A DNA stretch of 64,000 nucleotides from IMG/VR virus record IMGVR_UViG_3300010430_000007, positions 1 to 64,000 of that record, one strand, 5' to 3'. The DNA comes from a virus. This document shows, one piece after another, positions 1-64,000 of the stretch. The notes under the pieces are model-generated. The model had not been told where the DNA came from. It was given only the letters and a program-made list of their open reading frames with translations, and did no database searches. Numbering within the stretch: the stretch's first letter is position 1; the number at the start of each line of letters is the position of its first letter. Position numbers and translations under genes: made by a program.

Positions 1-1278
1 CATTTGCATTAGCTTGTGTGTGAATAACGGTAGTAATCCTTTATCAATTAGTTTCTGTAGAGCCTTTCTGTGACAGTAATGGAATTTATTTAATAATTCA
101 ACATGCTCTTTTACTAATGATAAGAATTTGGTTTTATCTCCGTTAGATAATAACGCCATTCTAACTAGATTTAAAGTCACTACCTTCGTAGAGCCCACGT
201 TTAATTCAGAACCTCCAATAGAATTAAAAATCTTATCTCTGTTTAGTTCTTTTGTATTATTAACCATTCTACAGCAACTTGCAACGGAAGTAACCTCTGG
301 AACTGTCATGATATTGATATCATTGAACCCAAACTTCCAATTATGCTCAACAACATTGTCAAATGTTTCTTCGTCTACATAATTACCATCCTCATACAAT
401 AGTGTTGCCGAAATTACGGGGAATGTGTGCCATTTTTCTTTTCTTAATTCCCCAATATAATTCATAAAGTCTTTTTGAAAATCTAAAATTCCATCCATGT
501 GAGTTACGATATCAGTTCCGTCTGGGTACTTTTCTTCCATAAAGAACTTAGCGATGTGAGCATAGTCTAGAATAGATACATTTGTATATGCACTTTGAAT
601 TCCTCCTTTTAAATAAGGTTGATTCAAATTAAATATAAACTCTTGAAACTTTTGGTCTCTATATTTCTCAGACTCTTCTTTGGTCATATTTTTTGTGTCA
701 TTGATATAGAAATAATACGCATATACAAAGTAGTCAGGCAGTCCAACGGCTCCTGCTTGCATATTCGTAGCATAACTAATGAACTCTAAAATGTGATGAT
801 TAAATGTATCCCAGTGTTTCGGTGCTTTTGCCTTCATTTCACCTATGAAAAATAGTCCTTTTTCAACAATTGGCTTGATTGAATATGCAAAGCAATAAGG
901 CATAAAACTTGTACTGTGTGAATCATGTTCATACAATGCACCAGATACGCAAGCTTCTAAATATGCGTCAGCAACATCTTTGCCGAATTCCTCTTTCATT
1001 TCAATATAAATTTTGTTTTTAGAAAGAAGCTTCGTGTGTGATTTCGTGGATTCATTAATCATGGTATTTATATTTTTACTACTAACATTCGCATTATCGT
1101 CGATACTTGCATCTGCAACCGTAGCTGTCCTCATAAAGTTTTTAAAAAACATACAGGTGTCCAATTGGTGCGGAGCGAGTCCTTCAATTGTAAGCATTTC
1201 AGTTCCATACTTATCATGTAATTCCTCTAATTTGTTTTTGAATTGTCTGTCTAATGTCATTGGAAAGTTATACTTCAT
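1..1278 (-). CDS. nrdD: Anaerobic (class III) ribonucleoside-triphosphate reductase, partial
   Basis: This is the glycyl-radical enzyme that reduces NTPs to dNTPs without oxygen, supplying phage DNA synthesis in the cytoplasm. The 426 visible codons start at an ATG behind AAAGGAGA and run off the left edge of the window, so the C-terminal glycyl-radical loop cannot be checked. Family features seen are TATVADASIDDNANV (residues about 51-65), the YEHDSH segment (about 116-121), GGIQSAYTNVS (about 225-235) and the paired active-site cysteines in VASCCRM (about 332-338). The gene lies 15 bp downstream of the activase, in the same operon. The start and family are clear; only completeness is unknown. 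Confidence 0.93.
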   Translation of the reverse strand, partial: MKYNFPMTLDRQFKNKLEELHDKYGTEMLTIEGLAPHQLDTCMFFKNFMRTATVADASIDDNANVSSKNINTMINESTKSHTKLLSKNKIYIEMKEEFGKDVADAYLEACVSGALYEHDSHSTSFMPYCFAYSIKPIVEKGLFFIGEMKAKAPKHWDTFNHHILEFISYATNMQAGAVGLPDYFVYAYYFYINDTKNMTKEESEKYRDQKFQEFIFNLNQPYLKGGIQSAYTNVSILDYAHIAKFFMEEKYPDGTDIVTHMDGILDFQKDFMNYIGELRKEKWHTFPVISATLLYEDGNYVDEETFDNVVEHNWKFGFNDINIMTVPEVTSVASCCRMVNNTKELNRDKIFNSIGGSELNVGSTKVVTLNLVRMALLSNGDKTKFLSLVKEHVELLNKFHYCHRKALQKLIDKGLLPLFTHKLMQM

Positions 1279-1293
1279 TAAATCTATCTCCTT

Positions 1294-1791
1294 TTATTTG
1301 TCCAAATTAATATTGTCTACAATACTGTGATTCTTAAAATCATAAATAATTTGATTGGTACTAGACGGTAATTGATTCTCAACATGTAGTTCTTTTACAT
1401 ATTCTCCTAATACACCATAATCGATACTGCCATATACTTCATGACTTATTCTATCTAGTCTTTTCCAGCTATAAACTATAATTATACTGTCAACATAAAT
1501 ACTTTTTATTTTGTTTGATAAATAACATAGTTTATCAATGTTGTGCTTTGCTGTAGGCTCTCCTCCAACAAAAGACACCCTTATTTGTTTGTGGAATTTT
1601 TTAAAGTTTTCAATTTCAGCCATTAATTCTTTTTCAATGGCATATTTATCACTCGTTACTTTTGGAATATCTAATAGCTCTCTATTATGGCAACCACTAC
1701 ACGGAATTGGCTTGTCACATCCGTAAAGATATACTTCTAATGAAGGTTTTCCAAGCCCACTTTTAGTAGAATACTGTATACTATATCCCAT
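1294..1791 (-). CDS. nrdG: Radical-SAM activase of the anaerobic ribonucleotide reductase (NrdG-like)
   Basis: A 165-residue protein of NrdG size that should generate the glycyl radical on NrdD using a 4Fe-4S cluster and S-adenosylmethionine. It sits directly upstream of nrdD, with start ATG behind AAAGGAGG. The N-terminal cluster motif is GCDKPIPCSGCHN (residues about 24-36), that is C-x5-C-x2-C, whereas NrdG proteins normally have C-x3-C-x2-C. The SFVGGEPT segment (about 73-80) matches the SAM-binding GGEP motif. A consensus promoter precedes it. The assignment rests on motif, length and neighbour; the altered cysteine spacing is the odd feature. Confidence 0.85.
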   Translation of the reverse strand: MGYSIQYSTKSGLGKPSLEVYLYGCDKPIPCSGCHNRELLDIPKVTSDKYAIEKELMAEIENFKKFHKQIRVSFVGGEPTAKHNIDKLCYLSNKIKSIYVDSIIIVYSWKRLDRISHEVYGSIDYGVLGEYVKELHVENQLPSSTNQIIYDFKNHSIVDNINLDK

Positions 1792-1851
1792 TTCTCACCT
1801 CCTTTAATCAATAAACATAGCAGACTGCTCTCTCCAACAGCCTACTAATAC

Positions 1852-1880
1852 ATCATACCATAAATATCAACGTTTGTCAA
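1852..1880 (-). promoter_or_regulatory. Sigma-A-like promoter for nrdG-nrdD
   Basis: TTGACA, 17-nt spacer, TATGAT, about 60 bp upstream of nrdG. Confidence 0.8.
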
Positions 1881-1892
1881 TACCTATTTCAA

Positions 1893-2144
1893 TTATTTTT
1901 CAACTAACATAAAATATTTTCCGTTCCCACCTTTATCCATAAATAAAGATTCTCCCTTATTGTCGATAATCTCATACACAGGTGGCACATCTCTAATATC
2001 ACTATCCCCATTCATCAGTTCAACTTCGGCATCTTTTCTGCCATCGTATTGACTAACTACCTCATACTCTTTACCTGCTTTTACATGTGCTCTACCAAAC
2101 TTATATTCTGCATCTTTAGTCATTTCTAAATATAGTTTTTTCAT
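1893..2144 (-). CDS. Hypothetical protein, 83 aa
   Basis: I do not recognise this soluble, charged protein (begins MKKLYLEMTKDAEYKFG). Start ATG behind AGGAGG. It ends a string of small genes that are read from about 4.0 kb downward. No Cys pairs, membrane segment or known motif seen. Confidence 0.65.
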   Translation of the reverse strand: MKKLYLEMTKDAEYKFGRAHVKAGKEYEVVSQYDGRKDAEVELMNGDSDIRDVPPVYEIIDNKGESLFMDKGGNGKYFMLVEK

Positions 2145-2152
2145 AATACCTC

Positions 2153-2407
2153 CTATAGTTCAATAATCTTACCAAAGTAATCTCTGTTGAGGATGTCGAT
2201 TCTAAGTGGTACTACAATTACATTTTCAACTTTATTGTTGACGTGAGTAATCATAATTACCTCGTATAGATTCTTTCCAATAGACACAGCACTATCTTCC
2301 AATCGTGCATTGGTCAGATATTTACCATGCTTGTCTCTCACGGTTCTTAATAATTCCTTACCCAATAATTCGTCTTCTTCTGTAGGACAATAAAATACAT
2401 ATCTCAT
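2153..2407 (-). CDS. Hypothetical protein, 84 aa
   Basis: Small protein beginning MRYVFYCPTEEDELLG, with beta-rich hydrophobic stretches (YEVIMITHV, ENVIVVPLRI) and no catalytic motif seen. ATG behind AAGGAGGG; 8 bp from the next gene, so probably co-translated. Confidence 0.65.
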   Translation of the reverse strand: MRYVFYCPTEEDELLGKELLRTVRDKHGKYLTNARLEDSAVSIGKNLYEVIMITHVNNKVENVIVVPLRIDILNRDYFGKIIEL

Positions 2408-2418
2408 ACTTTCCCTCC

Positions 2419-2682
2419 TTAATTCTTAGACTTTATTAAATCACTCGTAAGTGTTTTCAATATCTGTTTCAACTCATATTTCTTAGTCTTTATATTTTCT
2501 CCATTTAAATAACTCAGCATTTTAATTTCATACTCAATACACTCTATCCACTGTTTAATCTCTCGTTGTTTGAATTGATGTTTAATCTCTTCATATTCTT
2601 CCATAACGTCAAATACAGTTTCTAATGGTCTATTGAGTGCATATTTAAATGCATAAGTTAACATTAAAACTTGTCTATTCAC
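2419..2682 (-). CDS. Hypothetical protein, 87 aa
   Basis: Mostly helical, lysine/glutamate-rich protein of unknown role. It starts at GTG six bases after GGAGG; the first ATG is at codon 7 and has no ribosome site of its own. Confidence 0.6.
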   Translation of the reverse strand: MNRQVLMLTYAFKYALNRPLETVFDVMEEYEEIKHQFKQREIKQWIECIEYEIKMLSYLNGENIKTKKYELKQILKTLTSDLIKSKN

Positions 2683-2693
2683 ATATTTCCTCC

Positions 2694-3176
2694 TTACTTT
2701 TTAATAAAACTTTCAATTGGATATCTATTAACTCTAACTCCTTTTGGAATAGAATCCAATATAATTCTACTCTCTTCTTTTGTGTGAGCTTTGACTTCGA
2801 CTTTTAGAATACTATTAACATCACCAGTATAGTTCTCTCCAGTAATTACGTCTAGATTTTTAAGTTTTAATTTATCTGAAATCATTTTACTCATAGTTCT
2901 ATCTTGTGCTATTAATTCATATTTCCATAACTCTTCCACATTCGATTTCTTGATATTCTTTCTGTATACATTGTAAGCAACAACTAACGCCGATAGAATT
3001 GCTGTAGCAAATAACGTATAGATATCTGCATCTTTTCCCAACTTAATCATGAATAGAAACATTACGCCTTGTAGGAAGGAAAATACGAATGTCTTCTTGT
3101 AGTCCAAATCATGAAGACTCAGGCTTTTGTTGGAACTCACCCAACTATCAATACACTTTAAAAATATTAACTCTAT
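2694..3176 (-). CDS. Two-helix membrane protein with apparent AUA start, 160 aa
   Basis: The frame has two hydrophobic helices (FVFSFLQGVMFLFMIKL and YTLFATAILSALVVAY) followed by a soluble alpha/beta domain, suggesting a small membrane-anchored protein of unknown function. The GTG at 3140 has no ribosome binding site. The only strong one (AAGGAGG) lies in the end of the upstream gene, and the in-frame codon nine bases after it is ATA at 3176, giving an N-terminus reading I/M-ELIFLKCIDSWVSSNK. I therefore place the start at AUA. The alternative is a weakly initiated GTG product of 148 residues. Confidence 0.6.
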   Translation of the reverse strand: MELIFLKCIDSWVSSNKSLSLHDLDYKKTFVFSFLQGVMFLFMIKLGKDADIYTLFATAILSALVVAYNVYRKNIKKSNVEELWKYELIAQDRTMSKMISDKLKLKNLDVITGENYTGDVNSILKVEVKAHTKEESRIILDSIPKGVRVNRYPIESFIKK

Positions 3177-3177
3177 A

Positions 3178-3405
3178 TTACTCCACCTCCTTGATACAAT
3201 CGAACAATTTCATACATTCAATACAGCTTAAAACACTGCATACTTTATTTGTAAGTGGATGTAAATCAAACATTGGACAAATAGTTGAATCCTCACCAGT
3301 TAAGTCATTGTGATTTAAAATTGTACCAATTCTAATTTCTTTATCTTTCTCTAATCCATCATCATATCCACAATGACCGATTATTTCATACTTAATGTAT
3401 TCCAT
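3178..3405 (-). CDS. Cysteine-rich hypothetical protein, 75 aa
   Basis: Begins MEYIKYEIIGHCGYDDG and has six cysteines, including TICPMFDLHP and VCSVLSCIECMKLFDCI, so metal binding is plausible. ATG behind AGGAGG. Its last codons carry the ribosome site of the following AUA-start gene. Confidence 0.65.
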   Translation of the reverse strand: MEYIKYEIIGHCGYDDGLEKDKEIRIGTILNHNDLTGEDSTICPMFDLHPLTNKVCSVLSCIECMKLFDCIKEVE

Positions 3406-3413
3406 ATTTCCTC

Positions 3414-3560
3414 CTATCGAACATTGAACTTTGGAATTTCTTCAAAGGAAATTTTATCTTTTAAATTATTCCCGCATTCACTACAGTATTTGTCTTCACA
3501 ATCAACTGTTTGGTCACATTTTTCACATTTACATCTACTTACTGTTATTATTTTAATCAT
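3414..3560 (-). CDS. Zinc-ribbon miniprotein, 48 aa
   Basis: Too short for usual ORF cut-offs, but it has a strong AAAGGAGG site and a compact zinc-ribbon pattern: SRCKCEKC near residues 8-15 and DKYCSECG near 23-30. It lies 8 bp upstream of the next gene. Function unknown; a protein- or RNA-binding adaptor would be typical for the fold. Confidence 0.65.
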   Translation of the reverse strand: MIKIITVSRCKCEKCDQTVDCEDKYCSECGNNLKDKISFEEIPKFNVR

Positions 3561-3583
3561 TTAGTTCCTCCTTTAATATTGTG

Positions 3584-3601
3584 ATGAAATAGTGTTTTTA
3601 T
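3584..3601 (-). repeat. 18-bp junction dyad, copy 1
   Basis: ATAAAA-ACACTA-TTTCAT, after the 39-aa membrane gene. Confidence 0.7.
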
Positions 3602-3606
3602 TTGGT

Positions 3607-3726
3607 TTAATTAGAAATCAAAACTAACACCAACCAAATCATCAAATAAATCATTATAAAATTCCAACTAAACGCAAATGCTCCTGCACTGCACATTAGT
3701 AAATATAGTACCAATATCCAAATCAT
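3607..3726 (-). CDS. Single-span membrane miniprotein, 39 aa
   Basis: Almost entirely hydrophobic (MIWILVLYLLMCSAGAFAF onward), so it should sit in the membrane. The site GGGAGGTGGAG precedes the ATG. Role unknown; small phage membrane proteins of this kind often act in lysis or envelope modulation, but nothing here shows that. Confidence 0.6.
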   Translation of the reverse strand: MIWILVLYLLMCSAGAFAFSWNFIMIYLMIWLVLVLISN

Positions 3727-3739
3727 ACTCCACCTCCCA

Positions 3740-3757
3740 ATGAAACTCACAATTCAT
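3740..3757 (-). repeat. 18-bp junction dyad, copy 2
   Basis: ATGAAT-TGTGAG-TTTCAT, 7 bp past the stop of the 68-aa gene. Confidence 0.7.
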
Positions 3758-3764
3758 GTGTTTT

Positions 3765-3971
3765 CTACTCATAGTCATTCAATAATCTACAATATTCATC
3801 TGCCAATTCTTTTTGTCTAACGTCTAAATGTTCATATTTTATTCTAAACGAGACTTCCCATTCACAATTTAATACTGTAAATGGGTAGAACTGAATATTC
3901 ATAAACTTTGAAAGTTCTCTTCTATTCTTCTTTAAGAATTTTTTCATCTTAGATTGCTTTCTAAAAAACAT
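3765..3971 (-). CDS. Basic N-terminus hypothetical protein, 68 aa
   Basis: The first 20 residues are very basic (MFFRKQSKMKKFLKKNRR), followed by an acidic tail. It is the first gene behind the promoter at 3991-4019. Function not recognised. Confidence 0.6.
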   Translation of the reverse strand: MFFRKQSKMKKFLKKNRRELSKFMNIQFYPFTVLNCEWEVSFRIKYEHLDVRQKELADEYCRLLNDYE

Positions 3972-3990
3972 TTTATCACCTCTCTATAAT

Positions 3991-4019
3991 ACTATACCAC
4001 AAGACATAGTATATGTCAA
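3991..4019 (-). promoter_or_regulatory. Sigma-A-like promoter
   Basis: TTGACA, 17 nt, TATAGT; upstream of the 68-aa gene and its downstream string of small genes. Confidence 0.8.
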
Positions 4020-4028
4020 GTGTTAATT

Positions 4029-4295
4029 TTATTTATTTATAAACTTATTTATGCAATCATTACAATATAATCCAAGTTTTTCACTTGTTTCATAATATTC
4101 ACTACAGTGGTTGCACTGGACAACAGATAATACTTTAAATTTATCTACGTCATACGTCGTAGATATTCCAAATACATAATCGATTACAGCAGTAAAAATA
4201 TCACCTCTACTTAAGTCTTCCATATTAGATTCAAACTCTTTAACAATTTCATCTTCATATTTTAGGTAGTCCAAATAATCTTTATTTGTTTTCAT
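4029..4295 (-). CDS. Small protein with C-terminal CxxC pairs, 88 aa
   Basis: An acidic helical N-terminus is followed by QCNHCSEYYE and LYCNDCINK, a four-cysteine zinc-ribbon-like end (residues about 59-83). ATG behind GAGGAGG; one base separates it from the preceding stop. Function unknown. Confidence 0.65.
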   Translation of the reverse strand: MKTNKDYLDYLKYEDEIVKEFESNMEDLSRGDIFTAVIDYVFGISTTYDVDKFKVLSVVQCNHCSEYYETSEKLGLYCNDCINKFINK

Positions 4296-4296
4296 A

Positions 4297-4587
4297 TTAC
4301 CTCCTCACCTTCTTAAATGGATACCCTCCACCATCTTCGTCTAAGCAGTAGATAATCCTATAATTATCAGTATCATCTTTGTGTCTCTCATATTCACCCA
4401 TGGTTATTAATTCCCAATCGTCTTCTCTGCTTTTAATAATCCTCGGCTTGTATTGTTCACATTCACCATCTTTGCATTTTCCTACTATTGGGTATCCATC
4501 AGCACAATGTCCAATATACCAAGCACATATACGCCTAATTTTGCAATTCTCGTTCATGCAAGTATATTTATCCGGCATTCCTTTCAT
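4297..4587 (-). CDS. Cys-rich hypothetical protein, 96 aa
   Basis: N-terminal cysteines (YTCMNENCKIRRICAWYIGHC, then GKCKDGEC) suggest metal binding. I use the ATG at 4587 because GAAGGAGTGAAAGAA precedes it; longer in-frame versions up to 4650 lack a ribosome site. It overlaps the end of the upstream gene by 20 bp. Function unknown. Confidence 0.6.
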   Translation of the reverse strand: MKGMPDKYTCMNENCKIRRICAWYIGHCADGYPIVGKCKDGECEQYKPRIIKSREDDWELITMGEYERHKDDTDNYRIIYCLDEDGGGYPFKKVRR

Positions 4588-4813
4588 TTCTTTCACTCCT
4601 TCTTGACATTTGGTGTCTCTCATAAAGTCTAACCATAACTTCAAACTCACTTTTATTATACATCAATTTTTCCAATTTGTCAAGAGATAATTTATTTAAT
4701 TTCAAAATTAATTCTGCGTCTTTAGCCTCCACATAAAAACTTTCAAGAGACTTTGCATTGTATATTTTTTCTGCGCACATTTTAAATAGTGCAAGTTTTT
4801 CATGTGAAGACAT
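4568..4813 (-). CDS. Hypothetical protein, 81 aa
   Basis: Helical, lysine-rich protein beginning MSSHEKLALFKMCAEK. ATG behind AGGAGG. Its coding sequence contains a complete consensus promoter at 4655-4683, which would transcribe the next gene. Confidence 0.6.
   Translation of the reverse strand: MSSHEKLALFKMCAEKIYNAKSLESFYVEAKDAELILKLNKLSLDKLEKLMYNKSEFEVMVRLYERHQMSRRSERNERNAG
4655..4683 (-). promoter_or_regulatory. Consensus promoter inside a coding region
   Basis: Perfect TTGACA, 17 nt, perfect TATAAT, lying wholly within the 81-aa gene and about 70 bp ahead of the 96-aa gene. Confidence 0.7.
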
Positions 4814-4844
4814 ATCTACCTCCTATCTATATATTTGATAATTA

Positions 4845-5276
4845 TTATAGCCTCCGTAGCATTATCGCACCGACAATTTCATTACTTCTACTAACTCTTA
4901 CTGGTGCTAGTTTGCCATGTCTACTGTCAGGCAATGTAATGTGCAATCCGTTCTTTTCTATGATGTCGTACAGATATTTATAAGTATAATACACACCATC
5001 TGTAACTAAATCGAAACTCTCCTTTTCTAACTCTAATATTGACGTATCGATATGTTTAAATTTTTGAGTATTCTGACAATTCACAACAGAAGAAGTCAAT
5101 AAAATCACTCTTTCATCATAATCACTTTGGCTATATTGCTTGATTGTAGCCTTTAGGTTTTTCGTCTTAACCTTGTCTAAAAAAAGGATTAACCCATTAT
5201 AGCAATAGATGAATTTATCTGTCTTCTCATGTCTAAATTTTGGGTCACTCCATTTATTATTCTTAAATTCTACCAT
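4845..5276 (-). CDS. Hypothetical protein, 143 aa
   Basis: Soluble protein beginning MVEFKNNKWSDPKFRHEK; alternating beta strands and helices (GLILFLDKV, ERVILLTSSVV) but no motif I can name. ATG behind AAAGGAGA. A terminator separates it from recJ upstream. Confidence 0.6.
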   Translation of the reverse strand: MVEFKNNKWSDPKFRHEKTDKFIYCYNGLILFLDKVKTKNLKATIKQYSQSDYDERVILLTSSVVNCQNTQKFKHIDTSILELEKESFDLVTDGVYYTYKYLYDIIEKNGLHITLPDSRHGKLAPVRVSRSNEIVGAIMLRRL

Positions 5277-5323
5277 ATTATTTCTCCTTTACATAATATA
5301 TTTTATTTACAACAAAAAGCAAC

Positions 5324-5351
5324 AAAAAGGCGAGTCACTTTTCGACTCACC
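5324..5351 (-). terminator. Rho-independent terminator after recJ
   Basis: GGTGAGTC / GACTCGCC 8-bp stem with a 7-nt loop, then TTTTTG; it closes the primase-to-recJ operon. Confidence 0.85.
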
Positions 5352-5371
5352 TAATACTAACATACTTTTAT

Positions 5372-7084
5372 TTAGTTGTCAATAGTATTTTTATAATCTT
5401 TTAACATAAATTGAATACTTTTTCTTCCTCTAAACTCATTTACATCTAATGTGACAATCATATCGATTCTATTTCCAATTGTCAACTCTTCTGTCATCTC
5501 TGAATTAAACATTATTGCATCAAATTCTTTTACACCTTGTAATACTTTTAGCTTAACATGGTTACTATCTTTTCCAATAGTTCTAGAGTCTAATATTTTC
5601 ATATCATTTATTCTAAACATTGGTCTTGCATTTCCAACTCCATGAGGTTCCAGCCATGCAAGTTCTTTCATTAAGTTAAAATCAATCACATCTTCATCAA
5701 TCACACATTCATATTTAAGCTTTGGTATCATATCTTCTTCTGTCAATACTGAATCTGTATATAGATTAATTTGCTTTCTAAATTCATCTACATTTTCTAA
5801 TTTAATAGCCATTCCACAAGCTTGTTCATGCCCACCAAAACTAGATGTTAATTCTCTAATACTATCAACTGCTTTGTGCAAATCAAACCCATCTATACTA
5901 CGACCTGAACCTTTACACATTCCATCTTCTACATCTAGAAGGATTGTCGGCTTATAGTACTTGTCACAAATCTTTGAAGTAGCAATACCTAATATTCCAG
6001 TATGCCATCCCTCACTAGCGACTATTAGAAATTTATCATCTTCATATGATGGGTCTGATTCTATAATCTCAATAGCTTCTGCGACAATTCTGCGTTCAAT
6101 TTCTTGACGTTCTTCGTTTAGCTCTTTCAACTGCTTACTGATAAATGTAGACTCATTCAAATCATCACTCATTAATAATTCTACTGCCAAATCTGCTTGA
6201 CCTATCCTTCCAGTCGCATTGAGTTGTGGAGCTAATTTAAATCCTATGTCTCCGGATGTGATTTTTTTATCTTGTAACCCAGATTCATTAACTAAACTTC
6301 TTAATCCAATCATGTTGGATTTATTCATATTCTTTAGTCCATGATACGCAATCGTTCTATTCTCATCATAGATTGGGGCGATATCGGCTATGCTTCCGAG
6401 TGAAACTATTTCTAAGAAATCAATGAAGTCATCGTGATCTGGCAAGTCTGGAATTAATGCACAGGCTAGTTTAAATGCAACTCCGACTCCTGCAAGCATG
6501 CCAAATGGATATCCACAATCTTCTTGTTGAGGGTCGATTACAGCAACTGCATCAGGAATCAAACTGGAAGGTAGATGATGGTCTGTCAGAATGACATCTA
6601 TTCCAAGTGACTTTGCATACTCAACTTCTTCAACTCCACTTATTCCACAATCGACAGTAATAATCAATGTTGAGCCAGATTCTTTGATTTTGTCGATAGC
6701 TTTGTTGTTAAGTCCATACCCTTCTTCTAATCTGTTTGGTAAGTAGAAATTTACTGGGTGTTTTAATTTATTAAATGTTTTTAATAGTATAGTAGTGCTG
6801 GTCTCGCCATCGACTCAGACATCGTAGTCGCCATACACGACTACACTTTCTCCTTTCTGAATTGCTTTTTTAATTCTAGCGACTGCACGTTTCATACCTT
6901 TCATTAAATAAGGATTATATAACTTACTTATGTCAGGTCTGAGATATTGTCGAGCATCTTCTTTATTATAAATCTTTCTATTTACTAACGATGTCGCCAT
7001 AGGGAAAGAATGAGTAGTTTCATTCGCCAGTTGAACAATTTTCATCAAGTCATAATCTTTTTGTATCCATGTTTTTTTATTCAT
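5372..7084 (-). CDS. recJ: RecJ single-strand DNA exonuclease, interrupted by in-frame TGA
   Basis: RecJ degrades single-stranded DNA 5' to 3' and works with SSB and annealing proteins in recombination. The ATG at 7084 follows AAAGGAGAG. The frame reads to VVVYGDYDV (residues 81-89), meets TGA at 6815-6817, then continues as VDGETST through an intact enzyme: LIITVDCG, ILTDHHLP (the DHH motif), GWHTGILGIA, GSGRSIDGF and FGGHEQACG. Apart from the TGA the frame is uninterrupted for about 570 codons, and no new start with a ribosome site lies after it. The local sequence is GAT GTC TGA GTC GAT GGC. Joining the first GTC to the GAT after the second one restores the canonical DYDVDG motif exactly. 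A perfect 7-bp stem-loop (6824-6844) ends three bases before the first GTC. Either the ribosome hops six nucleotides, or the gene carries a 6-bp insertion and is dead. Confidence 0.85.
6824..6844 (-). promoter_or_regulatory. Stem-loop just 5' of the recJ stop codon
   Basis: GTAGTCG - TGTATGG - CGACTAC, a perfect 7-bp stem in the mRNA, ending one codon before GTC TGA GTC. A position like this is used by the 5' stem-loop of T4 gene 60 bypassing; the role here is inferred. Confidence 0.5.
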
Positions 7085-7160
7085 TATACTCTCCTTTATT
7101 TTTTCTAGCATAATCCCCAAAATATTTCGCTTCGGCATTCAATCTTGCAGATATTGCGTC

Positions 7161-7580
7161 TTATATTAATTCGTACCTACCTAGATTAATTTTCTTCTTG
7201 TTTACAGTGATATATGATTCCCATTTTTCTCTGTCATTTGCCCATGAAACGCCAGTTGTTCCACTAGTATTATTTTTCTTTTTTTTAAAATTCAATCCAT
7301 TTTGCCTAGGTGTACATATTCTTAAATTTTTATAAGTGTTTATTAAAGTATTTCCGTCGATGTGGTCAACATAAGCCCATCTGTCAGTCACTCCCATTAT
7401 AAATCTGTGAAAATAAAGCTTGTTTCCATCCACACTTGCATATACATAGCCATCAGCATAACACCATTTATGCTTTGAAATTTTTTCCAAGCATTTTACA
7501 TCGCACACGCAATGAATAGGATTCGAATTACTCTCTATTTCTATAAAAAGTTTATCTCCTCGTATACATGTTTTATTCAT
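7161..7580 (-). CDS. HNH homing endonuclease cut short by in-frame TAA
   Basis: A free-standing HNH/AP2-type endonuclease that would nick or cut DNA to spread itself. The frame shows the HNH core (YFHRFIMG, then AYVDHIDGNTLINTYKNLRIC) and the C-terminal region GTTGVSWANDREKWESYI. It starts at ATG behind AGGGAG, overlapping the end of the ERCC4 nuclease gene by 8 bp. After INLGRYELI comes TAA (7161-7163), and the same frame continues to 7077 as DAISARLNAEAKYFGDYARK, which is the ending expected for the family (compare the HNH at 42862-43416). So about 27 C-terminal residues are lost unless the stop is read through. It sits 77 bp upstream of recJ. Confidence 0.8.
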   Translation of the reverse strand: MNKTCIRGDKLFIEIESNSNPIHCVCDVKCLEKISKHKWCYADGYVYASVDGNKLYFHRFIMGVTDRWAYVDHIDGNTLINTYKNLRICTPRQNGLNFKKKKNNTSGTTGVSWANDREKWESYITVNKKKINLGRYELI

Positions 7581-8112
7581 ATAAACTCCCTTTCAGCACC
7601 TCTTTTAAATAGTATTCGAAATAGGTATAAATAAACACTGGCATTGCTTCTGCTGACATATGTTTAAATACAACCCCATACCTATGCTCAAAAGTCTGTA
7701 CCGAACTTATAAACGCCCTTCTACCATATTTAGACCTGTAATTTCCCATAAATAGATTATCCCACTTATCTTCAACACATATTACCATTTTACCTTTGAA
7801 CGTAGCCAATTCTTCTTCAAATCTAGTTCTATGTTTTACCATATTTTGAGACAATTCATCAAGTGAATTCTTTCTTTCTACCACCACTTTTTTATCAAAG
7901 AATAATTTCTCATGTATTCCCAATTCTGGAATAGGTTTCACATAAAAGCTATAATCTCCATTGTCAAGCTTCATTCTTTCGTATTTAACTCTGTTTTTAT
8001 AGTCCATCCATTTCGTTATAGTGTCAGCTTTTTCTCTGGAATCAACTAATATTATCATATTTTTCACAATTAAATCTATTTCTTCTTTTGTAAATTTTCT
8101 ATATTCTAACAT
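7573..8112 (-). CDS. ERCC4-domain (XPF/MUS81-like) nuclease, 179 aa
   Basis: A stand-alone structure-specific nuclease domain. Motifs in order: IILVDSREKAD (residues about 20-30), LDNGDYSF (about 50-57) and VVVERKNSLDELSQ (about 76-89), the GDY...ERK pattern of the ERCC4 active site. Such phage nucleases act on branched or single-stranded DNA during replication and recombination, in keeping with its place between DnaE and RecJ. ATG behind AGGAGA. No helicase or tandem HhH domain is attached. Confidence 0.85.
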   Translation of the reverse strand: MLEYRKFTKEEIDLIVKNMIILVDSREKADTITKWMDYKNRVKYERMKLDNGDYSFYVKPIPELGIHEKLFFDKKVVVERKNSLDELSQNMVKHRTRFEEELATFKGKMVICVEDKWDNLFMGNYRSKYGRRAFISSVQTFEHRYGVVFKHMSAEAMPVFIYTYFEYYLKEVLKGSLYE

Positions 8113-8122
8113 AAACCATCTC

Positions 8123-11100
8123 CTATTCTATTTTAGTGTAATTTAACGCCCACCATTCGGTTTCTGGCAAATCAATCCAACCGTCATCAGTTTTCTTTCT
8201 TTTATGTTCTTTTGAAAACTTATTGATATAAATCATATCCCCATTTTTGAATGGTGCATCTTGAAAATAAGTAATTTCTTTTTTTGCATAAAACTTAGAT
8301 TTAGGTTTGTTTTTTATCTTTAAATCTACTGTACCACCATTATTCAAACAATACCCTACAAATCTAGGGGAATACTTTGTATCTAGCCTTGTAACTAATG
8401 TATATCTTTTGTCCATGGATGGGTCTGTAAAATTAATATAACCCAGATGCTTACTTTGCACATCTATCTTGTCCTTTATTGACAGGTCAACGTCTTCTAG
8501 TGTGTTTTCAATCTCTTCTATAACTGACACAAAATCCACACCACTGTATTGCTTTTCTGTTTCTTTTGCTGAGTGTTTGGCAACTAACTCTTCTGGGAAA
8601 ATCATCGAATCTTTTTTCATTGTTTTTTTAGAATATTGTTTTTTAAAATAAAACATATCCGCTATGTCTAGTAGCTTTTTAGCCATTCCAAAGTCGCTAA
8701 AAAAATCAAGTTTAATTAATATTTTTACTTGCGATTGGTTAACTGATGTTTTTGCAGTTATATCATGCAATAGTCTTGTAAGTGATTCGTACGTGTTGTC
8801 TCTTAGCTCAAATAGTTCTTCCCCATTTTTTACACCAATATCTTTTATAGAAGCCATACCTTTGTAGATTGTATTTTCTTCTAAATCAAAAGTATACCTG
8901 GATGTAGATTTGCCAAACTTAATACTTTGAATCTTAATGTCAGTATGCTCTTTTATAAAGTCGGTTATATTCTGTGTTTTTTCAAATTTTCCATCGTTTA
9001 CATTTAACTGATTACAAAGATATTGAAGTGGATAGTAACATCTATAGTAAGCATTTTTAAAACCAAGCAAAGTGTATGGTGTCGAATGGTTAATTGAGAA
9101 TCCGTAATCGCTGGAATCGATTATTATTTGTACAAATTTGTCAATCGCAAGTATCGATTCTTCCTCAGTTGCTCCGTAATCTTCGATGAAATGTTTCATA
9201 AATTTCTCTCTTATTTCAGGAACAAATGCATCTGTTCCACCTTTTTTCGCAATCCCTCTTCTAACACTATCGCTCTGAGAGCCTGTATAATGACAGAACT
9301 TCTCCAAAAATAGCATTATCTGCTCTTGGAAGATGCAGTAGTTATTCATATTTGAGAAGAACTCATTTATGGCACTGTGCCCATTGTCGTTCGGTATGCC
9401 TTGTAGAAAATCTTCTCTAAAACTTGAACAAGATGGTCTTATTACTCCGTTTAATGCAAGCATGATAAAAAATCTATTTACACTTGGGTTGTTTTTTACA
9501 AAGTCCTCGAAATTTTCCAATGCTCTTCTTAATGAAAACCATCCGCTTTTTTCAAACTGAAATATACCAAGCCCGGACTTTAACATCTCGTTCCACACAT
9601 TGATGTCGTCTAAATCCAAATCATCATTATGGAGTGCAACACCAGTATCTTTTTCAGTATCACCAACTATTTGTATGTTGTCTACTGAAAGTAAATCCAT
9701 TTTTACAAAATTTACAGAGTCAATAGCCTTCATATCATTTTGAGAAATCACCCATTTAGAATCTTTATTTCTAAAAGTTCCTATTTCTTCATTTATTTCA
9801 CCATCATATGTCACAAACCCACATGCATGAGTTGAAGTGCCTGTAATAATACCAACTGCCTTATATGTTAGCTCTATCCATTCCGGATATTTTTCTCTCC
9901 ACTTCTCTTCGTTATGAAATGTAGAAATGACTGTAGTTGTTTCGTCTTCATTTTCTATTTTCTTTTCTTCTATCTCTTTTGCTACTAGGTTTTCTGTTTC
10001 TAGGTCATATCCAAGACCTTTTGCCACAAGCCTACAAGCACCTCTGAGTGCTAATTTAGAAAAGGTTACAATTGCCGAACATTGTAAGCCTTCACGATTG
10101 TATAGATAATCTTTTACCAACGGTCTTTTTGCACCTGCCATGTCAATATCCACATCGGCGAGTGATATTCTCTCAGGATTCATAAATCTAAAGAATAATG
10201 TTCCATATTTTATAGGGTCAACGTCTGTTATATCTAACACCCATAAACTTTGTGAGCCATTACATGAACCTCTTGGTGAGGTTGCTATGTTGTTATCTCT
10301 ACAAAATTTAACCATGTCATCGAGCAATACAAAATAATCACAATTGCCCAGCTTTACATAGGTATCATATTCAAATTTTATTGCGTCTAGATATTTTTTT
10401 CGCTTCTCTGGTTCAAAATCATTTATCCTTTTATCTTCTATGCCTTTTAATATTCTATTCCACAATTCTTTTTCTGGGTCATTTGAAATCTTTGGGTATT
10501 TATGAGAAAAATCTAGTTCCCAATTGTCGCACATATCAGATAATACACAAGTGTTATTGATTGCCTCAAAAATCTCACCATCAGACAGTATACCTTGTTG
10601 TTGAAATTCTTCGAAAAGTTCATCGTATGTTCGCATGTGTAATTCAAAATCTTCTTCTCCTGCTTCACCAGTATCTTTTTTTCCTGCTTGTAAAACAGCT
10701 CTCAATCTGTTATCTTCTTTATTTAAAACATGTGTATCTGTTCCTGCGATAATTCTGATACCAGTTTTTTTAGAAAAAGAAATTAATAGTTCGTTATATG
10801 TTTTTTGGTCTTCTGAACGTACATGTGGTTGCACTTCAAGAAAACATCTGTCTTTGTTTTCTACGAGCCATTCTGTGTACTTGTCGCACTCATGTTTCCC
10901 ATGTAACTTCCATAATGGTGATGCCAAACATGCAGTAGATACTAATATATTTTTTGAAGTAGCACACAACTGTTCAAAAGAAATCCTAGGTCTGTAGTAA
11001 TATTGTATTCCGGGATACCATTTCTCGCCCTTACCAATAAAAGATTTAGAAGATAGTTTATTTAATTCTCTCACGCCCTCGATGTTTTTTGCATATAAAG

Positions 11101-11365
11101 ATATATGAAAGTTTTGCCTCTCTTGTTTTTCTAAGTCAAACGACATATAAAATTCACAACCATGTATATATTTTATTCCTAATTTATCTGCTACTTGTTT
11201 CTTTTTAATCCACTGAAAAACATTTCCATGCTCTGTAAAAGCGATTGAATCTAAATTCATCTCCTTGGCTTTTTTTAAATAGTCTTCGAAATTAACAGTC
11301 GAATCAAAATACGTGTCGTTTGATAATGTTGTGTGTACGTGAATTGGAACTTGTCTTTTTGTCAT
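8123..11365 (-). CDS. dnaE: DNA polymerase III alpha subunit (family C, DnaE type)
   Basis: The replicative DNA polymerase, 1080 residues. An N-terminal PHP domain has its metal ligands (HVHTTLS near residue 10; FTEHGNV near 45). The palm contains RGSCNGSQSLWVLDITDVDP and then NPERISLADVDIDMAG, with the paired catalytic aspartates, and the third aspartate in VKMDLLSVDNIQIV. The C-terminal part (about 900-1080) should hold the tau/OB region. It is a little shorter than bacterial DnaE (about 1100-1160) and lacks the 3'-5' exonuclease domain of PolC. ATG behind AAGGAGGGG, touching the primase stop codon, so the two are translationally coupled. Confidence 0.95.
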   Translation of the reverse strand: MTKRQVPIHVHTTLSNDTYFDSTVNFEDYLKKAKEMNLDSIAFTEHGNVFQWIKKKQVADKLGIKYIHGCEFYMSFDLEKQERQNFHISLYAKNIEGVRELNKLSSKSFIGKGEKWYPGIQYYYRPRISFEQLCATSKNILVSTACLASPLWKLHGKHECDKYTEWLVENKDRCFLEVQPHVRSEDQKTYNELLISFSKKTGIRIIAGTDTHVLNKEDNRLRAVLQAGKKDTGEAGEEDFELHMRTYDELFEEFQQQGILSDGEIFEAINNTCVLSDMCDNWELDFSHKYPKISNDPEKELWNRILKGIEDKRINDFEPEKRKKYLDAIKFEYDTYVKLGNCDYFVLLDDMVKFCRDNNIATSPRGSCNGSQSLWVLDITDVDPIKYGTLFFRFMNPERISLADVDIDMAGAKRPLVKDYLYNREGLQCSAIVTFSKLALRGACRLVAKGLGYDLETENLVAKEIEEKKIENEDETTTVISTFHNEEKWREKYPEWIELTYKAVGIITGTSTHACGFVTYDGEINEEIGTFRNKDSKWVISQNDMKAIDSVNFVKMDLLSVDNIQIVGDTEKDTGVALHNDDLDLDDINVWNEMLKSGLGIFQFEKSGWFSLRRALENFEDFVKNNPSVNRFFIMLALNGVIRPSCSSFREDFLQGIPNDNGHSAINEFFSNMNNYCIFQEQIMLFLEKFCHYTGSQSDSVRRGIAKKGGTDAFVPEIREKFMKHFIEDYGATEEESILAIDKFVQIIIDSSDYGFSINHSTPYTLLGFKNAYYRCYYPLQYLCNQLNVNDGKFEKTQNITDFIKEHTDIKIQSIKFGKSTSRYTFDLEENTIYKGMASIKDIGVKNGEELFELRDNTYESLTRLLHDITAKTSVNQSQVKILIKLDFFSDFGMAKKLLDIADMFYFKKQYSKKTMKKDSMIFPEELVAKHSAKETEKQYSGVDFVSVIEEIENTLEDVDLSIKDKIDVQSKHLGYINFTDPSMDKRYTLVTRLDTKYSPRFVGYCLNNGGTVDLKIKNKPKSKFYAKKEITYFQDAPFKNGDMIYINKFSKEHKRKKTDDGWIDLPETEWWALNYTKIE

Positions 11366-12376
11366 TTAACCCCTCCTTCTCTCTTTATACAAATGATTCC
11401 ACACCTCAATCCCTTGGTCTATCGGAGCATCTTTTTTACTTAACAACCCATCAGAGTCCAATAAATAACTAACATTAGTGATATGATTTAACTTATCACA
11501 CTCTTTCTTTAGTTCTGATTCATTCACATCCTCATCAAATGCCAGTACTACATCGACTCTCAGTTCCTTAATTTTTGGTAGTAAGTGTGGATTTACACCC
11601 TTCTTGCCTACCGCAATTACATTCTTAACATCATTCGAAAACAGTTTCATGACAGATTTCTCTCCCTCAACTAATATCACTTCACCTTTTTCTCTGATAT
11701 ATTCTTCTGTCAAGTGAAATCCATACATAATATCGTTCCTGCCAATTTTAGGCATATATAGGTACTTCATCAACCCTAATTGTTTCCAATTCTTATTCGA
11801 CACCCTGCCCTTAAATGAACGTAGTCCAATTTCATCATATAAAGGAAAACACCATCTACCATTGCTTTTATTTACACATACTTCAAATAATCTTTGTGTG
11901 TCTTCATTTATTCCTTCATCTAGCCAATCTTGAACTATAGCTGATTCGTATTTATCATATTCTTCTAATGAAAGATACTCTGGACTGAACTCACTTGTGT
12001 CTTCTTTTATTTTGAAGTTTCTAATAGTCTGAAGGATATTGCTTTTATTTCTGTTGATTGGCTTATACTCATATGTCATACCAGTTTTAAAACATAAATA
12101 CTTTTCAACTTCTTTTAAGTTCTTGCCTGACACGAACATTATAAGAGTGAATATATCCCTAATGTCGTAGTCGTCAAATGAACTTCTAGTATATATTTCT
12201 GCATTTAACCATTGATTTAACTTTATAGAGACGCTTGATGGATTGTCACCATTTGGAAGACAGGCTCTTATTTCTTTCTTGCTCCACATTTTAATTTCAT
12301 GAAATCCAAGCTCCTCTAAGATGTCAACTATAATCAAAGGGTCATCTCTTAATATGTCTTTTATAGCATTTTTCAT
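11366..12376 (-). CDS. DnaG-like Toprim primase, 336 aa
   Basis: Primase that would lay RNA primers for the adjacent DnaE polymerase with the DnaB-like helicase. The Toprim domain is visible as GEVILVEGEKSVMKL (catalytic Glu, about residue 220) and VVLAFDEDVNES (the DxD metal site, about 265). The N-terminal zinc ribbon of DnaG is absent: there are no paired cysteines, and the protein is about half the usual 600 residues. It is first in the operon behind the promoter at 12394. Confidence 0.85.
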   Translation of the reverse strand: MKNAIKDILRDDPLIIVDILEELGFHEIKMWSKKEIRACLPNGDNPSSVSIKLNQWLNAEIYTRSSFDDYDIRDIFTLIMFVSGKNLKEVEKYLCFKTGMTYEYKPINRNKSNILQTIRNFKIKEDTSEFSPEYLSLEEYDKYESAIVQDWLDEGINEDTQRLFEVCVNKSNGRWCFPLYDEIGLRSFKGRVSNKNWKQLGLMKYLYMPKIGRNDIMYGFHLTEEYIREKGEVILVEGEKSVMKLFSNDVKNVIAVGKKGVNPHLLPKIKELRVDVVLAFDEDVNESELKKECDKLNHITNVSYLLDSDGLLSKKDAPIDQGIEVWNHLYKERRRG

Positions 12377-12393
12377 TTAATCACCTCTATTTT

Positions 12394-12422
12394 AGTATAA
12401 CAAAAGTAAAATACAATGTCAA
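12394..12422 (-). promoter_or_regulatory. Sigma-A-like promoter for primase-dnaE-ERCC4-HNH-recJ
   Basis: TTGACA, 17 nt, TATACT. Confidence 0.8.
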
Positions 12423-12429
12423 GTATAAA

Positions 12430-13812
12430 CTAATCTTTTTTAAAATTTTCTGGCATTTGTGCTTCGTGCTGTCTTGCCTCATGGACACGTAGATTCATTT
12501 TTGGAGGGTCTTGTTCTACATAGAAATCTAAATAGTCTCCCTCTTGTGTTTTTCCACCATTTCTATTAAAATTAACTTCTAGTGCATGATTTCCACACTC
12601 TACCCCGTCCGCTTGTATTTCCTCAAAAGTCTTTTCTCTCCAAACCATTCCTGCGGTGGCGTATCTAGCAATGATATCCGAGTTAGCTATTTCATCCGAC
12701 CTATTTAATTGTACTGCCGACAATACTGGGATTCCATACCTTCCTGCTATGCCGTTCTTTAAATAGTCTGTGAAATTTCCCAAGTAAGAGCTTAACTCAC
12801 TCGCACTTGCATTTTTCTTATTAAGGTCTTTAATATAGTCGAATATAAAGAAGTCTATATTTCCTAATTTGTGCTTTGTTAATTCAAATCTTTGTTGTAT
12901 AGAATATTCATCCCATGCATGGCTATATTCTCTGTGAAACGGTGCATTCTTTAAAAAGTGAATTGCGTCTTGATATTTTTGTGCGTTATGTTCTCCAATC
13001 TTTCCAGCCTTGATGTCATCTATTGGGATTCCAGAAACAATACTTAAAAGTCTTAGGGTAACAAGTTCGTCATCTAATTCTGTGTCAAAAAGAACTGTTT
13101 TTAGCCCCATTTGGGCTTTTTCTACTTGCTCTTCTGCCAAAAGCAAACTCTTCCCTTTCTTGTATCTTGCCATAATAAGATATAAATCTCCTGAAACATA
13201 TGAGATGTATTGTTTAAGTTTATCCCATTTTACAGGAATTCCATAAGTTCCATCTGCATTCCTTCTACTTTCAATAGTTTCTAGTATTTGGTCTACCTTT
13301 TCTCCGTATAGTTTGAATTCATTATTTCCTACATAAGCATTTCCGATTTCTGATAAGTCAGTAATAATATCACTATTCAACTGATTTAAAGGTTTGCTCA
13401 AATCTAAACATTGTTGCTCATAGCCTCTAACGGATTCATATAATTTTCTTCTAAAACCTAATGAACTAACTGTCTTTGCTAAGTCTTTGTATTCTTCAAC
13501 ATTCGTTCTTGCTGTATATCCAGCATCTTGAATTAGTTTTCTAATGTGCTCATCCCCACCAGAATCACTCAGTCTGGCTTGTGTACTTTTTGTAGACGCA
13601 ATCATTTGAGATAAATTGAACATATCTATCTCTTTGACTCCTTTTTTTGATAGTTCAGAGATAGCCCAATAAATAGCTTGATTTCCAGTATCATAGAAAT
13701 GCCTTGGTTGTAAAAATTCTGAATGCGATATCATTGATGGATTCTTAATTAGAGTGGTGATTACACCAGCTTCCGCTCTCTTGTCTTGTACATCTTCTAG
13801 TTTTTTTGTCAT
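12430..13812 (-). CDS. dnaB: Replicative DNA helicase, DnaB family
   Basis: Hexameric 5'-3' helicase that opens the fork. The N-terminal DnaB domain (AEAGVITTLIKNPSMI through AIYWAISELSKKGV) is followed by a linker and a RecA-like ATPase with Walker A ARYKKGKSLLLAEE (GKS, about residue 215), the acidic FDTELDDE segment, Walker B DFFIFDYIKDL and the sensor VLSAVQLNR. At 460 residues it has normal length. ATG behind AAGAAGGTG. It follows the 151-aa zinc-finger gene by 14 bp. Confidence 0.93.
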   Translation of the reverse strand: MTKKLEDVQDKRAEAGVITTLIKNPSMISHSEFLQPRHFYDTGNQAIYWAISELSKKGVKEIDMFNLSQMIASTKSTQARLSDSGGDEHIRKLIQDAGYTARTNVEEYKDLAKTVSSLGFRRKLYESVRGYEQQCLDLSKPLNQLNSDIITDLSEIGNAYVGNNEFKLYGEKVDQILETIESRRNADGTYGIPVKWDKLKQYISYVSGDLYLIMARYKKGKSLLLAEEQVEKAQMGLKTVLFDTELDDELVTLRLLSIVSGIPIDDIKAGKIGEHNAQKYQDAIHFLKNAPFHREYSHAWDEYSIQQRFELTKHKLGNIDFFIFDYIKDLNKKNASASELSSYLGNFTDYLKNGIAGRYGIPVLSAVQLNRSDEIANSDIIARYATAGMVWREKTFEEIQADGVECGNHALEVNFNRNGGKTQEGDYLDFYVEQDPPKMNLRVHEARQHEAQMPENFKKD

Positions 13813-13826
13813 ATTACACCTTCTTT

Positions 13827-14282
13827 CTAATCAAATAAATCTCCCCATAATTTAACTTCCTTTTTGAATGGTTTGATTTCAACCTTGTCTTTTTCTACAA
13901 TCTCTACTTTGTCCCAATCTATTTTAGTCCTACTTGCAACGTATTTTCTATATTCTTCTTCATTCTTTTTATAACCAAGGGTGAAACTTAGCCCATATAA
14001 ACTATTTAAATTTACACTAGGCAATCCTAGACACCATAGTACATATCCACTGTCAAAACCTTCTTTATCTATAAATTTGCTAATGGCCCCATTAACTGCT
14101 GTCGCGGGTTCTTTACTTTTAAATCTTTCATAATACTTTTCTCTTATTGCTTTTTTATCCAGCTTAATTTGGTAGCATTGTTGATGATAATAACTACCAT
14201 CTTTGATAGCTTCAGACTTCATTACTTTACCACCATGTTTACAATATTTATATGCACATTTTAATTCTCTATCCTTAACCAT
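13827..14282 (-). CDS. Zinc-finger protein between ssb and dnaB, 151 aa
   Basis: Begins MVKDRELKCAYKYC; a C-x4-C ... YYHQQC pattern (residues about 9-36) suggests one zinc finger. The rest is helical with a lysine-rich end finishing KLWGDLFD. Its place between SSB and the helicase hints at a helicase-loading or primosome role, but no AAA+ or DnaD-type motif is present, so this is only positional. Confidence 0.65.
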   Translation of the reverse strand: MVKDRELKCAYKYCKHGGKVMKSEAIKDGSYYHQQCYQIKLDKKAIREKYYERFKSKEPATAVNGAISKFIDKEGFDSGYVLWCLGLPSVNLNSLYGLSFTLGYKKNEEEYRKYVASRTKIDWDKVEIVEKDKVEIKPFKKEVKLWGDLFD

Positions 14283-14300
14283 TTAATCACCTCTCAATAC

Positions 14301-14325
14301 AAAACTAGAGGGGACGAATCCCCTC
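14301..14325 (-). terminator. Terminator or attenuator hairpin after ssb
   Basis: GAGGGG-ATTCGT-CCCCTC, G+C-rich against the local background, followed by TAGTTTTG; the short U-run may allow partial read-through into dnaB. Confidence 0.65.
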
Positions 14326-14342
14326 ATAAAAATTAAATGTGT

Positions 14343-14687
14343 CTAGTACGGGATGTCGTCCTCAGCCTCAACTTCATTTCCACCGTATCCATCCTCAAAC
14401 TCGAAGTCAAACACAGTTACATTAATCCATAACTTATTCGCCTCTTTATCGAATGTGTTTTCTACGTATCCATTTGTAATTTTAATCTTATCGTTTCTTT
14501 GTAATGTTTTTGCCATGTCTACGCAGTTTCCAACAAATCTAATGTTCCAAGATGAATTTTTATACCCAGTTGATTCTCTATCATCTTTTCTTCCAGTGCT
14601 AGTTTTCGCATCTACATATTTGCCCTTGTCTGCTGATTCCCAAATAGTGACGAATTTTGATTCTCTATTTCCGATTGATAATGACAT
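14343..14687 (-). CDS. ssb: Single-stranded DNA-binding protein
   Basis: A 114-residue OB-fold SSB beginning MSLSIGNRESKFVTIWES and ending in an acidic tail, EAEDDIPY. The tail matches the SSB C-terminal interaction tip (DDIPF) with Tyr in place of Phe. It should coat single-stranded DNA and recruit RecJ, primase and recombination partners. ATG behind AAAAGGAGA; directly downstream of the ERF gene. Confidence 0.88.
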   Translation of the reverse strand: MSLSIGNRESKFVTIWESADKGKYVDAKTSTGRKDDRESTGYKNSSWNIRFVGNCVDMAKTLQRNDKIKITNGYVENTFDKEANKLWINVTVFDFEFEDGYGGNEVEAEDDIPY

Positions 14688-14744
14688 AATATAATCTCCT
14701 TTTGCCCTTTGGCTTGTTTTTTTATTTTATCATCTGTTGTTTTT

Positions 14745-15539
14745 TTATTTCTTTGGTTCTTCCTTGCTTTCTTCTACTTTCTTGATTTCTGAAATTTCTT
14801 TCTTAACTTTTTTAGCCAACTCTAAATCTGTAATCTTGTTATGATTTTTTACATCATTTAATTTCATAACTTCACTTACCGCCTCTTTGTTGATTTTAAC
14901 TTTTTCATTTACTAATTTAGTAATATCTGCAATCGCTAACTGTAAAGGAGTCTTCTTTGGCGGAGTCTTCTTTCCAGTTGCTGGTGGTTTGTTTCCATTT
15001 CCTAACCCACTTGCGTTTTCTCCATCGTCATCTGGCTCTGAGGCAATACCACCAATAGCTGAAGCAGAATATCTTTTTAAGTATGTTATAGTCGAACCTA
15101 CACCTTGTACATCATTTTTAGTTGGTCTTGCTGAAATTGATTCATAAACAAAATAAGCACCGTCCTTATGTGTTAAAATATTATTGATTGCAACATCTCC
15201 ACCGTTTAATGTCGGGAATTGAATCAATGCTAAACCATTCTTACTTAATGCTGGTTTAATACAATCAAACACTTCATTTAGAGGTGCATAGTTAGCACCA
15301 TGAACACCTTTCTTAATTGTTTTTGGAGTCTCAACTTCTCCGCTATACTTTGCGTAACTAGTAAATAATGCTTTAATTTGTTCGCTTGTTCCATGTAGTG
15401 TTGTTTTCTTGAATGACAATTCATGAACGTCTTTATTTAATTCAGTTAATTCCATCTTTTCCATTGCGTTTTTAAACGCTTCATTTAAAACCTCTGACAA
15501 TTCTTGTACTTGCAAGATGTTTGGTGTATTATTTTCCAT
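14745..15539 (-). CDS. erf: ERF-family single-strand annealing protein
   Basis: Phage recombinase of the ERF superfamily, which anneals complementary single strands. Signature segments are ANYAPLNEVFDCIKPALSKNGLALIQ (residues about 85-110) and DVQGVGSTITYLKRYSASAIGGIA (about 145-168). A low-complexity linker (GNGNKPPATGKKTPPKK) leads to a lysine/glutamate-rich C-terminal tail. The operon with ssb fits annealing on SSB-coated DNA. ATG behind AAAAGGAGAG. Confidence 0.92.
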   Translation of the reverse strand: MENNTPNILQVQELSEVLNEAFKNAMEKMELTELNKDVHELSFKKTTLHGTSEQIKALFTSYAKYSGEVETPKTIKKGVHGANYAPLNEVFDCIKPALSKNGLALIQFPTLNGGDVAINNILTHKDGAYFVYESISARPTKNDVQGVGSTITYLKRYSASAIGGIASEPDDDGENASGLGNGNKPPATGKKTPPKKTPLQLAIADITKLVNEKVKINKEAVSEVMKLNDVKNHNKITDLELAKKVKKEISEIKKVEESKEEPKK

Positions 15540-15585
15540 CTCTCTCTCCTTTTAATTTAAATACTTTTGTCTACTCGATGTTGTC

Positions 15586-15852
15586 TTATAATTTTTCAAG
15601 CTTTTCAATTAATTCATACTTAATCACATGTCCAATATTCATTTCGTCTGTCAATGTGAATTCTTTTTTAGTTGGTTTGCTCATGATACCAGTGTAAAGC
15701 ATTCCACCACTGTTCAAGATAATAGCTTTTAAATTCTCTCCTTCTCTGTAAAGAACATTGTCTAATTCAACAGCCTTTCCTTTTTCTTCTGGATTCAATA
15801 ATTCTTCACCTTCATTGTCTAAATAAATCTTTACTACTTGTTCTGCCTCCAT
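15586..15852 (-). CDS. Hypothetical protein, 88 aa
   Basis: Begins MEAEQVVKIYLDNEG. The ATG at 15852 is chosen because ATGGAGG sits seven bases ahead; an in-frame ATG four codons earlier has no site. First gene behind the promoter with the embedded dyad. Function unknown. Confidence 0.6.
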   Translation of the reverse strand: MEAEQVVKIYLDNEGEELLNPEEKGKAVELDNVLYREGENLKAIILNSGGMLYTGIMSKPTKKEFTLTDEMNIGHVIKYELIEKLEKL

Positions 15853-15890
15853 ATTTACCTCCATTTATATTTGTTTTAACTTACCACTCT

Positions 15891-15919
15891 ATCTTAACAC
15901 ACTTTGAAGTGTTTGTCAA
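15891..15919 (-). promoter_or_regulatory. Promoter with an embedded dyad operator
   Basis: TTGACA, 17 nt, TAAGAT. The spacer holds the perfect dyad ACACTT-CA-AAGTGT, a likely repressor site. It drives the erf-ssb operon. Confidence 0.75.
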
Positions 15920-15931
15920 GCATTATTTTAA

Positions 15932-16165
15932 TTATTTTTCAACTAAAATCTTGTCAATCGTTTCTTCGTCGTATCCCAAATCCAATAACCAAGTTCTAAT
16001 TAATTCTCTAACTTCTACTGCATCAGTATCAGTCAAGAATTTAACCTCTCTGACTGGTAAAGTTTCATCGAATAATGATTTTGCCGAAAATGTAATTTCC
16101 TCTGCATAGTTGTCAAATTTGTTTTCTGTTGTCTCTTGATTTAGTTCTTCACATTTTGTTGTCAT
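15932..16165 (-). CDS. Acidic hypothetical protein, 77 aa
   Basis: Begins MTTKCEELNQETTENK; strongly acidic and helical, no motif recognised. ATG behind GAGGAGAG; monocistronic unit with its own promoter at 16209. Could be an antagonist or adaptor by size and charge, but nothing proves it. Confidence 0.6.
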   Translation of the reverse strand: MTTKCEELNQETTENKFDNYAEEITFSAKSLFDETLPVREVKFLTDTDAVEVRELIRTWLLDLGYDEETIDKILVEK

Positions 16166-16208
16166 AATCTCTCTCCTCTATGTTTTATTTTAATTAATCT
16201 ACTCTTAT

Positions 16209-16237
16209 ATACTAGCATATCTAATCGATATTGTCAA
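16209..16237 (-). promoter_or_regulatory. Sigma-A-like promoter
   Basis: TTGACA, 17 nt, TAGTAT; for the 77-aa acidic protein. Confidence 0.8.
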
Positions 16238-16289
16238 TAGTTTTTATGATATTTATTTAATTAATTTTCAGAACCACTTGAAATGGTAA

Positions 16290-16922
16290 TCATTTAGTAT
16301 TTATGTTAATCCACTTATGAATCTTGTTAAGTCTTCTTTTACTAAAGAAAGATTTACTAGAATACCATTCTTCCATTTCGCTCGTATGTTTGCTACTATT
16401 GCATATTTTACAGCTTGGGACACAATTATCAATTCCGTTTGAACCATTATGGTCAACGTGCTCTTTATGAAGAACTTGATTGTATTTATCCTTATGTTCT
16501 TCTTCGCTCATTCCACAATATGCACAGGAGTTGCCAAAGAATTCTAAGCACTCTTTCCACTTATTTATTGTAAATGTGTGCTTCTTCTCTCTCCTATCCT
16601 CTCTATACTTCTTTATCTTATCTTTGTTATTTCTTTGCCAGTCTACATACTTACCATTTGCTCTTCTTTTTCTTTCGCTATTTTTTATATTTTGTCTTCT
16701 ATTGTGTGCATTTTCTTTGTAATATTTCTTACACAATTCATTGTGTCTTTCATTATTATCCTTTAGCCACTTGGAAGACTTCTTAATATCACACTCTTTG
16801 CATGTGGGATGATAGTAAACATAGTCGCCTTTTGTTTTAGAATTCTTTTTTGAACTATAGTATTCTGACAAAGGTTTATTTTCCCCACACTTTGTGCACG
16901 CTTTGCACTCTATATAAATCAC
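16290..16922 (-). CDS. HNH endonuclease, 210 aa
   Basis: Mobile HNH nuclease. An N-terminal zinc-binding part (ACTKCGENKPLSEYY, then HPTCKECDIKKSSKWLKDN) precedes a basic linker and the HNH core SCAYCGMSEEEH ... LHKEHVDHNGSNGIDNCVPSCKICN (residues about 128-178). It interrupts a run of accessory genes. Initiation is unclear: GTG lies only two bases after AAAAGGA, so ATT or ATA codons just inside could be used instead. Confidence 0.85.
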   Translation of the reverse strand: MIYIECKACTKCGENKPLSEYYSSKKNSKTKGDYVYYHPTCKECDIKKSSKWLKDNNERHNELCKKYYKENAHNRRQNIKNSERKRRANGKYVDWQRNNKDKIKKYREDRREKKHTFTINKWKECLEFFGNSCAYCGMSEEEHKDKYNQVLHKEHVDHNGSNGIDNCVPSCKICNSSKHTSEMEEWYSSKSFFSKRRLNKIHKWININTK

Positions 16923-16954
16923 ATCCTTTTAATATCTATATTCTATATCACACA

Positions 16955-17269
16955 CTACATTCTTGATTTCTTATAATCTTCAATTAATTCATCTTTAGAT
17001 ACATTTAAAACCTCTAAAGCAAAATTGAGCAACTTTTCGTCTTCCACTGATTCTCCTCTACAGAAGACACACGATGACTCTAATTCCCACTTCCCATTTT
17101 TATGCATCGGAATTTCACCTTCATACTCTTCATCGTATCTGATAAACCCATTATCATTTGCACACTCTTGGGAACAATAGTGCTTACCACACTCACACAT
17201 CTCATATCCGTCCCAGTAATCACCGAATGCTTCTCCGCAATGGTCACAGCTATAATAATCTATTCCCAT
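16955..17269 (-). CDS. Zinc-binding hypothetical protein, 104 aa
   Basis: N-terminal cysteine pairs YYSCDHCGEAF, YEMCECGKHYCSQEC (residues about 6-35) resemble a treble-clef or MYND-like zinc fold; a later VFCRG adds another. Function unknown. It starts one base after the stop of the gene upstream. Confidence 0.65.
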   Translation of the reverse strand: MGIDYYSCDHCGEAFGDYWDGYEMCECGKHYCSQECANDNGFIRYDEEYEGEIPMHKNGKWELESSCVFCRGESVEDEKLLNFALEVLNVSKDELIEDYKKSRM

Positions 17270-17270
17270 A

Positions 17271-17630
17271 TTAATTCTCCTTTATGTTTTTAACAGCTTC
17301 TTCAATGGCTTCGGTCAGTCCACACCCACCATTATAGTACATCACATGAAATTCAATTTTACCATCAAATCTTCTGTTTGCTTCGTAAAATTCAAAGTCA
17401 CAATCCATTTCTTCTTTTTCAATTTTATAAAGTTGGTTTTCTATAATAGTGTGGCTGTTCCATAATTCCTCATGAATCATTTCATAGGCATTATCATAAT
17501 CTTTTGGGTCGAATTCGTATGAGTTGTTTCTATTCTCAACACATGTTCTGACACACAACTCATAAAATGATTCTCCTTTCAACCTTGGTACTTTAGAAAG
17601 TACACCTTTATATCTTACTGTTTCGCTCAT
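17271..17630 (-). CDS. Hypothetical protein, 119 aa
   Basis: Soluble acidic protein beginning MSETVRYKGVLSKVPR; predicted mixed alpha/beta, no motif recognised. ATG behind AGGAGG. Confidence 0.6.
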   Translation of the reverse strand: MSETVRYKGVLSKVPRLKGESFYELCVRTCVENRNNSYEFDPKDYDNAYEMIHEELWNSHTIIENQLYKIEKEEMDCDFEFYEANRRFDGKIEFHVMYYNGGCGLTEAIEEAVKNIKEN

Positions 17631-17638
17631 GAAACCTC

Positions 17639-17851
17639 CTATAAATCTTTTGGAGAACTCAATATATCTACTTTCAACTCTCCGTCTTCTTCTGAAATCA
17701 TAACTTCAAATTCAATTTCATATCCTAAATATTTCAATTTATTCGCAGACTCTTCTGAAAATCCTAGCTCTATAGCTTCGTCTACCAATTCATAATTTTC
17801 ATCTTTTTCTCTGTTAAAATAAATTTTCTTTTTAAACATAGGCTTTCCCAT
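17639..17851 (-). CDS. Hypothetical protein, 70 aa
   Basis: Begins MGKPMFKKKIYFNREK. The start at 17851 follows GAGAGGAG; the frame is open 13 codons further but without a site. Unknown function. Confidence 0.6.
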   Translation of the reverse strand: MGKPMFKKKIYFNREKDENYELVDEAIELGFSEESANKLKYLGYEIEFEVMISEEDGELKVDILSSPKDL

Positions 17852-17896
17852 AATTACTCCTCTCAAAACTCTATATAAAAGATTCATCACATATAT

Positions 17897-18094
17897 TTAA
17901 AGAGCTCTTGTGACTTCTCTTTGTGTCATCTGTAACATATACGATAACTCCATGTCATCATCTGCATCCCATTCAATTTGAACTTCTACAGAACCATCTT
18001 TATAGTTTAATCCTCCAAGTAAAAATGCATCTGTATCAATCGTTTCCGTCTTATTCTCTTCTAAATTTTCAATTGTAATTTTAAATCTCTTCAT
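17897..18094 (-). CDS. Hypothetical protein, 65 aa
   Basis: Begins MKRFKITIENLEENKT and looks like a small beta-sheet domain, acidic at the C-terminus. ATG behind GAGGAGAA. Unknown function. Confidence 0.6.
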   Translation of the reverse strand: MKRFKITIENLEENKTETIDTDAFLLGGLNYKDGSVEVQIEWDADDDMELSYMLQMTQREVTRAL

Positions 18095-18112
18095 AATTAT
18101 TCTCCTCTACCA

Positions 18113-18130
18113 ATGAAATCAAAGTTTTAT
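18113..18130 (-). repeat. 18-bp junction dyad, copy 3
   Basis: ATAAAA-CTTTGA-TTTCAT, immediately after the stop of the 93-aa gene. Confidence 0.7.
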
Positions 18131-18412
18131 CTACTTTTTAATCTTTCCTCTACTAGTTGAGCCTTTTGCTATGTCAACTCCAACAATAGCCGAACCATTT
18201 GTAAATTTAAGTTCATTTTTAGTTGCCATTCCATTAAACTCATCCATACACTCATCGCTACAGATTCTAGCATGTGAGAAATCAACTATATCAGTCATTT
18301 TACCACAAATTAGACAAGGCTTTTCATCTTCGGCTATCAATAAGTACTTTTTCTGTTCTTCTGGAATTGCATCTTCAATAATTCCATTATTTCTTCTCAA
18401 TCCTCTTTTCAT
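18131..18412 (-). CDS. Zinc-finger hypothetical protein, 93 aa
   Basis: A central KPCLICGKMTDIVDF ... RICSDECMDEF block (residues about 32-60) is a four-cysteine zinc site like those of MYM/FLZ-type fingers. Function unknown. Confidence 0.65.
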   Translation of the reverse strand: MKRGLRRNNGIIEDAIPEEQKKYLLIAEDEKPCLICGKMTDIVDFSHARICSDECMDEFNGMATKNELKFTNGSAIVGVDIAKGSTSRGKIKK

Positions 18413-18428
18413 GATTACTCCTTTCTAA

Positions 18429-18446
18429 ATAAAACAATTCTTTCAT
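18429..18446 (-). repeat. 18-bp junction dyad, copy 4
   Basis: ATGAAA-GAATTG-TTTTAT, five bases after the stop of the 87-aa gene (TAA ACCAC dyad). Confidence 0.7.
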
Positions 18447-18451
18447 GTGGT

Positions 18452-18715
18452 TTATTCTTCGGTGTCTTTCAACAATTCTTCCGCATTTTTAACCATGTAT
18501 TTACTCAGTTGATTATATCCATTATTGATTTGCTCTTCACCAAAACCTCTAAATCTAGTTAAGGCTGGTTTAATCTCATCAGTTTCTGGATTCCAAGTTA
18601 ATGCCATACCTAATAAATGCAGTTGCTGATTAACAAAGAACAAAGCTCCAGATTCTCTGAACTCTTTGCCTGTGATTTCTTTTACATATTCGTCTTTTCC
18701 AAATTCTCTATTCAT
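18452..18715 (-). CDS. Hypothetical protein, 87 aa
   Basis: Begins MNREFGKDEYVKEITG; contains ALFFVNQQLHLLGMALTW, which resembles a widespread phage family of unknown role. ATG behind AAAGGAGAG. Confidence 0.6.
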   Translation of the reverse strand: MNREFGKDEYVKEITGKEFRESGALFFVNQQLHLLGMALTWNPETDEIKPALTRFRGFGEEQINNGYNQLSKYMVKNAEELLKDTEE

Positions 18716-18738
18716 AATTACTCTCCTTTTAATTTGTC

Positions 18739-18756
18739 TTGAAATAACTATTTTAT
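18739..18756 (-). repeat. 18-bp junction dyad, copy 5
   Basis: ATAAAA-TAGTTA-TTTCAA. Confidence 0.65.
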
Positions 18757-18762
18757 CGTGTT

Positions 18763-19074
18763 TTATTCTTTAATCTCAAATAAGCTATCATCACGTTTAG
18801 CTTTTGGTTTATCCCACACATGTCTATTTCTTTCGATTCTTTCTTGTGCCTCCTCATGTTCTCTTAACATATGTTCAACTCCATGTTCTTCATAAATAAC
18901 AGCACAATCCTCGCAAACATCTAAATCTTCCCCATCCACTTCAACCGCTTCTCCACATTCGATACACATATATTTAGAACAACCGCACTCTAATTGCTCT
19001 TCATCTTCTAGAAATTCATGTCCGCAACAATTACAATATGTTGGGTCAATTTCAAAATCTAAATTCCAACTCAT
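18763..19074 (-). CDS. Zinc-ribbon protein, 103 aa
   Basis: Two linked zinc ribbons: TYCNCCGHEF ... LECGCSKYMCIECGEAV and LDVCEDCAV. The C-terminal half is helical and charged. ATG at 19074 follows ATAGGAGG; upstream in-frame codons overlap the previous gene and lack a site. Possible adaptor protein; function unknown. Confidence 0.65.
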   Translation of the reverse strand: MSWNLDFEIDPTYCNCCGHEFLEDEEQLECGCSKYMCIECGEAVEVDGEDLDVCEDCAVIYEEHGVEHMLREHEEAQERIERNRHVWDKPKAKRDDSLFEIKE

Positions 19075-19084
19075 ACCAACCCTC

Positions 19085-19306
19085 CTATAGACTATCTCTA
19101 ATCTCTCTAATAAATCCTTCAATCTGACAATATTCACACGGATTGATTTCAATTTCTACATTTACATAGCCTTCACTTCCACAAGCTTCACAGCTTTGCC
19201 AATTGTCGCCATTTAGTTGAAGAGTCCCATTTTGATACTTGCAATCTTTATACGGACATCTCCACTTACAATAATCCTCAAACTCTTTTAATAATTTCTC
19301 TTCCAT
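19085..19306 (-). CDS. Zinc-ribbon protein, 73 aa
   Basis: Cysteine pairs WRCPYKDCKY, SCEACG and NPCEYCQ. Reads as a paralogue-like partner of the following zinc-ribbon gene. ATG behind GAGGTGAT. Confidence 0.6.
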   Translation of the reverse strand: MEEKLLKEFEDYCKWRCPYKDCKYQNGTLQLNGDNWQSCEACGSEGYVNVEIEINPCEYCQIEGFIREIRDSL

Positions 19307-19310
19307 TTTA

Positions 19311-19883
19311 TCACCTCATACATCTAATTGATTCTAAATCTGGTATAAATTCTTTTAAAAATTTATCTAAATCACGCTTAACTGTATAAAACATACTCAC
19401 TTTATCCATGTCTTCATAATCTCCGAAGTTGAAAATTGGAATATTATAATCTTTCGCAATTCTTAATGCTTGAGATGTTCCGCCTTTCATTTTACCATTC
19501 TTTGTATAGCATAAAATAAAATCACATGGAGTCTCTAAGTCTAATCCCAATACTTGATGACTATTTCTTGCTTGCAACTTTCTAGCTCCTTGCTTTAAAT
19601 TATGCCAATACGGATGATACTTTTCTGCAATCTCAAATGCTTTTGGATTAGATACGATTAATTTCGAACCGTTATTCTCAAATCCATACCAAGGCAAGTA
19701 TATTTCTTTGTCTCCACAATGTGTGTCACATCCTTTTTCAAATAATGAATCACTACCTTTTGCACCACCACTTCTTAGCACTGAATTGCATCTTGATAGT
19801 AATTTCGCATATGATGCCATCAATACTCCAACATATTCTGGAACCTCTCTACTTCCAATTCCTGCATAATAAATTTTATTCAA
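19311..19883 (-). CDS. SLOG-domain (DprA-like Rossmann) protein, 190 aa
   Basis: The nucleotide-binding SLOG fold is recognisable from IYYAGIGSREVPEYV (residues 4-18) and LRSGGAKGSDSLFEKG (about 36-51), with a later DFILCYTKNGKMKGGTSQALR that closes the pocket. Related phage proteins are thought to bind nucleotides or signalling nucleotides; the exact ligand is unknown. The start is TTG, five bases after GGAGG. A dyad copy lies just upstream. Confidence 0.75.
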   Translation of the reverse strand: MNKIYYAGIGSREVPEYVGVLMASYAKLLSRCNSVLRSGGAKGSDSLFEKGCDTHCGDKEIYLPWYGFENNGSKLIVSNPKAFEIAEKYHPYWHNLKQGARKLQARNSHQVLGLDLETPCDFILCYTKNGKMKGGTSQALRIAKDYNIPIFNFGDYEDMDKVSMFYTVKRDLDKFLKEFIPDLESIRCMR

Positions 19884-19897
19884 TCTTGCCTCCTAAC

Positions 19898-19975
19898 TCA
19901 CCATGAAATACACGTTTCATCACAATTTTCGTCCTCTACAAGTATTGCAAATGCTACATTCTTATTTTTCGACAT
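19898..19975 (-). CDS. Possible 25-codon ORF spanning a dyad
   Basis: ATG inside the end of the upstream gene, reading KNKNVAFAILVEDE and ending across the dyad. The ribosome site (AAAGAGAAG) is weak. The same sequence block recurs at 24906-24935 without a start, so this may be a repeat rather than a gene. Confidence 0.25.
   Translation of the reverse strand: MSKNKNVAFAILVEDENCDETCISW
19903..19920 (-). repeat. 18-bp junction dyad, copy 6
   Basis: ATGAAA-CGTGTA-TTTCAT; part of a longer element shared with copy 9. Confidence 0.75.
19934..19963 (-). repeat. 30-bp repeat, copy A
   Basis: Matches 24906-24935 at 28 of 30 positions and lies at the same 13-bp distance from a dyad. Confidence 0.75.
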
Positions 19976-20582
19976 CTTCTCTTTTGTATCCCAATAACGA
20001 AAGCATATCAATACCAAACTCACTGTCAATTTTATCAATCCATTCTAGAGTCAATTCGTCACTATATCTTTGAGGTCTATTCTTTTTAATCTTGATTGCG
20101 TCTTCAATAATTTCTCTGCATGTCATCCAATACACTTGGTCGCATTCACAACAATGAAAGAACTGTAGTCCGAGCTTAGTTTCAATAGATAATCTAACTC
20201 CATGTGCTAATTCCATCTTGTCATAGTTTTTTAGATAAAATTCTTGGACAGTGTTTCCAAATTTTCTACCCATCGCTTTCCAATCACAAATCATTTGATT
20301 TACATATTTATTGGGCATTTCTAGATTCCTCTCACTCCAATAATCCCAGTGATGTTTATTTCTATCTTTGTGGTGTTGCCAAGCCTTATTGAATCTCTGA
20401 GTATCGACCTTTGAATTTTCTCCATTAAAATCATAATTTGCAAATCCTATAAATTCCGTCAAACAAAATTTACTTAAGTCATGAGTGAATGCATGGACAA
20501 GTAGTCCTGCTTTGCAACATTCAATAAATACATTTTTCTTGTGCTCTAATACGTATTTTAAATAAACCCAATATTTTTTCAT
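19962..20582 (-). CDS. DUF5662-like metal-site protein, 206 aa
   Basis: Pattern of the phage/bacterial DUF5662 family: FTHDLSKFCLTEFIGFANYDF (residues about 33-53), then AWQHHKDRNKHHWDYW (about 67-82), a His/Asp-rich surface that suggests an HD-like metal site. The biochemical role is unknown. ATG preferred over GTG two codons upstream; GGAGGAG overlaps the stop of the preceding gene. Confidence 0.7.
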   Translation of the reverse strand: MKKYWVYLKYVLEHKKNVFIECCKAGLLVHAFTHDLSKFCLTEFIGFANYDFNGENSKVDTQRFNKAWQHHKDRNKHHWDYWSERNLEMPNKYVNQMICDWKAMGRKFGNTVQEFYLKNYDKMELAHGVRLSIETKLGLQFFHCCECDQVYWMTCREIIEDAIKIKKNRPQRYSDELTLEWIDKIDSEFGIDMLSLLGYKREDVEK

Positions 20583-20587
20583 GACCA

Positions 20588-20863
20588 CTACTCCTCCTCA
20601 ACTTTCATTCCGCCATTTACCAACAACTCTAGTTTACCATAGCATTCTTCATTTGTCAACCCTTTATAATTATTTTTGCCTAAATAAAATCCACCCTCAT
20701 AAAAATATATTTGTAGATTATATGAAACCAAATCCGTTGCGATTGATACATACCTAGTAACTCTATCTTCATCATCGTTTAATTGATAATCTAGCTTATA
20801 AGTTCCTTGATACTTATGTCTGTATCCGAAATTCTTAAGTAGATTAATCATATCTTTCCACAT
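20588..20863 (-). CDS. Hypothetical protein, 91 aa
   Basis: Begins MWKDMINLLKNFGYRH. Although the frame is open from an ATG at 20899, that codon is the left arm of dyad copy 7; AAAGGAGG lies ahead of the ATG at 20863. Unknown function. Confidence 0.6.
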   Translation of the reverse strand: MWKDMINLLKNFGYRHKYQGTYKLDYQLNDDEDRVTRYVSIATDLVSYNLQIYFYEGGFYLGKNNYKGLTNEECYGKLELLVNGGMKVEEE

Positions 20864-20881
20864 TTTTATCCTCCTTTCACC

Positions 20882-20899
20882 ACGAAACTTGCGCTTCAT
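20882..20899 (-). repeat. 18-bp junction dyad, copy 7
   Basis: ATGAAG-CGCAAG-TTTCGT, a diverged copy. Confidence 0.55.
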
Positions 20900-20910
20900 T
20901 TAGTCTCACT

Positions 20911-21168
20911 CTACACTTCGTAGTCATTACCAAAGTCTGACTTATCATCTCCAAACAACAACCAATTCGCTAATTCACATAAAATGTCGTCAAATTCAGC
21001 ATCATCAAAGTTCCATGCAATGTCGTTGATTTCATCCTGTGCTAATTGTATTTGATTATCTAGTACTTCCCAGTTGTTGTCACCAAACGCACTGTACTCT
21101 GGCAATCTATCTCTTTCCTGCTGTAGTGCTTTCACTAACTTTTCAATTCTTTCTTTTGTTGGTTTCAT
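20911..21168 (-). CDS. Hypothetical protein, 85 aa
   Basis: Begins MKPTKERIEKLVKALQ; helical, acidic C-terminus (DDILCELANWLLFGDDKSDF). ATG behind ATAGGAGG. Unknown function. Confidence 0.6.
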   Translation of the reverse strand: MKPTKERIEKLVKALQQERDRLPEYSAFGDNNWEVLDNQIQLAQDEINDIAWNFDDAEFDDILCELANWLLFGDDKSDFGNDYEV

Positions 21169-21188
21169 ATTGACCTCCTATCATTCAC

Positions 21189-21206
21189 TTGAAATATCGA
21201 TTTCAT
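21189..21206 (-). repeat. 18-bp junction dyad, copy 8
   Basis: ATGAAA-TCGATA-TTTCAA, between the MazG-like gene and the 85-aa gene. Confidence 0.7.
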
Positions 21207-21213
21207 TGTGTTA

Positions 21214-21534
21214 TTATTCTCTATTTTTACTTCTTTCACTTGAAAACCCATCTGGATATCTAAGCTTTAATTTTTCAATATTTTCTTCAGTTATCTCATC
21301 CATGGAAAGACTTAGTGCATCGCACAATAAAGCAATATACCACATCACATCTCCAAGCTCTTTCTTGATTTTATCTACTTCTAAATCGTGGTCGTGAAAT
21401 GCTACTTTCTTGATTAAATCTGCAACTTCTCCAGCTTCACCAGCAATTCCCAGTCCTCCACAGATAATTTGTTCTGCATCAGATAGACCACCTTTAGTTC
21501 TCATTGCCAAGACTTGATATTCTTTTAATTCCAT
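21214..21534 (-). CDS. MazG-like nucleotide pyrophosphohydrolase
   Basis: All-alpha NTP pyrophosphohydrolase that would convert (d)NTPs to (d)NMPs, or possibly act on ppGpp. The metal-binding helices are seen in GLGIAGEAGEVADLIKK (residues about 28-44) and IKKELGDVMWYIALLCDAL (about 56-74), the EExxE...ExxD type pattern. Its 106 residues are typical for single-domain phage MazG. Neighbouring HAD nucleotidase and kinase-like genes point to a nucleotide-metabolism cluster. Confidence 0.88.
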   Translation of the reverse strand: MELKEYQVLAMRTKGGLSDAEQIICGGLGIAGEAGEVADLIKKVAFHDHDLEVDKIKKELGDVMWYIALLCDALSLSMDEITEENIEKLKLRYPDGFSSERSKNRE

Positions 21535-21543
21535 ATACCCTCC

Positions 21544-22161
21544 CTAACTATACACTAGTTCATAAAACGTTTGAATTTCTCTTATGATATCTTCAGTACT
21601 CGTGCACTCAACATATTTAAAACTATCGTCGCACTCATTCCATTCTTTACCAGACCCTCTATCTGCATAGCATAACTTCAACAATGCATTAGACATCTTG
21701 AGATTCTTTACACAATCGTCAATGAAACAATCTCCATGCATATTAACATGTTTTTTAGCATCAGATAAGAATTTGACCTCTCCATCTTTCTTTGGAAACG
21801 TTGGGTTTAAATACATATCAAAATAAGGCAAGTTATCTTCTATGAATTTTTCTTTATTTCTCATATTTCTTCTACTACCATTAGACACCATAATTAAATT
21901 AAACCTATCATCTTTAGATAGCTTCTCTAACATTTCTTCAAAACCATCGTTTACGAGTGTATAGTCCCAAAAATCTAAACTAGAAAATGCTTTTTCTACA
22001 TCATTCGCCGTCCACTCAGTGAACACGTCCTGAAAATCCCATCGTGTTACTGTATTCGGGTCTACATATATACCTGTATCTAATTCATATAGAGTACATA
22101 TGGTTTGAATCGAGTCAACCAAAACACTGTCACAATCAAAGTAAACGTTAACCTTATCCAT
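21544..22161 (-). CDS. HAD-family 5'(3')-deoxyribonucleotidase-like protein
   Basis: The HAD catalytic loop VYFDCDSVLVDS (residues about 5-16) supplies the nucleophile and acid aspartates. Motif II is LIMVSNGS and motif IV is DCFIDDCVKN. Length (205) and motif spacing fit nucleotidases that dephosphorylate dNMPs. The ATG at 22161 has better spacing from GGAGG than the one just before it. It overlaps the kinase-like gene upstream. Confidence 0.8.
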   Translation of the reverse strand: MDKVNVYFDCDSVLVDSIQTICTLYELDTGIYVDPNTVTRWDFQDVFTEWTANDVEKAFSSLDFWDYTLVNDGFEEMLEKLSKDDRFNLIMVSNGSRRNMRNKEKFIEDNLPYFDMYLNPTFPKKDGEVKFLSDAKKHVNMHGDCFIDDCVKNLKMSNALLKLCYADRGSGKEWNECDDSFKYVECTSTEDIIREIQTFYELVYS

Positions 22162-22729
22162 CATATTCCTCCAATTCTAATAATCTAAGTAAATCAATTG
22201 TTTTATTTTTCAGAGAATCAAGAGTAGAATCGTTACCGATTATATAATCAAATCTGAAATTATCTAAATCAGTTTCTGAAACATGTTGCAATCTCTCTTT
22301 GTTTTTCAAATCTGTGAAATCGGGTCTAACTACTCTGATTGTAATTAATTCATCAATATTCCCATTGCCAAGCAACTCTTTATAATAGTCATAATTTTGC
22401 TTCTCTCTTAAACTCTCAACTACCACTAAGTTGTCTTTTGAATTGTCAATGAATGGTAAATTATCTCTTTCCCAAACTCTTCTGCTCATATGATATGGAT
22501 ATAATTTAGTTCCTAATCTATAAACTTCTCCAGCAAACTCTCTAAATTCATCGGTATCGTTACCGTCCCAGAAGAAATCATCTTTTGCAATTTGCCTAAT
22601 GTATGTTGATAGACTACTTTGAATCTTGTTTAAATTTTGATTTGAATGCTCAATGATGAAGTCGGCAACTGCGCCTTTCCCATTATGACTTTTGCCACCA
22701 ATCATTATAACTATTCTTTTTCCTCTCAT
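22154..22729 (-). CDS. P-loop nucleotide kinase-like protein, 191 aa
   Basis: An N-terminal P-loop IGGKSHNGKGAVADF (residues about 10-24) resembles the GKxxxGK loop of deoxynucleoside monophosphate kinases but has Gly where Ser/Thr normally follows Lys. Later charged segments (HMSRRVWERDNLPF, VVVESLREKQNYDY, VRPDF) fit a lid and NMP-binding region. Role probably dNMP phosphorylation; identity moderately certain. ATG behind GAGGTGATG. Confidence 0.7.
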   Translation of the reverse strand: MRGKRIVIMIGGKSHNGKGAVADFIIEHSNQNLNKIQSSLSTYIRQIAKDDFFWDGNDTDEFREFAGEVYRLGTKLYPYHMSRRVWERDNLPFIDNSKDNLVVVESLREKQNYDYYKELLGNGNIDELITIRVVRPDFTDLKNKERLQHVSETDLDNFRFDYIIGNDSTLDSLKNKTIDLLRLLELEEYDG

Positions 22730-22747
22730 TCACATCACCTCAATAAT

Positions 22748-22776
22748 ATATTATCATACTTTCTTTTATTTGTCAA
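22748..22776 (-). promoter_or_regulatory. Sigma-A-like promoter
   Basis: TTGACA, 17 nt, TAATAT; heads the nucleotide-metabolism operon. Its -35 overlaps the end of the transglycosylase gene. Confidence 0.8.
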
Positions 22777-23416
22777 TACCAATTCTTAAATTATTTAGTT
22801 CATTATAATATTTTGTAACTTTTTTAGTATGAGCACTAGTTAAGTTGCCTTTTGGGCTACCTACATTATAAACGTAAATTGCATTAATATCAGTTAATTT
22901 ATACCTGTTTTCAATCCACCTTAATTGAGCCAAACTCATAGAAACATTGTCTTCAATGTCCATAATATTGTATGAGTCTAGACCTGCTAATTTTGCTTGC
23001 CAATCATGGTATCGTTCATTTAATTGAGCAACCCCATAATCTCTAGTTCCATTGTTGTTCATTGCTCCAACGATATTTTTGTAGTTTGACTCCTGTCTAA
23101 GCATAGCTAGATACCATTGAAAATCGAATCCAAATTCACTGCATTTGTTTTGAATCATGATTTGCTCATGAACTGTCAAAGGAACATCATACAACACATA
23201 TTTTGACATGTTTTTATATTCATTTAATTCTTCTAAAACTTTGTTTAGCTCATCTTCTAACTCAATCAATTCTGTCTCTTGAATAACCAATTTTCTTTTC
23301 AATTCTTGGTTCTGCTCGACTATCTTATCATTCTGCCTAGTCTCACTCGCTCCTGCTACAACTGTAAACAAGAGCACAACTACTAATACATAATTTAAAA
23401 TTTTACTTCTATTCAT
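22766..23416 (-). CDS. Membrane-anchored lytic transglycosylase, 216 aa
   Basis: An N-terminal membrane anchor (YVLVVVLLFTVVAGA, residues about 9-23) is followed by a coiled coil (about 30-70) and an SLT-type lysozyme domain: catalytic Glu in LRQESNYKNIVGAMNNNGTRDYGVAQLN (about 106-133) and NAIYVYNVGSPKG. It would cleave peptidoglycan from the outer face of the membrane, for lysis or local wall opening. It is next to a recombinase rather than to structural genes. Confidence 0.85.
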   Translation of the reverse strand: MNRSKILNYVLVVVLLFTVVAGASETRQNDKIVEQNQELKRKLVIQETELIELEDELNKVLEELNEYKNMSKYVLYDVPLTVHEQIMIQNKCSEFGFDFQWYLAMLRQESNYKNIVGAMNNNGTRDYGVAQLNERYHDWQAKLAGLDSYNIMDIEDNVSMSLAQLRWIENRYKLTDINAIYVYNVGSPKGNLTSAHTKKVTKYYNELNNLRIGIDK

Positions 23417-23426
23417 TGTAATCCTC

Positions 23427-24254
23427 CTATCTACCTAATTTTCCAATCGCATTATTTCTACTCTTTCTACTTGAATGAGCATAGTTCTCCATTACTGTAG
23501 AAACCTTATCTCCCAATAAATCTGCTACAACTTTTGGATTTTCTCCATTATCCAACAATTCAGTAGCAAATGAATGTCTTAGACTATGATACACATGTCC
23601 CGTTTCTTGATTCCAAACAAGACCAACTTTCTCATATCTTTTCTTTAGGTAGTCTCTTACACCATTTTCTTTCATACTAAATAATTTACCTTCAGTAATA
23701 TTTTCCTCTTCAATATACTGCTTCAAACATGATTCAAGTCTTTCTGTCATTGGAACAACTCTAGTTTTGTCTCTCTTACTTTTACGAACTGTGAATTCAT
23801 GAGTATAGAAATTAATATCTGATAATTCTAGTGCTAATGGCTCTGAAATTCTTAAGCCCGAATCGCACCCGAATAGTACAATTGCTTTATATTTGGTGTT
23901 GCACAATTCAATAATCTCATCAATCTGCTCAATTGGAATTGTCTCATAATGCTTTTCTTCCTTCTTTGGTCTAGGAAGTTCTTTTGAAATATTTTTACAG
24001 ATTTCCTTTTTCTCTAACCAAGTAAACAAAGTTTGAATAGCACTAATTTTTCTATTTACCGTAGATGCTTTTCTTCCCAATTCATTCATACTTTCAATCC
24101 ACTTCTCTAGGTCGTCCCTGACCACTGAAATGACATCCTTATCTGTAAATTGAAGTAGCTGTCTAATATCAGTCATATATCCCTTAACTGTAGTGTCTGG
24201 ATTCTTAACTTGCTTTCTCATATATTGTTCAAATTCATTTAAATACATTGTCAT
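23427..24254 (-). CDS. Tyrosine recombinase (XerC/D-type integrase)
   Basis: Site-specific recombinase. The core-binding domain (residues 1-95) precedes the catalytic domain with Arg in DSGLRISEPLALE, HxxR in YHSLRHSFATELL, and the nucleophile Tyr in VMENYAH. The usual LGH is LGD here. Length 275. The start at 24254 follows AAAGGAG; the frame is open 12 codons earlier. It could integrate the phage, resolve dimers or move a cassette; no att site was identified. Confidence 0.9.
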   Translation of the reverse strand: MTMYLNEFEQYMRKQVKNPDTTVKGYMTDIRQLLQFTDKDVISVVRDDLEKWIESMNELGRKASTVNRKISAIQTLFTWLEKKEICKNISKELPRPKKEEKHYETIPIEQIDEIIELCNTKYKAIVLFGCDSGLRISEPLALELSDINFYTHEFTVRKSKRDKTRVVPMTERLESCLKQYIEEENITEGKLFSMKENGVRDYLKKRYEKVGLVWNQETGHVYHSLRHSFATELLDNGENPKVVADLLGDKVSTVMENYAHSSRKSRNNAIGKLGR

Positions 24255-24280
24255 TTGTCTCACTCCTTTATCTTGATTTA

Positions 24281-24309
24281 AGTATAGCATGTGAAGTGAG
24301 ACCTGTCAA
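24281..24309 (-). promoter_or_regulatory. Promoter of the recombinase with flanking inverted repeat
   Basis: TTGACA, 17 nt, TATACT. GTCTCACT in the spacer is mirrored by AGTGAGAC in the leader (24257-24264), a possible operator pair. Confidence 0.75.
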
Positions 24310-24323
24310 CAATTATTTTGAAA

Positions 24324-24650
24324 TTATCCAATGATATCATAAGTTTTTATAAACTTGTCAATCTTGCAAGGATACAATTCTCCATCTACTCCTTTTATTA
24401 ATACGTCTGCAAATGTCATTTTATGAAATCCTTCTAGCGTGATGATGTAAAACATATTCTTTCTGTAGTTCAATCTAACATCACAATTCTCATTATATAA
24501 TCCAATCACATCTTGTAAATTAGTGCACCCAAACGACTTTTGTGGTAAATCTCCAACCCATGACTCAATCTGATTGAACTTTAAACTTTTCATTAAGTCG
24601 GTGTATTCAAAATAATCTCTTTCGACTGGCTTGTTTTTACATTTCCCCAT
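24324..24650 (-). CDS. Hypothetical protein, 108 aa
   Basis: Begins MGKCKNKPVERDYFEY; ATG at 24650 behind CAAGGAG. Single globular domain with no recognised motif. Confidence 0.6.
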   Translation of the reverse strand: MGKCKNKPVERDYFEYTDLMKSLKFNQIESWVGDLPQKSFGCTNLQDVIGLYNENCDVRLNYRKNMFYIITLEGFHKMTFADVLIKGVDGELYPCKIDKFIKTYDIIG

Positions 24651-24654
24651 AATT

Positions 24655-24855
24655 TCACTCCTTGAATTCAACATCATTTAATATTGAGATACTTTTATTG
24701 TTTTCATCTACATACTTTTCAAATCCACATTTACAATTTATGTGTATAATTTCATGAAGAAGATTTACTTTCAATTTTGTATCTTTCCAACTAGAGCCAC
24801 AATCGGGACACTTTTTATATTTTCTCACTACTTGATTAAATTTTCTATAATCCAT
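24655..24855 (-). CDS. Zinc-ribbon protein, 66 aa
   Basis: CPDCGSSW (residues 17-24) and INCKCGFEK (about 40-48) form a four-cysteine ribbon. ATG behind TTAGGAGG, which is the continuation of dyad copy 9. Unknown function. Confidence 0.65.
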   Translation of the reverse strand: MDYRKFNQVVRKYKKCPDCGSSWKDTKLKVNLLHEIIHINCKCGFEKYVDENNKSISILNDVEFKE

Positions 24856-24874
24856 AATTACCTCCTAACTCCTG

Positions 24875-24892
24875 ATGAAATATGTCTTTCAT
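24875..24892 (-). repeat. 18-bp junction dyad, copy 9
   Basis: ATGAAA-GACATA-TTTCAT. Confidence 0.75.
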
Positions 24893-24905
24893 CCACTTTT
24901 TCAAA

Positions 24906-24935
24906 CTCTACAAGTGTTGCAAATGCTATATTCTT
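24906..24935 (-). repeat. 30-bp repeat, copy B
   Basis: Second copy of the 19934-19963 block, 28 of 30 identical, just past the stop of the 112-aa gene. Confidence 0.75.
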
Positions 24936-24938
24936 GAT

Positions 24939-25277
24939 TTACGAATAATGATTGAAAACCATAAATTTAATCTGGACATCTTCACTCATTAATCTGAGTT
25001 TAATTAACTCTGTTTCTACTTCTGTAATCAGTGATTTCATATCAACCAAATCCATTTCTGCACTTTCAAATGCTTCATAGTCTCCAAATTTTTCTAATGT
25101 CTTACCAAAATATAAATAATTTCCACACATACCATCATATACAGCGTCAAATTTTACGTCTTTGTGTCCTTCCACATAAGGAATTAATTCTTCTGCGTAT
25201 ACATCACTGTATTCACTAAACACATTCTTCATAACTTCTGCATAAACTCCAATATAGGTTTTAATATTAACTGACAT
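24939..25277 (-). CDS. Hypothetical protein, 112 aa
   Basis: Begins MSVNIKTYIGVYAEVM; alpha/beta, several Tyr-rich segments (NYLYFGKTLEKFGDYE). ATG behind AAAAGGAGA. Unknown function. Confidence 0.6.
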   Translation of the reverse strand: MSVNIKTYIGVYAEVMKNVFSEYSDVYAEELIPYVEGHKDVKFDAVYDGMCGNYLYFGKTLEKFGDYEAFESAEMDLVDMKSLITEVETELIKLRLMSEDVQIKFMVFNHYS

Positions 25278-25290
25278 GCAATATCTCCTT

Positions 25291-25644
25291 TTATTTTAAT
25301 TCCCAAGTTTTACACTTATCATATCTTTTAAAAACAAGCAATACTCCTCTATCAAATGGCTTCATGTATTTCAATTTATGCTTACTTCTATTTGATAATA
25401 AACAAGCTGTCTCCAATGCACTTTTATATCTAGAATATATAATCACATAGATATAATTATTTTTGTTTAAATTAAAATACAATTTAGATGCATCAAATTC
25501 ATAATCCTCTCTTCTTAATAATCCGTTTATTTTTTCTGGGTCATAATATTCAACTCCTTCAAAATGATTGTTTTCAAAATAATTAAAATTCTCCCCATCT
25601 TCTCTTAGTGCGAGTCTGTTTACTATACTATTATTGTCTATCAC
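25291..25644 (-). CDS. Hypothetical protein, 117 aa
   Basis: GTG start after AAAGGAG. Begins MIDNNSIVNRLALRED; ends in a basic, hydrophobic region (YMKPFDRGVLLVFKRYDK). Unknown function. Confidence 0.6.
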   Translation of the reverse strand: MIDNNSIVNRLALREDGENFNYFENNHFEGVEYYDPEKINGLLRREDYEFDASKLYFNLNKNNYIYVIIYSRYKSALETACLLSNRSKHKLKYMKPFDRGVLLVFKRYDKCKTWELK

Positions 25645-25691
25645 ATTATCTCTCCTTTCTAATTGTCATAAAACAAGCATTTCGAGTGGTC

Positions 25692-25955
25692 TTAATACCA
25701 CACTTCTTCATTTTTATCTATCTTTGCTAACTTCAATATATCTTGTAGGTCGCACGCTTTGATTACTACATCTACATCTTCGTTTAGAGTCATGATTGAC
25801 CATTCTTCGCCTTTTAAATATAACCATGTTTCGTCGAAATTTAAATCGTTTTGAGCATTCTCAACGATACTAAACCTACTACATAACCTATTGATGGTTT
25901 GTTGTTGTAGTTTAATCGTGTGTGCTAATGCCGTACATTTATTACATTCTGCCAT
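25692..25955 (-). CDS. Hypothetical protein, 87 aa
   Basis: Begins MAECNKCTALAHTIKLQQQ, a short coiled coil led by CNKC, then a small acidic domain. ATG behind GAAAGGAG. Unknown function. Confidence 0.6.
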   Translation of the reverse strand: MAECNKCTALAHTIKLQQQTINRLCSRFSIVENAQNDLNFDETWLYLKGEEWSIMTLNEDVDVVIKACDLQDILKLAKIDKNEEVWY

Positions 25956-25985
25956 GATTTCTCCTTTCTGATTTTCCTCATGAAT

Positions 25986-26264
25986 CTAACTTAAGTTCCC
26001 CTTAAATTCATTCACAATATCTTCCATTGGTTTGTTCTCTAATCTCAACATTTTAATATCTCTATTGCAGTTCCCAATGTAGAGATGATTATTAAAAATC
26101 ATAGATTCTATTTCAAAATTTTCAAACTTTGTTTCTTGTTCATAATAAGATTCATATTTTTTAATCTCTTTCTCTAATTCAGATACTTTATTCTTTAGCT
26201 TCTGTATTTTTCTATTGTTTACATCTAAATCATTTTGAACTACTAGCACTTCATTAAAATCCAT
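25986..26264 (-). CDS. Coiled-coil hypothetical protein, 92 aa
   Basis: Residues about 15-45 (NRKIQKLKNKVSELEKEIKK) form a clear coiled coil; probably oligomeric. ATG behind GAGGGGG. Unknown function. Confidence 0.6.
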   Translation of the reverse strand: MDFNEVLVVQNDLDVNNRKIQKLKNKVSELEKEIKKYESYYEQETKFENFEIESMIFNNHLYIGNCNRDIKMLRLENKPMEDIVNEFKGNLS

Positions 26265-26289
26265 AATAAACCCCCTCTTCTAACTCACC

Positions 26290-26307
26290 ATGAAATCTCA
26301 GTTTCAT
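26290..26307 (-). repeat. 18-bp junction dyad, copy 10
   Basis: ATGAAA-CTGAGA-TTTCAT. Confidence 0.75.
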
Positions 26308-26312
26308 CTACT

Positions 26313-26507
26313 TTATACTACGTCACAATCGAATCCCTCATAACTCATCATTTGAAAAATAAAACTATTTCCATGTTCATTAAAAGTGTGGACTGGTTTG
26401 GAATCATTATTCACCACAAATATATCCAAGTATCCAATTATAACTTCATACTTTTCTGGATTAAGTTTTGCTAATTTATACCACTTTTCATCTTCTTTGT
26501 TAAACAT
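26313..26507 (-). CDS. Hypothetical protein, 64 aa
   Basis: Begins MFNKEDEKWYKLAKLN; no motif recognised. ATG behind GATGAGGATG. Confidence 0.55.
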   Translation of the reverse strand: MFNKEDEKWYKLAKLNPEKYEVIIGYLDIFVVNNDSKPVHTFNEHGNSFIFQMMSYEGFDCDVV

Positions 26508-26527
26508 AGTTTATCATCCTCATCTCT

Positions 26528-26545
26528 TTGAAACTTTTATTTCAT
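26528..26545 (-). repeat. 18-bp junction dyad, copy 11
   Basis: ATGAAA-TAAAAG-TTTCAA, touching the stop of the Ntn-hydrolase gene. Confidence 0.7.
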
Positions 26546-27142
26546 CTATTTAATTTCAATTACTCTATTGTCTTTTGTATTGATAATATAAAAGGGTCTC
26601 TGCACTCCACACGCATATTTTTCAGCTGACTCTAGTGCAATCTTAATTCTTTCCGATGGAAGTAAATTGTCCTCCGTATTTTCTAATGCACTTAAGGCAC
26701 CAATGGCATGACACTCTCCACTTCCGCAAGCATCAAAATGCTCCATATTTTCTACTACCTGAAAGTCGTCTTCGATTTTCCATAGTTTGTCTTTTATTGC
26801 AATTAAAAAAGTTCCACCCTTTAGCTCACCATCATTATACTTCTTATAGAAGCCGTTATTTGAATACAGGTCAATTAATTTAGGAACAAACTTATTTACC
26901 ATATATTTATGATTAATCTCTGTATCTTTAAGTAAATCAATTTCTGGAAATAAAGATTCAGAGTACATTAGAAGCTGACCCATTCTGTATGATGAAGTGA
27001 ACCCGATTGCGATTTCATCTTTTTCATTAAATTTAAATAGTTTCTTGTCATTTCTTACTGCCTTGCTGAATCCATTACTTCCCAAGCTATCAGCACCCAA
27101 CCATGTTACTCCATTTTCTGTATATCCTACGATACAAGTCAT
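26546..27142 (-). CDS. Proteasome-like Ntn-hydrolase, 198 aa
   Basis: N-terminal MTCIVGYTENGVTWLGADSLG places Thr2 as the nucleophile after Met removal, as in HslV and proteasome beta subunits. The DKKLFKF and EIAIGFTSSYRMGQLL segments match the following strands and helix, and ACGSGECHAIGALSALE the later core helix. It is probably a threonine peptidase or amidohydrolase that self-assembles; no ATPase partner gene is seen here. First gene behind the promoter at 27176. Confidence 0.82.
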   Translation of the reverse strand: MTCIVGYTENGVTWLGADSLGSNGFSKAVRNDKKLFKFNEKDEIAIGFTSSYRMGQLLMYSESLFPEIDLLKDTEINHKYMVNKFVPKLIDLYSNNGFYKKYNDGELKGGTFLIAIKDKLWKIEDDFQVVENMEHFDACGSGECHAIGALSALENTEDNLLPSERIKIALESAEKYACGVQRPFYIINTKDNRVIEIK

Positions 27143-27175
27143 ATAATTCCTCCTATTTTGTCTTAGTTTTATTTT

Positions 27176-27204
27176 ACTATATCATACTACTTAATATTTG
27201 TCAA
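27176..27204 (-). promoter_or_regulatory. Sigma-A-like promoter
   Basis: TTGACA, 17 nt, TATAGT; for the Ntn-hydrolase operon. Confidence 0.8.
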
Positions 27205-27216
27205 CTTAAATTCCAA

Positions 27217-27234
27217 ATGAAATCAACATTTCAT
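27217..27234 (-). repeat. 18-bp junction dyad, copy 12
   Basis: ATGAAA-TGTTGA-TTTCAT. It lies between a gene stop and a promoter, so it tracks the upstream gene's 3' end and not the next start. Confidence 0.75.
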
Positions 27235-27464
27235 CACCTGCTTAATGTATCAATCATATTTCTCAACATCTCATCTGTTCTTTTCTTACTGTATAGATAC
27301 CCATCCATGTATATTATATCCATTAAAGGCTCAATTATTCCTACGCAGACAATCTTATTTGTGTCTACATCATCACTCTGCTGTTTGTCTAAAATAATTT
27401 CTCTAAGTGTAATTTTATCTTGCATCTTTTCTATTGCATAAAAATAAGTTGGCAACTCGTTCAT
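27234..27464 (-). CDS. Hypothetical protein, 76 aa
   Basis: Begins MNELPTYFYAIEKMQD; no motif recognised. ATG behind AAAGGAGG. The TGA stop overlaps the ATG of the dyad. Confidence 0.6.
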   Translation of the reverse strand: MNELPTYFYAIEKMQDKITLREIILDKQQSDDVDTNKIVCVGIIEPLMDIIYMDGYLYSKKRTDEMLRNMIDTLSR

Positions 27465-27485
27465 AAATACCTCCTTTTATCCTAC

Positions 27486-27503
27486 ATGAAATCGAACTTT
27501 CAT
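27486..27503 (-). repeat. 18-bp junction dyad, copy 13
   Basis: ATGAAA-GTTCGA-TTTCAT. Confidence 0.75.
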
Positions 27504-27506
27504 TTG

Positions 27507-27698
27507 CTATTTGCTAAATAAAGCAACGCAACATAAGATACAATAGTCTCTTGTTTCTAAAGTTTCTACTACTTCTTCTTTGGTAAGCCCATTATTATCA
27601 AATGTAAGTCCATTAGGCTCTGGCGTTACTAGTTGAATCGATTCATCTTCTTTAATTATTTCGCCACAATGGTCACAGTATATTGTTTCTATTCTCAT
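27507..27698 (-). CDS. Zinc-binding hypothetical protein, 63 aa
   Basis: TIYCDHCGEII (residues 5-15) and YCILCCVAL (about 52-60) form a zinc-ribbon pair. Unknown function. Confidence 0.62.
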   Translation of the reverse strand: MRIETIYCDHCGEIIKEDESIQLVTPEPNGLTFDNNGLTKEEVVETLETRDYCILCCVALFSK

Positions 27699-27718
27699 AA
27701 CTCTCTCCTCTCATTTGA

Positions 27719-27736
27719 ATGAAATTGACCTTTTAT
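27719..27736 (-). repeat. 18-bp junction dyad, copy 14
   Basis: ATAAAA-GGTCAA-TTTCAT. Confidence 0.7.
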
Positions 27737-27741
27737 GTTGT

Positions 27742-28941
27742 TTACTTCTTTAAAAACTCATACCAATCACAACCGTCAGCTCTAATATTTGTTGAAACAT
27801 TGTCATTCAGCAATGCACTCGTGCAATTATCGTAATCGTCCGCATCATGTCTAAATCCATTAATTTTAATATCGTGACCTTGTTCAAACTTCTGCAACAT
27901 CTGAATCAAAGTACAATTAATCCACTCTTCTTTCTTCTCTTCGATAATTTCAAATGTTGCATTCAGTACGTCCAACTGACTATAACTCAAATCGAAAATG
28001 CTATTATTTGGAATTTCTTCAGAGTACAGCAATGGCAAATATTCGTCGTCATAAAGTCCATCTTCTTGGACGATTACCAAATCATCATTTTTGTTTAGCA
28101 CGACCAATTCCCTCTTATTGCTAATTAAAACTTCTGCTAAAGTATACTTAGGTCTCTCATCTCTTAAAACTCTAATTACATCATAAATATTCATTGGTCT
28201 TTCTGTCTTCATTTTGTCCTCCTGTTTTTCTTTTCTAATATCCATCATTTCTTTTATGCTTTCTTTTAATCCATCCATTGAAGGTGGCATTTCTTCATTA
28301 TCTGTGCAAATAAAATCTTTAAAAGGGGCATCGCTAACTTGTCTGCTTGCCAACTCATCGTCCCTATAAATATATAAATTTTTATCATCTGTTCTTACTT
28401 CATATGAATCACATGTAAATACCAAATTTCCTTTTTTAATATTTTTGCATGAAATTTCTCTTTCATGTGGCTTTGACAATTGTTTTATATATTCATCAAG
28501 TTTCTTTTCAGTCTTATATCCAACTGTGATTTTATGCTTAGACAGTAGCTCTTTTATCTCCATGAAGTCGTCAATGTATAATTCCTCCATAACACGACCA
28601 TTATATCTAAATTTTTCTGGGTCATCGCTGTTACTGAATGTTATTTTTCTTTTAGTGTTTTTATCTGTTATAGTTAAAACTGGTTCTCCAATTTTAAATT
28701 TAGTCTTTTCACTCGCTTTTGCGAAATCATCTTTTCCAATCAAACTAGACACTTTGATTTTCTCTTTTTGAGTATTTTCTTCCTTTTGATTATGAAGGAA
28801 TCCTTTTGGTTCAAAAACCATTTCCCCATTTAGGGATAAATCTGGTCTAGGGTTATAGTCTTTTAATAAATCTTTAAAATAACATTGCACACATTCACCG
28901 AAAGGTGTAGCCATTTGATTTCCACATTCACATTTAAACAT
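27742..28941 (-). CDS. 399-aa protein, apparent fusion across a junction dyad
   Basis: An N-terminal zinc knuckle (FKCECGNQMATPFGECVQCYF) is followed by a low-complexity linker and two unassigned domains. A perfect dyad (28449-28466) lies inside the frame, where it encodes HEREIS, and the preceding bases AAAGCCAC match the usual junction AAACCAC. The region after it retains AAAAAAGGAAA, like a fossil ribosome site. I read this as two ancestral genes, about 28941-28467 and 28448-27742, joined through loss of a stop. No catalytic motif recognised; the C-terminal part has another ribosome-site-like AGGACAAAATG internally (about 28210). Confidence 0.7.
   Translation of the reverse strand: MFKCECGNQMATPFGECVQCYFKDLLKDYNPRPDLSLNGEMVFEPKGFLHNQKEENTQKEKIKVSSLIGKDDFAKASEKTKFKIGEPVLTITDKNTKRKITFSNSDDPEKFRYNGRVMEELYIDDFMEIKELLSKHKITVGYKTEKKLDEYIKQLSKPHEREISCKNIKKGNLVFTCDSYEVRTDDKNLYIYRDDELASRQVSDAPFKDFICTDNEEMPPSMDGLKESIKEMMDIRKEKQEDKMKTERPMNIYDVIRVLRDERPKYTLAEVLISNKRELVVLNKNDDLVIVQEDGLYDDEYLPLLYSEEIPNNSIFDLSYSQLDVLNATFEIIEEKKEEWINCTLIQMLQKFEQGHDIKINGFRHDADDYDNCTSALLNDNVSTNIRADGCDWYEFLKK
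28449..28466 (-). repeat. 18-bp dyad inside a coding region, copy 15
   Basis: ATGAAA-GAGAAA-TTTCAT, the only intragenic copy seen. Confidence 0.75.
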
Positions 28942-28951
28942 AAATATCCTC

Positions 28952-29224
28952 CTATTTTAAATCATTTTCATCAATTAATATTTCAATTTCAAATGGATTA
29001 TTCTCGTTTAATTGATTCAAATATCCACCAAAAGTCTCCATCATTTCCCATGCTTGAATTGTGTAATATCCTTCTTCATCAAGCTTCAAATTAAATTCTC
29101 CTATATCATAACCCATCGTGTATTTACAGTCGTATCTCATTTCTTCGTGTTCTCGTTTTAATACATCAATCCCAAATTCTGTTAATTTAATTTTTACATT
29201 GCTGTTGATGTTAAATCTATTCAT
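28952..29224 (-). CDS. Hypothetical protein, 90 aa
   Basis: Begins MNRFNINSNVKIKLTEFG, typical of a widespread small phage protein with an N-terminal hydrophobic strand and LTEFG; the role is unknown. ATG behind AAAGGAGG. Confidence 0.62.
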   Translation of the reverse strand: MNRFNINSNVKIKLTEFGIDVLKREHEEMRYDCKYTMGYDIGEFNLKLDEEGYYTIQAWEMMETFGGYLNQLNENNPFEIEILIDENDLK

Positions 29225-29249
29225 TTAAACCTCCTTTATTATAAACCAA

Positions 29250-29267
29250 ATAAAATAATCATTTCAA
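29250..29267 (-). repeat. 18-bp junction dyad, copy 16
   Basis: TTGAAA-TGATTA-TTTTAT, after the 145-aa gene. Confidence 0.65.
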
Positions 29268-29705
29268 CTACATTTCAAATCTCAGAATCCTTCTCTTGTC
29301 ATCATTGTTTCTTCTGATACATTTCTCATGAAGTCTATTATCCTCATTTATAAATCCAACTCGTTCTCTCATTTTCTTCACATCTTCTTCATAAATTCCA
29401 CAGAAAAACTCATCTCTAGTCATCTTTTTACAGAATAACTCTAAGTCAATTTGTGAGTATACTGGTTTTTCGCTTCTAATATCTAAGTAATAATAAGCAC
29501 TGAATGAATTAGACCCTGACGACTTAATCACCTCTAAATCATATCTACCATGCTCGGTTAGATTTCTCTTATATAGTGTCAATGTAGACTCATAGTCTAA
29601 TGTGCTCTCGTGCAATAAATAACTTTCGTTGTCGTAAGTAAAGTAAATTGCCCAAGTTTTAACTTTTGTAATTTTTAATAATTTGATATCTTTAATCTCT
29701 AACAT
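29268..29705 (-). CDS. Hypothetical protein, 145 aa
   Basis: Begins MLEIKDIKLLKITKVKTWA; beta-rich N-terminal half, basic C-terminal tail (CIRRNNDDKRRILR). ATG behind AAAGGATAG. Unknown function. Confidence 0.6.
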   Translation of the reverse strand: MLEIKDIKLLKITKVKTWAIYFTYDNESYLLHESTLDYESTLTLYKRNLTEHGRYDLEVIKSSGSNSFSAYYYLDIRSEKPVYSQIDLELFCKKMTRDEFFCGIYEEDVKKMRERVGFINEDNRLHEKCIRRNNDDKRRILRFEM

Positions 29706-29711
29706 TTACAT

Positions 29712-29909
29712 CTATCCTTTCATATTTAACTTTTTCAATTCTTCTATAATTTTATCGTTCTGTCTATGTATTTCTGATATTCCAAATACCCATCTGATGA
29801 TAAATATACATCCAAAAACTACAAATATTGGAGATAAAATCATAACAATTTTATCCAATAGTCCAGATACTAAAAACTCTTGCCAATAATTAAATAATAA
29901 TATATTCAT
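29712..29909 (-). CDS. Membrane protein, 65 aa
   Basis: One or two hydrophobic helices (KIVMILSPIFVVFGCIFIIRWVFG), then a short charged helix. ATG at 29909, eight bases after GGAGG; a TTG three codons upstream is too close to the site. Confidence 0.62.
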   Translation of the reverse strand: MNILLFNYWQEFLVSGLLDKIVMILSPIFVVFGCIFIIRWVFGISEIHRQNDKIIEELKKLNMKG

Positions 29910-29929
29910 TCTCAACACCTCCTAAATAT

Positions 29930-29958
29930 ATACTATCATAAAGTAAAAGAGATGTCAA
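29930..29958 (-). promoter_or_regulatory. Sigma-A-like promoter
   Basis: TTGACA, 17 nt, TAGTAT; drives the 65-aa membrane gene through the 76-aa gene. Confidence 0.8.
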
Positions 29959-29982
29959 GAAAAATCTCAACATCTCGACTTT

Positions 29983-30654
29983 TTATTTTTTCCCAAATAT
30001 TCTTAATAGGGTTAAGAATAAGTTCATTATATCTAAATATAGTTCTACTGCAACATCAACTGCGTTGTCCAGTGTTTTAGTTATCACACTTGCTCTATAC
30101 ATGTCATATCCAATGTACAAAGAGAATAATCCTGCTGAAAAATAATCGATTAAAATCATCTCTCTCAAGAATGGTATAAATAGCCCTAAAATTCTAACAA
30201 CAACTAACCCAGATAACGCAATAAATAAAGCTCCTCCAATTGATTCGTAGAACTTTGGAAAAATAAATCCACTTACTCCCATTACTGTGGTTATTAAAAA
30301 TGTAAGCGTCATAGCATTGTGAATTATCGTTGGGCTATATATAGAACCAATATTTGATAATAGTAGTCCGAAAGCTCCACTAATCATACCTAGTCCCAAC
30401 AAGCTCACTGGTGCATAGTCACTTTTTACCGACACAATTACTCCCAATATAGAAACTCCAAACAACCCTAGAACTCCAATTAGATTTAAATCGTTTGCAT
30501 AGTTCGGAAACAAACTAATCATCAGTGCAGTAAAAGCTAATGAGAGTGCAGTGAACAATCCAATAGAGCCATAAAATCCTCTCGGGCTCAATGTGTCTTT
30601 TCCTCCTCTTTTGTCAAATATCCCCGTTGTAATCTTATCATTCTTTTTAGCCAT
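29983..30654 (-). CDS. Bax inhibitor-1 (BI-1/YccA) family membrane protein
   Basis: Seven hydrophobic helices over 223 residues and the family C-terminal signature GYDMYRASVITKTLDNAVDV ... ELYLDIMNLFLTLLRIFG. BI-1 proteins are membrane channels or regulators (calcium leak, protection of FtsH substrates in bacteria). A phage copy may modulate host membrane proteolysis or ion balance, which is inference. ATG at 30654 behind AGAGGAGAG; own promoter. Confidence 0.88.
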   Translation of the reverse strand: MAKKNDKITTGIFDKRGGKDTLSPRGFYGSIGLFTALSLAFTALMISLFPNYANDLNLIGVLGLFGVSILGVIVSVKSDYAPVSLLGLGMISGAFGLLLSNIGSIYSPTIIHNAMTLTFLITTVMGVSGFIFPKFYESIGGALFIALSGLVVVRILGLFIPFLREMILIDYFSAGLFSLYIGYDMYRASVITKTLDNAVDVAVELYLDIMNLFLTLLRIFGKK

Positions 30655-30694
30655 AATTTCTCTCCTCTTTTCTTTTATTATTAAGCTCAATATT

Positions 30695-30723
30695 ATAATA
30701 ACATACCAAGCCTAATCTGTCAA
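30695..30723 (-). promoter_or_regulatory. Sigma-A-like promoter for the BI-1-like gene
   Basis: TTGACA, 17 nt, TATTAT. Confidence 0.8.
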
Positions 30724-30751
30724 TGCTATTTTGAAAATAAATTAAATTATT

Positions 30752-30868
30752 TTACCACTCTTTTCCACGAGCTTCTGTCAACTCTCTTTCTTTCTTCCAT
30801 GATTTGTTGACTTCGTAACAACAAAATGAAATCAATCCAATCACCACAAATAAGAATAATCCTGTCAT
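30752..30868 (-). CDS. Single-span membrane miniprotein, 38 aa
   Basis: MTGLFLFVVIGLISFCCYEV is one membrane helix, followed by a charged tail. Strong TTAGGAGG site. Too short for ordinary gene finding. Unknown role. Confidence 0.6.
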   Translation of the reverse strand: MTGLFLFVVIGLISFCCYEVNKSWKKERELTEARGKEW

Positions 30869-30892
30869 ATTATCACCTCCTAATCACTCCAA

Positions 30893-30910
30893 ATGAAATG
30901 CATATTTTAT
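30893..30910 (-). repeat. 18-bp junction dyad, copy 17
   Basis: ATAAAA-TATGCA-TTTCAT. Confidence 0.7.
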
Positions 30911-30912
30911 CA

Positions 30913-31095
30913 CTATTCTTCTAATTCAATCTCGCATCTATCACATCTTATTCCAACCTCTCCGTCGTATCCGGTAGGATAAAATTCAATAGTATTATTT
31001 TCTTCAGAGTCTTTAAATTCTAAAAAACCACTTCCAAGACTTACTGTGACGATATTCCCACAATTGTTGCATTTTATTTCAAACGTTTTATTCAT
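30913..31095 (-). CDS. Zinc-ribbon protein, 60 aa
   Basis: EIKCNNCGNIVTV (residues 6-18) and IRCDRCEIEL (about 49-58). Compact single-ribbon protein; unknown role. Confidence 0.65.
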   Translation of the reverse strand: MNKTFEIKCNNCGNIVTVSLGSGFLEFKDSEENNTIEFYPTGYDGEVGIRCDRCEIELEE

Positions 31096-31122
31096 TATAA
31101 ACTTCTCCTCTATTATTTTACC

Positions 31123-31140
31123 ACGAACCTACAATTTCGT
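31123..31140 (-). repeat. 18-bp junction dyad, copy 18 (diverged)
   Basis: ACGAAA-TTGTAG-GTTCGT: both arms changed in a matching way (T to C, A to G). Confidence 0.6.
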
Positions 31141-31145
31141 TCTAA

Positions 31146-31478
31146 TTAATAAACAAAGTCAATCCTAAAATCTTTTGCTGAAACCGTATGACTAAATAAA
31201 CCTAATCCTTTGGTTGATTGCTTTAATTCTACAGTCCACTTACCACCATACGTATAATCTCCTAGCTTACCATAGCTACCTATAAATTCTTCTGGAACAC
31301 TATTGCTACCTGTAATAACTACGTACGTCGGTGCGTACATTTTTGCGTCTGAACATTCTTCACATTCGTATTCCTGAAATACTTCCCCTGAAACAACTGG
31401 GCAATCTTTATCTCCATACTTGCACCCGTGAATTGCACAACAGTGAGATTTGTGTACTCCATAGTTTTCTTTATCCAT
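31146..31478 (-). CDS. Cys/His-rich phage protein, 110 aa
   Basis: N-terminal VHKSHCCAIHGCKYGDKDCPVV and YECEECSD give a metal-binding head seen in many phage proteins of unknown function. The C-terminal half is beta-rich. ATG eight bases after GGAGG. Confidence 0.68.
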   Translation of the reverse strand: MDKENYGVHKSHCCAIHGCKYGDKDCPVVSGEVFQEYECEECSDAKMYAPTYVVITGSNSVPEEFIGSYGKLGDYTYGGKWTVELKQSTKGLGLFSHTVSAKDFRIDFVY

Positions 31479-31502
31479 TCAACTTACCTCCTTATTTACA
31501 GT

Positions 31503-31796
31503 CTAGTAATTTCTATTAATTCCATCATTACCAGTTGGTATTTTAATGTCAAAACTCTCTCTTATAAAACTTCTTCCTACGGGACTATTTAACCACCCAA
31601 TAATAGTATCAGCTACTATTTCCGCACATTCTGGATTCTTGTTTACAATGCTTGTCCACTCATCGCTATATGGATTATCCTCATAATATCTAAAAATAAC
31701 TGAGTCCATAATCGATTGTTTGTATTCGTTTAGCCAAGTTTGTACTACTTTACTTTCTTTTCTATTTTCTCTATATTGAGACATATCTTTGTTCAT
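31503..31796 (-). CDS. Hypothetical protein, 97 aa
   Basis: Begins MNKDMSQYRENRKESK; helical, no motif recognised. ATG behind AAAGGAGAG. Confidence 0.6.
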   Translation of the reverse strand: MNKDMSQYRENRKESKVVQTWLNEYKQSIMDSVIFRYYEDNPYSDEWTSIVNKNPECAEIVADTIIGWLNSPVGRSFIRESFDIKIPTGNDGINRNY

Positions 31797-31816
31797 GTTT
31801 AGACTCTCCTTTCACC

Positions 31817-31834
31817 TCGAAATACTTATTTCAT
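31817..31834 (-). repeat. 18-bp junction dyad, copy 19
   Basis: ATGAAA-TAAGTA-TTTCGA. Confidence 0.65.
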
Positions 31835-31839
31835 CACTT

Positions 31840-32097
31840 TTAATTGTTTTCAATATCTTTCTTAATTAGTCTTTCGCACCAATCTCTTGCACCTCTCCTA
31901 GTTGAGAACTCTTTTATGTCACAATCATTATTTAAATTCACCTCTGCTTCAAACTCGCTACCATACTTTCTTATAGAAGCACTTCTATCTTCTTTATATG
32001 CCTGTTCTAAAATAACCTCACCATTCATTGTCGATTCAACACATTCCCAAGGTAAATATCTACCTTCTATTCCTTTTAAATATTGTTTAACACTCAT
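31840..32097 (-). CDS. Hypothetical protein, 85 aa
   Basis: Begins MSVKQYLKGIEGRYLPWEC. The STRRGARDWCERLI segment is a short amphipathic helix; fold unknown. ATG behind GAGGAGAA. Confidence 0.6.
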   Translation of the reverse strand: MSVKQYLKGIEGRYLPWECVESTMNGEVILEQAYKEDRSASIRKYGSEFEAEVNLNNDCDIKEFSTRRGARDWCERLIKKDIENN

Positions 32098-32120
32098 ACT
32101 TTCTCCTCTCTACATATCAA

Positions 32121-32138
32121 ATGAAACCGTTGTTTCAT
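32121..32138 (-). repeat. 18-bp junction dyad, copy 20
   Basis: ATGAAA-CAACGG-TTTCAT. Confidence 0.75.
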
Positions 32139-32143
32139 GTCTT

Positions 32144-32698
32144 TTAAATCCCTTGACTATTTTCCAACATATGTTGCCTAAATTCATCTATCTTGTCTGC
32201 AAATTCAAGAGCTTTACTTTCTTCAAGTTGAAACTTGTATCCTTTACCATTGTAATCATGCCAAATAAAGAAATCATAATAACTCTCATATTCTTTCTCG
32301 TCACCCTCGTACCAGTTGGATATTGATTCAAAAGATTCTCTAGTGAACTTTTTAATCATCCAACAAGTTCCATTTCCGCTTGGACGACATCTTTCTACAA
32401 CATCTTCTGCTAATGAGTCCATGTTTCTAATATGGTGTGCCACCACATCAATACAACTGCATTCGTCGAATGTTTCTCTATACATGGTTTCGCAATATTC
32501 TTTTTCACCACATTCTTTATCTTCTTTATGTAATTTTAAAATAGAAAATGCAAAATAAGTCTTATATACTTCATTCCAATTTTTTGGTGACCCATTATCA
32601 AAACCATGCACGCTTGAATTCTTAGGATAGAATCTAAAAGTTAGTCTATCATCTTTAAAGTCTCTCATTACAAAATCTATTTTTCTTTTCTTTTTCAT
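32144..32698 (-). CDS. Hypothetical protein, 184 aa
   Basis: Begins MKKKRKIDFVMRDFKDDR. Several Cys/His residues (DKECGEKEYCETMY, SCIDVVAHH, VERCRPSGNGTCW) could bind metal; the C-terminal half is acidic. ATG behind AAAGGAGG. Unknown function. Confidence 0.6.
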   Translation of the reverse strand: MKKKRKIDFVMRDFKDDRLTFRFYPKNSSVHGFDNGSPKNWNEVYKTYFAFSILKLHKEDKECGEKEYCETMYRETFDECSCIDVVAHHIRNMDSLAEDVVERCRPSGNGTCWMIKKFTRESFESISNWYEGDEKEYESYYDFFIWHDYNGKGYKFQLEESKALEFADKIDEFRQHMLENSQGI

Positions 32699-32718
32699 GT
32701 TTCCTCCTTTAACTTACG

Positions 32719-32736
32719 ATGAAACGCTCATTTTAT
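32719..32736 (-). repeat. 18-bp junction dyad, copy 21
   Basis: ATAAAA-TGAGCG-TTTCAT. Confidence 0.7.
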
Positions 32737-32741
32737 CACTT

Positions 32742-32954
32742 CTATATCTTCAATTCATATCTATTAGATTTATCAATTTCAAATTCGTATGGATAAATTT
32801 CTTGTAAATATGGTTTACTTTTTAGTTCGATTATCCTTTTGCAAAACTCAACCTCATCAGAAAATAGTTCGGTTTCGCTTCTGTCTTTAAATAATAATAT
32901 ATTTGCAGTGCCTCCGACTGCGTAGACATTATAATCTATTCCGTATAATTTCAT
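32742..32954 (-). CDS. Hypothetical protein, 70 aa
   Basis: Begins MKLYGIDYNVYAVGGTAN; small alpha/beta protein, unknown. ATG behind TTAGGAGGG. Confidence 0.6.
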   Translation of the reverse strand: MKLYGIDYNVYAVGGTANILLFKDRSETELFSDEVEFCKRIIELKSKPYLQEIYPYEFEIDKSNRYELKI

Positions 32955-32965
32955 TTAATACCCTC

Positions 32966-33178
32966 CTAATTAACTTCAACGATATTTCCTTCTGGTAAAA
33001 GTTCTCCACCAGTTTCCAGCGCATAATCAAGCTGTTTGCTTAAAACTGTATTCCATCTAACCTGACCTAAAAACAGAGCTAATATACTTTCAACTTCTTC
33101 ATAGGTCACCACACCAGTCTGTAATTTTGATTTAATAGCCATTACTTGCTCTGTTACTTTCAATTCATAATCACTCAT
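32966..33178 (-). CDS. Hypothetical protein, 70 aa
   Basis: Begins MSDYELKVTEQVMAIK; helical. ATG behind AGGGAGG. The reading frame runs open through the dyad upstream, but the ribosome site fixes this start. Confidence 0.6.
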   Translation of the reverse strand: MSDYELKVTEQVMAIKSKLQTGVVTYEEVESILALFLGQVRWNTVLSKQLDYALETGGELLPEGNIVEVN

Positions 33179-33190
33179 TTTACCTCCCTT

Positions 33191-33208
33191 ATGAAATTCA
33201 GATTTTAT
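33191..33208 (-). repeat. 18-bp junction dyad, copy 22
   Basis: ATAAAA-TCTGAA-TTTCAT. Confidence 0.7.
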
Positions 33209-33212
33209 CTGT

Positions 33213-33554
33213 TTATTCTTTCTCTAAATTATACTCAATCAATTTAACTCCATATTGCAAGTTTCTCTTACCAAACTTTACTTCTAAATAATTCAAATCA
33301 CTTGAATTCTTGCAATAGTTCATCATTTTTGACACAAGTTCTTCGTAGGTTCTGTACTTTCCATTCATATGATAATGTCTGTGCAACATTGTTAGTACTG
33401 TATGGATTAGCCTCTCTTCATAATATTCATAAGACCCATATATATTGTTTCCGTTCATTCTATATGCTGTCATCTGTATATCTCTAACTACTTCATATAC
33501 ATTTGAACCAGAGGCTTCACATATTGGAAATAGTCTTGTAACATATTTATCCAT
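33213..33554 (-). CDS. Hypothetical protein, 113 aa
   Basis: Begins MDKYVTRLFPICEASG; Tyr/His-rich helical centre (IHTVLTMLHRHYHMNGKY). ATG behind AAGGAGGAG. Unknown function. Confidence 0.6.
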   Translation of the reverse strand: MDKYVTRLFPICEASGSNVYEVVRDIQMTAYRMNGNNIYGSYEYYEERLIHTVLTMLHRHYHMNGKYRTYEELVSKMMNYCKNSSDLNYLEVKFGKRNLQYGVKLIEYNLEKE

Positions 33555-33556
33555 AA

Positions 33557-33847
33557 TTACTCCTCCTTAATCAAATCTCTAATATCCTTACTTAAATCCC
33601 TAACCGCTTTAGTGCTTCCTTCCAGCTCTCTCAGCTCTGTATTGATTAATTTTAAAGAGTCGCTGAAAATATTTCCAATTTCAGACATTTCATTTCCAGC
33701 TTCGCCGAGTCTGGCTACACTGATTTTAATGTTAATGCTTAGATTATTTAATTGTTTAACCTGCTTCTCGATTAGCTTCAGTTTATCAAATGATGACGTA
33801 CTACCTTCAAATAATTGTATACTAATATTGTTTAATTCATTCTTCAT
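33557..33847 (-). CDS. Coiled-coil protein, 96 aa
   Basis: Nearly continuous heptads (KLIEKQVKQLNNLSINIKIS ... LKLINTELRELEGSTKAV). First gene behind the promoter at 33870. Probably a structural or scaffold-like small protein; unknown. Confidence 0.6.
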   Translation of the reverse strand: MKNELNNISIQLFEGSTSSFDKLKLIEKQVKQLNNLSINIKISVARLGEAGNEMSEIGNIFSDSLKLINTELRELEGSTKAVRDLSKDIRDLIKEE

Positions 33848-33869
33848 TTAACTCCCTCCCTTTGAATAC

Positions 33870-33898
33870 ATCATATCATAACAAAAGCACAAAGTCAA
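33870..33898 (-). promoter_or_regulatory. Sigma-A-like promoter
   Basis: TTGACT, 17 nt, TATGAT; drives the operon from 33847 down to about 30.75 kb. Confidence 0.7.
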
Positions 33899-33917
33899 TA
33901 CCTTGTGCTAAAGTTTT

Positions 33918-34244
33918 TTATTTAATTAATCTTAATTTATTTGTATTACAGTATAAAACAAAGTCGTCTGCATGCATTTTCTTTTGTAAATCTTCGAAGG
34001 TGTAATATAATATTTCATTAACTTCAGCTTCAATCATCTCTACAGATAAGCTTCCTAAACTTCTTATGATTGTGTCTCCTATATTGTATGGAAAACGTTC
34101 ATTTCTTGTATGAAATTTCATTCTTGCTTCTTGTTCATCTTCGGCAAAAATCCACTCATTCCAAAAATAATCATAATCATTCTTTTTAGACAATAAAAAC
34201 TTTGTCTTTCCACTCACTTTATAATACGCTTCATATACTTTCAT
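33918..34244 (-). CDS. Hypothetical protein, 108 aa
   Basis: Begins MKVYEAYYKVSGKTKFLLS. The IFAEDEQEARMKFH segment resembles a domain common in phage proteins that carry a residue-swap YxVxAxsxeeA motif; function unknown. ATG behind ATAGGAGG. Confidence 0.6.
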   Translation of the reverse strand: MKVYEAYYKVSGKTKFLLSKKNDYDYFWNEWIFAEDEQEARMKFHTRNERFPYNIGDTIIRSLGSLSVEMIEAEVNEILYYTFEDLQKKMHADDFVLYCNTNKLRLIK

Positions 34245-34272
34245 AATATAACCTCCTATTATTTAAAACTCG

Positions 34273-34290
34273 ATAAAACAATCTTTTCAT
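34273..34290 (-). repeat. 18-bp junction dyad, copy 23
   Basis: ATGAAA-AGATTG-TTTTAT, just past the rtcB stop. Confidence 0.7.
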
Positions 34291-34295
34291 GCAGT

Positions 34296-35477
34296 TTATG
34301 CTTTGAAATTATAAATTGGCTTAATAATCTCAATAATTTCTACTGTGTCCCGAACATTGTCAATTATCTCTTGCATAGGCTTGTAAGCCATTGGAGATTC
34401 ATCTATTGTAGATTCATTGACTGAAGTCGAATAAACATCCTTCATTGATTTCTCAAATTCTTCTAGATTGACTAGCTCTTTTGCTTGACCTCTGCTCATA
34501 ATTCTACCTGCTCCATGCGGTGCTGACATATTCCAATCAACATTTCCTTTCCCTAAAGCAATAATACATCCATCTCTCATATTCATGGGAATAATAACCT
34601 TTTCTCCTAGTTTAGCTGAAATAGCACCTTTTCTTAACACCATCTCACCTGTATTAATATAATTATGGATTGTCTCGAATTGGTCTACAATATTCAAATC
34701 GAATTTTCGAATAATTCTCTCAGCCATCTTCTTTCTATTTAAACTTGCGTACTCTTGAACAATTTTCATATCATGAATATAATCTTTAAAGTTATCTCCT
34801 TCAACATATGATAACGCCTTCTTAACTTTTGGAACGTCTCGTTTGATAACACTGATTGCATATTCAATTTCTTTACTTCTATTCTTAGACTTTAAAAATT
34901 CAATTGTTTCTTTAATCTTTTCTTTTTGGTAATTCGAACTCTGGAATGCTTTCTCTTGATAATGGTCGGCAACTTGCTTTCCTAAATATCTACTTCCACT
35001 ATGGATGACCAAATATTTATCTCCATTCTCAGCGATATCGATTTCTATAAAGTGATTCCCTCCACCTAGACTACCAATTGATTTCTTTGCTCTACTTAGA
35101 TTAATACTTTTAAAACATCTTAAGTTATATAGTTTTTCAAATTCGTCTTCTCTTGTGTTAACATCTTGCCCATAGGGAATATTTTTTCTAATATAATTAT
35201 CTAAATCTTCTAAGTTTAAATCCACTTGTCCTAGATTCACAACGTACATCCCACAACCAATATCAACTCCCACTAAATTTGGAACAACTTTATCTTCAAT
35301 ATTCATAGTAGTGCCAATAACACATCCTGCTCCAGCATGGAAGTCTGGCATGATTTTAATATTCAAGTCTTTAGTCCACTCTTCATTTAACAACTCAATT
35401 ATTTGAGAGCTCGCCTTGTCGTTATAACTATTTGAAAAAACAGTAGCCTCTCCATATTTCCCTCTTAATTCATACAT
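34296..35477 (-). CDS. rtcB: RNA-splicing ligase, RtcB family
   Basis: RtcB joins RNA ends carrying 2',3'-cyclic phosphate or 3'-phosphate to 5'-OH, using GTP and Mn2+. Seen motifs: KIMPDFHAGAGCVIGTT (residues about 41-57), VGVDIGCGMYV (about 69-79, metal Cys/Asp), GSLGGGNHFIEI (about 132-143, metal His), VIHSGSRYLGKQVA and the guanylylated-His region SAPHGAGRIMSR (about 319-330). At 393 residues it is of the short type. In a phage it plausibly repairs tRNAs or mRNAs cut by host anticodon nucleases (inference). Own promoter at 35501. Confidence 0.93.
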   Translation of the reverse strand: MYELRGKYGEATVFSNSYNDKASSQIIELLNEEWTKDLNIKIMPDFHAGAGCVIGTTMNIEDKVVPNLVGVDIGCGMYVVNLGQVDLNLEDLDNYIRKNIPYGQDVNTREDEFEKLYNLRCFKSINLSRAKKSIGSLGGGNHFIEIDIAENGDKYLVIHSGSRYLGKQVADHYQEKAFQSSNYQKEKIKETIEFLKSKNRSKEIEYAISVIKRDVPKVKKALSYVEGDNFKDYIHDMKIVQEYASLNRKKMAERIIRKFDLNIVDQFETIHNYINTGEMVLRKGAISAKLGEKVIIPMNMRDGCIIALGKGNVDWNMSAPHGAGRIMSRGQAKELVNLEEFEKSMKDVYSTSVNESTIDESPMAYKPMQEIIDNVRDTVEIIEIIKPIYNFKA

Positions 35478-35500
35478 ATTTAAATCCTCCTTATATATTC

Positions 35501-35528
35501 ATTATACACTAATCAGAATAAAAGTCAA
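35501..35528 (-). promoter_or_regulatory. Promoter of rtcB
   Basis: TTGACT, 16 nt, TATAAT; its -35 lies inside the terminator stem of the upstream operon. Confidence 0.7.
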
Positions 35529-35549
35529 GCATTATTTTATACTTGACTT
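35517..35549 (-). terminator. Terminator-like hairpin overlapping the rtcB promoter
   Basis: AAGTCAAG ... CTTGACTT, perfect 8-bp arms around a 12-nt loop, followed by TTATT. Confidence 0.6.
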
Positions 35550-35577
35550 AAATATTTTTGTTTTTGTTACTATGTTT

Positions 35578-36132
35578 CTAAAACATATTTCTGGCAATTC
35601 CATCTCCAGCTTCAAACATCTCTTTGAATTTGTCGCTATTTCTAAATTGTTCTTGATTTATATTGTCTAGCGTTGCCAACTCTTCCTTTGATTTTTCAAT
35701 GCCTAATTCTTCACATAAAATTGCATATACTTCCATATTCGGAGCATATCCATGTTGTTTAAACAACTTTTTAGAATCGCATTTGTTAAAGTATTCTTCT
35801 AATGCAAACGCAACGGCTGAAGACCTACTGATTCCAGCATGACAGTGAACAATTAATCCACATTCGAAGTCTGTGATTAAGTCTACAAAAGTTTTAATTT
35901 TATATGCTATTTCTTTAGTGAAAAATTTTAAATTTCGTTTGTTTATATAATCTTCTGGAATATTGTCTGTAGTTTCAATATCACTAAATACTAGCCTCTT
36001 TGTAGCTATTGACGTTTGAAACAATGGCTTTATTTCATCGAAATCAGTTATTGATACACATGCCCATTCTTTTTCGTGGCTGTATGAAAAGAAGTCTTCT
36101 GCATTATCCTTACTCATTATTCTTATATCCAT
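35578..36132 (-). CDS. Dual-specificity/tyrosine phosphatase-like protein, 184 aa
   Basis: The CX5R phosphatase loop is complete: LIVHCHAGISRSSAVA (residues about 94-109), with a candidate general acid in the FSDIETTDNIPED segment (about 49-61). It would act on phosphoprotein or nucleotide/RNA 5'-phosphate substrates; the last is attractive beside RtcB but unproven. The C-terminal 50 residues are charged. ATG behind ATAGGAGA. Confidence 0.82.
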   Translation of the reverse strand: MDIRIMSKDNAEDFFSYSHEKEWACVSITDFDEIKPLFQTSIATKRLVFSDIETTDNIPEDYINKRNLKFFTKEIAYKIKTFVDLITDFECGLIVHCHAGISRSSAVAFALEEYFNKCDSKKLFKQHGYAPNMEVYAILCEELGIEKSKEELATLDNINQEQFRNSDKFKEMFEAGDGIARNMF

Positions 36133-36148
36133 ATTTTCTCCTATCCAA

Positions 36149-36166
36149 ATGAAAGCTTGATTTCAT
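36149..36166 (-). repeat. 18-bp junction dyad, copy 24
   Basis: ATGAAA-TCAAGC-TTTCAT. Confidence 0.75.
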
Positions 36167-36170
36167 CGGT

Positions 36171-36476
36171 TTACTTTTTATCTTGGATATAAACATCTTT
36201 TGCTCTTATTCCAAATCTATATGGGTTAATATAAAAAGAGTATTTTATATTACTAAAGAAGTGTTTTGTAAATCCAATTATCGTGTAAACCCACACTATT
36301 GGATTGTATATATTTTCTAAAACTCTTATATCATAAACTTCATCATAGTTCTCATAGATACTATCAACCAAATCCTCATTTTCCAATTTCTGAACTTCTA
36401 TGTTTACAATTTTAAGGTTGTTTAATCTTCTTAACCAATCTTTATTAGACAAATAACTTTTCTTTATATTATTCAT
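36171..36476 (-). CDS. Hypothetical protein, 101 aa
   Basis: Begins MNNIKKSYLSNKDWLRRLN; an aromatic-rich region (IVWVYTIIGFTKHFFSNIKYSFY) may associate with membrane. ATG behind ATAGGAGG. Confidence 0.6.
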   Translation of the reverse strand: MNNIKKSYLSNKDWLRRLNNLKIVNIEVQKLENEDLVDSIYENYDEVYDIRVLENIYNPIVWVYTIIGFTKHFFSNIKYSFYINPYRFGIRAKDVYIQDKK

Positions 36477-36543
36477 ATTTTCCTCCTATTCTACATTTTT
36501 AATAATCTAGTAATTTCAATACTTACGGCGATTACAAAACCTC

Positions 36544-36561
36544 ATGAAATTTCGATTTCAA
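36544..36561 (-). repeat. 18-bp junction dyad, copy 25
   Basis: TTGAAA-TCGAAA-TTTCAT, in a 90-bp gap with no other recognisable element. Confidence 0.65.
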
Positions 36562-36566
36562 ATGGT

Positions 36567-36917
36567 TTATAAAAAATCAATAATTGATTCCCAAATTTCT
36601 TCCGCTACTTCTTTTTTAGTTACATCATAATCATCCAAATAATTTTTAAAATCTGGCAGTCTGTTGATGAGTCTATCTACGACAATATCACATAGATTTT
36701 CATCATCGGTTCCGACTATTTCAAAATTAAACATGCTTTGTGGTAAAATTTTACCATATAATTCTCTAGACGTAATTCTAACATTTCCTCTCTTGTCTAT
36801 AATTCCTTGACTTCCTGCCGGAAGAACTACCTTATCTTCTCCCAACATTGATACTAATTCTACATCTTTGTCAAATGTTATTGTCTGGCACACTTTTACT
36901 TTTAATTTTTCTTCCAT
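36567..36917 (-). CDS. Hypothetical protein, 116 aa
   Basis: Begins MEEKLKVKVCQTITFDKDV. The DKVVLPAGSQGIIDKRGN stretch looks like a small SH3-like barrel; the C-terminal half is acidic and helical. ATG behind AAGGAGAG. Unknown function. Confidence 0.6.
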   Translation of the reverse strand: MEEKLKVKVCQTITFDKDVELVSMLGEDKVVLPAGSQGIIDKRGNVRITSRELYGKILPQSMFNFEIVGTDDENLCDIVVDRLINRLPDFKNYLDDYDVTKKEVAEEIWESIIDFL

Positions 36918-36944
36918 ATTTATCTCTCCTTTTTATATAAGTCC

Positions 36945-36962
36945 TTGAAATGACGGTTTTAT
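36945..36962 (-). repeat. 18-bp junction dyad, copy 26
   Basis: ATAAAA-CCGTCA-TTTCAA. Confidence 0.65.
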
Positions 36963-36967
36963 TTACT

Positions 36968-37264
36968 TTAATAGTCCATATATCTATATTCACCTGATGC
37001 AACCTCATAATCAATGTCTTTTGTTTTTAAAATATCACACATAATTTTGGTCAAACCAGTCATACTTCTAAACTCTGGTATTTCATAATATCCATGACAA
37101 CCATTATAAAAATCTCCACTATTTCCCTCCATAATAGAAACTCCATTAAGTGTTAGCATATGCATATCACAAGAGTTGTCATGCAGTTTTTTAATCAAAT
37201 TAACACTCCATTCGGGTATCTTTTTAGTTTTTGTTTCTGATAGTTTAATTTCAATATAATTCAT
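36968..37264 (-). CDS. Hypothetical protein, 98 aa
   Basis: Begins MNYIEIKLSETKTKKIPEW. The ATG at 37264 is six bases after GGAGG. Contains MEGNSGDFYNGCHGYYEIP; unknown function. Confidence 0.6.
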   Translation of the reverse strand: MNYIEIKLSETKTKKIPEWSVNLIKKLHDNSCDMHMLTLNGVSIMEGNSGDFYNGCHGYYEIPEFRSMTGLTKIMCDILKTKDIDYEVASGEYRYMDY

Positions 37265-37286
37265 ATACAACCTCCTCTTGTTCTAA

Positions 37287-37304
37287 ATGAAATTGCTGTT
37301 TCAT
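37287..37304 (-). repeat. 18-bp junction dyad, copy 27
   Basis: ATGAAA-CAGCAA-TTTCAT; the upstream gene's TGA stop lies inside the left arm. Confidence 0.75.
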
Positions 37305-37507
37305 GGTCTGTCAAAATATCCATCTACATCAAAATATTCACTGCCTTGCCACATTACCGTATATAGTCCAGCACCACACTTTAGTCTCACTCCTTGTATT
37401 CCATTTGATAACACTTGAATTGATTCAACTTTATAAGCGAACCCTTTCTTAAACACTTTACAGACATCATTCAATTGAAAGTTTTTTATACATAGTACCT
37501 TTTTCAT
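37301..37507 (-). CDS. Hypothetical protein, 68 aa
   Basis: Begins MKKVLCIKNFQLNDVCKVF; small beta-barrel-like protein. ATG behind GGGAGGG and adjacent to the stop of the previous gene. Confidence 0.6.
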   Translation of the reverse strand: MKKVLCIKNFQLNDVCKVFKKGFAYKVESIQVLSNGIQGVRLKCGAGLYTVMWQGSEYFDVDGYFDRP

Positions 37508-37642
37508 CTAAGCCCTCCCGAATATAACATTCTCCAATAAATCCTGCAACCCTCTCACATCATGCTCATCAAAATTTACATTGATATCGCTCTTAACTCT
37601 TTTAATTTCTTCAATTAATCCTTGTCTAATATTTAAACTCAT
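37508..37642 (-). CDS. Hypothetical miniprotein, 44 aa
   Basis: Begins MSLNIRQGLIEEIKRVKSD; helical, acidic. Good ATAGGAGA site. It follows the structured RNA candidate and directly precedes the 68-aa gene. Confidence 0.6.
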   Translation of the reverse strand: MSLNIRQGLIEEIKRVKSDINVNFDEHDVRGLQDLLENVIFGRA

Positions 37643-37667
37643 ATTTTATCTCCTATAATTAAATTCT

Positions 37668-37746
37668 AGTCCATCTAACAGCGTGGTCGTTGCCTTACGC
37701 AATCACTGTCGCCCATATAGGTCTCAGGGTTACTGGTTTATGGACT
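37668..37746 (-). ncRNA. Candidate structured RNA element
   Basis: In the transcript the ends pair over seven bases (AGTCCAT with ATGGACT). Inside are CAGTG/CGCTG with a nested TTGC/GCAA hairpin, and CCC/GGG around TGAGACCTATAT. I count 39 G+C among 79 bases, about half, well above the flanks. It lies between the 59-aa and 44-aa genes in their leader. It is not a tRNA (no T-arm). A riboswitch, ribozyme or small RNA are all possible; I do not recognise the class. Confidence 0.5.
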
Positions 37747-37775
37747 GCCTACTGGAAACCCTTTTTCGGCTAATA

Positions 37776-37955
37776 TTATCTATAAATATCTATAGTAGTC
37801 CAACTCTCTCCATATTGACCATTGTAATATCTTTGTTTAATTTTATAACTTGACAGCCAAATTAGTTCATAATTAATTCTTTTGGGAATCCAAGCAAACT
37901 TCTTGACTTCTCTGATAGTACCGTCTTTAATTTTCTTATATTTTTTAATTCTCAT
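37776..37955 (-). CDS. Basic hypothetical protein, 59 aa
   Basis: Begins MRIKKYKKIKDGTIREVKK; basic and Tyr/Trp-rich, so nucleic-acid or RNA binding is conceivable. ATG behind GAGGTGAT; first gene after the promoter at 37973. Confidence 0.6.
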   Translation of the reverse strand: MRIKKYKKIKDGTIREVKKFAWIPKRINYELIWLSSYKIKQRYYNGQYGESWTTIDIYR

Positions 37956-37972
37956 ATTATCACCTCAATTAC

Positions 37973-38001
37973 ATGTTAACACACTTATTATTATTTGTCA
38001 A
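37973..38001 (-). promoter_or_regulatory. Sigma-A-like promoter
   Basis: TTGACA, 17 nt, TAACAT; drives the 59-aa gene, the RNA candidate and genes down to the phosphatase. Confidence 0.72.
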
Positions 38002-38015
38002 CTATAAATTTCTGA

Positions 38016-38033
38016 ATAAATTGTGCATTTCAT
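38016..38033 (-). repeat. 18-bp junction dyad, copy 28
   Basis: ATGAAA-TGCACA-ATTTAT; the TGA stop of the 67-aa gene lies in the left arm. Confidence 0.65.
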
Positions 38034-38233
38034 CGTCTTATTGATTTTTTATTCCATAAAATATATTTTGGATTCCTGTCTTCATAATTTGCAATTATCC
38101 ACTCAAGAATATCGTAGTTTCCTCTACTATAGTCAGATGCAAGAACACCTGTTTTCTCTAGGTATTTCTTTTGTTTTCTAGCTAGCCTAGTTAAATTTCT
38201 AACCGTGGGTTTTCTATATTTTCTTCTTCTCAT
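38030..38233 (-). CDS. Basic hypothetical protein, 67 aa
   Basis: Begins MRRRKYRKPTVRNLTRLAR, a very basic head suited to nucleic-acid binding. ATG at 38233 behind AAAGGAGA; the frame is open 9 codons upstream without a site. Confidence 0.6.
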   Translation of the reverse strand: MRRRKYRKPTVRNLTRLARKQKKYLEKTGVLASDYSRGNYDILEWIIANYEDRNPKYILWNKKSIRR

Positions 38234-38249
38234 ATTATCTCCTTTCCAA

Positions 38250-38267
38250 ATGAAATACATCTTTCAT
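38250..38267 (-). repeat. 18-bp junction dyad, copy 29
   Basis: ATGAAA-GATGTA-TTTCAT. Confidence 0.75.
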
Positions 38268-38509
38268 CGTTTCTTACAATCAACCCATATATAACCATTT
38301 TGAGAATCTACTTTTGTCACAATGTAATCATCGAAATCTCCGTACGGTATATTTTTTCCAATCATATCTTTCCAAGCTTTTAATGCAACTTCCTCTGGTA
38401 TAAAATCTCCATTTCTCTGAAGTCCAATCGGAACAGAAAAACAAATTGAATCTGAGTTTGGTATGGCTAAATCTACCCCTATTACATATTCATTGTTATT
38501 TGAAATCAT
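38264..38509 (-). CDS. Hypothetical protein, 81 aa
   Basis: Begins MISNNNEYVIGVDLAIPNSD. The GVDLA segment recalls the start of RNase H-like folds but the rest of the domain is missing. ATG behind TGGAGGAG. Confidence 0.58.
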   Translation of the reverse strand: MISNNNEYVIGVDLAIPNSDSICFSVPIGLQRNGDFIPEEVALKAWKDMIGKNIPYGDFDDYIVTKVDSQNGYIWVDCKKR

Positions 38510-38510
38510 A

Positions 38511-38981
38511 TTACTCCTCCATCACAGTCGAAATGCATTTATCAAATCCATCGCTATTATAAAACTCATCAATTTTATCGTCTAATTCTCTTACCTGCTG
38601 TTTTAATTCTGATTGTTTCTTAATACTGTCCGTCTTATTATGTTTTTCCCATAAATCTTTTCTGTTGTTCTTTAACGAAAAATATCTATCACTCAAATCA
38701 ACAATATCTACAATCTCAACTTCAATTTTTTCTTGACAAAATGGACAGTAATCAATTTTGCTATACAGGTAATCTATGTCTGTATCACTCTCATAATAAT
38801 CATAATCAACAGTTGTTTCTACGAGTTTTACAGAATATCCAACTTTGCCCAATAACTCGCAGCATGCTTTATTCAAATCAACGGAATCATGATTTAATAT
38901 GCTGTCACAACATTTTTCAAATCCTACTACTTTATACGATTTCTCTCCATCAAACCTAATTTCCTGTGCTTGTATTTTCAT
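38511..38981 (-). CDS. Hypothetical protein with Cys pairs, 156 aa
   Basis: Begins MKIQAQEIRFDGEKSYKVV. YCPFCQEKIEVE (residues about 94-105) and an earlier FEKCCDS may form a zinc site; a coiled coil follows (about 120-145). ATG behind TAAGGAG. Confidence 0.6.
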   Translation of the reverse strand: MKIQAQEIRFDGEKSYKVVGFEKCCDSILNHDSVDLNKACCELLGKVGYSVKLVETTVDYDYYESDTDIDYLYSKIDYCPFCQEKIEVEIVDIVDLSDRYFSLKNNRKDLWEKHNKTDSIKKQSELKQQVRELDDKIDEFYNSDGFDKCISTVMEE

Positions 38982-39004
38982 ATTTTATACTCCTTAATCT
39001 TCAA

Positions 39005-39022
39005 ATGAAAGTCTTATTTCAT
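39005..39022 (-). repeat. 18-bp junction dyad, copy 30
   Basis: ATGAAA-TAAGAC-TTTCAT. Confidence 0.75.
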
Positions 39023-39028
39023 GTTGAC

Positions 39029-39610
39029 TTATAATTCTCTTAATTGCCTTTCTATTTCTAACTTTTGATTTTCCAATTTCTTTCTGCACTCTTCTTTTAT
39101 TGATTTTTCAAGTTCTAAGTTGTCCATCTTCCATTTGTCCATCAATTGTTTTGAGCGTTCGATTTGATTTGTGTCTGAGAATCTTGAAAAATAGAACGTG
39201 TCGTTGTTTCTAATTCTTTTGATAATTATGCTTGGAATATAGACTTCACAATGGTCTTCAACCATTTTAAATTCCATCTCATAAAGACATCCATTGTCTG
39301 TCTCGTCGTAGTAGTCGTAAAACTCCATATATTCATACCCATCACTATTTAAAAGCTGACTTTCTTTTGCAAATCTAATATAAATACGAAACATGTCTGT
39401 CTCATATATATTACATTCTTCATCTTCATGGCGTGAGTCTATTCCTAAGTCTATCTCAAACCTTTCACCAAGTTCAATCATTTCATCTTTTATCTCTGAT
39501 TTAACGTCGTCAAAACACACTTTCATTTGAGCCATATGCATTGATGTTTGTGTAGTGTTATTTCCGTTCGGTATAAAGCACTTGTCTAACATTTTTAAAA
39601 ACTTACTCAT
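39029..39610 (-). CDS. Hypothetical protein, 193 aa
   Basis: Begins MSKFLKMLDKCFIPNGNN. A mixed alpha/beta middle part is followed by a long C-terminal coiled coil (EKSIKEECRKKLENQKLEIE). ATG behind TTAGGAGG. Unknown function. Confidence 0.6.
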   Translation of the reverse strand: MSKFLKMLDKCFIPNGNNTTQTSMHMAQMKVCFDDVKSEIKDEMIELGERFEIDLGIDSRHEDEECNIYETDMFRIYIRFAKESQLLNSDGYEYMEFYDYYDETDNGCLYEMEFKMVEDHCEVYIPSIIIKRIRNNDTFYFSRFSDTNQIERSKQLMDKWKMDNLELEKSIKEECRKKLENQKLEIERQLREL

Positions 39611-39634
39611 AATTCGCCTCCTAATCTAATTTAG

Positions 39635-39652
39635 ATGAAAGAACAATTTCAT
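39635..39652 (-). repeat. 18-bp junction dyad, copy 31
   Basis: ATGAAA-TTGTTC-TTTCAT. Confidence 0.75.
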
Positions 39653-39867
39653 CATATTCCGAATAATCTATATGCTCTTTCTTCTCCCAAAGACGTATGG
39701 CTATCTTCAATTTTAGCATTTAAAATCCTATCATCACTATCAAAACACTCCTTACAGCAAGTTTGGCCTCCATATGGATGACCTTGTATCCTATGGTAAG
39801 TATTTTTACGCTTGCAAAATGAGCATGTAACCATATTTGTCAACTTTTTAATTTTTACCAACTTCAT
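39652..39867 (-). CDS. Zinc-binding protein, 71 aa
   Basis: VTCSFCKRKNTYHRIQG (residues about 13-29) and QTCCKECFD (about 35-43). The YHRIQGHPYGGQTCCKEC pattern looks like a treble-clef finger. Unknown function. Confidence 0.65.
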   Translation of the reverse strand: MKLVKIKKLTNMVTCSFCKRKNTYHRIQGHPYGGQTCCKECFDSDDRILNAKIEDSHTSLGEERAYRLFGI

Positions 39868-39877
39868 ATTGTACCTC

Positions 39878-40066
39878 CTAATCAGTCCCTAAATAATATT
39901 GACTCCATCTTCTCTGTAGTTCACAACCTTCAATCTCTCTAAATTCACCATCATTACTTGCAAATGCAATTATGTTGTAGTCTGCTTTATAAACAGTTCC
40001 ACCTTCTACGTTCTGAACTTTGTCGTTTTCAAATTCTTTTAGAAAATCCATATAATCTCTACTCAT
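39878..40066 (-). CDS. Hypothetical protein, 62 aa
   Basis: Begins MSRDYMDFLKEFENDKVQ; ATG behind GAGGAGA, in the tail of the TTG-start gene. Unknown function. Confidence 0.58.
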   Translation of the reverse strand: MSRDYMDFLKEFENDKVQNVEGGTVYKADYNIIAFASNDGEFREIEGCELQRRWSQYYLGTD

Positions 40067-40068
40067 GA

Positions 40069-40197
40069 TTATCTCCTCTCATTTTTATACCACTCAGTTA
40101 ATTTCTCCAACTCATTCTCGTTTACAGAATCACCTTCTCTGACTTTGTTCTGTAGCTTCAATAATACTACTGTATATTCTAATACATTACCATCCAA
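40069..40197 (-). CDS. TTG-start miniprotein, 42 aa
   Basis: Reads DGNVLEYTVVLLKLQNKV and a charged helix. TTG nine bases after GGAGG, overlapping the end of the preceding membrane gene by 11 bp. The frame is clean and fits the tight packing. Unknown function. Confidence 0.5.
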   Translation of the reverse strand: MDGNVLEYTVVLLKLQNKVREGDSVNENELEKLTEWYKNERR

Positions 40198-40381
40198 CTC
40201 TAGACACCTCCATTTTAATGTCGCTGTGTCCATTGTGCCTCATCTCAGTAGCATATTTAACTTCACTATATGTTAAACCTGCTTCGCTTTGATAATGTTC
40301 GTCTGGGTGGAAATAAATATATCCACTAGCAAACAGTACCAATAATATAATTCCTATAATAACTGCTTTCATATTAATCAT
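40187..40381 (-). CDS. Single-span membrane protein, 64 aa
   Basis: AVIIGIILLVLFASGYIYF near the N-terminus is a signal-anchor; the C-terminal 45 residues would face the outside. Start chosen at ATG 40381, eight bases after GGAGGGG, overlapping the upstream gene. Unknown function. Confidence 0.6.
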   Translation of the reverse strand: MINMKAVIIGIILLVLFASGYIYFHPDEHYQSEAGLTYSEVKYATEMRHNGHSDIKMEVSRVGW

Positions 40382-40559
40382 CTTCAAACCCCTCCTGTTT
40401 AATTCTATTTACTTCTTCTGGTTCTATGCCTAGAAAACCTGCAACATATACTTCTGGATATTCGTCTATAGTTTTGTCGTTATAATCTCTCCATTTAAAC
40501 CATTTTTCTTTAAGTGTTAATTCGTTAAATGGCTTCTTTTTCTTTTTAAATAAATTCAT
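40374..40559 (-). CDS. Hypothetical protein, 61 aa
   Basis: Begins MNLFKKKKKPFNELTLKEKW; basic head and acidic tail. ATG behind AAGGAGGAG; first gene after the promoter at 40585. Confidence 0.58.
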   Translation of the reverse strand: MNLFKKKKKPFNELTLKEKWFKWRDYNDKTIDEYPEVYVAGFLGIEPEEVNRIKQEGFEDD

Positions 40560-40584
40560 ATCAACTCCTCCTTTTGATAATATA

Positions 40585-40613
40585 AGTATATATCATTGAA
40601 ATGGGTTTGTCAA
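40585..40613 (-). promoter_or_regulatory. Sigma-A-like promoter
   Basis: TTGACA, 17 nt, TATACT; drives genes from 40559 to about 38.0 kb. Confidence 0.8.
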
Positions 40614-40637
40614 TAGGTAAATGAAAATTAATATAAG

Positions 40638-40662
40638 AAAAAAAGATAGAAATTAATCTACC
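40638..40662 (-). terminator. Rho-independent terminator
   Basis: GGTAGA-TTAATT-TCTATC followed by seven T; after the 55-aa membrane gene. Confidence 0.75.
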
Positions 40663-40663
40663 T

Positions 40664-40831
40664 TTATCTTAATAGTTTTCTAATGTCAATTATTCTAAGT
40701 GGATATAAGAATAAATGAAATAAGAACCATAAAAATATTTCAATAAATGTAGCACTATGAGCATACATAAACATTGCCCAATACAATGCAACTAATAATC
40801 CTATTCCTAAATAAATACACAACCCAATCAT
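40664..40831 (-). CDS. Two-helix membrane protein, 55 aa
   Basis: MIGLCIYLGIGLLVALYWAMF and TFIEIFLWFLFHLFLYPL are membrane helices with a basic C-terminus. ATG at 40831 behind AAAGGAGG. Unknown function; holin-like by shape only. Confidence 0.6.
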   Translation of the reverse strand: MIGLCIYLGIGLLVALYWAMFMYAHSATFIEIFLWFLFHLFLYPLRIIDIRKLLR

Positions 40832-40856
40832 AAACACACCTCCTTTTAACAACTAG

Positions 40857-40874
40857 TTAAAATATGAATTTTAT
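40857..40874 (-). repeat. 18-bp junction dyad, copy 32
   Basis: ATAAAA-TTCATA-TTTTAA, a weak copy. Confidence 0.55.
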
Positions 40875-40881
40875 TTGATTG

Positions 40882-41097
40882 CTATTCAGCTCTTACTAGT
40901 ATTGTATTCATACTCTTAAATTCCACTTCAATTATACCATATTCTTGGTCATCAAACTTATTTCCACAATCGTAACAAGAATATCTCGGATACACTCTTT
41001 TTCTCCTCTTTCCGTTAATTGGTTGTCTGTCTATCCATTCTTCTCTAATACTCTTAGATTTAAATATTGTTGTTCCACTACATTTTGGACACTTCAT
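40882..41097 (-). CDS. Zinc-ribbon protein, 71 aa
   Basis: MKCPKCSGTTIF at the start and RYSCYDCGNKFDDQ (residues about 38-51), with basic residues between, form a transcription-factor-like ribbon. ATG at 41097 behind AAAGGAGG; an upstream TTG in frame is not used. Confidence 0.65.
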   Translation of the reverse strand: MKCPKCSGTTIFKSKSIREEWIDRQPINGKRRKRVYPRYSCYDCGNKFDDQEYGIIEVEFKSMNTILVRAE

Positions 41098-41116
41098 AAG
41101 TCCTCCTTTATTCAAA

Positions 41117-41134
41117 ATAAAATTGTAATTTCAT
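41117..41134 (-). repeat. 18-bp junction dyad, copy 33
   Basis: ATGAAA-TTACAA-TTTTAT. Confidence 0.7.
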
Positions 41135-41138
41135 GTTG

Positions 41139-41540
41139 TTATTCATCGTCTTTATCTTTATCCTTTTCTCTCAATCCAAACATTACAAACATAACAGATA
41201 AAATAACATAAGTCCAAAATCCATTAATTGTGAAATCATTAAATATTGATTCACAAATCCATAATCTCATTGGTGTGATAAGTAATGCCAAAGGAAGTCC
41301 AATTGCGACTACAATACACCCTAGACATCCTGCCGTTTCGCCCTCTCCATTTTTTACAGCACTCTTCATAGAATTTGTCAATCCTTTAATAAATAAGCTT
41401 AAAATGGAGCTAATAACAGTCATTAATAGTGTTGATAAAATTAATGTTTGTTCGCTCCCTACTTGAATTTGATTTGGAAAATAAATATCCCCAAAATAAA
41501 ACGTTAATGCAATGACTATAAATCCAATAATTCTCTTCAT
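41139..41540 (-). CDS. Multi-span membrane protein, 133 aa
   Basis: Four hydrophobic stretches (IIGFIVIALTFYFG, LILSTLLMTVISSILSLF, GCIVVAIGLPLALLI, GFWTYVILSVMFVMFG) and a charged C-terminal tail (REKDKDKDDE). ATG at 41540 behind AAAAGGAGG. Unknown function. Confidence 0.65.
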   Translation of the reverse strand: MKRIIGFIVIALTFYFGDIYFPNQIQVGSEQTLILSTLLMTVISSILSLFIKGLTNSMKSAVKNGEGETAGCLGCIVVAIGLPLALLITPMRLWICESIFNDFTINGFWTYVILSVMFVMFGLREKDKDKDDE

Positions 41541-41563
41541 AATTCTCCTCCTTTTAATTTGCC

Positions 41564-41581
41564 ATGAAATAGATGTTTCAT
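41564..41581 (-). repeat. 18-bp junction dyad, copy 34
   Basis: ATGAAA-CATCTA-TTTCAT, abutting the stop TAA upstream. Confidence 0.75.
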
Positions 41582-41959
41582 TTACTTTATAACTTGTTTT
41601 ACACATTCCCATAATGCGTCACACAAACAACTAGAGTCCTCTCTCCATAGTAATTGTCTATTTGTCAAATAAATGTCGTTCTTATCATCATTTTCTACAT
41701 ACTCAATTACAATCCAGTTGTTTGCTTTCTTACTTCTCTTTATATCATAAGTATGAATAGATTCATCTAGAATTTCCATCATTTTGCCAATATTAATATC
41801 TTGGGGTTTCATCATAAATGTGCTTTTCCCAACTAATTCAGAAAGTAATCTAAATCTTCTAGATGTTCTAACAACCGTTTCATATGGTCTTCCTTCTGGA
41901 CTGTAGTCGTCTTCTCTTTCTAGCTCTTTCAACTGCTCTTTTGTAATGTGTTGCTTCAT
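41582..41959 (-). CDS. Hypothetical protein, 125 aa
   Basis: Begins MKQHITKEQLKELERED. ATG at 41959 behind AAAGGAGAG; the longer frame passes through a dyad. Similar small phage proteins with an N-terminal ITxEQLxEL helix are common and uncharacterised. Confidence 0.6.
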   Translation of the reverse strand: MKQHITKEQLKELEREDDYSPEGRPYETVVRTSRRFRLLSELVGKSTFMMKPQDINIGKMMEILDESIHTYDIKRSKKANNWIVIEYVENDDKNDIYLTNRQLLWREDSSCLCDALWECVKQVIK

Positions 41960-41982
41960 AAGTCTCTCCTTTCTAAATCTAA

Positions 41983-42000
41983 ATAAAATCGCCATTTCAT
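41983..42000 (-). repeat. 18-bp junction dyad, copy 35
   Basis: ATGAAA-TGGCGA-TTTTAT. Confidence 0.7.
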
Positions 42001-42006
42001 CACTAT

Positions 42007-42174
42007 TTAAAAAAAATCTTCTTTCGTTTTTTTAATGGCACTCATAAATAAACAATAACATTCTTCGCATAAATCAACCTCGTCATCAATTACATTTACC
42101 TCTCTTTTTTCGTAGTAAGAAATTTCCTCTTTGCATTTTCTACACTTAAACATTTTTCTATCTGCCCAATCCAT
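42007..42174 (-). CDS. Zinc-ribbon miniprotein, 55 aa
   Basis: MFKCRKCKEE (residues 8-17) and DLCEECYCLF (about 34-43). Strong AAGGAGG site; start overlaps the stop of the next gene upstream (TAATG), so translation is coupled. Confidence 0.65.
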   Translation of the reverse strand: MDWADRKMFKCRKCKEEISYYEKREVNVIDDEVDLCEECYCLFMSAIKKTKEDFF

Positions 42175-42341
42175 TATTCTTCCTCCTTATATCCTAATTT
42201 ACGTCTCAAATACCTAACTTCTGCCTTTAGAACCATATTTTCAACTCCCATTTTCGCTATGTTGGAAAATATATAATATAAGTATCCAATTAAAATCAAA
42301 CCAATTAAAATATAAACCCCAACTTCAGATACATCAGCCAT
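42174..42341 (-). CDS. Single-span membrane protein, 55 aa
   Basis: VYILIGLILIGYLYYIFSN is one membrane helix, then a basic coiled tail. ATG behind ATAGGAGG. Unknown function. Confidence 0.62.
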   Translation of the reverse strand: MADVSEVGVYILIGLILIGYLYYIFSNIAKMGVENMVLKAEVRYLRRKLGYKEEE

Positions 42342-42362
42342 AATCCCAACCTCCTATTCTAC

Positions 42363-42380
42363 ATGAAATTTAACTTTCAT
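42363..42380 (-). repeat. 18-bp junction dyad, copy 36
   Basis: ATGAAA-GTTAAA-TTTCAT. Confidence 0.75.
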
Positions 42381-42385
42381 CTATT

Positions 42386-42553
42386 TTACAGCTTCTCAAT
42401 TATTTTAAACATTGCGTAAGACGTACATGGGATTGCGATTATTAGCTCAATTGTGTATATTTGAAAAATATCGCCATCCAGTATAAACTTCACCAACATT
42501 AAAATCATTAATATCAATAACACAACCAAGATAAACAATAATATCATAGTCAT
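42386..42553 (-). CDS. Two-helix membrane protein, 55 aa
   Basis: MILLFILVVLLILMILMLV and IYTIELIIAIPCTSYAMF are hydrophobic. ATG at 42553 behind AAGGAGGG; a longer frame enters the dyad. Unknown function. Confidence 0.6.
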   Translation of the reverse strand: MTMILLFILVVLLILMILMLVKFILDGDIFQIYTIELIIAIPCTSYAMFKIIEKL

Positions 42554-42576
42554 AATATCACCCTCCTTAACTCCAC

Positions 42577-42594
42577 ATGAAAGATTCATTTCAT
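42577..42594 (-). repeat. 18-bp junction dyad, copy 37
   Basis: ATGAAA-TGAATC-TTTCAT. Confidence 0.75.
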
Positions 42595-42598
42595 GGTG

Positions 42599-42772
42599 TT
42601 ATACCTTATTAATGGTTTCGCAAACTGGACACCATAACACACTCTCAACATCTCTCCAATCTGTATGGACATCTTTACTTGTATATTGAACAACAGACTT
42701 GCAATACCAACACTTACATATCTTACCTAATTTTCTTTTGCCGTATCCTTTTCCGTATTTGATTACTTTCAC
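42599..42772 (-). CDS. Zinc-ribbon miniprotein, 57 aa
   Basis: KICKCWYCKSV and VLWCPVCETI form the ribbon, with a Gly/Lys-rich head. GTG at 42772 is nine bases after GGAG, whereas the ATG three codons earlier abuts the site. Confidence 0.6.
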   Translation of the reverse strand: MKVIKYGKGYGKRKLGKICKCWYCKSVVQYTSKDVHTDWRDVESVLWCPVCETINKV

Positions 42773-42795
42773 ATCTCTCATCTCCTCTCAATACC

Positions 42796-42823
42796 ATTAT
42801 ATCAAATCAATTCCATTTGTCAA
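42796..42823 (-). promoter_or_regulatory. Sigma-A-like promoter
   Basis: TTGACA, 16 nt, TATAAT; drives genes from 42772 down to 40.66 kb. Confidence 0.8.
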
Positions 42824-42846
42824 GTGTTTTATGTAAATTAATTCAA

Positions 42847-42871
42847 GAAAAGACCGATTATTTATCGGTCT
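42847..42871 (-). terminator. Terminator overlapping the end of an HNH gene
   Basis: AGACCGAT-AAAT-AATCGGTCT then TTTTC; the stop codon TAA is in the loop region. Confidence 0.8.
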
Positions 42872-43416
42872 AGTTTGTTATTTTCGCCATAATACTTCTT
42901 TCTCATTTCTTTTGCATATTCACCAGCTTCCTCTAGCTTATCTAAAGGAAATTTCTTTAAGATAGTATTTTTACCGTTCACTTGAAGCTGAACTTTCCAC
43001 CATTTTCCACCCTTGGACACATTTCTGTATCCCGACTTGTTGTTTGAATTTTTGCCATTTCTATTCATTGCGTTTTTGCTTCTGCTTTTAGGCTCTAAAT
43101 TAAATTTTCTATTATCTAAAGTATTGTGGTCTTTGTGGTCTACGTGAACTTCTCTGCTTTTGGCACCAATTATTAGCCTGTGCATGTACATTGTACTTTT
43201 TCTGTAGGTTCCATCATTATTGTAAATTTTATATATGCATTTTGCATAATAAGATTTTGTGTCAAAATTCCACCCAGCACACCATTTGCTTTGGAAGCTT
43301 AACACTTTATCGAAATCATCATTGTCAATATAGCACTCAAAACAACTTCCATCTTTTCTATCCAAATATATAATTGTATATTCGTCTAGTTTTTTAAATC
43401 TATTTTTGTATTCTAT
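42862..43416 (-). CDS. HNH homing endonuclease with apparent AUA start
   Basis: HNH core MYMHRLIIGAKSREVHVDHKDHNTLDNRKFNLEP followed by the AP2-like region KSGYRNVSKGGKWWKVQL and the family ending AGEYAKEMRKKYYG. The only strong ribosome site, AAGGAGG, is followed seven bases later by in-frame ATA at 43416. The residues EYKNRFKKLDEYTIIYLDRKDG that follow fit the family N-terminus. The TTG at 43365 has no site. Same family as the truncated HNH upstream of recJ. It is a mobile gene whose target is unknown. Confidence 0.8.
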   Translation of the reverse strand: MEYKNRFKKLDEYTIIYLDRKDGSCFECYIDNDDFDKVLSFQSKWCAGWNFDTKSYYAKCIYKIYNNDGTYRKSTMYMHRLIIGAKSREVHVDHKDHNTLDNRKFNLEPKSRSKNAMNRNGKNSNNKSGYRNVSKGGKWWKVQLQVNGKNTILKKFPLDKLEEAGEYAKEMRKKYYGENNKLDR

Positions 43417-43428
43417 TATTACTCCTCC

Positions 43429-43704
43429 TTATTCAACTTCAATCTCTCTGATTCTATAATCATGCAAATCATAAATAAAACTCTGTAAATCATAAAATTC
43501 ATCACATAATTTACATTTGTCTTTTTCACATTCCTCTACATGTTCAGCCAAAACATTAAATCTCTCAGTATCATCCTTTATTTTGTGGTTCAAGTCGCCC
43601 AAAATCTTTTTAGCTTCATCTTCATTAAACCTAGCACAATGAATATACTCATGATAATCTTCCCATTCTCCATGAGAGCCCATAATTAAATATACTTTAG
43701 TCAT
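43429..43704 (-). CDS. Hypothetical protein, 91 aa
   Basis: Begins MTKVYLIMGSHGEWED, a start shared with many small phage proteins of unknown role; ECEKDKCKLCDEF may bind metal. It overlaps the upstream gene by 8 bp and has only a weak AGGT site, so coupling is likely. Confidence 0.62.
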   Translation of the reverse strand: MTKVYLIMGSHGEWEDYHEYIHCARFNEDEAKKILGDLNHKIKDDTERFNVLAEHVEECEKDKCKLCDEFYDLQSFIYDLHDYRIREIEVE

Positions 43705-43942
43705 TTAAGTTACCTATATTTACGATAATATCACTCTCGGTTATTTGATATTTATCAAATACCTCTAATTCCCATAATGAACAATACATAGGAAACTCAT
43801 CAATATCTGCTAAATCTCCAATCATACTTTTTCTATCTGAGCAATTAGATAAAATTCCATTTATCATCACTTCTGCATCATAAGTATCTGCTAATCTAAT
43901 CACTACATTTGCCTTGTAAAACTTCTCATTAAAATTATTCAT
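43697..43942 (-). CDS. Hypothetical protein, 81 aa
   Basis: Begins MNNFNEKFYKANVVIRLAD; small alpha/beta protein. ATG behind AAAGGAGAG. Unknown function. Confidence 0.6.
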   Translation of the reverse strand: MNNFNEKFYKANVVIRLADTYDAEVMINGILSNCSDRKSMIGDLADIDEFPMYCSLWELEVFDKYQITESDIIVNIGNLND

Positions 43943-43944
43943 CT

Positions 43945-44259
43945 TTACTCTCCTTTCACAATCCCATGTTCTTCCAAAGCTTCAATTGTTTTATCAATCC
44001 AAACACCACGTTCTTTACATTCTCTCAATAGTCCACCAATTAAATATGTCATTGCTTTGCCTTTTTCAAAACTCACTGCGTGCGGATAGATATAAGTTGA
44101 ATAACTATTTAAACAATCCATATGAATAATGTTTCTATTTGGAATAACATTCTTATCCATACATTCAAAATAAACACTCTCTCCAACTATTTCTTTTACT
44201 TCTATTTCACACTCTTCAATTTTAAAGTCTTTCATTTTTGCCACATATAATGTATTCAT
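43945..44259 (-). CDS. Hypothetical protein, 104 aa
   Basis: Begins MNTLYVAKMKDFKIEECE; N-terminal beta part and a C-terminal helix (KAMTYLIGGLLRECKERG). ATG behind ATAGGAGG. Unknown function. Confidence 0.6.
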   Translation of the reverse strand: MNTLYVAKMKDFKIEECEIEVKEIVGESVYFECMDKNVIPNRNIIHMDCLNSYSTYIYPHAVSFEKGKAMTYLIGGLLRECKERGVWIDKTIEALEEHGIVKGE

Positions 44260-44274
44260 CTCATCCTCCTATAC

Positions 44275-44292
44275 ATAAAATAACATTTTCAT
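44275..44292 (-). repeat. 18-bp junction dyad, copy 38
   Basis: ATGAAA-ATGTTA-TTTTAT. Confidence 0.7.
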
Positions 44293-44295
44293 GTC

Positions 44296-44601
44296 CTACC
44301 ACTCAATTAAAATGTGTTCTGGAGTGCCATAATCCATAGGTTCCATTGATGTAGCCGGTTCATATGAAAAATACTTGGCATCGAAGTCATAAATGTTTAT
44401 TAGGTCGTGAATAACTTCGTTGACAACTTCTTCCTTTATATCTTCATCCACATAAGTTGGAACATAGAACATTAAATGATTCAAATTATCCGATTCTCTA
44501 AGCTCTCTTTCAATTCCACCTAACATCATTTGTTTTTGTCTTGTAATTAATCCTAATTTTCTATCGTTACTTATTTTAATCATTTCGTCTCTGTTAATCA
44601 T
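44296..44601 (-). CDS. Hypothetical protein, 101 aa
   Basis: Begins MINRDEMIKISNDRKLGL; C-terminal acidic part. ATG behind AAAGGAG. Unknown function. Confidence 0.6.
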   Translation of the reverse strand: MINRDEMIKISNDRKLGLITRQKQMMLGGIERELRESDNLNHLMFYVPTYVDEDIKEEVVNEVIHDLINIYDFDAKYFSYEPATSMEPMDYGTPEHILIEW

Positions 44602-44623
44602 TTTAAACTACTCCTTTCATTCA

Positions 44624-44893
44624 CTATTTTAGAACCTGAATCCCACTAATTTCACTATAACTAAATCCTTTGACTTCTGTACAATGTTCAACCCATTCTT
44701 TACCAATATAATCAAGATAAACAGAGCAATTAATCATAAGTCTATCTCTACCAATTCTAAATACTTTGCCAATATATACACTATTTTCTGTATGGAGACA
44801 TAGCATATCATCCATATAGATATTAGTGTCTGATACCCCATATTTATCAACTAGATGCACGAATTGACCATCTACACTATTTATGTTTAGTAT
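44624..44893 (-). CDS. Hypothetical protein with apparent AUA start, 89 aa
   Basis: A small beta-rich protein (QFVHLVDKYGVSD ... IGKVFRIGRDRLMI). The strong site TAGGAGG is followed five bases later by in-frame ATA at 44893. The first conventional codon is GTG at 44860, over 30 bases away with no site of its own. The intervening codons (LNINSVDG) read as protein. Unknown function. Confidence 0.55.
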   Translation of the reverse strand: MLNINSVDGQFVHLVDKYGVSDTNIYMDDMLCLHTENSVYIGKVFRIGRDRLMINCSVYLDYIGKEWVEHCTEVKGFSYSEISGIQVLK

Positions 44894-44912
44894 ATTTACC
44901 TCCTACCATCAC

Positions 44913-44930
44913 TTGAAACACACGTTTCAT
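44913..44930 (-). repeat. 18-bp junction dyad, copy 39
   Basis: ATGAAA-CGTGTG-TTTCAA, touching the stop of the 54-aa membrane gene. Confidence 0.7.
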
Positions 44931-45095
44931 CTACCTAACGCTTCCAATTTCTCTTAAATAATAAGTAATTGATACAATCACTGCACTAAATGACATTACT
45001 TGCGGAACTTCATGTGCCCAAATTGAATATAGTAGAGTTAGAATCCATACACACAAGCAAATCCAATCTAAAGCCTTCATAGTTTTTTCATTCAT
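44931..45095 (-). CDS. Membrane protein, 54 aa
   Basis: Hydrophobic helices ALDWICLCVWILTLLYSIW and QVMSFSAVIVSITYYL. ATG behind GAGGAGG. Unknown function. Confidence 0.62.
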   Translation of the reverse strand: MNEKTMKALDWICLCVWILTLLYSIWAHEVPQVMSFSAVIVSITYYLREIGSVR

Positions 45096-45115
45096 ATTAT
45101 TTCCTCCTCAAATTA

Positions 45116-45144
45116 ACCATACACTAATTTATTCTATTTGTCAA
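45116..45144 (-). promoter_or_regulatory. Sigma-A-like promoter
   Basis: TTGACA, 17 nt, TATGGT; drives genes from 45095 to the HNH gene. Confidence 0.72.
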
Positions 45145-45157
45145 CCATTATTTCCTG

Positions 45158-45175
45158 ATGAAATGTAGTTTTCAT
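45158..45175 (-). repeat. 18-bp junction dyad, copy 40
   Basis: ATGAAA-ACTACA-TTTCAT, between a gene stop and a promoter. Confidence 0.75.
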
Positions 45176-45474
45176 GTGGTTTGATTCATTTTTATTTTGG
45201 CTTCTTTTACAATATTATTCAAATAATCTACACTTGCAATCATCCCGCTTTTCAAGGCTTCATAAATACTATCGCAACTTTCACTGTGTATATATCTACC
45301 ATCTTTTTCAACATACACTGTATAGGTATATTTTGGAATTGCGCCAGACTCAACCTTTTCTGAATTGCCATTTTCAATTTGATTAATTGTCTCATATGTT
45401 ATAATTATACCGAATTCATTAGCAAATTTTTCAATGTCTCTTAATATAATATAAGTGTTTCTAACGTCTTCCAT
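45172..45474 (-). CDS. Hypothetical protein, 100 aa
   Basis: Begins MEDVRNTYIILRDIEKFAN; helical ends and a beta hairpin with Tyr (PKYTYTVYVEKDGRY). ATG behind AAGGAGG. The TGA stop is part of ACCACATGAAA. Confidence 0.6.
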   Translation of the reverse strand: MEDVRNTYIILRDIEKFANEFGIIITYETINQIENGNSEKVESGAIPKYTYTVYVEKDGRYIHSESCDSIYEALKSGMIASVDYLNNIVKEAKIKMNQTT

Positions 45475-45677
45475 TATGCCTCCTTTTCATCATCAAACTC
45501 ATGTTTACAACCGTCACAGAAAAATCCAGCAACACAGTCAATGTCTTTATTGTATGGACATTTTTCAAGAGGAATTTCTTCTCCCTTATTATTTAAAATT
45601 GTGTGTACTGGATCAATACAGTCAATTATTTTTATACCCATATCTTTAGTGATTTTTAATATATCATCCAATATCAT
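45474..45677 (-). CDS. Cys-containing hypothetical protein, 67 aa
   Basis: Begins MILDDILKITKDMGIK; ends with KCPYNKDIDCVAGFFCDGCKHEF, a metal-binding pattern. ATG at 45677, seven bases after GGGAG within the preceding gene. Confidence 0.6.
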   Translation of the reverse strand: MILDDILKITKDMGIKIIDCIDPVHTILNNKGEEIPLEKCPYNKDIDCVAGFFCDGCKHEFDDEKEA

Positions 45678-46032
45678 TTTCTTTCTCCCATCTTCTGATA
45701 GCTCGTCTTTCAATTCGTTGTAGTCTAGTGTTTTCTTTCTTGAGTTTCTTATTTTCTTCTTGTAAATGATATTTTTGAACCAACAATGACGAGTGTTTCC
45801 TGCACCAAATTAAAGTTTGTTCTAGCGATTCTGAAAACTCCTCCTCGTATTTTGCTTTTTCATCTTCTGCAATGTTCAAAATGTCTTCTGTAAATATCTT
45901 TAATTGACTCCAAAATAATTCAACTTCTTCATTAAATTCTTCGTTTGCTGTTTCTGATGCATAGTCAAAAATAAAACTATTTCTATCAATCAATTTTTTA
46001 AAACTCTCTGTGGCTTTAATTAGTTTTTTCAC
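45664..46032 (-). CDS. Coiled-coil protein, 122 aa, GTG start
   Basis: Reads KKLIKATESFKKLIDRNS; heptads dominate the C-terminal half (LQEENKKLKKENTRLQRIER). GTG follows AAGGAGGAG. Unknown function. Confidence 0.62.
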   Translation of the reverse strand: MKKLIKATESFKKLIDRNSFIFDYASETANEEFNEEVELFWSQLKIFTEDILNIAEDEKAKYEEEFSESLEQTLIWCRKHSSLLVQKYHLQEENKKLKKENTRLQRIERRAIRRWEKENDIG

Positions 46033-46100
46033 AGCTTCTCCTCCTTAATACTTAACAAATTCAATCTACGTGTCCGCTTCACGGCACTACTATATACCAT

Positions 46101-46118
46101 TTGAAATGAAGATTTTAT
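46101..46118 (-). repeat. 18-bp junction dyad, copy 41
   Basis: ATAAAA-TCTTCA-TTTCAA. Confidence 0.65.
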
Positions 46119-46123
46119 TTGGT

Positions 46124-46276
46124 CTAGTCATTGCTGGTAATTCCCATATACCAATTTAAAAATGCTAATAATAACTGTATTGCGACCCAAATTGCATCTC
46201 CTTTGATTAATGCCGAAAATCCTCCAGCCAAACAAAAACCACTCACAAACATATTAAATCTTCCATAATTAAACAT
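46124..46276 (-). CDS. Membrane miniprotein, 50 aa
   Basis: Two hydrophobic segments (FNMFVSGFCLAGGFSALI and AIWVAIQLLLAFLNWYMG). Start ATG at 46276, seven bases after GGAGG; an ATG two codons earlier is too close. Unknown function. Confidence 0.58.
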   Translation of the reverse strand: MFNYGRFNMFVSGFCLAGGFSALIKGDAIWVAIQLLLAFLNWYMGITSND

Positions 46277-46278
46277 AA

Positions 46279-46566
46279 TCATACCTCCCTCTCATCTTCA
46301 TATATACTCACATTTACAATACTTAATCGTCTCATATCATAATTATTCAGCCTGTATCTGCCTCCATGATACTGTTGTACGATTAATCCTTCACTCTCTA
46401 ACTTCTTCATCTTTCTACTTATAGAGTGTATTGCATTTTCAAACTCTTCAGCTATTTCTGTTAATGTCGGAAAGAACAAGCTCTCTTCAAAGTAGTCACA
46501 GATGAATTTAAATACAGCTTCCATAGTTGCTTCTTTATAATTAATGTCATATTTATCTACTGTCAT
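46279..46566 (-). CDS. Winged-helix DNA-binding protein B, 95 aa
   Basis: A LexA-N-terminal-like winged helix: FKFICDYFEESLFFPTLTEIAEEF followed by recognition helix and wing (SISRKMKKLESEGLIVQQYHGG). A paralogue of the gene immediately upstream; no LexA protease domain. Likely a small transcription regulator. Weak site GAGAGAATTAAT; probably coupled to the upstream stop. Confidence 0.75.
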   Translation of the reverse strand: MTVDKYDINYKEATMEAVFKFICDYFEESLFFPTLTEIAEEFENAIHSISRKMKKLESEGLIVQQYHGGRYRLNNYDMRRLSIVNVSIYEDEREV

Positions 46567-46567
46567 A

Positions 46568-46849
46568 TTAATTCTCTCTTCCGTTTTTACCAACATTATT
46601 CTCAGCCAACTCAATCATCTTGCTGTTACTCAATCTCCATGAGCCTCCATGAAATTGTTGAATAATCAAACCTCTGTCTTCCAGATTATTCATTCTACGT
46701 TTAATTTCTCTCATTGACATTCCACCAAACTCATATGCAATTTCTCTGTAGTTTGGAAAGAATAAGAACTCCTCATAATATTCACATATGAATTCATAAA
46801 TTGTAGTCGCTCCATCTGTGATTTGTTGCTCAGTTTGTTTTAATCTCAT
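46568..46849 (-). CDS. Winged-helix DNA-binding protein A, 93 aa
   Basis: Same architecture as its neighbour: YEFICEYYEEFLFFPNYREIAYEFGG, then MSMREIKRRMNNLEDRGLIIQQFHGG. ATG at 46849 behind AGAGGTGAA and a promoter with a TTGAAT -35, consistent with a regulated regulator gene. Candidate binder of the junction dyads or the promoter operators, by inference only. Confidence 0.78.
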   Translation of the reverse strand: MRLKQTEQQITDGATTIYEFICEYYEEFLFFPNYREIAYEFGGMSMREIKRRMNNLEDRGLIIQQFHGGSWRLSNSKMIELAENNVGKNGREN

Positions 46850-46868
46850 TTGATTCACCTCTACAAAT

Positions 46869-46897
46869 AGTATATCATAATATATGTTAGAATTCAA
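46869..46897 (-). promoter_or_regulatory. Promoter of the winged-helix pair
   Basis: TTGAAT, 17 nt, TATACT. Confidence 0.65.
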
Positions 46898-46922
46898 TCA
46901 TTATTTTATGAATTCCAAAATT

Positions 46923-47531
46923 TTATTTAATAGTGTTGCGAAATAAATTACCTCTTGGCTTAGTACATATAATTGTGTTTGAACTTCCATTGACTTCAAC
47001 GCTTTTCCATTGAAGTTTAAGAGTTCTTTTTAATCTTTCAAGCTCTTTCCTTGTTGTGTACCTAACTTCGTGTCTATTAATAGGTTTTTTATTTTCATCT
47101 TTGTTATCAATGAACTCAACAGGATTTTCTTCAATTTTTTCGTTAATTGCTTCTCTTACTTCTTTTCTAACTCTTGGCTCATATTTATAATTATCCATCT
47201 TAGACTCTTCTATTGTACTTTTACCTTGAGCTTTTCTTATCTCATTTGAAATACTGGGAACTTTACTCAATGTTTCATATAGCGGTTTCAGTGTTCTTAG
47301 TTCATTTTTTAGCATTCTTCTTTCTTTTCTTAACTCTCTGATTTCTTTATAAACATTGAATCCAGTTACGACATCATAAGAACTTTCTTCTATTTCATGA
47401 AGTACATCTTGCAATAATCCATTAACCTCTGACAATCTTTCTTCGTCCTTTTCATATAATTCAACAGTCATTTCCATTTGAGTTGCTATATCATTTGCTA
47501 CCGAACTTCCTTTTATAATTTCTCTACACAT
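46923..47531 (-). CDS. Coiled-coil protein, 202 aa
   Basis: Helical, charged protein with a long coiled coil (residues about 60-90, IRELRKERRMLKNELRTLK) and a basic C-terminus (TTRKELERLKRTLKLQWK). ATG behind AGGAGGAG; single-gene unit behind a TTGCAA/TATAAT promoter. Unknown function. Confidence 0.62.
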   Translation of the reverse strand: MCREIIKGSSVANDIATQMEMTVELYEKDEERLSEVNGLLQDVLHEIEESSYDVVTGFNVYKEIRELRKERRMLKNELRTLKPLYETLSKVPSISNEIRKAQGKSTIEESKMDNYKYEPRVRKEVREAINEKIEENPVEFIDNKDENKKPINRHEVRYTTRKELERLKRTLKLQWKSVEVNGSSNTIICTKPRGNLFRNTIK

Positions 47532-47567
47532 TTTATTACTCCTCCTCTTTCGTTATCTTCTATAATC

Positions 47568-47595
47568 ATTATAGCATACTGAAATAGAATTGCAA
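47568..47595 (-). promoter_or_regulatory. Sigma-A-like promoter
   Basis: TTGCAA, 16 nt, TATAAT; for the 202-aa coiled-coil gene. Confidence 0.7.
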
Positions 47596-47631
47596 GCGAT
47601 TTTGAAAAGTTTTTTAAATTATTTTTATAGT

Positions 47632-47654
47632 AAAAAAAGAACCCGAAATGGGCT
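47632..47654 (-). terminator. Rho-independent terminator
   Basis: GAGCCC-ATTTC-GGGTTC then seven T; after the mini-NTPase gene. Confidence 0.85.
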
Positions 47655-48038
47655 CTAATTGTTATTCCTATTGTCGAGCGATGCTTTTAATTGACAAGAT
47701 GTAAAAACTTTATATACTTCCAATTCACTCAAAGCATGAAGCAGTTCGCTCTCTTCAAAATCATACCTCTCATTCCATCCATCCACAATCAGTATTTCTG
47801 GTTTTCCTGCATCTTTAATTATTGACTGTATACCTTTAACATCAATATCGTCAAATTCTCTGAACTCTATTTGTGATTCTTCTAAATTTACATTCATAAA
47901 ATCAGCTTTTCTAATCAATTCTTCTATTGAAATCTCATTACTTAAAAACAAAGCTCTCCCAGTAAAATTGTCTAACTCTTTAATTAGCTCATTTGTTTTT
48001 CCGCTTCCTGCGGTTCCATAAATCTTTTTGTATAACAT
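47655..48038 (-). CDS. Mini P-loop NTPase, 127 aa
   Basis: Walker A GTAGSGKTNELIKEL (residues about 7-21) and a Walker B-like PEILIVDGWNER (about 81-92) in a very short RecA/KaiC-like core. No helicase or sensor motif follows, so it may act with a partner. ATG at 48038 behind TTAGGAGG; the longer frame from 48101 runs through a dyad. Confidence 0.75.
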   Translation of the reverse strand: MLYKKIYGTAGSGKTNELIKELDNFTGRALFLSNEISIEELIRKADFMNVNLEESQIEFREFDDIDVKGIQSIIKDAGKPEILIVDGWNERYDFEESELLHALSELEVYKVFTSCQLKASLDNRNNN

Positions 48039-48070
48039 ATTTTTCCTCCTAAATTTTGTTTTAGCCCCAC

Positions 48071-48088
48071 ATAAAACTAATGTTTCAT
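48071..48088 (-). repeat. 18-bp junction dyad, copy 42
   Basis: ATGAAA-CATTAG-TTTTAT. Confidence 0.7.
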
Positions 48089-48094
48089 TTGGTT

Positions 48095-48553
48095 TTACCA
48101 CTCAAAAGACTTCTCAAAATCGCTAACGGTAATTAAATCTTCTCCTATAGAAATTCTAAACTGCTTAAGGTATTCATAAATTTCATCATGACTAAATTGT
48201 TTGTCGATATGCTCTATTTTGTATGATGTATAATAGCTACTCCCAAATCCACCACCTGCAATTTCAGATGATAAGTGCTCAAGTAGCTCGTTGGATACTA
48301 ATGGATAATCCTCTTCGCTATCATCTTCCTCTAATACATATAGGTCGATAGAGCTCATTCCAAGTATATCTAGAATAGTTCCACTACTTGTACTTGTGTC
48401 TCCTGCACACTCGTAACACCCTCTTCCATTGTTTTTGGTAATTCTGAATTTTGCTGATTCTATACCAACATCTGACAAAATCAATATCAATTCAGAAAGT
48501 TTTAAATCTCCATGTTTTTGTTTAAGTTCTTTAATTTCATTTAAAATACTCAT
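48095..48553 (-). CDS. Hypothetical protein, 152 aa
   Basis: Begins MSILNEIKELKQKHGD. A Gly/Ser-rich loop EIAGGGFGSSYYTSYKIEH and a CYECAG pair are notable, but no family is recognised. ATG at 48553 behind TTAGGAGG. Confidence 0.6.
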   Translation of the reverse strand: MSILNEIKELKQKHGDLKLSELILILSDVGIESAKFRITKNNGRGCYECAGDTSTSSGTILDILGMSSIDLYVLEEDDSEEDYPLVSNELLEHLSSEIAGGGFGSSYYTSYKIEHIDKQFSHDEIYEYLKQFRISIGEDLITVSDFEKSFEW

Positions 48554-48581
48554 AATTAATCCTCCTAATATTTTATAATTT

Positions 48582-48610
48582 ATTCTAACATAATTACTTT
48601 TATTTGTCAA
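48582..48610 (-). promoter_or_regulatory. Sigma-A-like promoter
   Basis: TTGACA, 17 nt, TAGAAT; for the 152-aa gene and the mini-NTPase. Confidence 0.78.
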
Positions 48611-48630
48611 GTGTTGTTTTAGTTGATTTT

Positions 48631-48816
48631 CTAATCATTAATCCTCCTCACTAAAATGCCATCTGTATCACAATAATAATGACATGTTGGACACGCAACT
48701 CTCGATTGAGTGTATAATCCTTTGTCTATGATTTCTATGTCTGACGCATTAAAAGAGAACTGCGTACTACACTTTATGCATGTCGTTTTTCTATCGTCTA
48801 GATTTAATATCTTCAT
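48631..48816 (-). CDS. Zinc-ribbon protein, 61 aa
   Basis: TTCIKCSTQFSF (residues about 11-22) and VACPTCHYYCD (about 41-51), a rubredoxin-like ribbon. ATG at 48816 behind AAAGGAGGG. Confidence 0.65.
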   Translation of the reverse strand: MKILNLDDRKTTCIKCSTQFSFNASDIEIIDKGLYTQSRVACPTCHYYCDTDGILVRRIND

Positions 48817-48838
48817 AAGCCCTCCTTTTATTTTACAC

Positions 48839-48856
48839 ATGAATTATCAATTTCAT
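48839..48856 (-). repeat. 18-bp junction dyad, copy 43
   Basis: ATGAAA-TTGATA-ATTCAT. Confidence 0.68.
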
Positions 48857-48861
48857 GTTGT

Positions 48862-49035
48862 TTATTCTACTGTGGATACATCCCAGTCGTATTCTTCTCC
48901 AATTACATAAGAATCTTCTTCATAGTCTTCAATATTATCTCCGTCTATAAATTTCTCTAAAGCTTCGGCTTTATTTTCTGCTTCAATTATAGAGACTCTT
49001 GTCTGCCTACAATCATATTTTATAATATATTTCAT
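48862..49035 (-). CDS. Acidic hypothetical protein, 57 aa
   Basis: Begins MKYIIKYDCRQTRVSIIEAE, the strand-helix pattern common in small phage proteins; the tail is very acidic (DNIEDYEEDSYVIGEEYDWD). ATG behind AAAGGAGA. Confidence 0.62.
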   Translation of the reverse strand: MKYIIKYDCRQTRVSIIEAENKAEALEKFIDGDNIEDYEEDSYVIGEEYDWDVSTVE

Positions 49036-49055
49036 ACTATCTCCTTTCTACGTCT

Positions 49056-49073
49056 ATGAAATAACTGTTTCAT
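49056..49073 (-). repeat. 18-bp junction dyad, copy 44
   Basis: ATGAAA-CAGTTA-TTTCAT. Confidence 0.75.
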
Positions 49074-49078
49074 TTGGT

Positions 49079-49345
49079 TTATTTACCTGCCTCTATGTAA
49101 TACCCGTTGGTGTTATTTTTAGAGACTCCAAGAACTTTCTCTACAATTCTTCTTTCATCAATCCACTTTACAGTAAGTCTAGTTGTATTAGAAGCGTCAA
49201 CTCTTACTCCACATCCAGAACATGCATGACTGCATTGATATGTTGGATATGGCTCACCACATTTATTACACACATTGACCTCGTGAAAATTTCCATCTGT
49301 AAATCTGTATTTTGCTCTTACTCCTTTTGGTTTGATTGTATTCAT
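49079..49345 (-). CDS. Zinc-ribbon protein, 88 aa
   Basis: VCNKCGEPYPTYQCSHACSGCGVRV (first cysteine near residue 26) forms a zinc ribbon; the C-terminal part is basic. ATG at 49345 behind AAGGAGGA. Unknown function. Confidence 0.65.
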   Translation of the reverse strand: MNTIKPKGVRAKYRFTDGNFHEVNVCNKCGEPYPTYQCSHACSGCGVRVDASNTTRLTVKWIDERRIVEKVLGVSKNNTNGYYIEAGK

Positions 49346-49370
49346 CTTGTCCTCCTTCATCTTATATATA

Positions 49371-49400
49371 ATTATACCATGACCAAAACTTATTTGTCAA
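49371..49400 (-). promoter_or_regulatory. Sigma-A-like promoter
   Basis: TTGACA, 18 nt, TATAAT; for genes 49345 to 48631. Confidence 0.75.
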
Positions 49401-49668
49401 GGATTATTTCTAGCCTTTTAGTTATAAAATTATTATAAGTCTGTGGTCTATCAATTAATTTATTTATACCATCTAACTGACCCTCTATGTTTTTACATAA
49501 ATCAATCAGAGCAGAAAACCTATTTCTCTCATTTTTGTCAAAAGCTTCGTACATTTCTTTGTCGTAATTTTCTCCGTTAAACAGTTTCTTTCTTTCATTG
49601 ATTGCATTTTCTTTATCTTTTTCAAGTCTCTCTATAAGCCTCAATATTTCTTTAGTATCTTGTAGCAT
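49390..49668 (-). CDS. Helical hypothetical protein, 92 aa
   Basis: Begins MLQDTKEILRLIERLEK; coiled-coil N-terminus. ATG at 49668 follows ATGGAGG. The last codons carry the -35 of the next promoter. Confidence 0.58.
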   Translation of the reverse strand: MLQDTKEILRLIERLEKDKENAINERKKLFNGENYDKEMYEAFDKNERNRFSALIDLCKNIEGQLDGINKLIDRPQTYNNFITKRLEIILDK

Positions 49669-49735
49669 AATTACCTCCATTTTTCTATTTTTAACTTTAT
49701 AGTATTTCCAACACTTGTAGCCATTCAAACTCACG

Positions 49736-49753
49736 ATGAAATAGCCGTTTCAA
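49736..49753 (-). repeat. 18-bp junction dyad, copy 45
   Basis: TTGAAA-CGGCTA-TTTCAT. Confidence 0.7.
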
Positions 49754-49760
49754 GTGGTTA

Positions 49761-50000
49761 TTAGTAATAATCAACAACTTCAACCTTCACGAAAGATGTT
49801 TTAGAAATATTGATTACGCCTACATTTTCTATGTTTATTTGTCCATTTAATCCTTTTTGATAGCAATCTTTAACTAGTTGTTCAAAATCCTGTCTTTGTT
49901 GATTTGTATCTTCGAGTTCGTTTTCGAAAAAATCAGTGTCATACGTTTCTTTTACACCACTATCATACAAAACAATAAATCTTAATGCATATTTGTTCAT
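49761..50000 (-). CDS. Hypothetical protein, 79 aa
   Basis: Begins MNKYALRFIVLYDSGVKET; beta-rich ends. ATG at 50000 behind AAAGGTGGT, which is also the end of the tiny ORF upstream. Confidence 0.6.
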   Translation of the reverse strand: MNKYALRFIVLYDSGVKETYDTDFFENELEDTNQQRQDFEQLVKDCYQKGLNGQINIENVGVINISKTSFVKVEVVDYY

Positions 50001-50001
50001 A

Positions 50002-50061
50002 TTATTTACCACCTTTCTTAAATCTTCTCATCATAATTCCAATTTTAATCTTATTACTCAT
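50002..50061 (-). CDS. Possible 19-codon basic peptide
   Basis: MSNKIKIGIMMRRFKKGGK with a proper GGAGG site, filling the gap between two genes. It may be a peptide or simply a leader that carries the next ribosome site. Confidence 0.3.
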   Translation of the reverse strand: MSNKIKIGIMMRRFKKGGK

Positions 50062-50071
50062 CACAATCCTC

Positions 50072-50272
50072 CTAAATATCCAACATATAACCAGTTGGAG
50101 TGTAGCCAAATCTTTCACAAATTCTATCAATAATACTTTTAACTGTATAAACATTGACATCTAAATCGCCCAAGCTGACAGTAACTACTTCTTCACGAAT
50201 CATTACATTTTGTACATCAATGTCATAGAAATACAATTCGTTATATATTACCTTTTCAAGATTGTTCATCAT
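50072..50272 (-). CDS. Hypothetical protein, 66 aa
   Basis: Begins MMNNLEKVIYNELYFYDID. ATG behind ATAGGAGG. Unknown function. Confidence 0.6.
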   Translation of the reverse strand: MMNNLEKVIYNELYFYDIDVQNVMIREEVVTVSLGDLDVNVYTVKSIIDRICERFGYTPTGYMLDI

Positions 50273-50279
50273 AATCCTC

Positions 50280-50531
50280 CTATTTCAATAACTCAGCCAA
50301 TTCGTCTTCCAGTCTAGTCTTCTGTAAGTTCCAGTATTCTTTTAAAACTTCTAAGTCCCTAGGCAATAACTCTGTTTTAGACATATGCTCCGAGAATTCT
50401 TCGCCATAAGCAAGATAGAACTCATCCATATAACTTCTTGTAGCAAAATCAATTTTCTTTTCTATATCCTCTATTTGACTACAAATACTTGCAATTTCTT
50501 TAGCTTTTTTAATTTGTTCATCTTTACTCAT
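50280..50531 (-). CDS. Helical hypothetical protein, 83 aa
   Basis: Begins MSKDEQIKKAKEIASICSQ; coiled-coil rich. Start ATG at 50531 has better spacing from GAGGAGG than the one before it. It overlaps the end of the upstream gene. Confidence 0.6.
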   Translation of the reverse strand: MSKDEQIKKAKEIASICSQIEDIEKKIDFATRSYMDEFYLAYGEEFSEHMSKTELLPRDLEVLKEYWNLQKTRLEDELAELLK

Positions 50532-50748
50532 CATAATCCTCCTCAAATAATCCTCTTAACGACTCCAGCTCTTCCTTCCCTAAGTTTTTAACAGCATCTA
50601 AATCCATTTCGTCCAACTCTCCAATTGCTTCGTCATAACTGTATTGTTTCAACGCGTCCTCAATAATCATAGCACAATCTACACACTCGTTGTCGCTGTT
50701 TAATGCTGTATAGTTTCCACATGTTACGCAAGTTCCTTCATGATTCAT
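50524..50748 (-). CDS. Zinc-knuckle protein, 74 aa
   Basis: EGTCVTCGNYTALNSDNECVDCA at the N-terminus is a clean four-cysteine ribbon, then an acidic helix. ATG at 50748 behind AAAGGAGG. Confidence 0.65.
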   Translation of the reverse strand: MNHEGTCVTCGNYTALNSDNECVDCAMIIEDALKQYSYDEAIGELDEMDLDAVKNLGKEELESLRGLFEEDYDE

Positions 50749-50749
50749 A

Positions 50750-51028
50750 TTAATTTTCCTCCTTTGACAAGTCTTCCAATATCTTAGCAATCTCATTGTA
50801 TGCAGATAGTTTGTGATTCAAATCATCCATCATATCAGAATAATAGTCTCTGTTCTCCAAAAGCTCTCTGTATTGCGAATAAGAAATTTCTTCTCCTTTT
50901 GAATGCTCTTCTCTAATTTCTATTAGTCTATCATCTGCCTCATTCCATAGTGTGTTGTAATGAGTTCTGTAACTAGCTATATCGTCTCTCTGCTTTTTAA
51001 TGATTACAACTGCACTTTCTAAATTCAT
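50750..51028 (-). CDS. Helical hypothetical protein, 92 aa
   Basis: Begins MNLESAVVIIKKQRDDIAS; mostly helix. First gene after the promoter at 51062. Confidence 0.6.
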   Translation of the reverse strand: MNLESAVVIIKKQRDDIASYRTHYNTLWNEADDRLIEIREEHSKGEEISYSQYRELLENRDYYSDMMDDLNHKLSAYNEIAKILEDLSKEEN

Positions 51029-51061
51029 TTCATTTCCTCCTCAATCTCTCTTATTAATTAT

Positions 51062-51090
51062 ATTATACTGCTTGTTTAATCGTGTGTCAA
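51062..51090 (-). promoter_or_regulatory. Sigma-A-like promoter
   Basis: TTGACA, 17 nt, TATAAT (both hexamers perfect); drives genes 51028 to 49390. Confidence 0.85.
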
Positions 51091-51098
51091 TGGTTATT

Positions 51099-51410
51099 TT
51101 AATCTTTTATCATTTTAATTCCAGTTTCTTTTTCTAGCATTCTCACCACATCATGTTTTTTGATGACTTTTCTTACGTTCATATGTTTCAACAACACATT
51201 TTTCATATCTTCTTTTGTATTCATAGTTCCAACAATTCTACAACATGATTCACAATATAGAGACCATTTGTCTGAGCAACCAGTATGCTTTACAACTCTG
51301 TAAACTATATGAAGACCTCTTTCATCTATTGGTGAACATATAATCATATCACCGTGATAAAACTTGAGTCTTCGTTTTTGATTCTTGAAATCTAAATAAT
51401 ATTCTTTCAC
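51099..51410 (-). CDS. Hypothetical protein, 103 aa, GTG start
   Basis: Reads KEYYLDFKNQKRRLKFYHGD. CSDKWSLYCESCCRIVG may bind zinc. GTG is seven bases after GGAGG. Monocistronic. Confidence 0.6.
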   Translation of the reverse strand: MKEYYLDFKNQKRRLKFYHGDMIICSPIDERGLHIVYRVVKHTGCSDKWSLYCESCCRIVGTMNTKEDMKNVLLKHMNVRKVIKKHDVVRMLEKETGIKMIKD

Positions 51411-51439
51411 ATTCTTACCTCCGTTTTATTTTATAATTA

Positions 51440-51468
51440 ATTTTACCACGTATAGTATACCATGTCAA
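51440..51468 (-). promoter_or_regulatory. Sigma-A-like promoter
   Basis: TTGACA, 17 nt, TAAAAT; the spacer contains GTATAC-TATAC, a possible operator. Confidence 0.7.
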
Positions 51469-51507
51469 CACTTTTATGTAATTTATTTTGATTATTTTTA
51501 ACTTCAG

Positions 51508-51525
51508 ATGAAAGCAAGATTTCAT
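51508..51525 (-). repeat. 18-bp junction dyad, copy 46
   Basis: ATGAAA-TCTTGC-TTTCAT, downstream of a terminator and upstream of a promoter. Confidence 0.75.
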
Positions 51526-51539
51526 GTGGTTTTTGTAAT

Positions 51540-51565
51540 AAAAAAGAGCCCTAATATAAGGACTC
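51540..51565 (-). terminator. Rho-independent terminator
   Basis: GAGTCC-TTATATTA-GGGCTC then six T; the stop TAG of the zinc ORF is in the loop. Confidence 0.82.
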
Positions 51566-51733
51566 TAGTTTCAAATTTTTTAACTGTTTTATTCTGCCTG
51601 TTGATTCAATATCATAGCACTCTTCGCACAACTCTAATTTTGCTCTTGCAACATAACTAACTTTATCTTTCAAATCTTTTTGCCTCAATCGTCTTCCGCA
51701 TCTATCACAACTTGATATTGAGTTAGATTCTAC
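51551..51733 (-). pseudogene. Zinc-ribbon frame without a start, behind an in-frame TGA
   Basis: Sixty codons reading VESNSISSCDRCGRRLRQKD ... LELCEECYDIES, a convincing zinc-ribbon protein, but with no AUG, GUG or UUG ahead of the first cysteine pair and no ribosome site. It is in frame with the preceding gene and separated from it only by TGA (51734-51736). Options: TGA read-through making a C-terminal zinc domain, a lost start (an ATG lies at the junction one base out of frame), or AUA initiation at 51718. Confidence 0.5.
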
Positions 51734-51937
51734 TCATTTGGTATCGACTTCTTTTTCTTGCCAATCATATTGCCCCAACGTCTTAAAAACTTTTATATGC
51801 CCTATCTCATCACACCCAGAAAACTGTGACCTAAACCTAGAGTGTTCAAACCATATAGTGTAATCACTGTCTTTTGAGCACAATTTTCGTGGTTGATTGT
51901 CTATCATCCAATTAATACATTCTTTAACACCTGTCAT
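51734..51937 (-). CDS. Hypothetical protein, 67 aa
   Basis: Begins MTGVKECINWMIDNQPRKL; ends LGQYDWQEKEVDTK before TGA. ATG behind AAAGGAGA. Small domain of unknown function; may extend by read-through into the zinc frame. Confidence 0.6.
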   Translation of the reverse strand: MTGVKECINWMIDNQPRKLCSKDSDYTIWFEHSRFRSQFSGCDEIGHIKVFKTLGQYDWQEKEVDTK

Positions 51938-51963
51938 ATTTTATCTCCTTTAATTAAAACCCA

Positions 51964-51981
51964 ATGAAATTGGCATTTTAT
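51964..51981 (-). repeat. 18-bp junction dyad, copy 47
   Basis: ATAAAA-TGCCAA-TTTCAT, just after an HNH gene. Confidence 0.7.
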
Positions 51982-51983
51982 CA

Positions 51984-52718
51984 TTACTTGTTTAACTCCA
52001 TAATTACCTTTGCACCGTGCTTTTCTATAAAAGTGAATGTATATCCATTTATCGGACTTTTTCTTTTTCCGCTTAAATACATGCTTATATCAGGTGCTCT
52101 TATATTTAAGGCTTTTCCAGCTTTACATTGCGAATCAAATATCTCACCGGTTTCATTGCATAGAATTCTTTGTTTTCTCGTACTTATAAATTTGAAGTTC
52201 GGGTCATCGAATTTTGTTCTAATCCAATCCTCTTTTACCTCATCATAATATCTAACCTTTACACCATTCGAGTCGCATGCTTTACCTCTACAAGAGTACG
52301 CTATACTTCTATGGTCTATTCCCATCTTTACAGCCAATGCCTTTCCCGTTGGGTATATCTTAATTACTTTGTCATCTTCTACAATACAACATTGTTTACT
52401 CTTAGGGTATAATCCATTATTTCTTACGTGCGTCATGTTTTCTAGAGGGGTACACCATTCAAGATTGTCCACCCTATTATTTGACTTGTTTGCATCCTTA
52501 TGATTCACCTGTGGTTTATTTTCTGGATTCGGTATGAACACAGTGGCTATTATTCTATGCCTTCCATGTATGACACCATATCCCATACCTAAGTCTATCG
52601 ATGTTTTTACATATCCATCTTTATCTGGTTTATTTGACAAAGGTTTTCCTTTCTTGCCAATTACAGTGCCATAATTAGATATTTTATACCCATTGATTTC
52701 CTTCCATATTTCTTTGAT
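51984..52718 (-). CDS. HNH/NUMOD homing endonuclease with apparent AUC start
   Basis: Free-standing intron-type endonuclease: an N-terminal NUMOD4 motif ([17 protein letters not shown], residues 3-19), an HNH core ([20 protein letters not shown], then [18 protein letters not shown]) and C-terminal NUMOD1-like repeats ([25 protein letters not shown]). An in-frame TAA bounds the frame at 52719-52721, and no AUG, GUG or UUG lies before the NUMOD4 motif. ATC at 52718 is eight bases after TAGGAGG. TTG at 52640 would delete NUMOD4. Confidence 0.82.
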
Positions 52719-52769
52719 TTATTTATCCTCCTACGATGTTTATTATCTCTGTGGTTTCATTATGTTTAA

Positions 52770-52946
52770 CTAGAATGGTAAATTAAAACCAATTACATCT
52801 CTAGTCAAAACGATATCGCCATCTATTTCTAATTCCATTTTAATACTCTTGTCACTATATTCGTCTGGTTTGACTACGAAATTAATGTCAATATCACAGT
52901 CGTCAAGACATTGCTTAAATAGCTTTAGAAATTCATTTTTGTTCAC
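52770..52946 (-). CDS. Hypothetical protein, 58 aa, GTG start
   Basis: Reads NKNEFLKLFKQCLDDCDIDI, then a small beta domain (KMELEIDGDIVLTRDVIGF). GTG seven bases after GGGAGG. Unknown function. Confidence 0.58.
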   Translation of the reverse strand: MNKNEFLKLFKQCLDDCDIDINFVVKPDEYSDKSIKMELEIDGDIVLTRDVIGFNLPF

Positions 52947-52974
52947 ATTAATCCTCCCTTAAATTGTGTTTAAT

Positions 52975-53367
52975 TTACTTTTGTCTATTCAAATATTCAC
53001 TAACTGAATACAAACTAATAAACGTTTTTCCACCATTAGTCTTAACCATCTTAGAAACTGCTCCAAGTGAACGTCTTTGTCCTTCAGTGAAGAATTCTCC
53101 TCTATCTTCATCTAAAACACAAAATAGCGTCTTTTGTGGTTGTTTATTGCTATCATCTACAACCTCGGCAATTGAATATACACCTGTCATCTTTGGTGTA
53201 ATTACATACAGTACAAAATCACACTCATTGCGTTGTTTAATTTCTTCTTCCATACACTCTGGAGTCCAATCATCTACAACCGGGTTGAAGTAATCAATTT
53301 CCAACATTTCAATTAAATCACTTCTCCATTCGCTTTCATTGCAAGTTCCGCCTAAAAATACTTTCAT
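52975..53367 (-). CDS. Nucleoside 2-deoxyribosyltransferase-like protein, 130 aa
   Basis: Begins MKVFLGGTCNESEWRSDLIE and continues IDYFNPVVDDWTPECMEEE, VLYVITPKMTGVYSIAEVVD, LFCVLDEDRG: the Rossmann-like pattern of the nucleoside deoxyribosyltransferase / phage YtoQ-like family. It may exchange or hydrolyse nucleobases or sense nucleotides. ATG at 53367 behind TTAGGAGG. Confidence 0.75.
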   Translation of the reverse strand: MKVFLGGTCNESEWRSDLIEMLEIDYFNPVVDDWTPECMEEEIKQRNECDFVLYVITPKMTGVYSIAEVVDDSNKQPQKTLFCVLDEDRGEFFTEGQRRSLGAVSKMVKTNGGKTFISLYSVSEYLNRQK

Positions 53368-53377
53368 AATACTCCTC

Positions 53378-53836
53378 CTAAATAGTCTCTCCATCCCAAT
53401 TTTTAATAATCACATTGAATCCACATTTTTGCAACTGATGAGTTGATTCTCTATACGTTTTTACATTTGCCCCGTAGAAGGTATGGGTACTGAGGTACGT
53501 CCCCCAGCTATCATCATCTTCTTTTGATTTAATCCATCCATTACAAACTCTTCCGCCGATTTTGTCTTCTTCGTCAAATCTTAGGTAATGTGTATCAGAC
53601 TCAATTCCACAATTAACCAATTCATCCCAATTATTAATTAATGTCGCATCTGGATATAATTCAAATAATGGAGTATCTCTCAGTCTAATCTCTTCTTCTG
53701 TCAGTTCTATTGGCTTCTCTTGTGGAGCTCCAAACTCAATGTAGTCACTAAATTGCTCATATTTTTTACTTGAGCTTCTGTTGTTACTTTTATTCATTCT
53801 ACTGAAGCTCTGATTGTTCCTTCTGTGTTTAGCCAT
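53378..53836 (-). CDS. Hypothetical protein, 152 aa
   Basis: Basic, Asn/Arg/Ser-rich, probably disordered head (MAKHRRNNQSFSRMNKSNN), then a globular part with several Trp and Tyr. ATG behind AAAGGAGA. Unknown function. Confidence 0.6.
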   Translation of the reverse strand: MAKHRRNNQSFSRMNKSNNRSSSKKYEQFSDYIEFGAPQEKPIELTEEEIRLRDTPLFELYPDATLINNWDELVNCGIESDTHYLRFDEEDKIGGRVCNGWIKSKEDDDSWGTYLSTHTFYGANVKTYRESTHQLQKCGFNVIIKNWDGETI

Positions 53837-54026
53837 TTTTATTCTCCTTTAAATGTCTTTCAACGGAATATAGTCTATTATCTATATTTTTTAAATGTCT
53901 AACTACTTCTTCGTTAATCTCTATCAGTTTACCTATACCCAAAAAATATCTTACAAGTTGTGACAGAATCGCAATTGCAATAAATAATCCAAGGATTATG
54001 ACAATAGCAACCAAAGTTTCTTTCAT
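53829..54026 (-). CDS. Membrane-anchored small protein, 65 aa
   Basis: MKETLVAIVIILGLFIAIAI is a membrane helix; the tail is a charged coiled coil. ATG at 54026 behind TTAGGAGG; overlaps the next gene by 8 bp. Confidence 0.62.
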   Translation of the reverse strand: MKETLVAIVIILGLFIAIAILSQLVRYFLGIGKLIEINEEVVRHLKNIDNRLYSVERHLKENKNG

Positions 54027-54036
54027 TTTAATCCTC

Positions 54037-54270
54037 CTAAGTCCAAATCCAACCTTTTTCACTATTAATAACCAACTCATACAATTCATCATCTGTAATC
54101 TCAACCAACTCAACAGAACCAGTTCTCCAAAAATATTCTTGATTACCTTTAGTATACATGTGTTTTATACCTACTTCTAATAGTTCTTTTGATATCGCAT
54201 ATAAATGTCCATCTGGTCTAGAACCAAACTCATATTCAGTTACAGGCGTTCTATATAATGCTCTAATCAT
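54037..54270 (-). CDS. Hypothetical protein, 77 aa
   Basis: Begins MIRALYRTPVTEYEFG; beta/alpha with an acidic end. ATG at 54270 behind CTAGGAGG, overlapping the upstream stop by 4 bp (ATGA). Confidence 0.6.
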   Translation of the reverse strand: MIRALYRTPVTEYEFGSRPDGHLYAISKELLEVGIKHMYTKGNQEYFWRTGSVELVEITDDELYELVINSEKGWIWT

Positions 54271-54434
54271 AATAATCCTCCTAGTAAACAATATTGATAT
54301 AGTATAATTCCAAGTAATCCAGCTAAAAATAGCGTTGCTCCAACCTTTTTCTTTGTTGGTTTTATTGAAAATTCTTCACTACAGCTAAAGCAATACATTA
54401 GAGCTATAGATGCAATATAATATATAAAAATCAT
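54267..54434 (-). CDS. Two-helix membrane protein, 55 aa
   Basis: MIFIYYIASIALMYCFSC and VGATLFLAGLLGIILYQY flank a short basic loop. Strong AAAGGAGG site. Its final codons supply the ribosome site of the next gene. Confidence 0.62.
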   Translation of the reverse strand: MIFIYYIASIALMYCFSCSEEFSIKPTKKKVGATLFLAGLLGIILYQYCLLGGLL

Positions 54435-54458
54435 TTTAATCCTCCTTTAAAATTCCAC

Positions 54459-54476
54459 TTGAAATCTATGTTTTAT
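54459..54476 (-). repeat. 18-bp junction dyad, copy 48
   Basis: ATAAAA-CATAGA-TTTCAA. Confidence 0.65.
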
Positions 54477-54482
54477 CGTGTT

Positions 54483-54683
54483 TTAATAATCTTCTTGATT
54501 AATCACAATTACATTCGTTGCATTTGGATTTAAGATTAGCTTTGCATCTCCCATAATTCTTAAGCTACCATCTTTGTCTTGAGTGATTGAAATCTCATTT
54601 CCATTAACGTCAAATCTAACAACATTAGTTTCAACCTCTTTAATTTCGTCCTTGTAATTATCTAATTTTACAGTTGTTTTCAT
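54483..54683 (-). CDS. Hypothetical protein, 66 aa
   Basis: Begins MKTTVKLDNYKDEIKEVE; small beta protein ending NATNVIVINQEDY. First gene behind the promoter at 54706. Confidence 0.6.
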   Translation of the reverse strand: MKTTVKLDNYKDEIKEVETNVVRFDVNGNEISITQDKDGSLRIMGDAKLILNPNATNVIVINQEDY

Positions 54684-54705
54684 AACATCTCCTCCTTATA
54701 AATCA

Positions 54706-54734
54706 ATCATATCACAATATTGATGTGGTTGCAA
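54706..54734 (-). promoter_or_regulatory. Sigma-A-like promoter
   Basis: TTGCAA, 17 nt, TATGAT; drives genes 54683 to 51551. Confidence 0.72.
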
Positions 54735-54738
54735 GTGT

Positions 54739-55152
54739 TTATTTAACAATATTAATTATTTTATATCCTCTATGTTTCATTTCGCTTCTGATTATTTTAT
54801 CAGAAATTAAATAGTTATACTCGTTCATAATTTGAAATTTTAATTGTTGTAGGTTTTCAATCTGGGAATCAATATTCTTAATTATTCTAATATTGTTGGT
54901 TGTTTTATACTCGTTTAACTTAAACTTTTCACTCATTAAAATAGCAATTTCCTTTTGAGTTTTTAAATAAGTTATATCCTCTTCGATTGACGATATTTTA
55001 TCCTTTGCACTCTTTATAAAGTTTATACTTTTATTTAAGTTGTCTTTGTATATTCTAGTCTTTATCTTTCTTCTAATAGTCGTGTTTGATGAAAATCCAT
55101 CACTATAAATCTTATATAGGTTTGACAACGCTTTTTTATCCATATTACCCAT
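54739..55152 (-). CDS. Coiled-coil protein, 137 aa
   Basis: Lysine/isoleucine-rich helical protein (SINFIKSAKDKISSIEED) likely to form a coiled coil. ATG behind TAGGAGGG. Unknown function. Confidence 0.6.
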   Translation of the reverse strand: MGNMDKKALSNLYKIYSDGFSSNTTIRRKIKTRIYKDNLNKSINFIKSAKDKISSIEEDITYLKTQKEIAILMSEKFKLNEYKTTNNIRIIKNIDSQIENLQQLKFQIMNEYNYLISDKIIRSEMKHRGYKIINIVK

Positions 55153-55160
55153 ATTCCCTC

Positions 55161-55562
55161 CTATTTCAATCTCATTTCCACACCATTTCTAGCCCACTTA
55201 TACTCATAATCTGTATCGCAATGTCTACATTTCCATTCTCTGAAGTCTTTATTAACCTCGTCAAAGAAATATCTATCGTTATATCCACTAAGCCTCATCA
55301 TGTTATAATCTCCATTAGAATGACAAATAGGACACCACGCTTTAGCATGCAAGTCGTTTCTATGTTGGCTATACTTAAACTCAAATATTACTTCAAAATC
55401 ACCTTTTTGAAATACTCTATCCTTTATGAATATGTCATTTCTCCAATATTCTAATACAAAGTTACCTGCTTTATTTCTCTTAGTAATTTCAACAATTTTT
55501 CCATCTGCTTTATTTGGGACTCTGTTTTTATTGTTTTCATTTTGAATCAATTTTATTTTCAT
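55161..55562 (-). CDS. Zinc-binding protein, 133 aa
   Basis: A beta-rich N-terminal half is followed by KAWCPICHSNGDYN and EWKCRHCDTDYE (residues about 75-118), a spaced four-cysteine ribbon. ATG behind GAGGAGAT. Unknown function. Confidence 0.62.
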   Translation of the reverse strand: MKIKLIQNENNKNRVPNKADGKIVEITKRNKAGNFVLEYWRNDIFIKDRVFQKGDFEVIFEFKYSQHRNDLHAKAWCPICHSNGDYNMMRLSGYNDRYFFDEVNKDFREWKCRHCDTDYEYKWARNGVEMRLK

Positions 55563-55579
55563 AATCTCCTCCTATTAAA

Positions 55580-55951
55580 TTAATATTCTTTTAAATTTAA
55601 AACATAATAAGCACACACTTTCTTTCCGACAAATCTTTCAATTGGATTTATTAAATCTGATTTTATAGAACATCCTCCTAAGTCAACTTTGTGTTTTATA
55701 TCATCATGTGTTTTTCCCTCATAAATATGAAACATCCATGTCTCATAGAAACAAACCACATAATCTACTCCTTTTACATGAAGTCTAAAGTATTCATCAC
55801 CATGTGGCAATGACATTGGCTCTAGTTTTTCAATATGTTTTAAGATAAACACACTCCACTTAAAGTCTTCTATAAACTTAGGTACAAAAAGCTCCCATAA
55901 AATACTAATTAATAATATCAAAGATGAAATAAATAATACGATTTCAAACAT
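55580..55951 (-). CDS. Membrane-anchored protein, 123 aa
   Basis: MFEIVLFISSLILLISILWEL is an N-terminal anchor; the remaining 100 residues form a soluble domain. ATG behind ATAGGAGG. Confidence 0.6.
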   Translation of the reverse strand: MFEIVLFISSLILLISILWELFVPKFIEDFKWSVFILKHIEKLEPMSLPHGDEYFRLHVKGVDYVVCFYETWMFHIYEGKTHDDIKHKVDLGGCSIKSDLINPIERFVGKKVCAYYVLNLKEY

Positions 55952-56018
55952 AATTTCCTCCTATTTTCTAAAATCAACTTTGTAGTGTTTTCAACGGTTA
56001 CAGCGTTTCAAAAACCAC

Positions 56019-56036
56019 ATGAAACGACGATTTTAT
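56019..56036 (-). repeat. 18-bp junction dyad, copy 49
   Basis: ATAAAA-TCGTCG-TTTCAT, in a 93-bp gap between genes. Confidence 0.68.
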
Positions 56037-56044
56037 CAGTTCTG

Positions 56045-56287
56045 CTAATTCATTCCTCTGAAATCAAAGTCAATTTTATTTTTGAATATATATTCCAACT
56101 CAGAAATCACATATACATCATCAATTTTTTGTGAAATCCATTCATTATCCAAGTCTAAAGTTTCTCTATAGAATAAATCCTTTACTTTGTCATAGTAAAT
56201 ATCTCTTCTGACTCTTCCATCAATATAACATAAAATATCTCCATCTGCAACTTGTCTAAAAACATTAATCAATTTGTTCATTTCCAA
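56045..56287 (-). CDS. Hypothetical protein, 80 aa
   Basis: Begins MEMNKLINVFRQVADGDIL; acidic, alpha/beta. First gene behind the promoter at 56313. Confidence 0.6.
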   Translation of the reverse strand: MEMNKLINVFRQVADGDILCYIDGRVRRDIYYDKVKDLFYRETLDLDNEWISQKIDDVYVISELEYIFKNKIDFDFRGMN

Positions 56288-56312
56288 CTCCTCCTCTTAT
56301 CTTCTTAACTAC

Positions 56313-56340
56313 ATTATATCATTCTATACTCTATTGTCAA
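56313..56340 (-). promoter_or_regulatory. Sigma-A-like promoter
   Basis: TTGACA, 16 nt, TATAAT. Confidence 0.8.
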
Positions 56341-56374
56341 TACCTTTTTGAAAATAATTTAATTTATTTATAGA

Positions 56375-56397
56375 AGAAAAGAGCCGTTTAAGGCTCT
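56375..56397 (-). terminator. Rho-independent terminator
   Basis: AGAGCC-TTAAAC-GGCTCT then TTTCTTC; ends the radical-SAM operon. Confidence 0.75.
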
Positions 56398-56402
56398 ATC
56401 TT

Positions 56403-56816
56403 TTAATGATTATCATTGTCTATAATAATTGTATTCTTGTCATTAAAAACAATATCAATTATTGATTGTTTGTCAGAAATGTATTCGGTAATCATCCCTT
56501 TAGACCCATGGTCAATATATCCTTTTTCATACCATTCATCATCGCATTCTTTTATGATTAATTCAGCTCCAGTATAGTCCATTACAGCCTCTTTTACTAA
56601 GTCCAACATACTATCATTGTCTGAATACTCAGTGACAATGTAGCTTAACTTTTCGAGCGGACTTCTTAATGTTTCATAGCCCCACCCAAACTCTCCAAAG
56701 CTTACTTCAATCTCATCTCTAGAAAACTCTCTCATTCTGTCTGAACCAATGATAGACAAGCTGTGCATTGAACTAGAGTTTGTCTCAAATACATTTCTTC
56801 TAATTTGTTATTTCAT
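56403..56816 (-). pseudogene. ETNSSSMHSL-family gene with stop at codon 3
   Basis: Behind TTAGGAGG the frame reads ATG AAA TAA, then continues QIRRNVFETNSSSMHSLSII and 105 more residues without interruption. The neighbouring paralogue begins MKRQIRFGVFETNSSSMHSL, so the TAA occupies codon 3 of an otherwise intact gene. An in-frame ATG (56768, at MHSL) has no ribosome site and would lose the conserved motif. Either a recent nonsense mutation, read-through, or reinitiation. The family is widespread in phages and uncharacterised. Confidence 0.7.
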
Positions 56817-56824
56817 AATTCCTC

Positions 56825-57163
56825 CTAACCGAAACCGTAGTATCCAAATGCAACAACTTTATCGCCATTTTTAGTAGTATGTCTTTGCTCAAACTCTTCA
56901 TAATCTCCACCAAAATTATTATATGTTGAAAATTCATTGTCTCTTAGTAACTCTTCAATCTCATCATCGTCCAATCCTTTTACATTCTCTCCATCTTTTT
57001 TAATTTTGGAAAGCGCTTCGTCTTTTGTTATTAGTTCATCTCTCCAAGTTAATAACATCTCACCTTTTTTAAATCTTTCAAATTCCTCCTCACTTACAAT
57101 AGTTAAACTATGCATAGAACTACTGTTTGTTTCAAATACTCCAAATCTAATTTGTCTCTTCAT
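56825..57163 (-). CDS. ETNSSSMHSL-motif phage protein, 112 aa
   Basis: Begins MKRQIRFGVFETNSSSMHSL; the ETNSSSxHS head is a hallmark of a widespread, uncharacterised phage family. The rest is acidic and helical, with an aromatic/Gly end (VAFGYYGFG). It overlaps the 3' end of the radical-SAM gene by 17 bp, so the two are translationally coupled and may act together; the Ser/Thr/Asn-rich head is an obvious candidate substrate (inference). Confidence 0.72.
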   Translation of the reverse strand: MKRQIRFGVFETNSSSMHSLTIVSEEEFERFKKGEMLLTWRDELITKDEALSKIKKDGENVKGLDDDEIEELLRDNEFSTYNNFGGDYEEFEQRHTTKNGDKVVAFGYYGFG

Positions 57164-58097
57164 TTCTTTCTCCCTTCACAACCTTAAACATTTCGTCAAC
57201 AGTTTTTAATAATTTATATCTACTATTAGTAGCACAAGAGTTCAGTGAAAATTCTTCTTCTACTAAATCAATATACATAGTGTGTTGTCCATCATCACCC
57301 ATATAAAATTCTTCCCATTTTTCTGTGGTAAACATTCTTCTAACATTTAGTTGTTCAATAGCCATATTATCAAAACTAACCACTTTAAACGATTCTGCTA
57401 TTTTGTGCAAATTATCGTAAATTGACTTTTGATTTAACTTGATTTTATCGTTTTCACTCTTTCTAAATTCAATACCACGTCTTACGTCTTTGTATCCTAA
57501 AATTAGTATTTTAATTCCTCTATTTGATAATTTCATAATATCTTCGTATGAATGAACCCCATTTATAACATGAATTACAAAGTTATTGGTGTTAATATTT
57601 TCTTTTTTACAGTCATTATAAAACTTGATTAATCCGTCACTATCACCATTGTAAGATATTCCAATGCCATTTAACAATCCTCTATCATGAAGTGGATATA
57701 ACTTAGAATAAATAGATTCACTTTCTCCCCACTTGTGAATGTCATAAGCATGGGATTGGTTAATTGTAATATTTGCGATTATACCTCTATTTCTACAGAA
57801 CAATAAAAAATCTTCAAATTGAGGATTTTCAAATACATTGCCTCCTCCTATAGCAAGCTCTGTTCCGGGTCTTAGAGACCATAAGAATTCTTGGTCAAAT
57901 TTTGAATTATCTCCATCTACAGTTGAATTTTCATGGCAGAATGCACATCCCAAATCACATCTGTTGGATATTTTTATGTCAATATTCTCTGGGAACTCTG
58001 CAATAAATTCATCCTCTTCGGTTTCTCTGACTTTCGTGCCGTCATCGTAAATCTTTACGTTGTAGTTGCCATTTTTATACTCGTTTAATAATTTCAT
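57147..58097 (-). CDS. Radical-SAM enzyme, 316 aa
   Basis: The cluster motif ISNRCDLGCAFCHENS (residues about 44-59) has the canonical C-x3-C-x2-C, and LAIGGGNVFENPQF supplies the SAM-binding glycine-rich turn. The C-terminal part lacks obvious extra cluster motifs (single NSCATNS). ATG at 58097 behind AAGGAGGAG. It heads a pair with the ETNSSSMHSL gene that it overlaps. Substrate unknown: peptide or protein modification and nucleotide chemistry are both open. Confidence 0.85.
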   Translation of the reverse strand: MKLLNEYKNGNYNVKIYDDGTKVRETEEDEFIAEFPENIDIKISNRCDLGCAFCHENSTVDGDNSKFDQEFLWSLRPGTELAIGGGNVFENPQFEDFLLFCRNRGIIANITINQSHAYDIHKWGESESIYSKLYPLHDRGLLNGIGISYNGDSDGLIKFYNDCKKENINTNNFVIHVINGVHSYEDIMKLSNRGIKILILGYKDVRRGIEFRKSENDKIKLNQKSIYDNLHKIAESFKVVSFDNMAIEQLNVRRMFTTEKWEEFYMGDDGQHTMYIDLVEEEFSLNSCATNSRYKLLKTVDEMFKVVKGERNEETN

Positions 58098-58122
58098 AAT
58101 ACTCCTCCTTTTAAAATTCACC

Positions 58123-58140
58123 ATGAAACCTATATTTCAT
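58123..58140 (-). repeat. 18-bp junction dyad, copy 50
   Basis: ATGAAA-TATAGG-TTTCAT. Confidence 0.75.
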
Positions 58141-58146
58141 CATAAG

Positions 58147-58857
58147 TTATTCTTCTAGTGTAATATCATCAATCATAGATTCGATAACTTTACTCATAGA
58201 TTTAATCTTTGGTGAGTAAAATCTAGAAACCTGTTCTTCACATCTTCTCTTCTCTTCATTGTTATATAAATTTGCTTCTTCTACTAATTTTTGAGTTAGT
58301 ATATAATAATTTGATAATAGTTCATATATTTCATTGTTTAAAATATGATTCGTGTCTATTTTTGCATCTTTTTCATAATTCAACAATATAGTAAACATTT
58401 CTTGAATCATAATATTAATTGATTCAATCTTCTCTTTGTCATAATGGTTGTCTATTAGCCATTCATGATTTGACAATACATCGAAAAATAAAATACCGTT
58501 ATCATTTCGTATTCTAGATTTTTCTGTCTTATGTCTATATCCCCATCTGTCATCTGGATAATACTCAACACTGCCGTTTGTTAAAAATCTCATACATGAA
58601 TTACATTTACTTCTATAGTCGTCTAATTCATTTGATTTTATTTCAGATAGCCTTTTTTTAACATATTCTTTCAATTCATCATAGGTGTTGTTTGTAAAAG
58701 AATTAAGAACCGATATATTAAAAAATGGTATTAAATAAACAATAAAAACTATTTTATAATCTTCAAATTTGACATTTTTTTCAATACATTTTTTCACTGT
58801 TAAAATCAACATAATTGATGCTATAATATATGAATATAAAATTGAACTAATTAACAT
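58147..58857 (-). CDS. Membrane protein, TelA-linked, 236 aa
   Basis: Two N-terminal hydrophobic helices (ILYSYIIASIMLILTV and YKIVFIVYLIPFFNISVL), then a soluble helical domain of about 190 residues. It overlaps the gene upstream by 11 bp, so the three genes from 60407 form one coupled unit. Unknown function. Confidence 0.65.
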   Translation of the reverse strand: MLISSILYSYIIASIMLILTVKKCIEKNVKFEDYKIVFIVYLIPFFNISVLNSFTNNTYDELKEYVKKRLSEIKSNELDDYRSKCNSCMRFLTNGSVEYYPDDRWGYRHKTEKSRIRNDNGILFFDVLSNHEWLIDNHYDKEKIESINIMIQEMFTILLNYEKDAKIDTNHILNNEIYELLSNYYILTQKLVEEANLYNNEEKRRCEEQVSRFYSPKIKSMSKVIESMIDDITLEE

Positions 58858-59470
58858 AAGTCACCTCTCCCCACTTTAAAAACAACCCTATTTCATGAAA
58901 AGTTTGAAACGGTTTTTGATTAACTGCTTCCTTGTCCTTATAACCAATTTCTTTTATGAAATGAAATTTTCCAGAAAACTGTATTTTTTCTCCTTTTTCT
59001 AGTTGCTTTACAAAATCATCTTGTTTGTCGAACGGTACTCTAATTGCTATAAAATCAATCTTTCCCCATTCATTAAGTCTTTTTACAATTATTGAATAAT
59101 TAAATCTCAACTCAATGATGTCATAAACTTCACCTTCTCCAATGACTGTTATATTCTTATTTTCTAATCTACTACTAAGATTCGAATATTCATTCAAAGA
59201 AGAACTTTTTAAATCAGATTTAAATTTTTTATAGATTTCATCCATTGATTTTATTGTGCCTTCTCCATTTTCAGTGTACGTGAAATTTATACCACTATCT
59301 TTTCTTAGGTCGAGTGGGTCTAAGTTAATAGCTTGTGTACAAACAATAATTAAGAATACTATTAAAATCTCCAATGTCAAATAATCTTTTATACACCAAT
59401 ACCCACTACTATAGTCTTTTGATTTTGTCGTCATATTTAAAAGTTCTTTTAGTCCGATTTTAATTTTCAT
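58847..59470 (-). CDS. Single-span membrane protein, TelA-linked, 207 aa
   Basis: A cytosolic head of about 30 residues, one helix (LEILIVFLIIVCTQAINL), then an external domain that looks like a beta barrel (IEKGEKIQFSGKFHF pattern). ATG behind TTGGAGG. It overlaps the TelA-like gene by 11 bp. Unknown function. Confidence 0.65.
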   Translation of the reverse strand: MKIKIGLKELLNMTTKSKDYSSGYWCIKDYLTLEILIVFLIIVCTQAINLDPLDLRKDSGINFTYTENGEGTIKSMDEIYKKFKSDLKSSSLNEYSNLSSRLENKNITVIGEGEVYDIIELRFNYSIIVKRLNEWGKIDFIAIRVPFDKQDDFVKQLEKGEKIQFSGKFHFIKEIGYKDKEAVNQKPFQTFHEIGLFLKWGEVTYVN

Positions 59471-60407
59471 TGTTTTCCTCCAATAATATTAATTTTAAAG
59501 AGTCAAGTTTTAACTTTTCTATATTGTCTAACTGAGCCTTACCTTGTTTTATAATATTCTTAGCCTCTTGGATTACCGCCACTGCATTTTCATTTCCTTG
59601 TAACATTTCTATTGATTTCATACTTACATCTACTAAATTCTTAGCCCCATCAACTAGTAGTTTATCTCTAAGTTGGTCTAAATAATTTAAGTCGTCAATC
59701 TTCTTTTGATGTTTAGATGTTATGGCCTGTAAGGAAATTTGCTGTTGAATTACTGGTAATACACTATCATAGGCAGAAAACATTTTTCTGTAAATTTGAT
59801 AGTTTGTCTTCTTCATGATATCAGTGTTTTCAATTGCTTGTTCTGCTACAGCTTTTTGCATTTCAAAATCCGAAATTTTTTGTCTTAAAATTGATTGCTT
59901 TTCAATATCTACCATCGTTTGGCCTTCGCTCTTAATCATATCTTTGAGTTGTTCTTTAGCTACGTCAATGTGCGTATTTAAGCCTTCTACTGTGTCCAAA
60001 CAGTCTTTTTTAATTGTATTAAGAACATTATTTACAGTCTCTAGTTCATTCTCCCATTGTTTAATTGTGGCATAGCTAGAACGCATCTCGCTTGCAATAT
60101 TGGTGTACTTGTTAACCAATTGATTTGTTTTTCCAGAAATATTTGCTATAAACTTTTTTATTCCTTTGGCATTTTGATTTAATTTCACGATTTCGTTAGT
60201 GTCAATCTTCTTCATTACTTTTTCTAAATTCTTTACAATATCGTTGTCGCTAGAACTTGATTCAATAATATTCATTACTTGTTCACTTGAATTTCTAACC
60301 GAATCATTTAGTTCTCTTCCAAACTGAACTATGCTCATCGTGTCTCCAGAATTTATTGCAATCTGTAAATCGTTTTTAGTTTTGTCATATAATACTACAG
60401 TGTTCAT
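59460..60407 (-). CDS. TelA/KlaA-like (toxic anion resistance family) protein, 315 aa
   Basis: A long helical protein with the TelA pattern: LQIAINSGDTMSIVQFGREL, then KIDTNEIVKLNQNAKGIKKF (residues about 75-95), and the repeated Gln/Leu heptads that follow. TelA-family proteins are linked to tellurite and phage or colicin resistance and to envelope stress; their mechanism is not settled. Here the gene heads a membrane-protein trio. ATG at 60407 behind AGAGGAGG. Confidence 0.75.
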   Translation of the reverse strand: MNTVVLYDKTKNDLQIAINSGDTMSIVQFGRELNDSVRNSSEQVMNIIESSSSDNDIVKNLEKVMKKIDTNEIVKLNQNAKGIKKFIANISGKTNQLVNKYTNIASEMRSSYATIKQWENELETVNNVLNTIKKDCLDTVEGLNTHIDVAKEQLKDMIKSEGQTMVDIEKQSILRQKISDFEMQKAVAEQAIENTDIMKKTNYQIYRKMFSAYDSVLPVIQQQISLQAITSKHQKKIDDLNYLDQLRDKLLVDGAKNLVDVSMKSIEMLQGNENAVAVIQEAKNIIKQGKAQLDNIEKLKLDSLKLILLEENNEN

Positions 60408-60942
60408 ATGTAATTCCTCCTCTATTTTTCTTAATATTATCATAATATAATAAATTTGTCAAGTAGCTGGTATAAAATAATTTGTGTTCAGTGGTCATTT
60501 TGTCCTGCTGTTATAGAGCTCGTGTTCTACAACCTAGTGATACCAACGTTTTCAGAAGCACTACTTCTTTGGCTGTTATAGTGTGGTGCGAAATTTCTAA
60601 TCGTGTTAAGTGAAATTTGCTCGCTCTCAAATAAATTTCTGTTACGGAAGTCAACAACGTCAGAACTAAATCTGTTACGTGAGACTATTCACAACTTTGA
60701 ATAAGTTTTCAAAATCTCAGTGATGAAAATTAGCTGGTGTTCTATAAGCTAAAAACGTCAGACTTCGAACTGTTACCGAAACCTAGTAATTGCAACGCGT
60801 TGCCCATGGTTATTTTTCGAATCTGTTACCGTGAGCCATATTATCACATCCACCACAATAAATATCAATACTCATAAATATTCATACATATAAACATTTA
60901 CATGTATCTATGAATACAATTTCGACTCATATTGATGATTAT
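60408..60942 (-). other. Repeat-rich non-coding region, candidate origin or large RNA
   Basis: No supported gene in about 480 bp beyond the promoter. The minus strand carries six copies of TAACAG, mostly as CGGTAACAG or CTATAACAG, at plus positions 60508, 60573, 60639, 60672, 60770 and 60823. Steps are 65, 66, 33, 98 and 53 bp, mostly near multiples of 33. Other paired blocks are AACGTCAGA (60656 and 60755) and ACCTAGTRAT (60532 and 60781). Short perfect hairpins include TAGAGC-TCGT-GTTCTA and AGAAG-CACTA-CTTCT. An A+T-rich block with near-palindromic TATGAAT follows at about 60850-60930. Iterons of a replication origin or a large structured RNA are the main options. Confidence 0.5.
60434..60462 (-). 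promoter_or_regulatory. Sigma-A-like promoter of the TelA-like operon
   Basis: TTGACA, 17 nt, TAATAT. Confidence 0.8.
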
Positions 60943-61164
60943 CTAATCGCCTGCATGAAGTAACTCAGACATTTTGCTCATGTGAACTCTAATCTCTTGA
61001 AGCTCCTCAATCCAATCACGTACATTATCATACGTAATCTCTTGATTGTTTCTCATTAGCCTATGCATTTCTGGACTCATATGGTTAACTATCTTTTGGT
61101 TAACCTTAAATATCTCTTGTGTAATCTCTTGTAATTCTTCCTTAGTAAATACTGTAACTTTCAT
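60943..61164 (-). CDS. Helical hypothetical protein, 73 aa
   Basis: Begins MKVTVFTKEELQEITQEIF; helical throughout. It is isolated between two non-coding stretches, so it may be tied to their function. ATG behind TGGAGGGT. Confidence 0.6.
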   Translation of the reverse strand: MKVTVFTKEELQEITQEIFKVNQKIVNHMSPEMHRLMRNNQEITYDNVRDWIEELQEIRVHMSKMSELLHAGD

Positions 61165-61353
61165 CTCATACCCTCCATATCTTTATATTATACTCTCTAA
61201 CAATTCTTACTATCTACTCTAATCAACTACCGCTTTAAACTCGCTACCTTACAACTCAATTTCTAGCCCTATAACACCACTGCGTAATCTATTCTATTAT
61301 TCCGCTTTGGTGTAGTGTTGGCGGTAAAATGGTGATTGTCTTGTGTGACGTGG
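61165..61353 (-). other. Non-coding gap with inverted ACCGC/GCGG elements
   Basis: No gene seen. The minus strand contains ACCGCC ... AGCGG near the methyltransferase stop, a second GCGGTAG farther on, and a TATAAT box (about 61188) without a clear -35. It may be leader or origin-associated DNA. Confidence 0.4.
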
Positions 61354-63720
61354 CTATTTATCAATAACCACAATCACAGTTTTAATTTTTGTATGACTAA
61401 ATTGGTCGTCATTATTATACCATTCAGCACAATTATTATCAATAAACGCTCTGAAATCTTGACTCTCCTTGTCATTTGCAAAAGTCCAATGTGGTGACAT
61501 AATCGCAACAAGTCTACCACCTTCTTCTAGTAATTCATAGGCGTGTAATACATGTTTGATGTCTTGATTTTTGCTAAAAGGCGGATTCATTAAAACCTTA
61601 TTAAACTTAATGTTAGTTTCATACTCTAAGAAGTCACCATTATTTACACTATAACCACTATCTTTTAGATACTCACAAAACTCATATGAATACTCACAAC
61701 AAGTTATGTTTTCTTTGCTTGTAATATACGCTATTTTATCGGCAATATTTCCAAGTCCAGCAGACGGCTCAAGAACGGTGTCGCCATCATTTAAATTTGC
61801 ATAGTCAATCATCTTATCAACTAATGAGTCGGGCGTAAAATGAACGTCACCTTTTTGACTCGATTGCTCAAGTTGCTGTCTTTTTAATTTTCTTTGAGCC
61901 TGTGCTTTTGCTTCTGGGTTATCAATATATTCAAGAATCATTTTATAAATATAAACTAATTCAATCAATTCAGATTTATTATTGATTCCTTTTTGTTGTA
62001 ATTTCTTGATTCTTTTTTTCTGGTCATCATTAAACCACTCTGCGTTTGATGGGCTTACTGTTGGATATTCCAAAGTACCTCTATTATCAGAATACATATA
62101 TCTTTGAGTTAGCTCTCTGAATGATGACACAATGAATAATTTAATCTTTGGGTTATAGTCACCACTGATTAATTTTTCTTTGATGTATATTAACACATTT
62201 TTATCATCTTCAAGCACCTCAATTTTTCGCACCCTTTCCGCTTGTTCTCTCATTCTTTTTGGTGTGTTTGTTAAATAATCACCACTTAAAGCATTGATTT
62301 TTTTATCAAGTGAGGCAATTTGTTTTTCAATTTGGGCAAGTTCTTTTGTGTTATCGTCAACTTTTACTTTTGTTTCTTTTTTCTTTACTTCATCTTGAAT
62401 AATTTCAGAAGATTGAAGAGACTCTACGAAGCCTCTTTTTTCTTCTGTATCTTTAGTGTACCATATTTTATTAACTCTGTGCCATCTAAAACCATTATCT
62501 TTCAACTGCTTTCTAACTTCTTCCGAAGGCTTGCCAGTGAATGAAAGTTCAATACCATTTTTTTCATCGTTGAAATTAACTGTCATTTCTAAATCATTAT
62601 TATCTGATTCAGTTTTTAAGCTTGTTTTAACTGATTCTTTTTTAGTTGACTTTTGAGGCTTCGCAGTTTCCCACGCTTCATATTCTTCTATGATTTCCTC
62701 GTCAATAATATCACATGCAACAATAGCACCTTTTGAAATCCATTGGTTTAATCTTTCAATATCTCCAGTGAATCTATTTGAGCGTGTAGCACTACCAGTT
62801 AACATTTTTGTTAATTTTCCGTTCATTTTGAAAGCTCTATCAAATCCTAGTTCATTGTCTAATTTATAAATGAATCCACTACGACAACCATAGTTAAAAC
62901 TAGATACTAGTTTAAAATATTTAGCATCTTTCATATCTTTAACTTCTAGAAGCTCAACAACCTTTTTAACTGTTGTTTTTTTAGTCTTAATTACTTTTAC
63001 AAGTTTATCATCTTCTTGAGCTTGTAATCCTTCTTTTTCAGTTTTTTCTGTGCCGTCTCCAACAACTGTTTTTGTTGATACAATTTTATTCATCTTGTTA
63101 ATGAATTTTTCAAAACTGTCAATCAATTTTTGTTCATCAAGTGAAGGCTCTGAAGCTTTTCTGACTTGGTTTCCGTTTTCGTCGTGTTCTCCAGTCCATC
63201 TATTGCGTGATTCGTATTTCATTTCATGACAGTTATAGTCCCAAGTTAATGAGCCAAATTTATAAATACCATTGCCTTTTGCTACAACTCCGCCATCTTT
63301 TTCTATATGCCATTTTGTAGTTTTGCCAACTTCTTTCGATGTCATATAAGTAGGGTAAATATCAACTACAACTTTTCCAGCTTCAGCGGATGCATTGATT
63401 TTGTCTATCATATTTTGAGCGTTAGCTTTTTCGCCTTCACTCGCCGCGTGGTTGTCTCTAAGTGCTTCAAGTTTTGAAATCTTTGAAAAGTCTACATTTT
63501 TAGTATTTTCTATAATTTCTTTTCCGCTTTCACTTTTTGACCAAGCGTCAACAACAAGAGTAAACCCATTTTTAGTTGCAATTCCATTCCAGTATGCAGG
63601 TGAGTAATAATCTGTCATTGAGTCACTTTCGTCTGCTCTATATCCGTAAATCTTCCACCCTTGATTTTTTAATGCGTGTGCTATATTTGTTTTTGCTTTT
63701 CTTTCGTCATGATATCCCAT
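61354..63720 (-). CDS. Polyvalent protein with C-terminal adenine DNA methyltransferase, 788 aa
   Basis: A multi-domain protein of the kind injected with or expressed early from phage and plasmid DNA. The N-terminal half is lysine-rich with unassigned domains. Residues about 395-440 (IELSFTGKPSEEVRKQLKDN) form a small domain frequent in polyvalent proteins. A coiled coil follows, and from about 650 an N6-adenine methyltransferase fold with motif I VLEPSAGLGNIADKI and motif IV LMNPPFSKNQ. It may methylate phage DNA against host restriction. ATG behind AAAAGGAGAG. Confidence 0.85.
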   Translation of the reverse strand: MGYHDERKAKTNIAHALKNQGWKIYGYRADESDSMTDYYSPAYWNGIATKNGFTLVVDAWSKSESGKEIIENTKNVDFSKISKLEALRDNHAASEGEKANAQNMIDKINASAEAGKVVVDIYPTYMTSKEVGKTTKWHIEKDGGVVAKGNGIYKFGSLTWDYNCHEMKYESRNRWTGEHDENGNQVRKASEPSLDEQKLIDSFEKFINKMNKIVSTKTVVGDGTEKTEKEGLQAQEDDKLVKVIKTKKTTVKKVVELLEVKDMKDAKYFKLVSSFNYGCRSGFIYKLDNELGFDRAFKMNGKLTKMLTGSATRSNRFTGDIERLNQWISKGAIVACDIIDEEIIEEYEAWETAKPQKSTKKESVKTSLKTESDNNDLEMTVNFNDEKNGIELSFTGKPSEEVRKQLKDNGFRWHRVNKIWYTKDTEEKRGFVESLQSSEIIQDEVKKKETKVKVDDNTKELAQIEKQIASLDKKINALSGDYLTNTPKRMREQAERVRKIEVLEDDKNVLIYIKEKLISGDYNPKIKLFIVSSFRELTQRYMYSDNRGTLEYPTVSPSNAEWFNDDQKKRIKKLQQKGINNKSELIELVYIYKMILEYIDNPEAKAQAQRKLKRQQLEQSSQKGDVHFTPDSLVDKMIDYANLNDGDTVLEPSAGLGNIADKIAYITSKENITCCEYSYEFCEYLKDSGYSVNNGDFLEYETNIKFNKVLMNPPFSKNQDIKHVLHAYELLEEGGRLVAIMSPHWTFANDKESQDFRAFIDNNCAEWYNNDDQFSHTKIKTVIVVIDK

Positions 63721-63745
63721 TTTATTCTCTCCTTTTAATAAACCG

Positions 63746-63763
63746 ATGAAATTCTAATTTCAA
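63746..63763 (-). repeat. 18-bp junction dyad, copy 51
   Basis: TTGAAA-TTAGAA-TTTCAT, in the leader of the methyltransferase gene, downstream of its promoter. Confidence 0.7.
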
Positions 63764-63792
63764 GAGGTTTTATCTCTTCTTTAACTATCTTT

Positions 63793-63821
63793 ATTATACC
63801 ACTTTTAACACTCTGTGTCTA
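63793..63821 (-). promoter_or_regulatory. Promoter of the polyvalent methyltransferase gene
   Basis: TAGACA, 17 nt, TATAAT; overlaps the end of the 50-aa membrane gene. Confidence 0.68.
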
Positions 63822-63957
63822 TAGTTTTTAACAAGTTTTTTAAATTAATTTTTCTTTCTCTGTATTCATTATATGCACAGGCTAGCAATACAACCGTCGC
63901 AGTTCCCCAAGTCCAACTCATTCTATATAAGAATAATGCTACGTCTTTATAGTCCAT
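63805..63957 (-). CDS. Single-span membrane miniprotein, 50 aa
   Basis: Reads DYKDVALFLYRMSWTWGTAT and a hydrophobic VVLLACAY segment, then a basic tail. Strong ATAGGAGG site. Unknown function. Confidence 0.6.
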   Translation of the reverse strand: MDYKDVALFLYRMSWTWGTATVVLLACAYNEYRERKINLKNLLKTIDTEC

Positions 63958-63968
63958 TTTTAAACCTC

Positions 63969-64000
63969 CTATGCATCTGGATACATTTCATAAAAACAAT
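63969..64000 (-). CDS. C-terminal end of a gene entering from the right edge
   Basis: Nine codons CFYEMYPDA and a TAG in the only frame that stops just ahead of the next ribosome site. Too little to identify. Confidence 0.35.
   Translation of the reverse strand, partial: CFYEMYPDA

What the first reader, a model, noticed from the sequence alone, without database searches (positions are those of the whole stretch)
6803..6850. recJ interrupted by GTC TGA GTC at its catalytic motif: candidate 6-nt translational bypass
Seen: the frame encodes DYDV, then TGA, then VDGETST, and continues through a complete RecJ. Skipping TGA GTC (or GTC TGA) restores the family motif DYDVDG exactly. The codon before the stop and the codon after it are both GTC, and a perfect 7-bp stem-loop (6824-6844) ends one codon before the first GTC. 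Known: T4 gene 60 bypassing uses matched take-off and landing codons, a stop directly after take-off, a 5' stem-loop, and lies beside a homing endonuclease gene. Here an HNH gene lies immediately upstream. Inference: a minimal hop keeps RecJ active, and the interruption might protect the site from a homing endonuclease. The competing explanation is a simple 6-bp insertion that kills or splits RecJ, or an assembly error.
Basis: partly seen in the sequence, partly recalled or inferred. Interest (0 to 1): 0.88.

Follow-up and report, generated by a model that had tools for sequence, protein, structure and literature searches.

The report
Phage recJ cut by GTC-TGA-GTC
A bacteriophage gene for the DNA-repair nuclease RecJ carries an extra six bases with a stop signal in the middle of its active site; this could be a first natural case of ribosomes hopping over a stop between two matching codons, but it is more likely a recently broken gene beside a broken mobile endonuclease gene.

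Summary
On the minus strand recJ runs from ATG 7084 to GTC 6820-6818, then TGA 6817-6815, GTC 6814-6812, and 479 more codons. The two halves abut at the same column (65) of the RecJ model TIGR00644, so both GTC codons encode one residue and the excess is exactly 6 nt. All 85 comparison RecJ loci lack it. Degenerate scans of 2.9 million viral contigs and 85,000 genomes found no second case.

TGA is a normal stop in this genome. No suppressor tRNA or SECIS-like match was found.

New here: the stop sits in the centre of the most codon-atypical, GC-rich 16-codon patch in the window (z -5.5; 63 relatives -2.6 to +2.0). The upstream HNH gene is itself truncated by an in-frame TAA. The 7-bp stem is largely a by-product of the protein motif. 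Matched flanking codons arise by chance in 2-10% of stop-making insertions.

Most likely this is a private, recent insertion at a homing-endonuclease-conditioned site that truncates RecJ (0.5). A natural in-frame stop-hop fits every base and is not excluded (about 0.18). A review (PMC5009743) states that none is known in nature. Assembly error is about 0.2. Reads and a reporter would decide.

The parts
6818..7084 (-). recJ N-terminal fragment, 89 codons (MNKK...GDYDV), ATG preceded by AGGAGAG
   Evidence: TIGR00644 profile 5-65
6818..6820 (-). first GTC (putative take-off codon)
6815..6817 (-). in-frame TGA inside catalytic motif I (DxDxDG)
6812..6814 (-). second GTC (putative landing codon); same family column as the first
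5372..6814 (-). recJ C-terminal fragment: DHH, DHHA1 and RecJ OB domains, 480 codons, no further lesion; first possible start codon 49 codons in, past motif I
   Evidence: Pfam; TIGR00644 profile 65-545, 498.9 bits against cut-off 396.9
6824..6844 (-). perfect 7-bp stem-loop GTAGTCG-TGTATGG-CGACTAC
   Evidence: present in 7-11% of synonymous recodings
6786..6847 (-). predicted mRNA hairpin with GUCUGA as the apical hexaloop (-22.7 kcal/mol)
   Evidence: z -2.3 against shuffles; 0.2-5.5% of synonymous variants fold as well
6797..6844 (-). rare-codon, GC-rich patch centred on the TGA; lowest synonymous-usage score in the window
7161..7580 (-). HNH endonuclease gene (PHROG 99 type), truncated by an in-frame TAA at 7161-7163
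7080..7160 (-). remaining 27 codons of the HNH C-terminal domain after the stop, overlapping the recJ start
   Evidence: read-through raises PHROG 99 from 103.2 to 130.6 bits
7573..8112 (-). ERCC4-type nuclease gene, upstream in the same run of genes
8123..11365 (-). DNA polymerase III alpha-type gene (dnaE), intact; used to seek related phages

Best explanation
A phage recJ carries a private, recent 6-bp in-frame insertion (TGA+GTC, or equivalently GTC+TGA) inside the DxDxDG metal-binding motif. Most ribosomes stop at the TGA and give an 89-residue dead fragment, so RecJ is largely or wholly inactive in this genome. The site was probably conditioned by a free-standing HNH homing endonuclease that moved in just upstream. 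About 48 bp of recJ around the interruption have foreign-looking, GC-rich, rare-codon sequence, as expected if the target region was converted from a donor or changed to escape cutting. The HNH gene has since lost its own C-terminus to a nonsense codon. Shown: the insertion, the patch, the truncated HNH gene and the absence of the insert in relatives. Inferred: the homing link, the recency, and that termination dominates. Low-level +6 hopping would be expected from the matched codons, but programmed, useful hopping is not shown.
For: Exact 6-nt excess in motif I, absent from all 85 comparison loci. No similar interruption in viral contigs with TGA, TAA or TAG and any flanking codons (the four hits are chance), nor in genome contigs for GDYDV-TGA-VDG. 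TGA is a true stop here, ending 13 of 145 non-overlapping ORFs, and the only tRNA is tRNA-Ile(TAT). The first start codon after the TGA lies 49 codons on, past motif I. The adjacent HNH gene is also stopped in frame. Codon patch: z -5.49, lowest of 11,079 windows; random synonymous genomes reach this anywhere in 2 of 60 runs, so it is unusual window-wide and very unusual at one named place; 63 relatives at the same place -2.6 to +2.0. None of the RecJ loci carries this HNH type nearby.
Against: The C-terminal 480 codons are pristine with all conserved residues, so if the gene is dead, it died very recently. Matched codons exactly flanking the stop have a 2-10% chance under mutation. The atypical patch and hairpin centred on the stop would also suit a recoding signal. 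A homing origin of the patch is inferred; no donor sequence was found.
Confidence: 0.5

Rival explanations
1. Productive in-frame stop-hop: with UGA in the A site, peptidyl-tRNA-Val leaves the first GUC, the mRNA moves 6 nt, and it re-pairs on the second GUC, giving uninterrupted RecJ. The insert would be a tolerated, perhaps endonuclease-protecting, bypass element, a minimal analogue of T4 gene 60.
For: Exact stop-hop geometry; hop product equals the family motif; both halves intact; only +6 gives re-pairing on GUC; rare-codon patch and hairpin with GUCUGA in the loop; HNH gene beside it, as with the defective mobA beside T4 gene 60 (PMC3014915). Synthetic stop-hops occur in E. coli (PMC5009743).
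Against: No natural in-frame stop-hop is known (PMC5009743). No recurrence. Hairpin and stem only modestly beyond synonymous nulls. No KKYK-type signal; the basic stretch upstream is judged ordinary for RecJ. The neighbouring gene is also stopped.
Confidence: 0.18
2. Assembly or consensus artefact: the hexamer, and perhaps the patch, does not exist in the phage population.
For: Single IMG/VR contig; singleton; the neighbouring HNH gene also has a stop; repeated words around the site (AGTCG-ATGGCGA twice) could confuse assembly.
Against: A 6-nt in-frame insert is not a typical short-read error. The long replication genes dnaE and ERCC4 align full-length with relatives. A 48-nt converted patch in perfect RecJ register is hard to make by misassembly.
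Confidence: 0.2
3. UGA readthrough or redefinition (suppressor tRNA, alternative code or selenocysteine) gives RecJ with two extra residues in motif I.
For: The frame is open after the TGA. Another long frame, 110148-112799, has two TGA and no TAA or TAG.
Against: The product would have DYDV-X-V-DG, a two-residue insertion not seen in any relative. TGA ends other genes; no suppressor tRNA; no Rfam hit including SECIS.
Confidence: 0.06
4. A split RecJ: two separately translated polypeptides that reassociate.
For: Both fragments are intact.
Against: No start codon for 49 codons after the stop, and no Shine-Dalgarno-like sequence seen before that first TTG; the second product would lack the DxDxDG motif and the strand after it.
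Confidence: 0.03

Closest known systems
Synthetic in-frame stop-hops (Weiss et al. 1987, as reviewed in PMC5009743)
   Same: Matched codons directly flank a stop; 9 nt would encode one amino acid; the reading frame is kept.
   Different: Those are laboratory constructs in E. coli. Here it is in a natural gene, translation is untested, and the pair is GTC with TGA.
T4 gene 60 programmed bypassing (50 nt; PMC11194080, PMC3014915)
   Different: 6 nt instead of 50, in frame instead of out of frame, no recognised nascent-peptide signal or 3' stem-loop; bypassing proven only for T4.
Magnusiomyces capitatus mitochondrial byp elements (as reviewed in PMC5009743)
   Same: Short inserts in conserved genes whose removal at translation restores the protein.
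   Different: 81 inserts in mitochondria, apparently independent of context; here a single insert in a phage.
Intronless homing by free-standing phage HNH endonucleases (own knowledge)
   Same: HNH gene between two replication genes, with an altered sequence patch in the neighbouring conserved gene.
   Different: The target site is not known, no uninvaded sister phage was found, and the HNH gene here is truncated.

Membership tests
RecJ exonuclease (TIGR00644) | Score above the equivalog cut-off | tested here: met
   Read-through 563.8 bits, C fragment alone 498.9, cut-off 396.9
RecJ exonuclease (TIGR00644) | Uninterrupted DxDxDG motif I in the standard reading | tested here: not met
   TGA GTC inserted; all 85 comparison loci lack it
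In-frame stop-hop | Identical codons directly before and after a stop | tested here: met
   GTC TGA GTC at 6820-6812
In-frame stop-hop | The hop product, not the readthrough product, matches the protein family | tested here: met
   Both halves abut at profile column 65
In-frame stop-hop | Full-length product made by ribosomes | not testable with these tools
   Needs a reporter or mass spectrometry
T4 gene 60-type programmed bypassing | 5' and take-off stem-loops | tested here: inconclusive
   7-bp stem in 7-11% of synonymous variants; whole hairpin p 0.002-0.055 by null model
T4 gene 60-type programmed bypassing | Nascent-peptide signal (KKYK) 25-30 residues upstream of the P site | tested here: not met
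   Residues 59-64 before V89 are YLMKGM, followed by K65 R66; no KKYK
T4 gene 60-type programmed bypassing | Homing endonuclease gene just upstream | tested here: met
   HNH gene 7161-7580, truncated
T4 gene 60-type programmed bypassing | Insert absent from homologues | tested here: met
UGA recoding (code 4, 25 or Sec) | UGA not used as a stop, or suppressor tRNA or SECIS present | tested here: not met
   TGA ends several genes; only tRNA-Ile found; no SECIS hit
Intronless homing cassette | Intact HNH endonuclease that cuts the allele lacking the cassette | tested here: not met
   The HNH gene has an in-frame TAA and lacks its last 27 codons; cutting not testable

The most novel reading that the evidence does not exclude
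GTC TGA GTC in this recJ is a natural in-frame stop-hop: ribosomes skip TGA+GTC and make active RecJ. It would be the shortest bypass element in nature, placed by or against an HNH homing endonuclease, with a surrounding rare-codon, hairpin-forming patch as its stimulator.
Probability: 0.18. Interest if true: 0.92.

Novelty: new variant of a known kind. Interest (0 to 1): 0.5.

Why it matters
The 2016 review of recoding (PMC5009743) says in-frame stop-hopping is known only from synthetic constructs and that no natural occurrence is known. This locus is a minimal candidate: one stop, two matched codons, and a catalytic motif that works only if the hop is exact. One reporter assay could settle it. 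If the hop is absent, it still shows how a homing endonuclease neighbourhood leaves a recoded patch and a lesion in a conserved replication gene, and warns that matched codons plus a stem-loop are weak evidence for bypassing.

Tried and rejected
Alternative genetic code: TGA is rare but terminates several genes; rejected. Suppressor tRNA or tmRNA: only tRNA-Ile(TAT). Selenocysteine or intron at the site: no Rfam match. Split gene with restart: no start codon for 49 codons. Recurrence: strict and relaxed interrupted-motif scans gave nothing in RecJ. Donor of the GC-rich patch: no exact joined-flank match in viral contigs and no useful DNA match in phages. Templated origin of the hexamer: only one exact TGAGTCGATGG in the genome; repeated AGTCG-ATGGCGA words nearby are suggestive only. 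A family-wide rare-codon effect at motif I was tested in 63 relatives and rejected. The dnaE rare-codon patch upstream of the intron site seen in L088 is within the range of random minima, so not used as evidence.

Full report
What is there. The window is part of a 133,911-bp virus record with phage replication genes on the minus strand: dnaB-like helicase, a putative primase, dnaE, an ERCC4 nuclease, an HNH gene and recJ. recJ starts at ATG 7084 and reads ...VVVYGDYDV, TGA, VDGETSTT... to a stop at 5372. The NCBIfam RecJ equivalog matches the N fragment at profile positions 5-65 and the C fragment at 65-545. Both GTC codons therefore encode the same family residue, and the excess is exactly six nucleotides, placeable as TGAGTC or GTCTGA and two other equivalent ways. 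The solved RecJ 8y30 aligns along almost the whole read-through, with a two-residue gap at this point.

Relatives. 85 comparison RecJ loci (80 from viral contigs, 5 from phage records) have the DxDxDG motif without the insert. Scans for any TGA or TAA/TAG codon followed by any codon inside the motif gave four hits, none in a RecJ frame. The strict pattern gave none in viral contigs or bacterial genomes. The tools may hide near-identical records, so a close relative sharing the insert cannot be excluded.

Code and decoding. In the whole record TGA is the rarest stop but ends ordinary genes (13 of 145 non-overlapping ORFs of 100 codons or more). The only tRNA is tRNA-Ile(TAT). No Rfam element lies at the site. 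The first start codon after the TGA is 49 codons on, past the catalytic motif, so a restarted product would lack motif I.

The patch. The 16-codon window over the interruption has the lowest synonymous-usage score of 11,079 windows in the 64 kb (z -5.49). Random synonymous genomes reach such a minimum anywhere in 2 of 60 runs, so the coincidence with the named site is the stronger statement. In 63 relatives the same place scores -2.6 to +2.0. The 55-nt stretch 6792-6846 has 55% GC against 31.5% overall, one of two such peaks in the window. Within it a residue seen in none of the compared loci (Glu after DG) is encoded. The patch is not explained by a simple 6-bp insertion. Conversion from a donor, escape from an endonuclease, or selection for mRNA structure are possible.

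Structure. The mRNA is predicted to fold into a hairpin with GUCUGA in the apical loop (-22.7 kcal/mol, z -2.3). Against synonymous recodings with phage codon usage 0.2% fold as well. With the codons permuted it is 3%, and with uniform codons 5.5%. Structure beyond base composition is thus only hinted at.

The neighbour. The HNH gene is stopped by TAA at 7163-7161; reading on adds 27 codons that raise its PHROG 99 score from 103.2 to 130.6 bits. It is probably defective, as T4 mobA is described to be (PMC3014915). Two adjacent genes with in-frame stops favour decay over function. The only other broken frame found is a large unassigned ORF at 110148-112799 with two TGA.

Mechanism. A real insertion that truncates RecJ, at a site marked by past homing, needs the fewest assumptions (0.5). 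A stop-hop explains the exact codon match (2% by chance for a random insertion, 10% for a mutated duplication), the restored motif and the pristine C-terminal half. It has precedent only in synthetic constructs, and the review says no natural case is known (PMC5009743). T4 bypassing depends on a KKYK nascent-peptide signal and defined stem-loops (PMC11194080); no KKYK is present here. I give it 0.18. Artefact 0.2, readthrough 0.06, split gene 0.03.

Verdict. The bypass interpretation is possible but not supported over an ordinary lesion. It is cheap to test and would be a first if true.

Noticed in passing
L093:12604-12930 (record position about 114,604-114,930): The tail tape-measure gene is interrupted by about 0.3 kb that matches the group I intron model (RF00028, E 3e-6, 31.4 bits, below the gathering score of 50), with no ORF seen inside.
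   Followed up: partly
record 110148-112799 (L093:8148-10799, +): An 884-codon frame just after the tRNA-Ile(TAT) gene has two in-frame TGA and no TAA or TAG; it looks like a degenerate homing-type endonuclease, but no Pfam or PHROG family was assigned.
   Followed up: partly
window 7161-7163: The HNH gene beside recJ carries an in-frame TAA with 27 family-matching codons after it.
   Followed up: yes
L088:3018-7387: In a related phage contig dnaE is split by a homing endonuclease ORF at the motif corresponding to RRG (residue 702) of the window's dnaE, and its helicase gene appears to hold an intein.
   Followed up: no
window 53378-53836, around codon 107: Second-lowest rare-codon patch of the window (z -5.1), about 0.9 kb from another HNH gene at 51984-52640.
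   Followed up: no
window 34296-35477 and 35578-36132: An RtcB-like RNA ligase ORF and a phosphatase-like ORF (C-H-AGISRS motif) in the same phage, named from sequence resemblance only.
   Followed up: no
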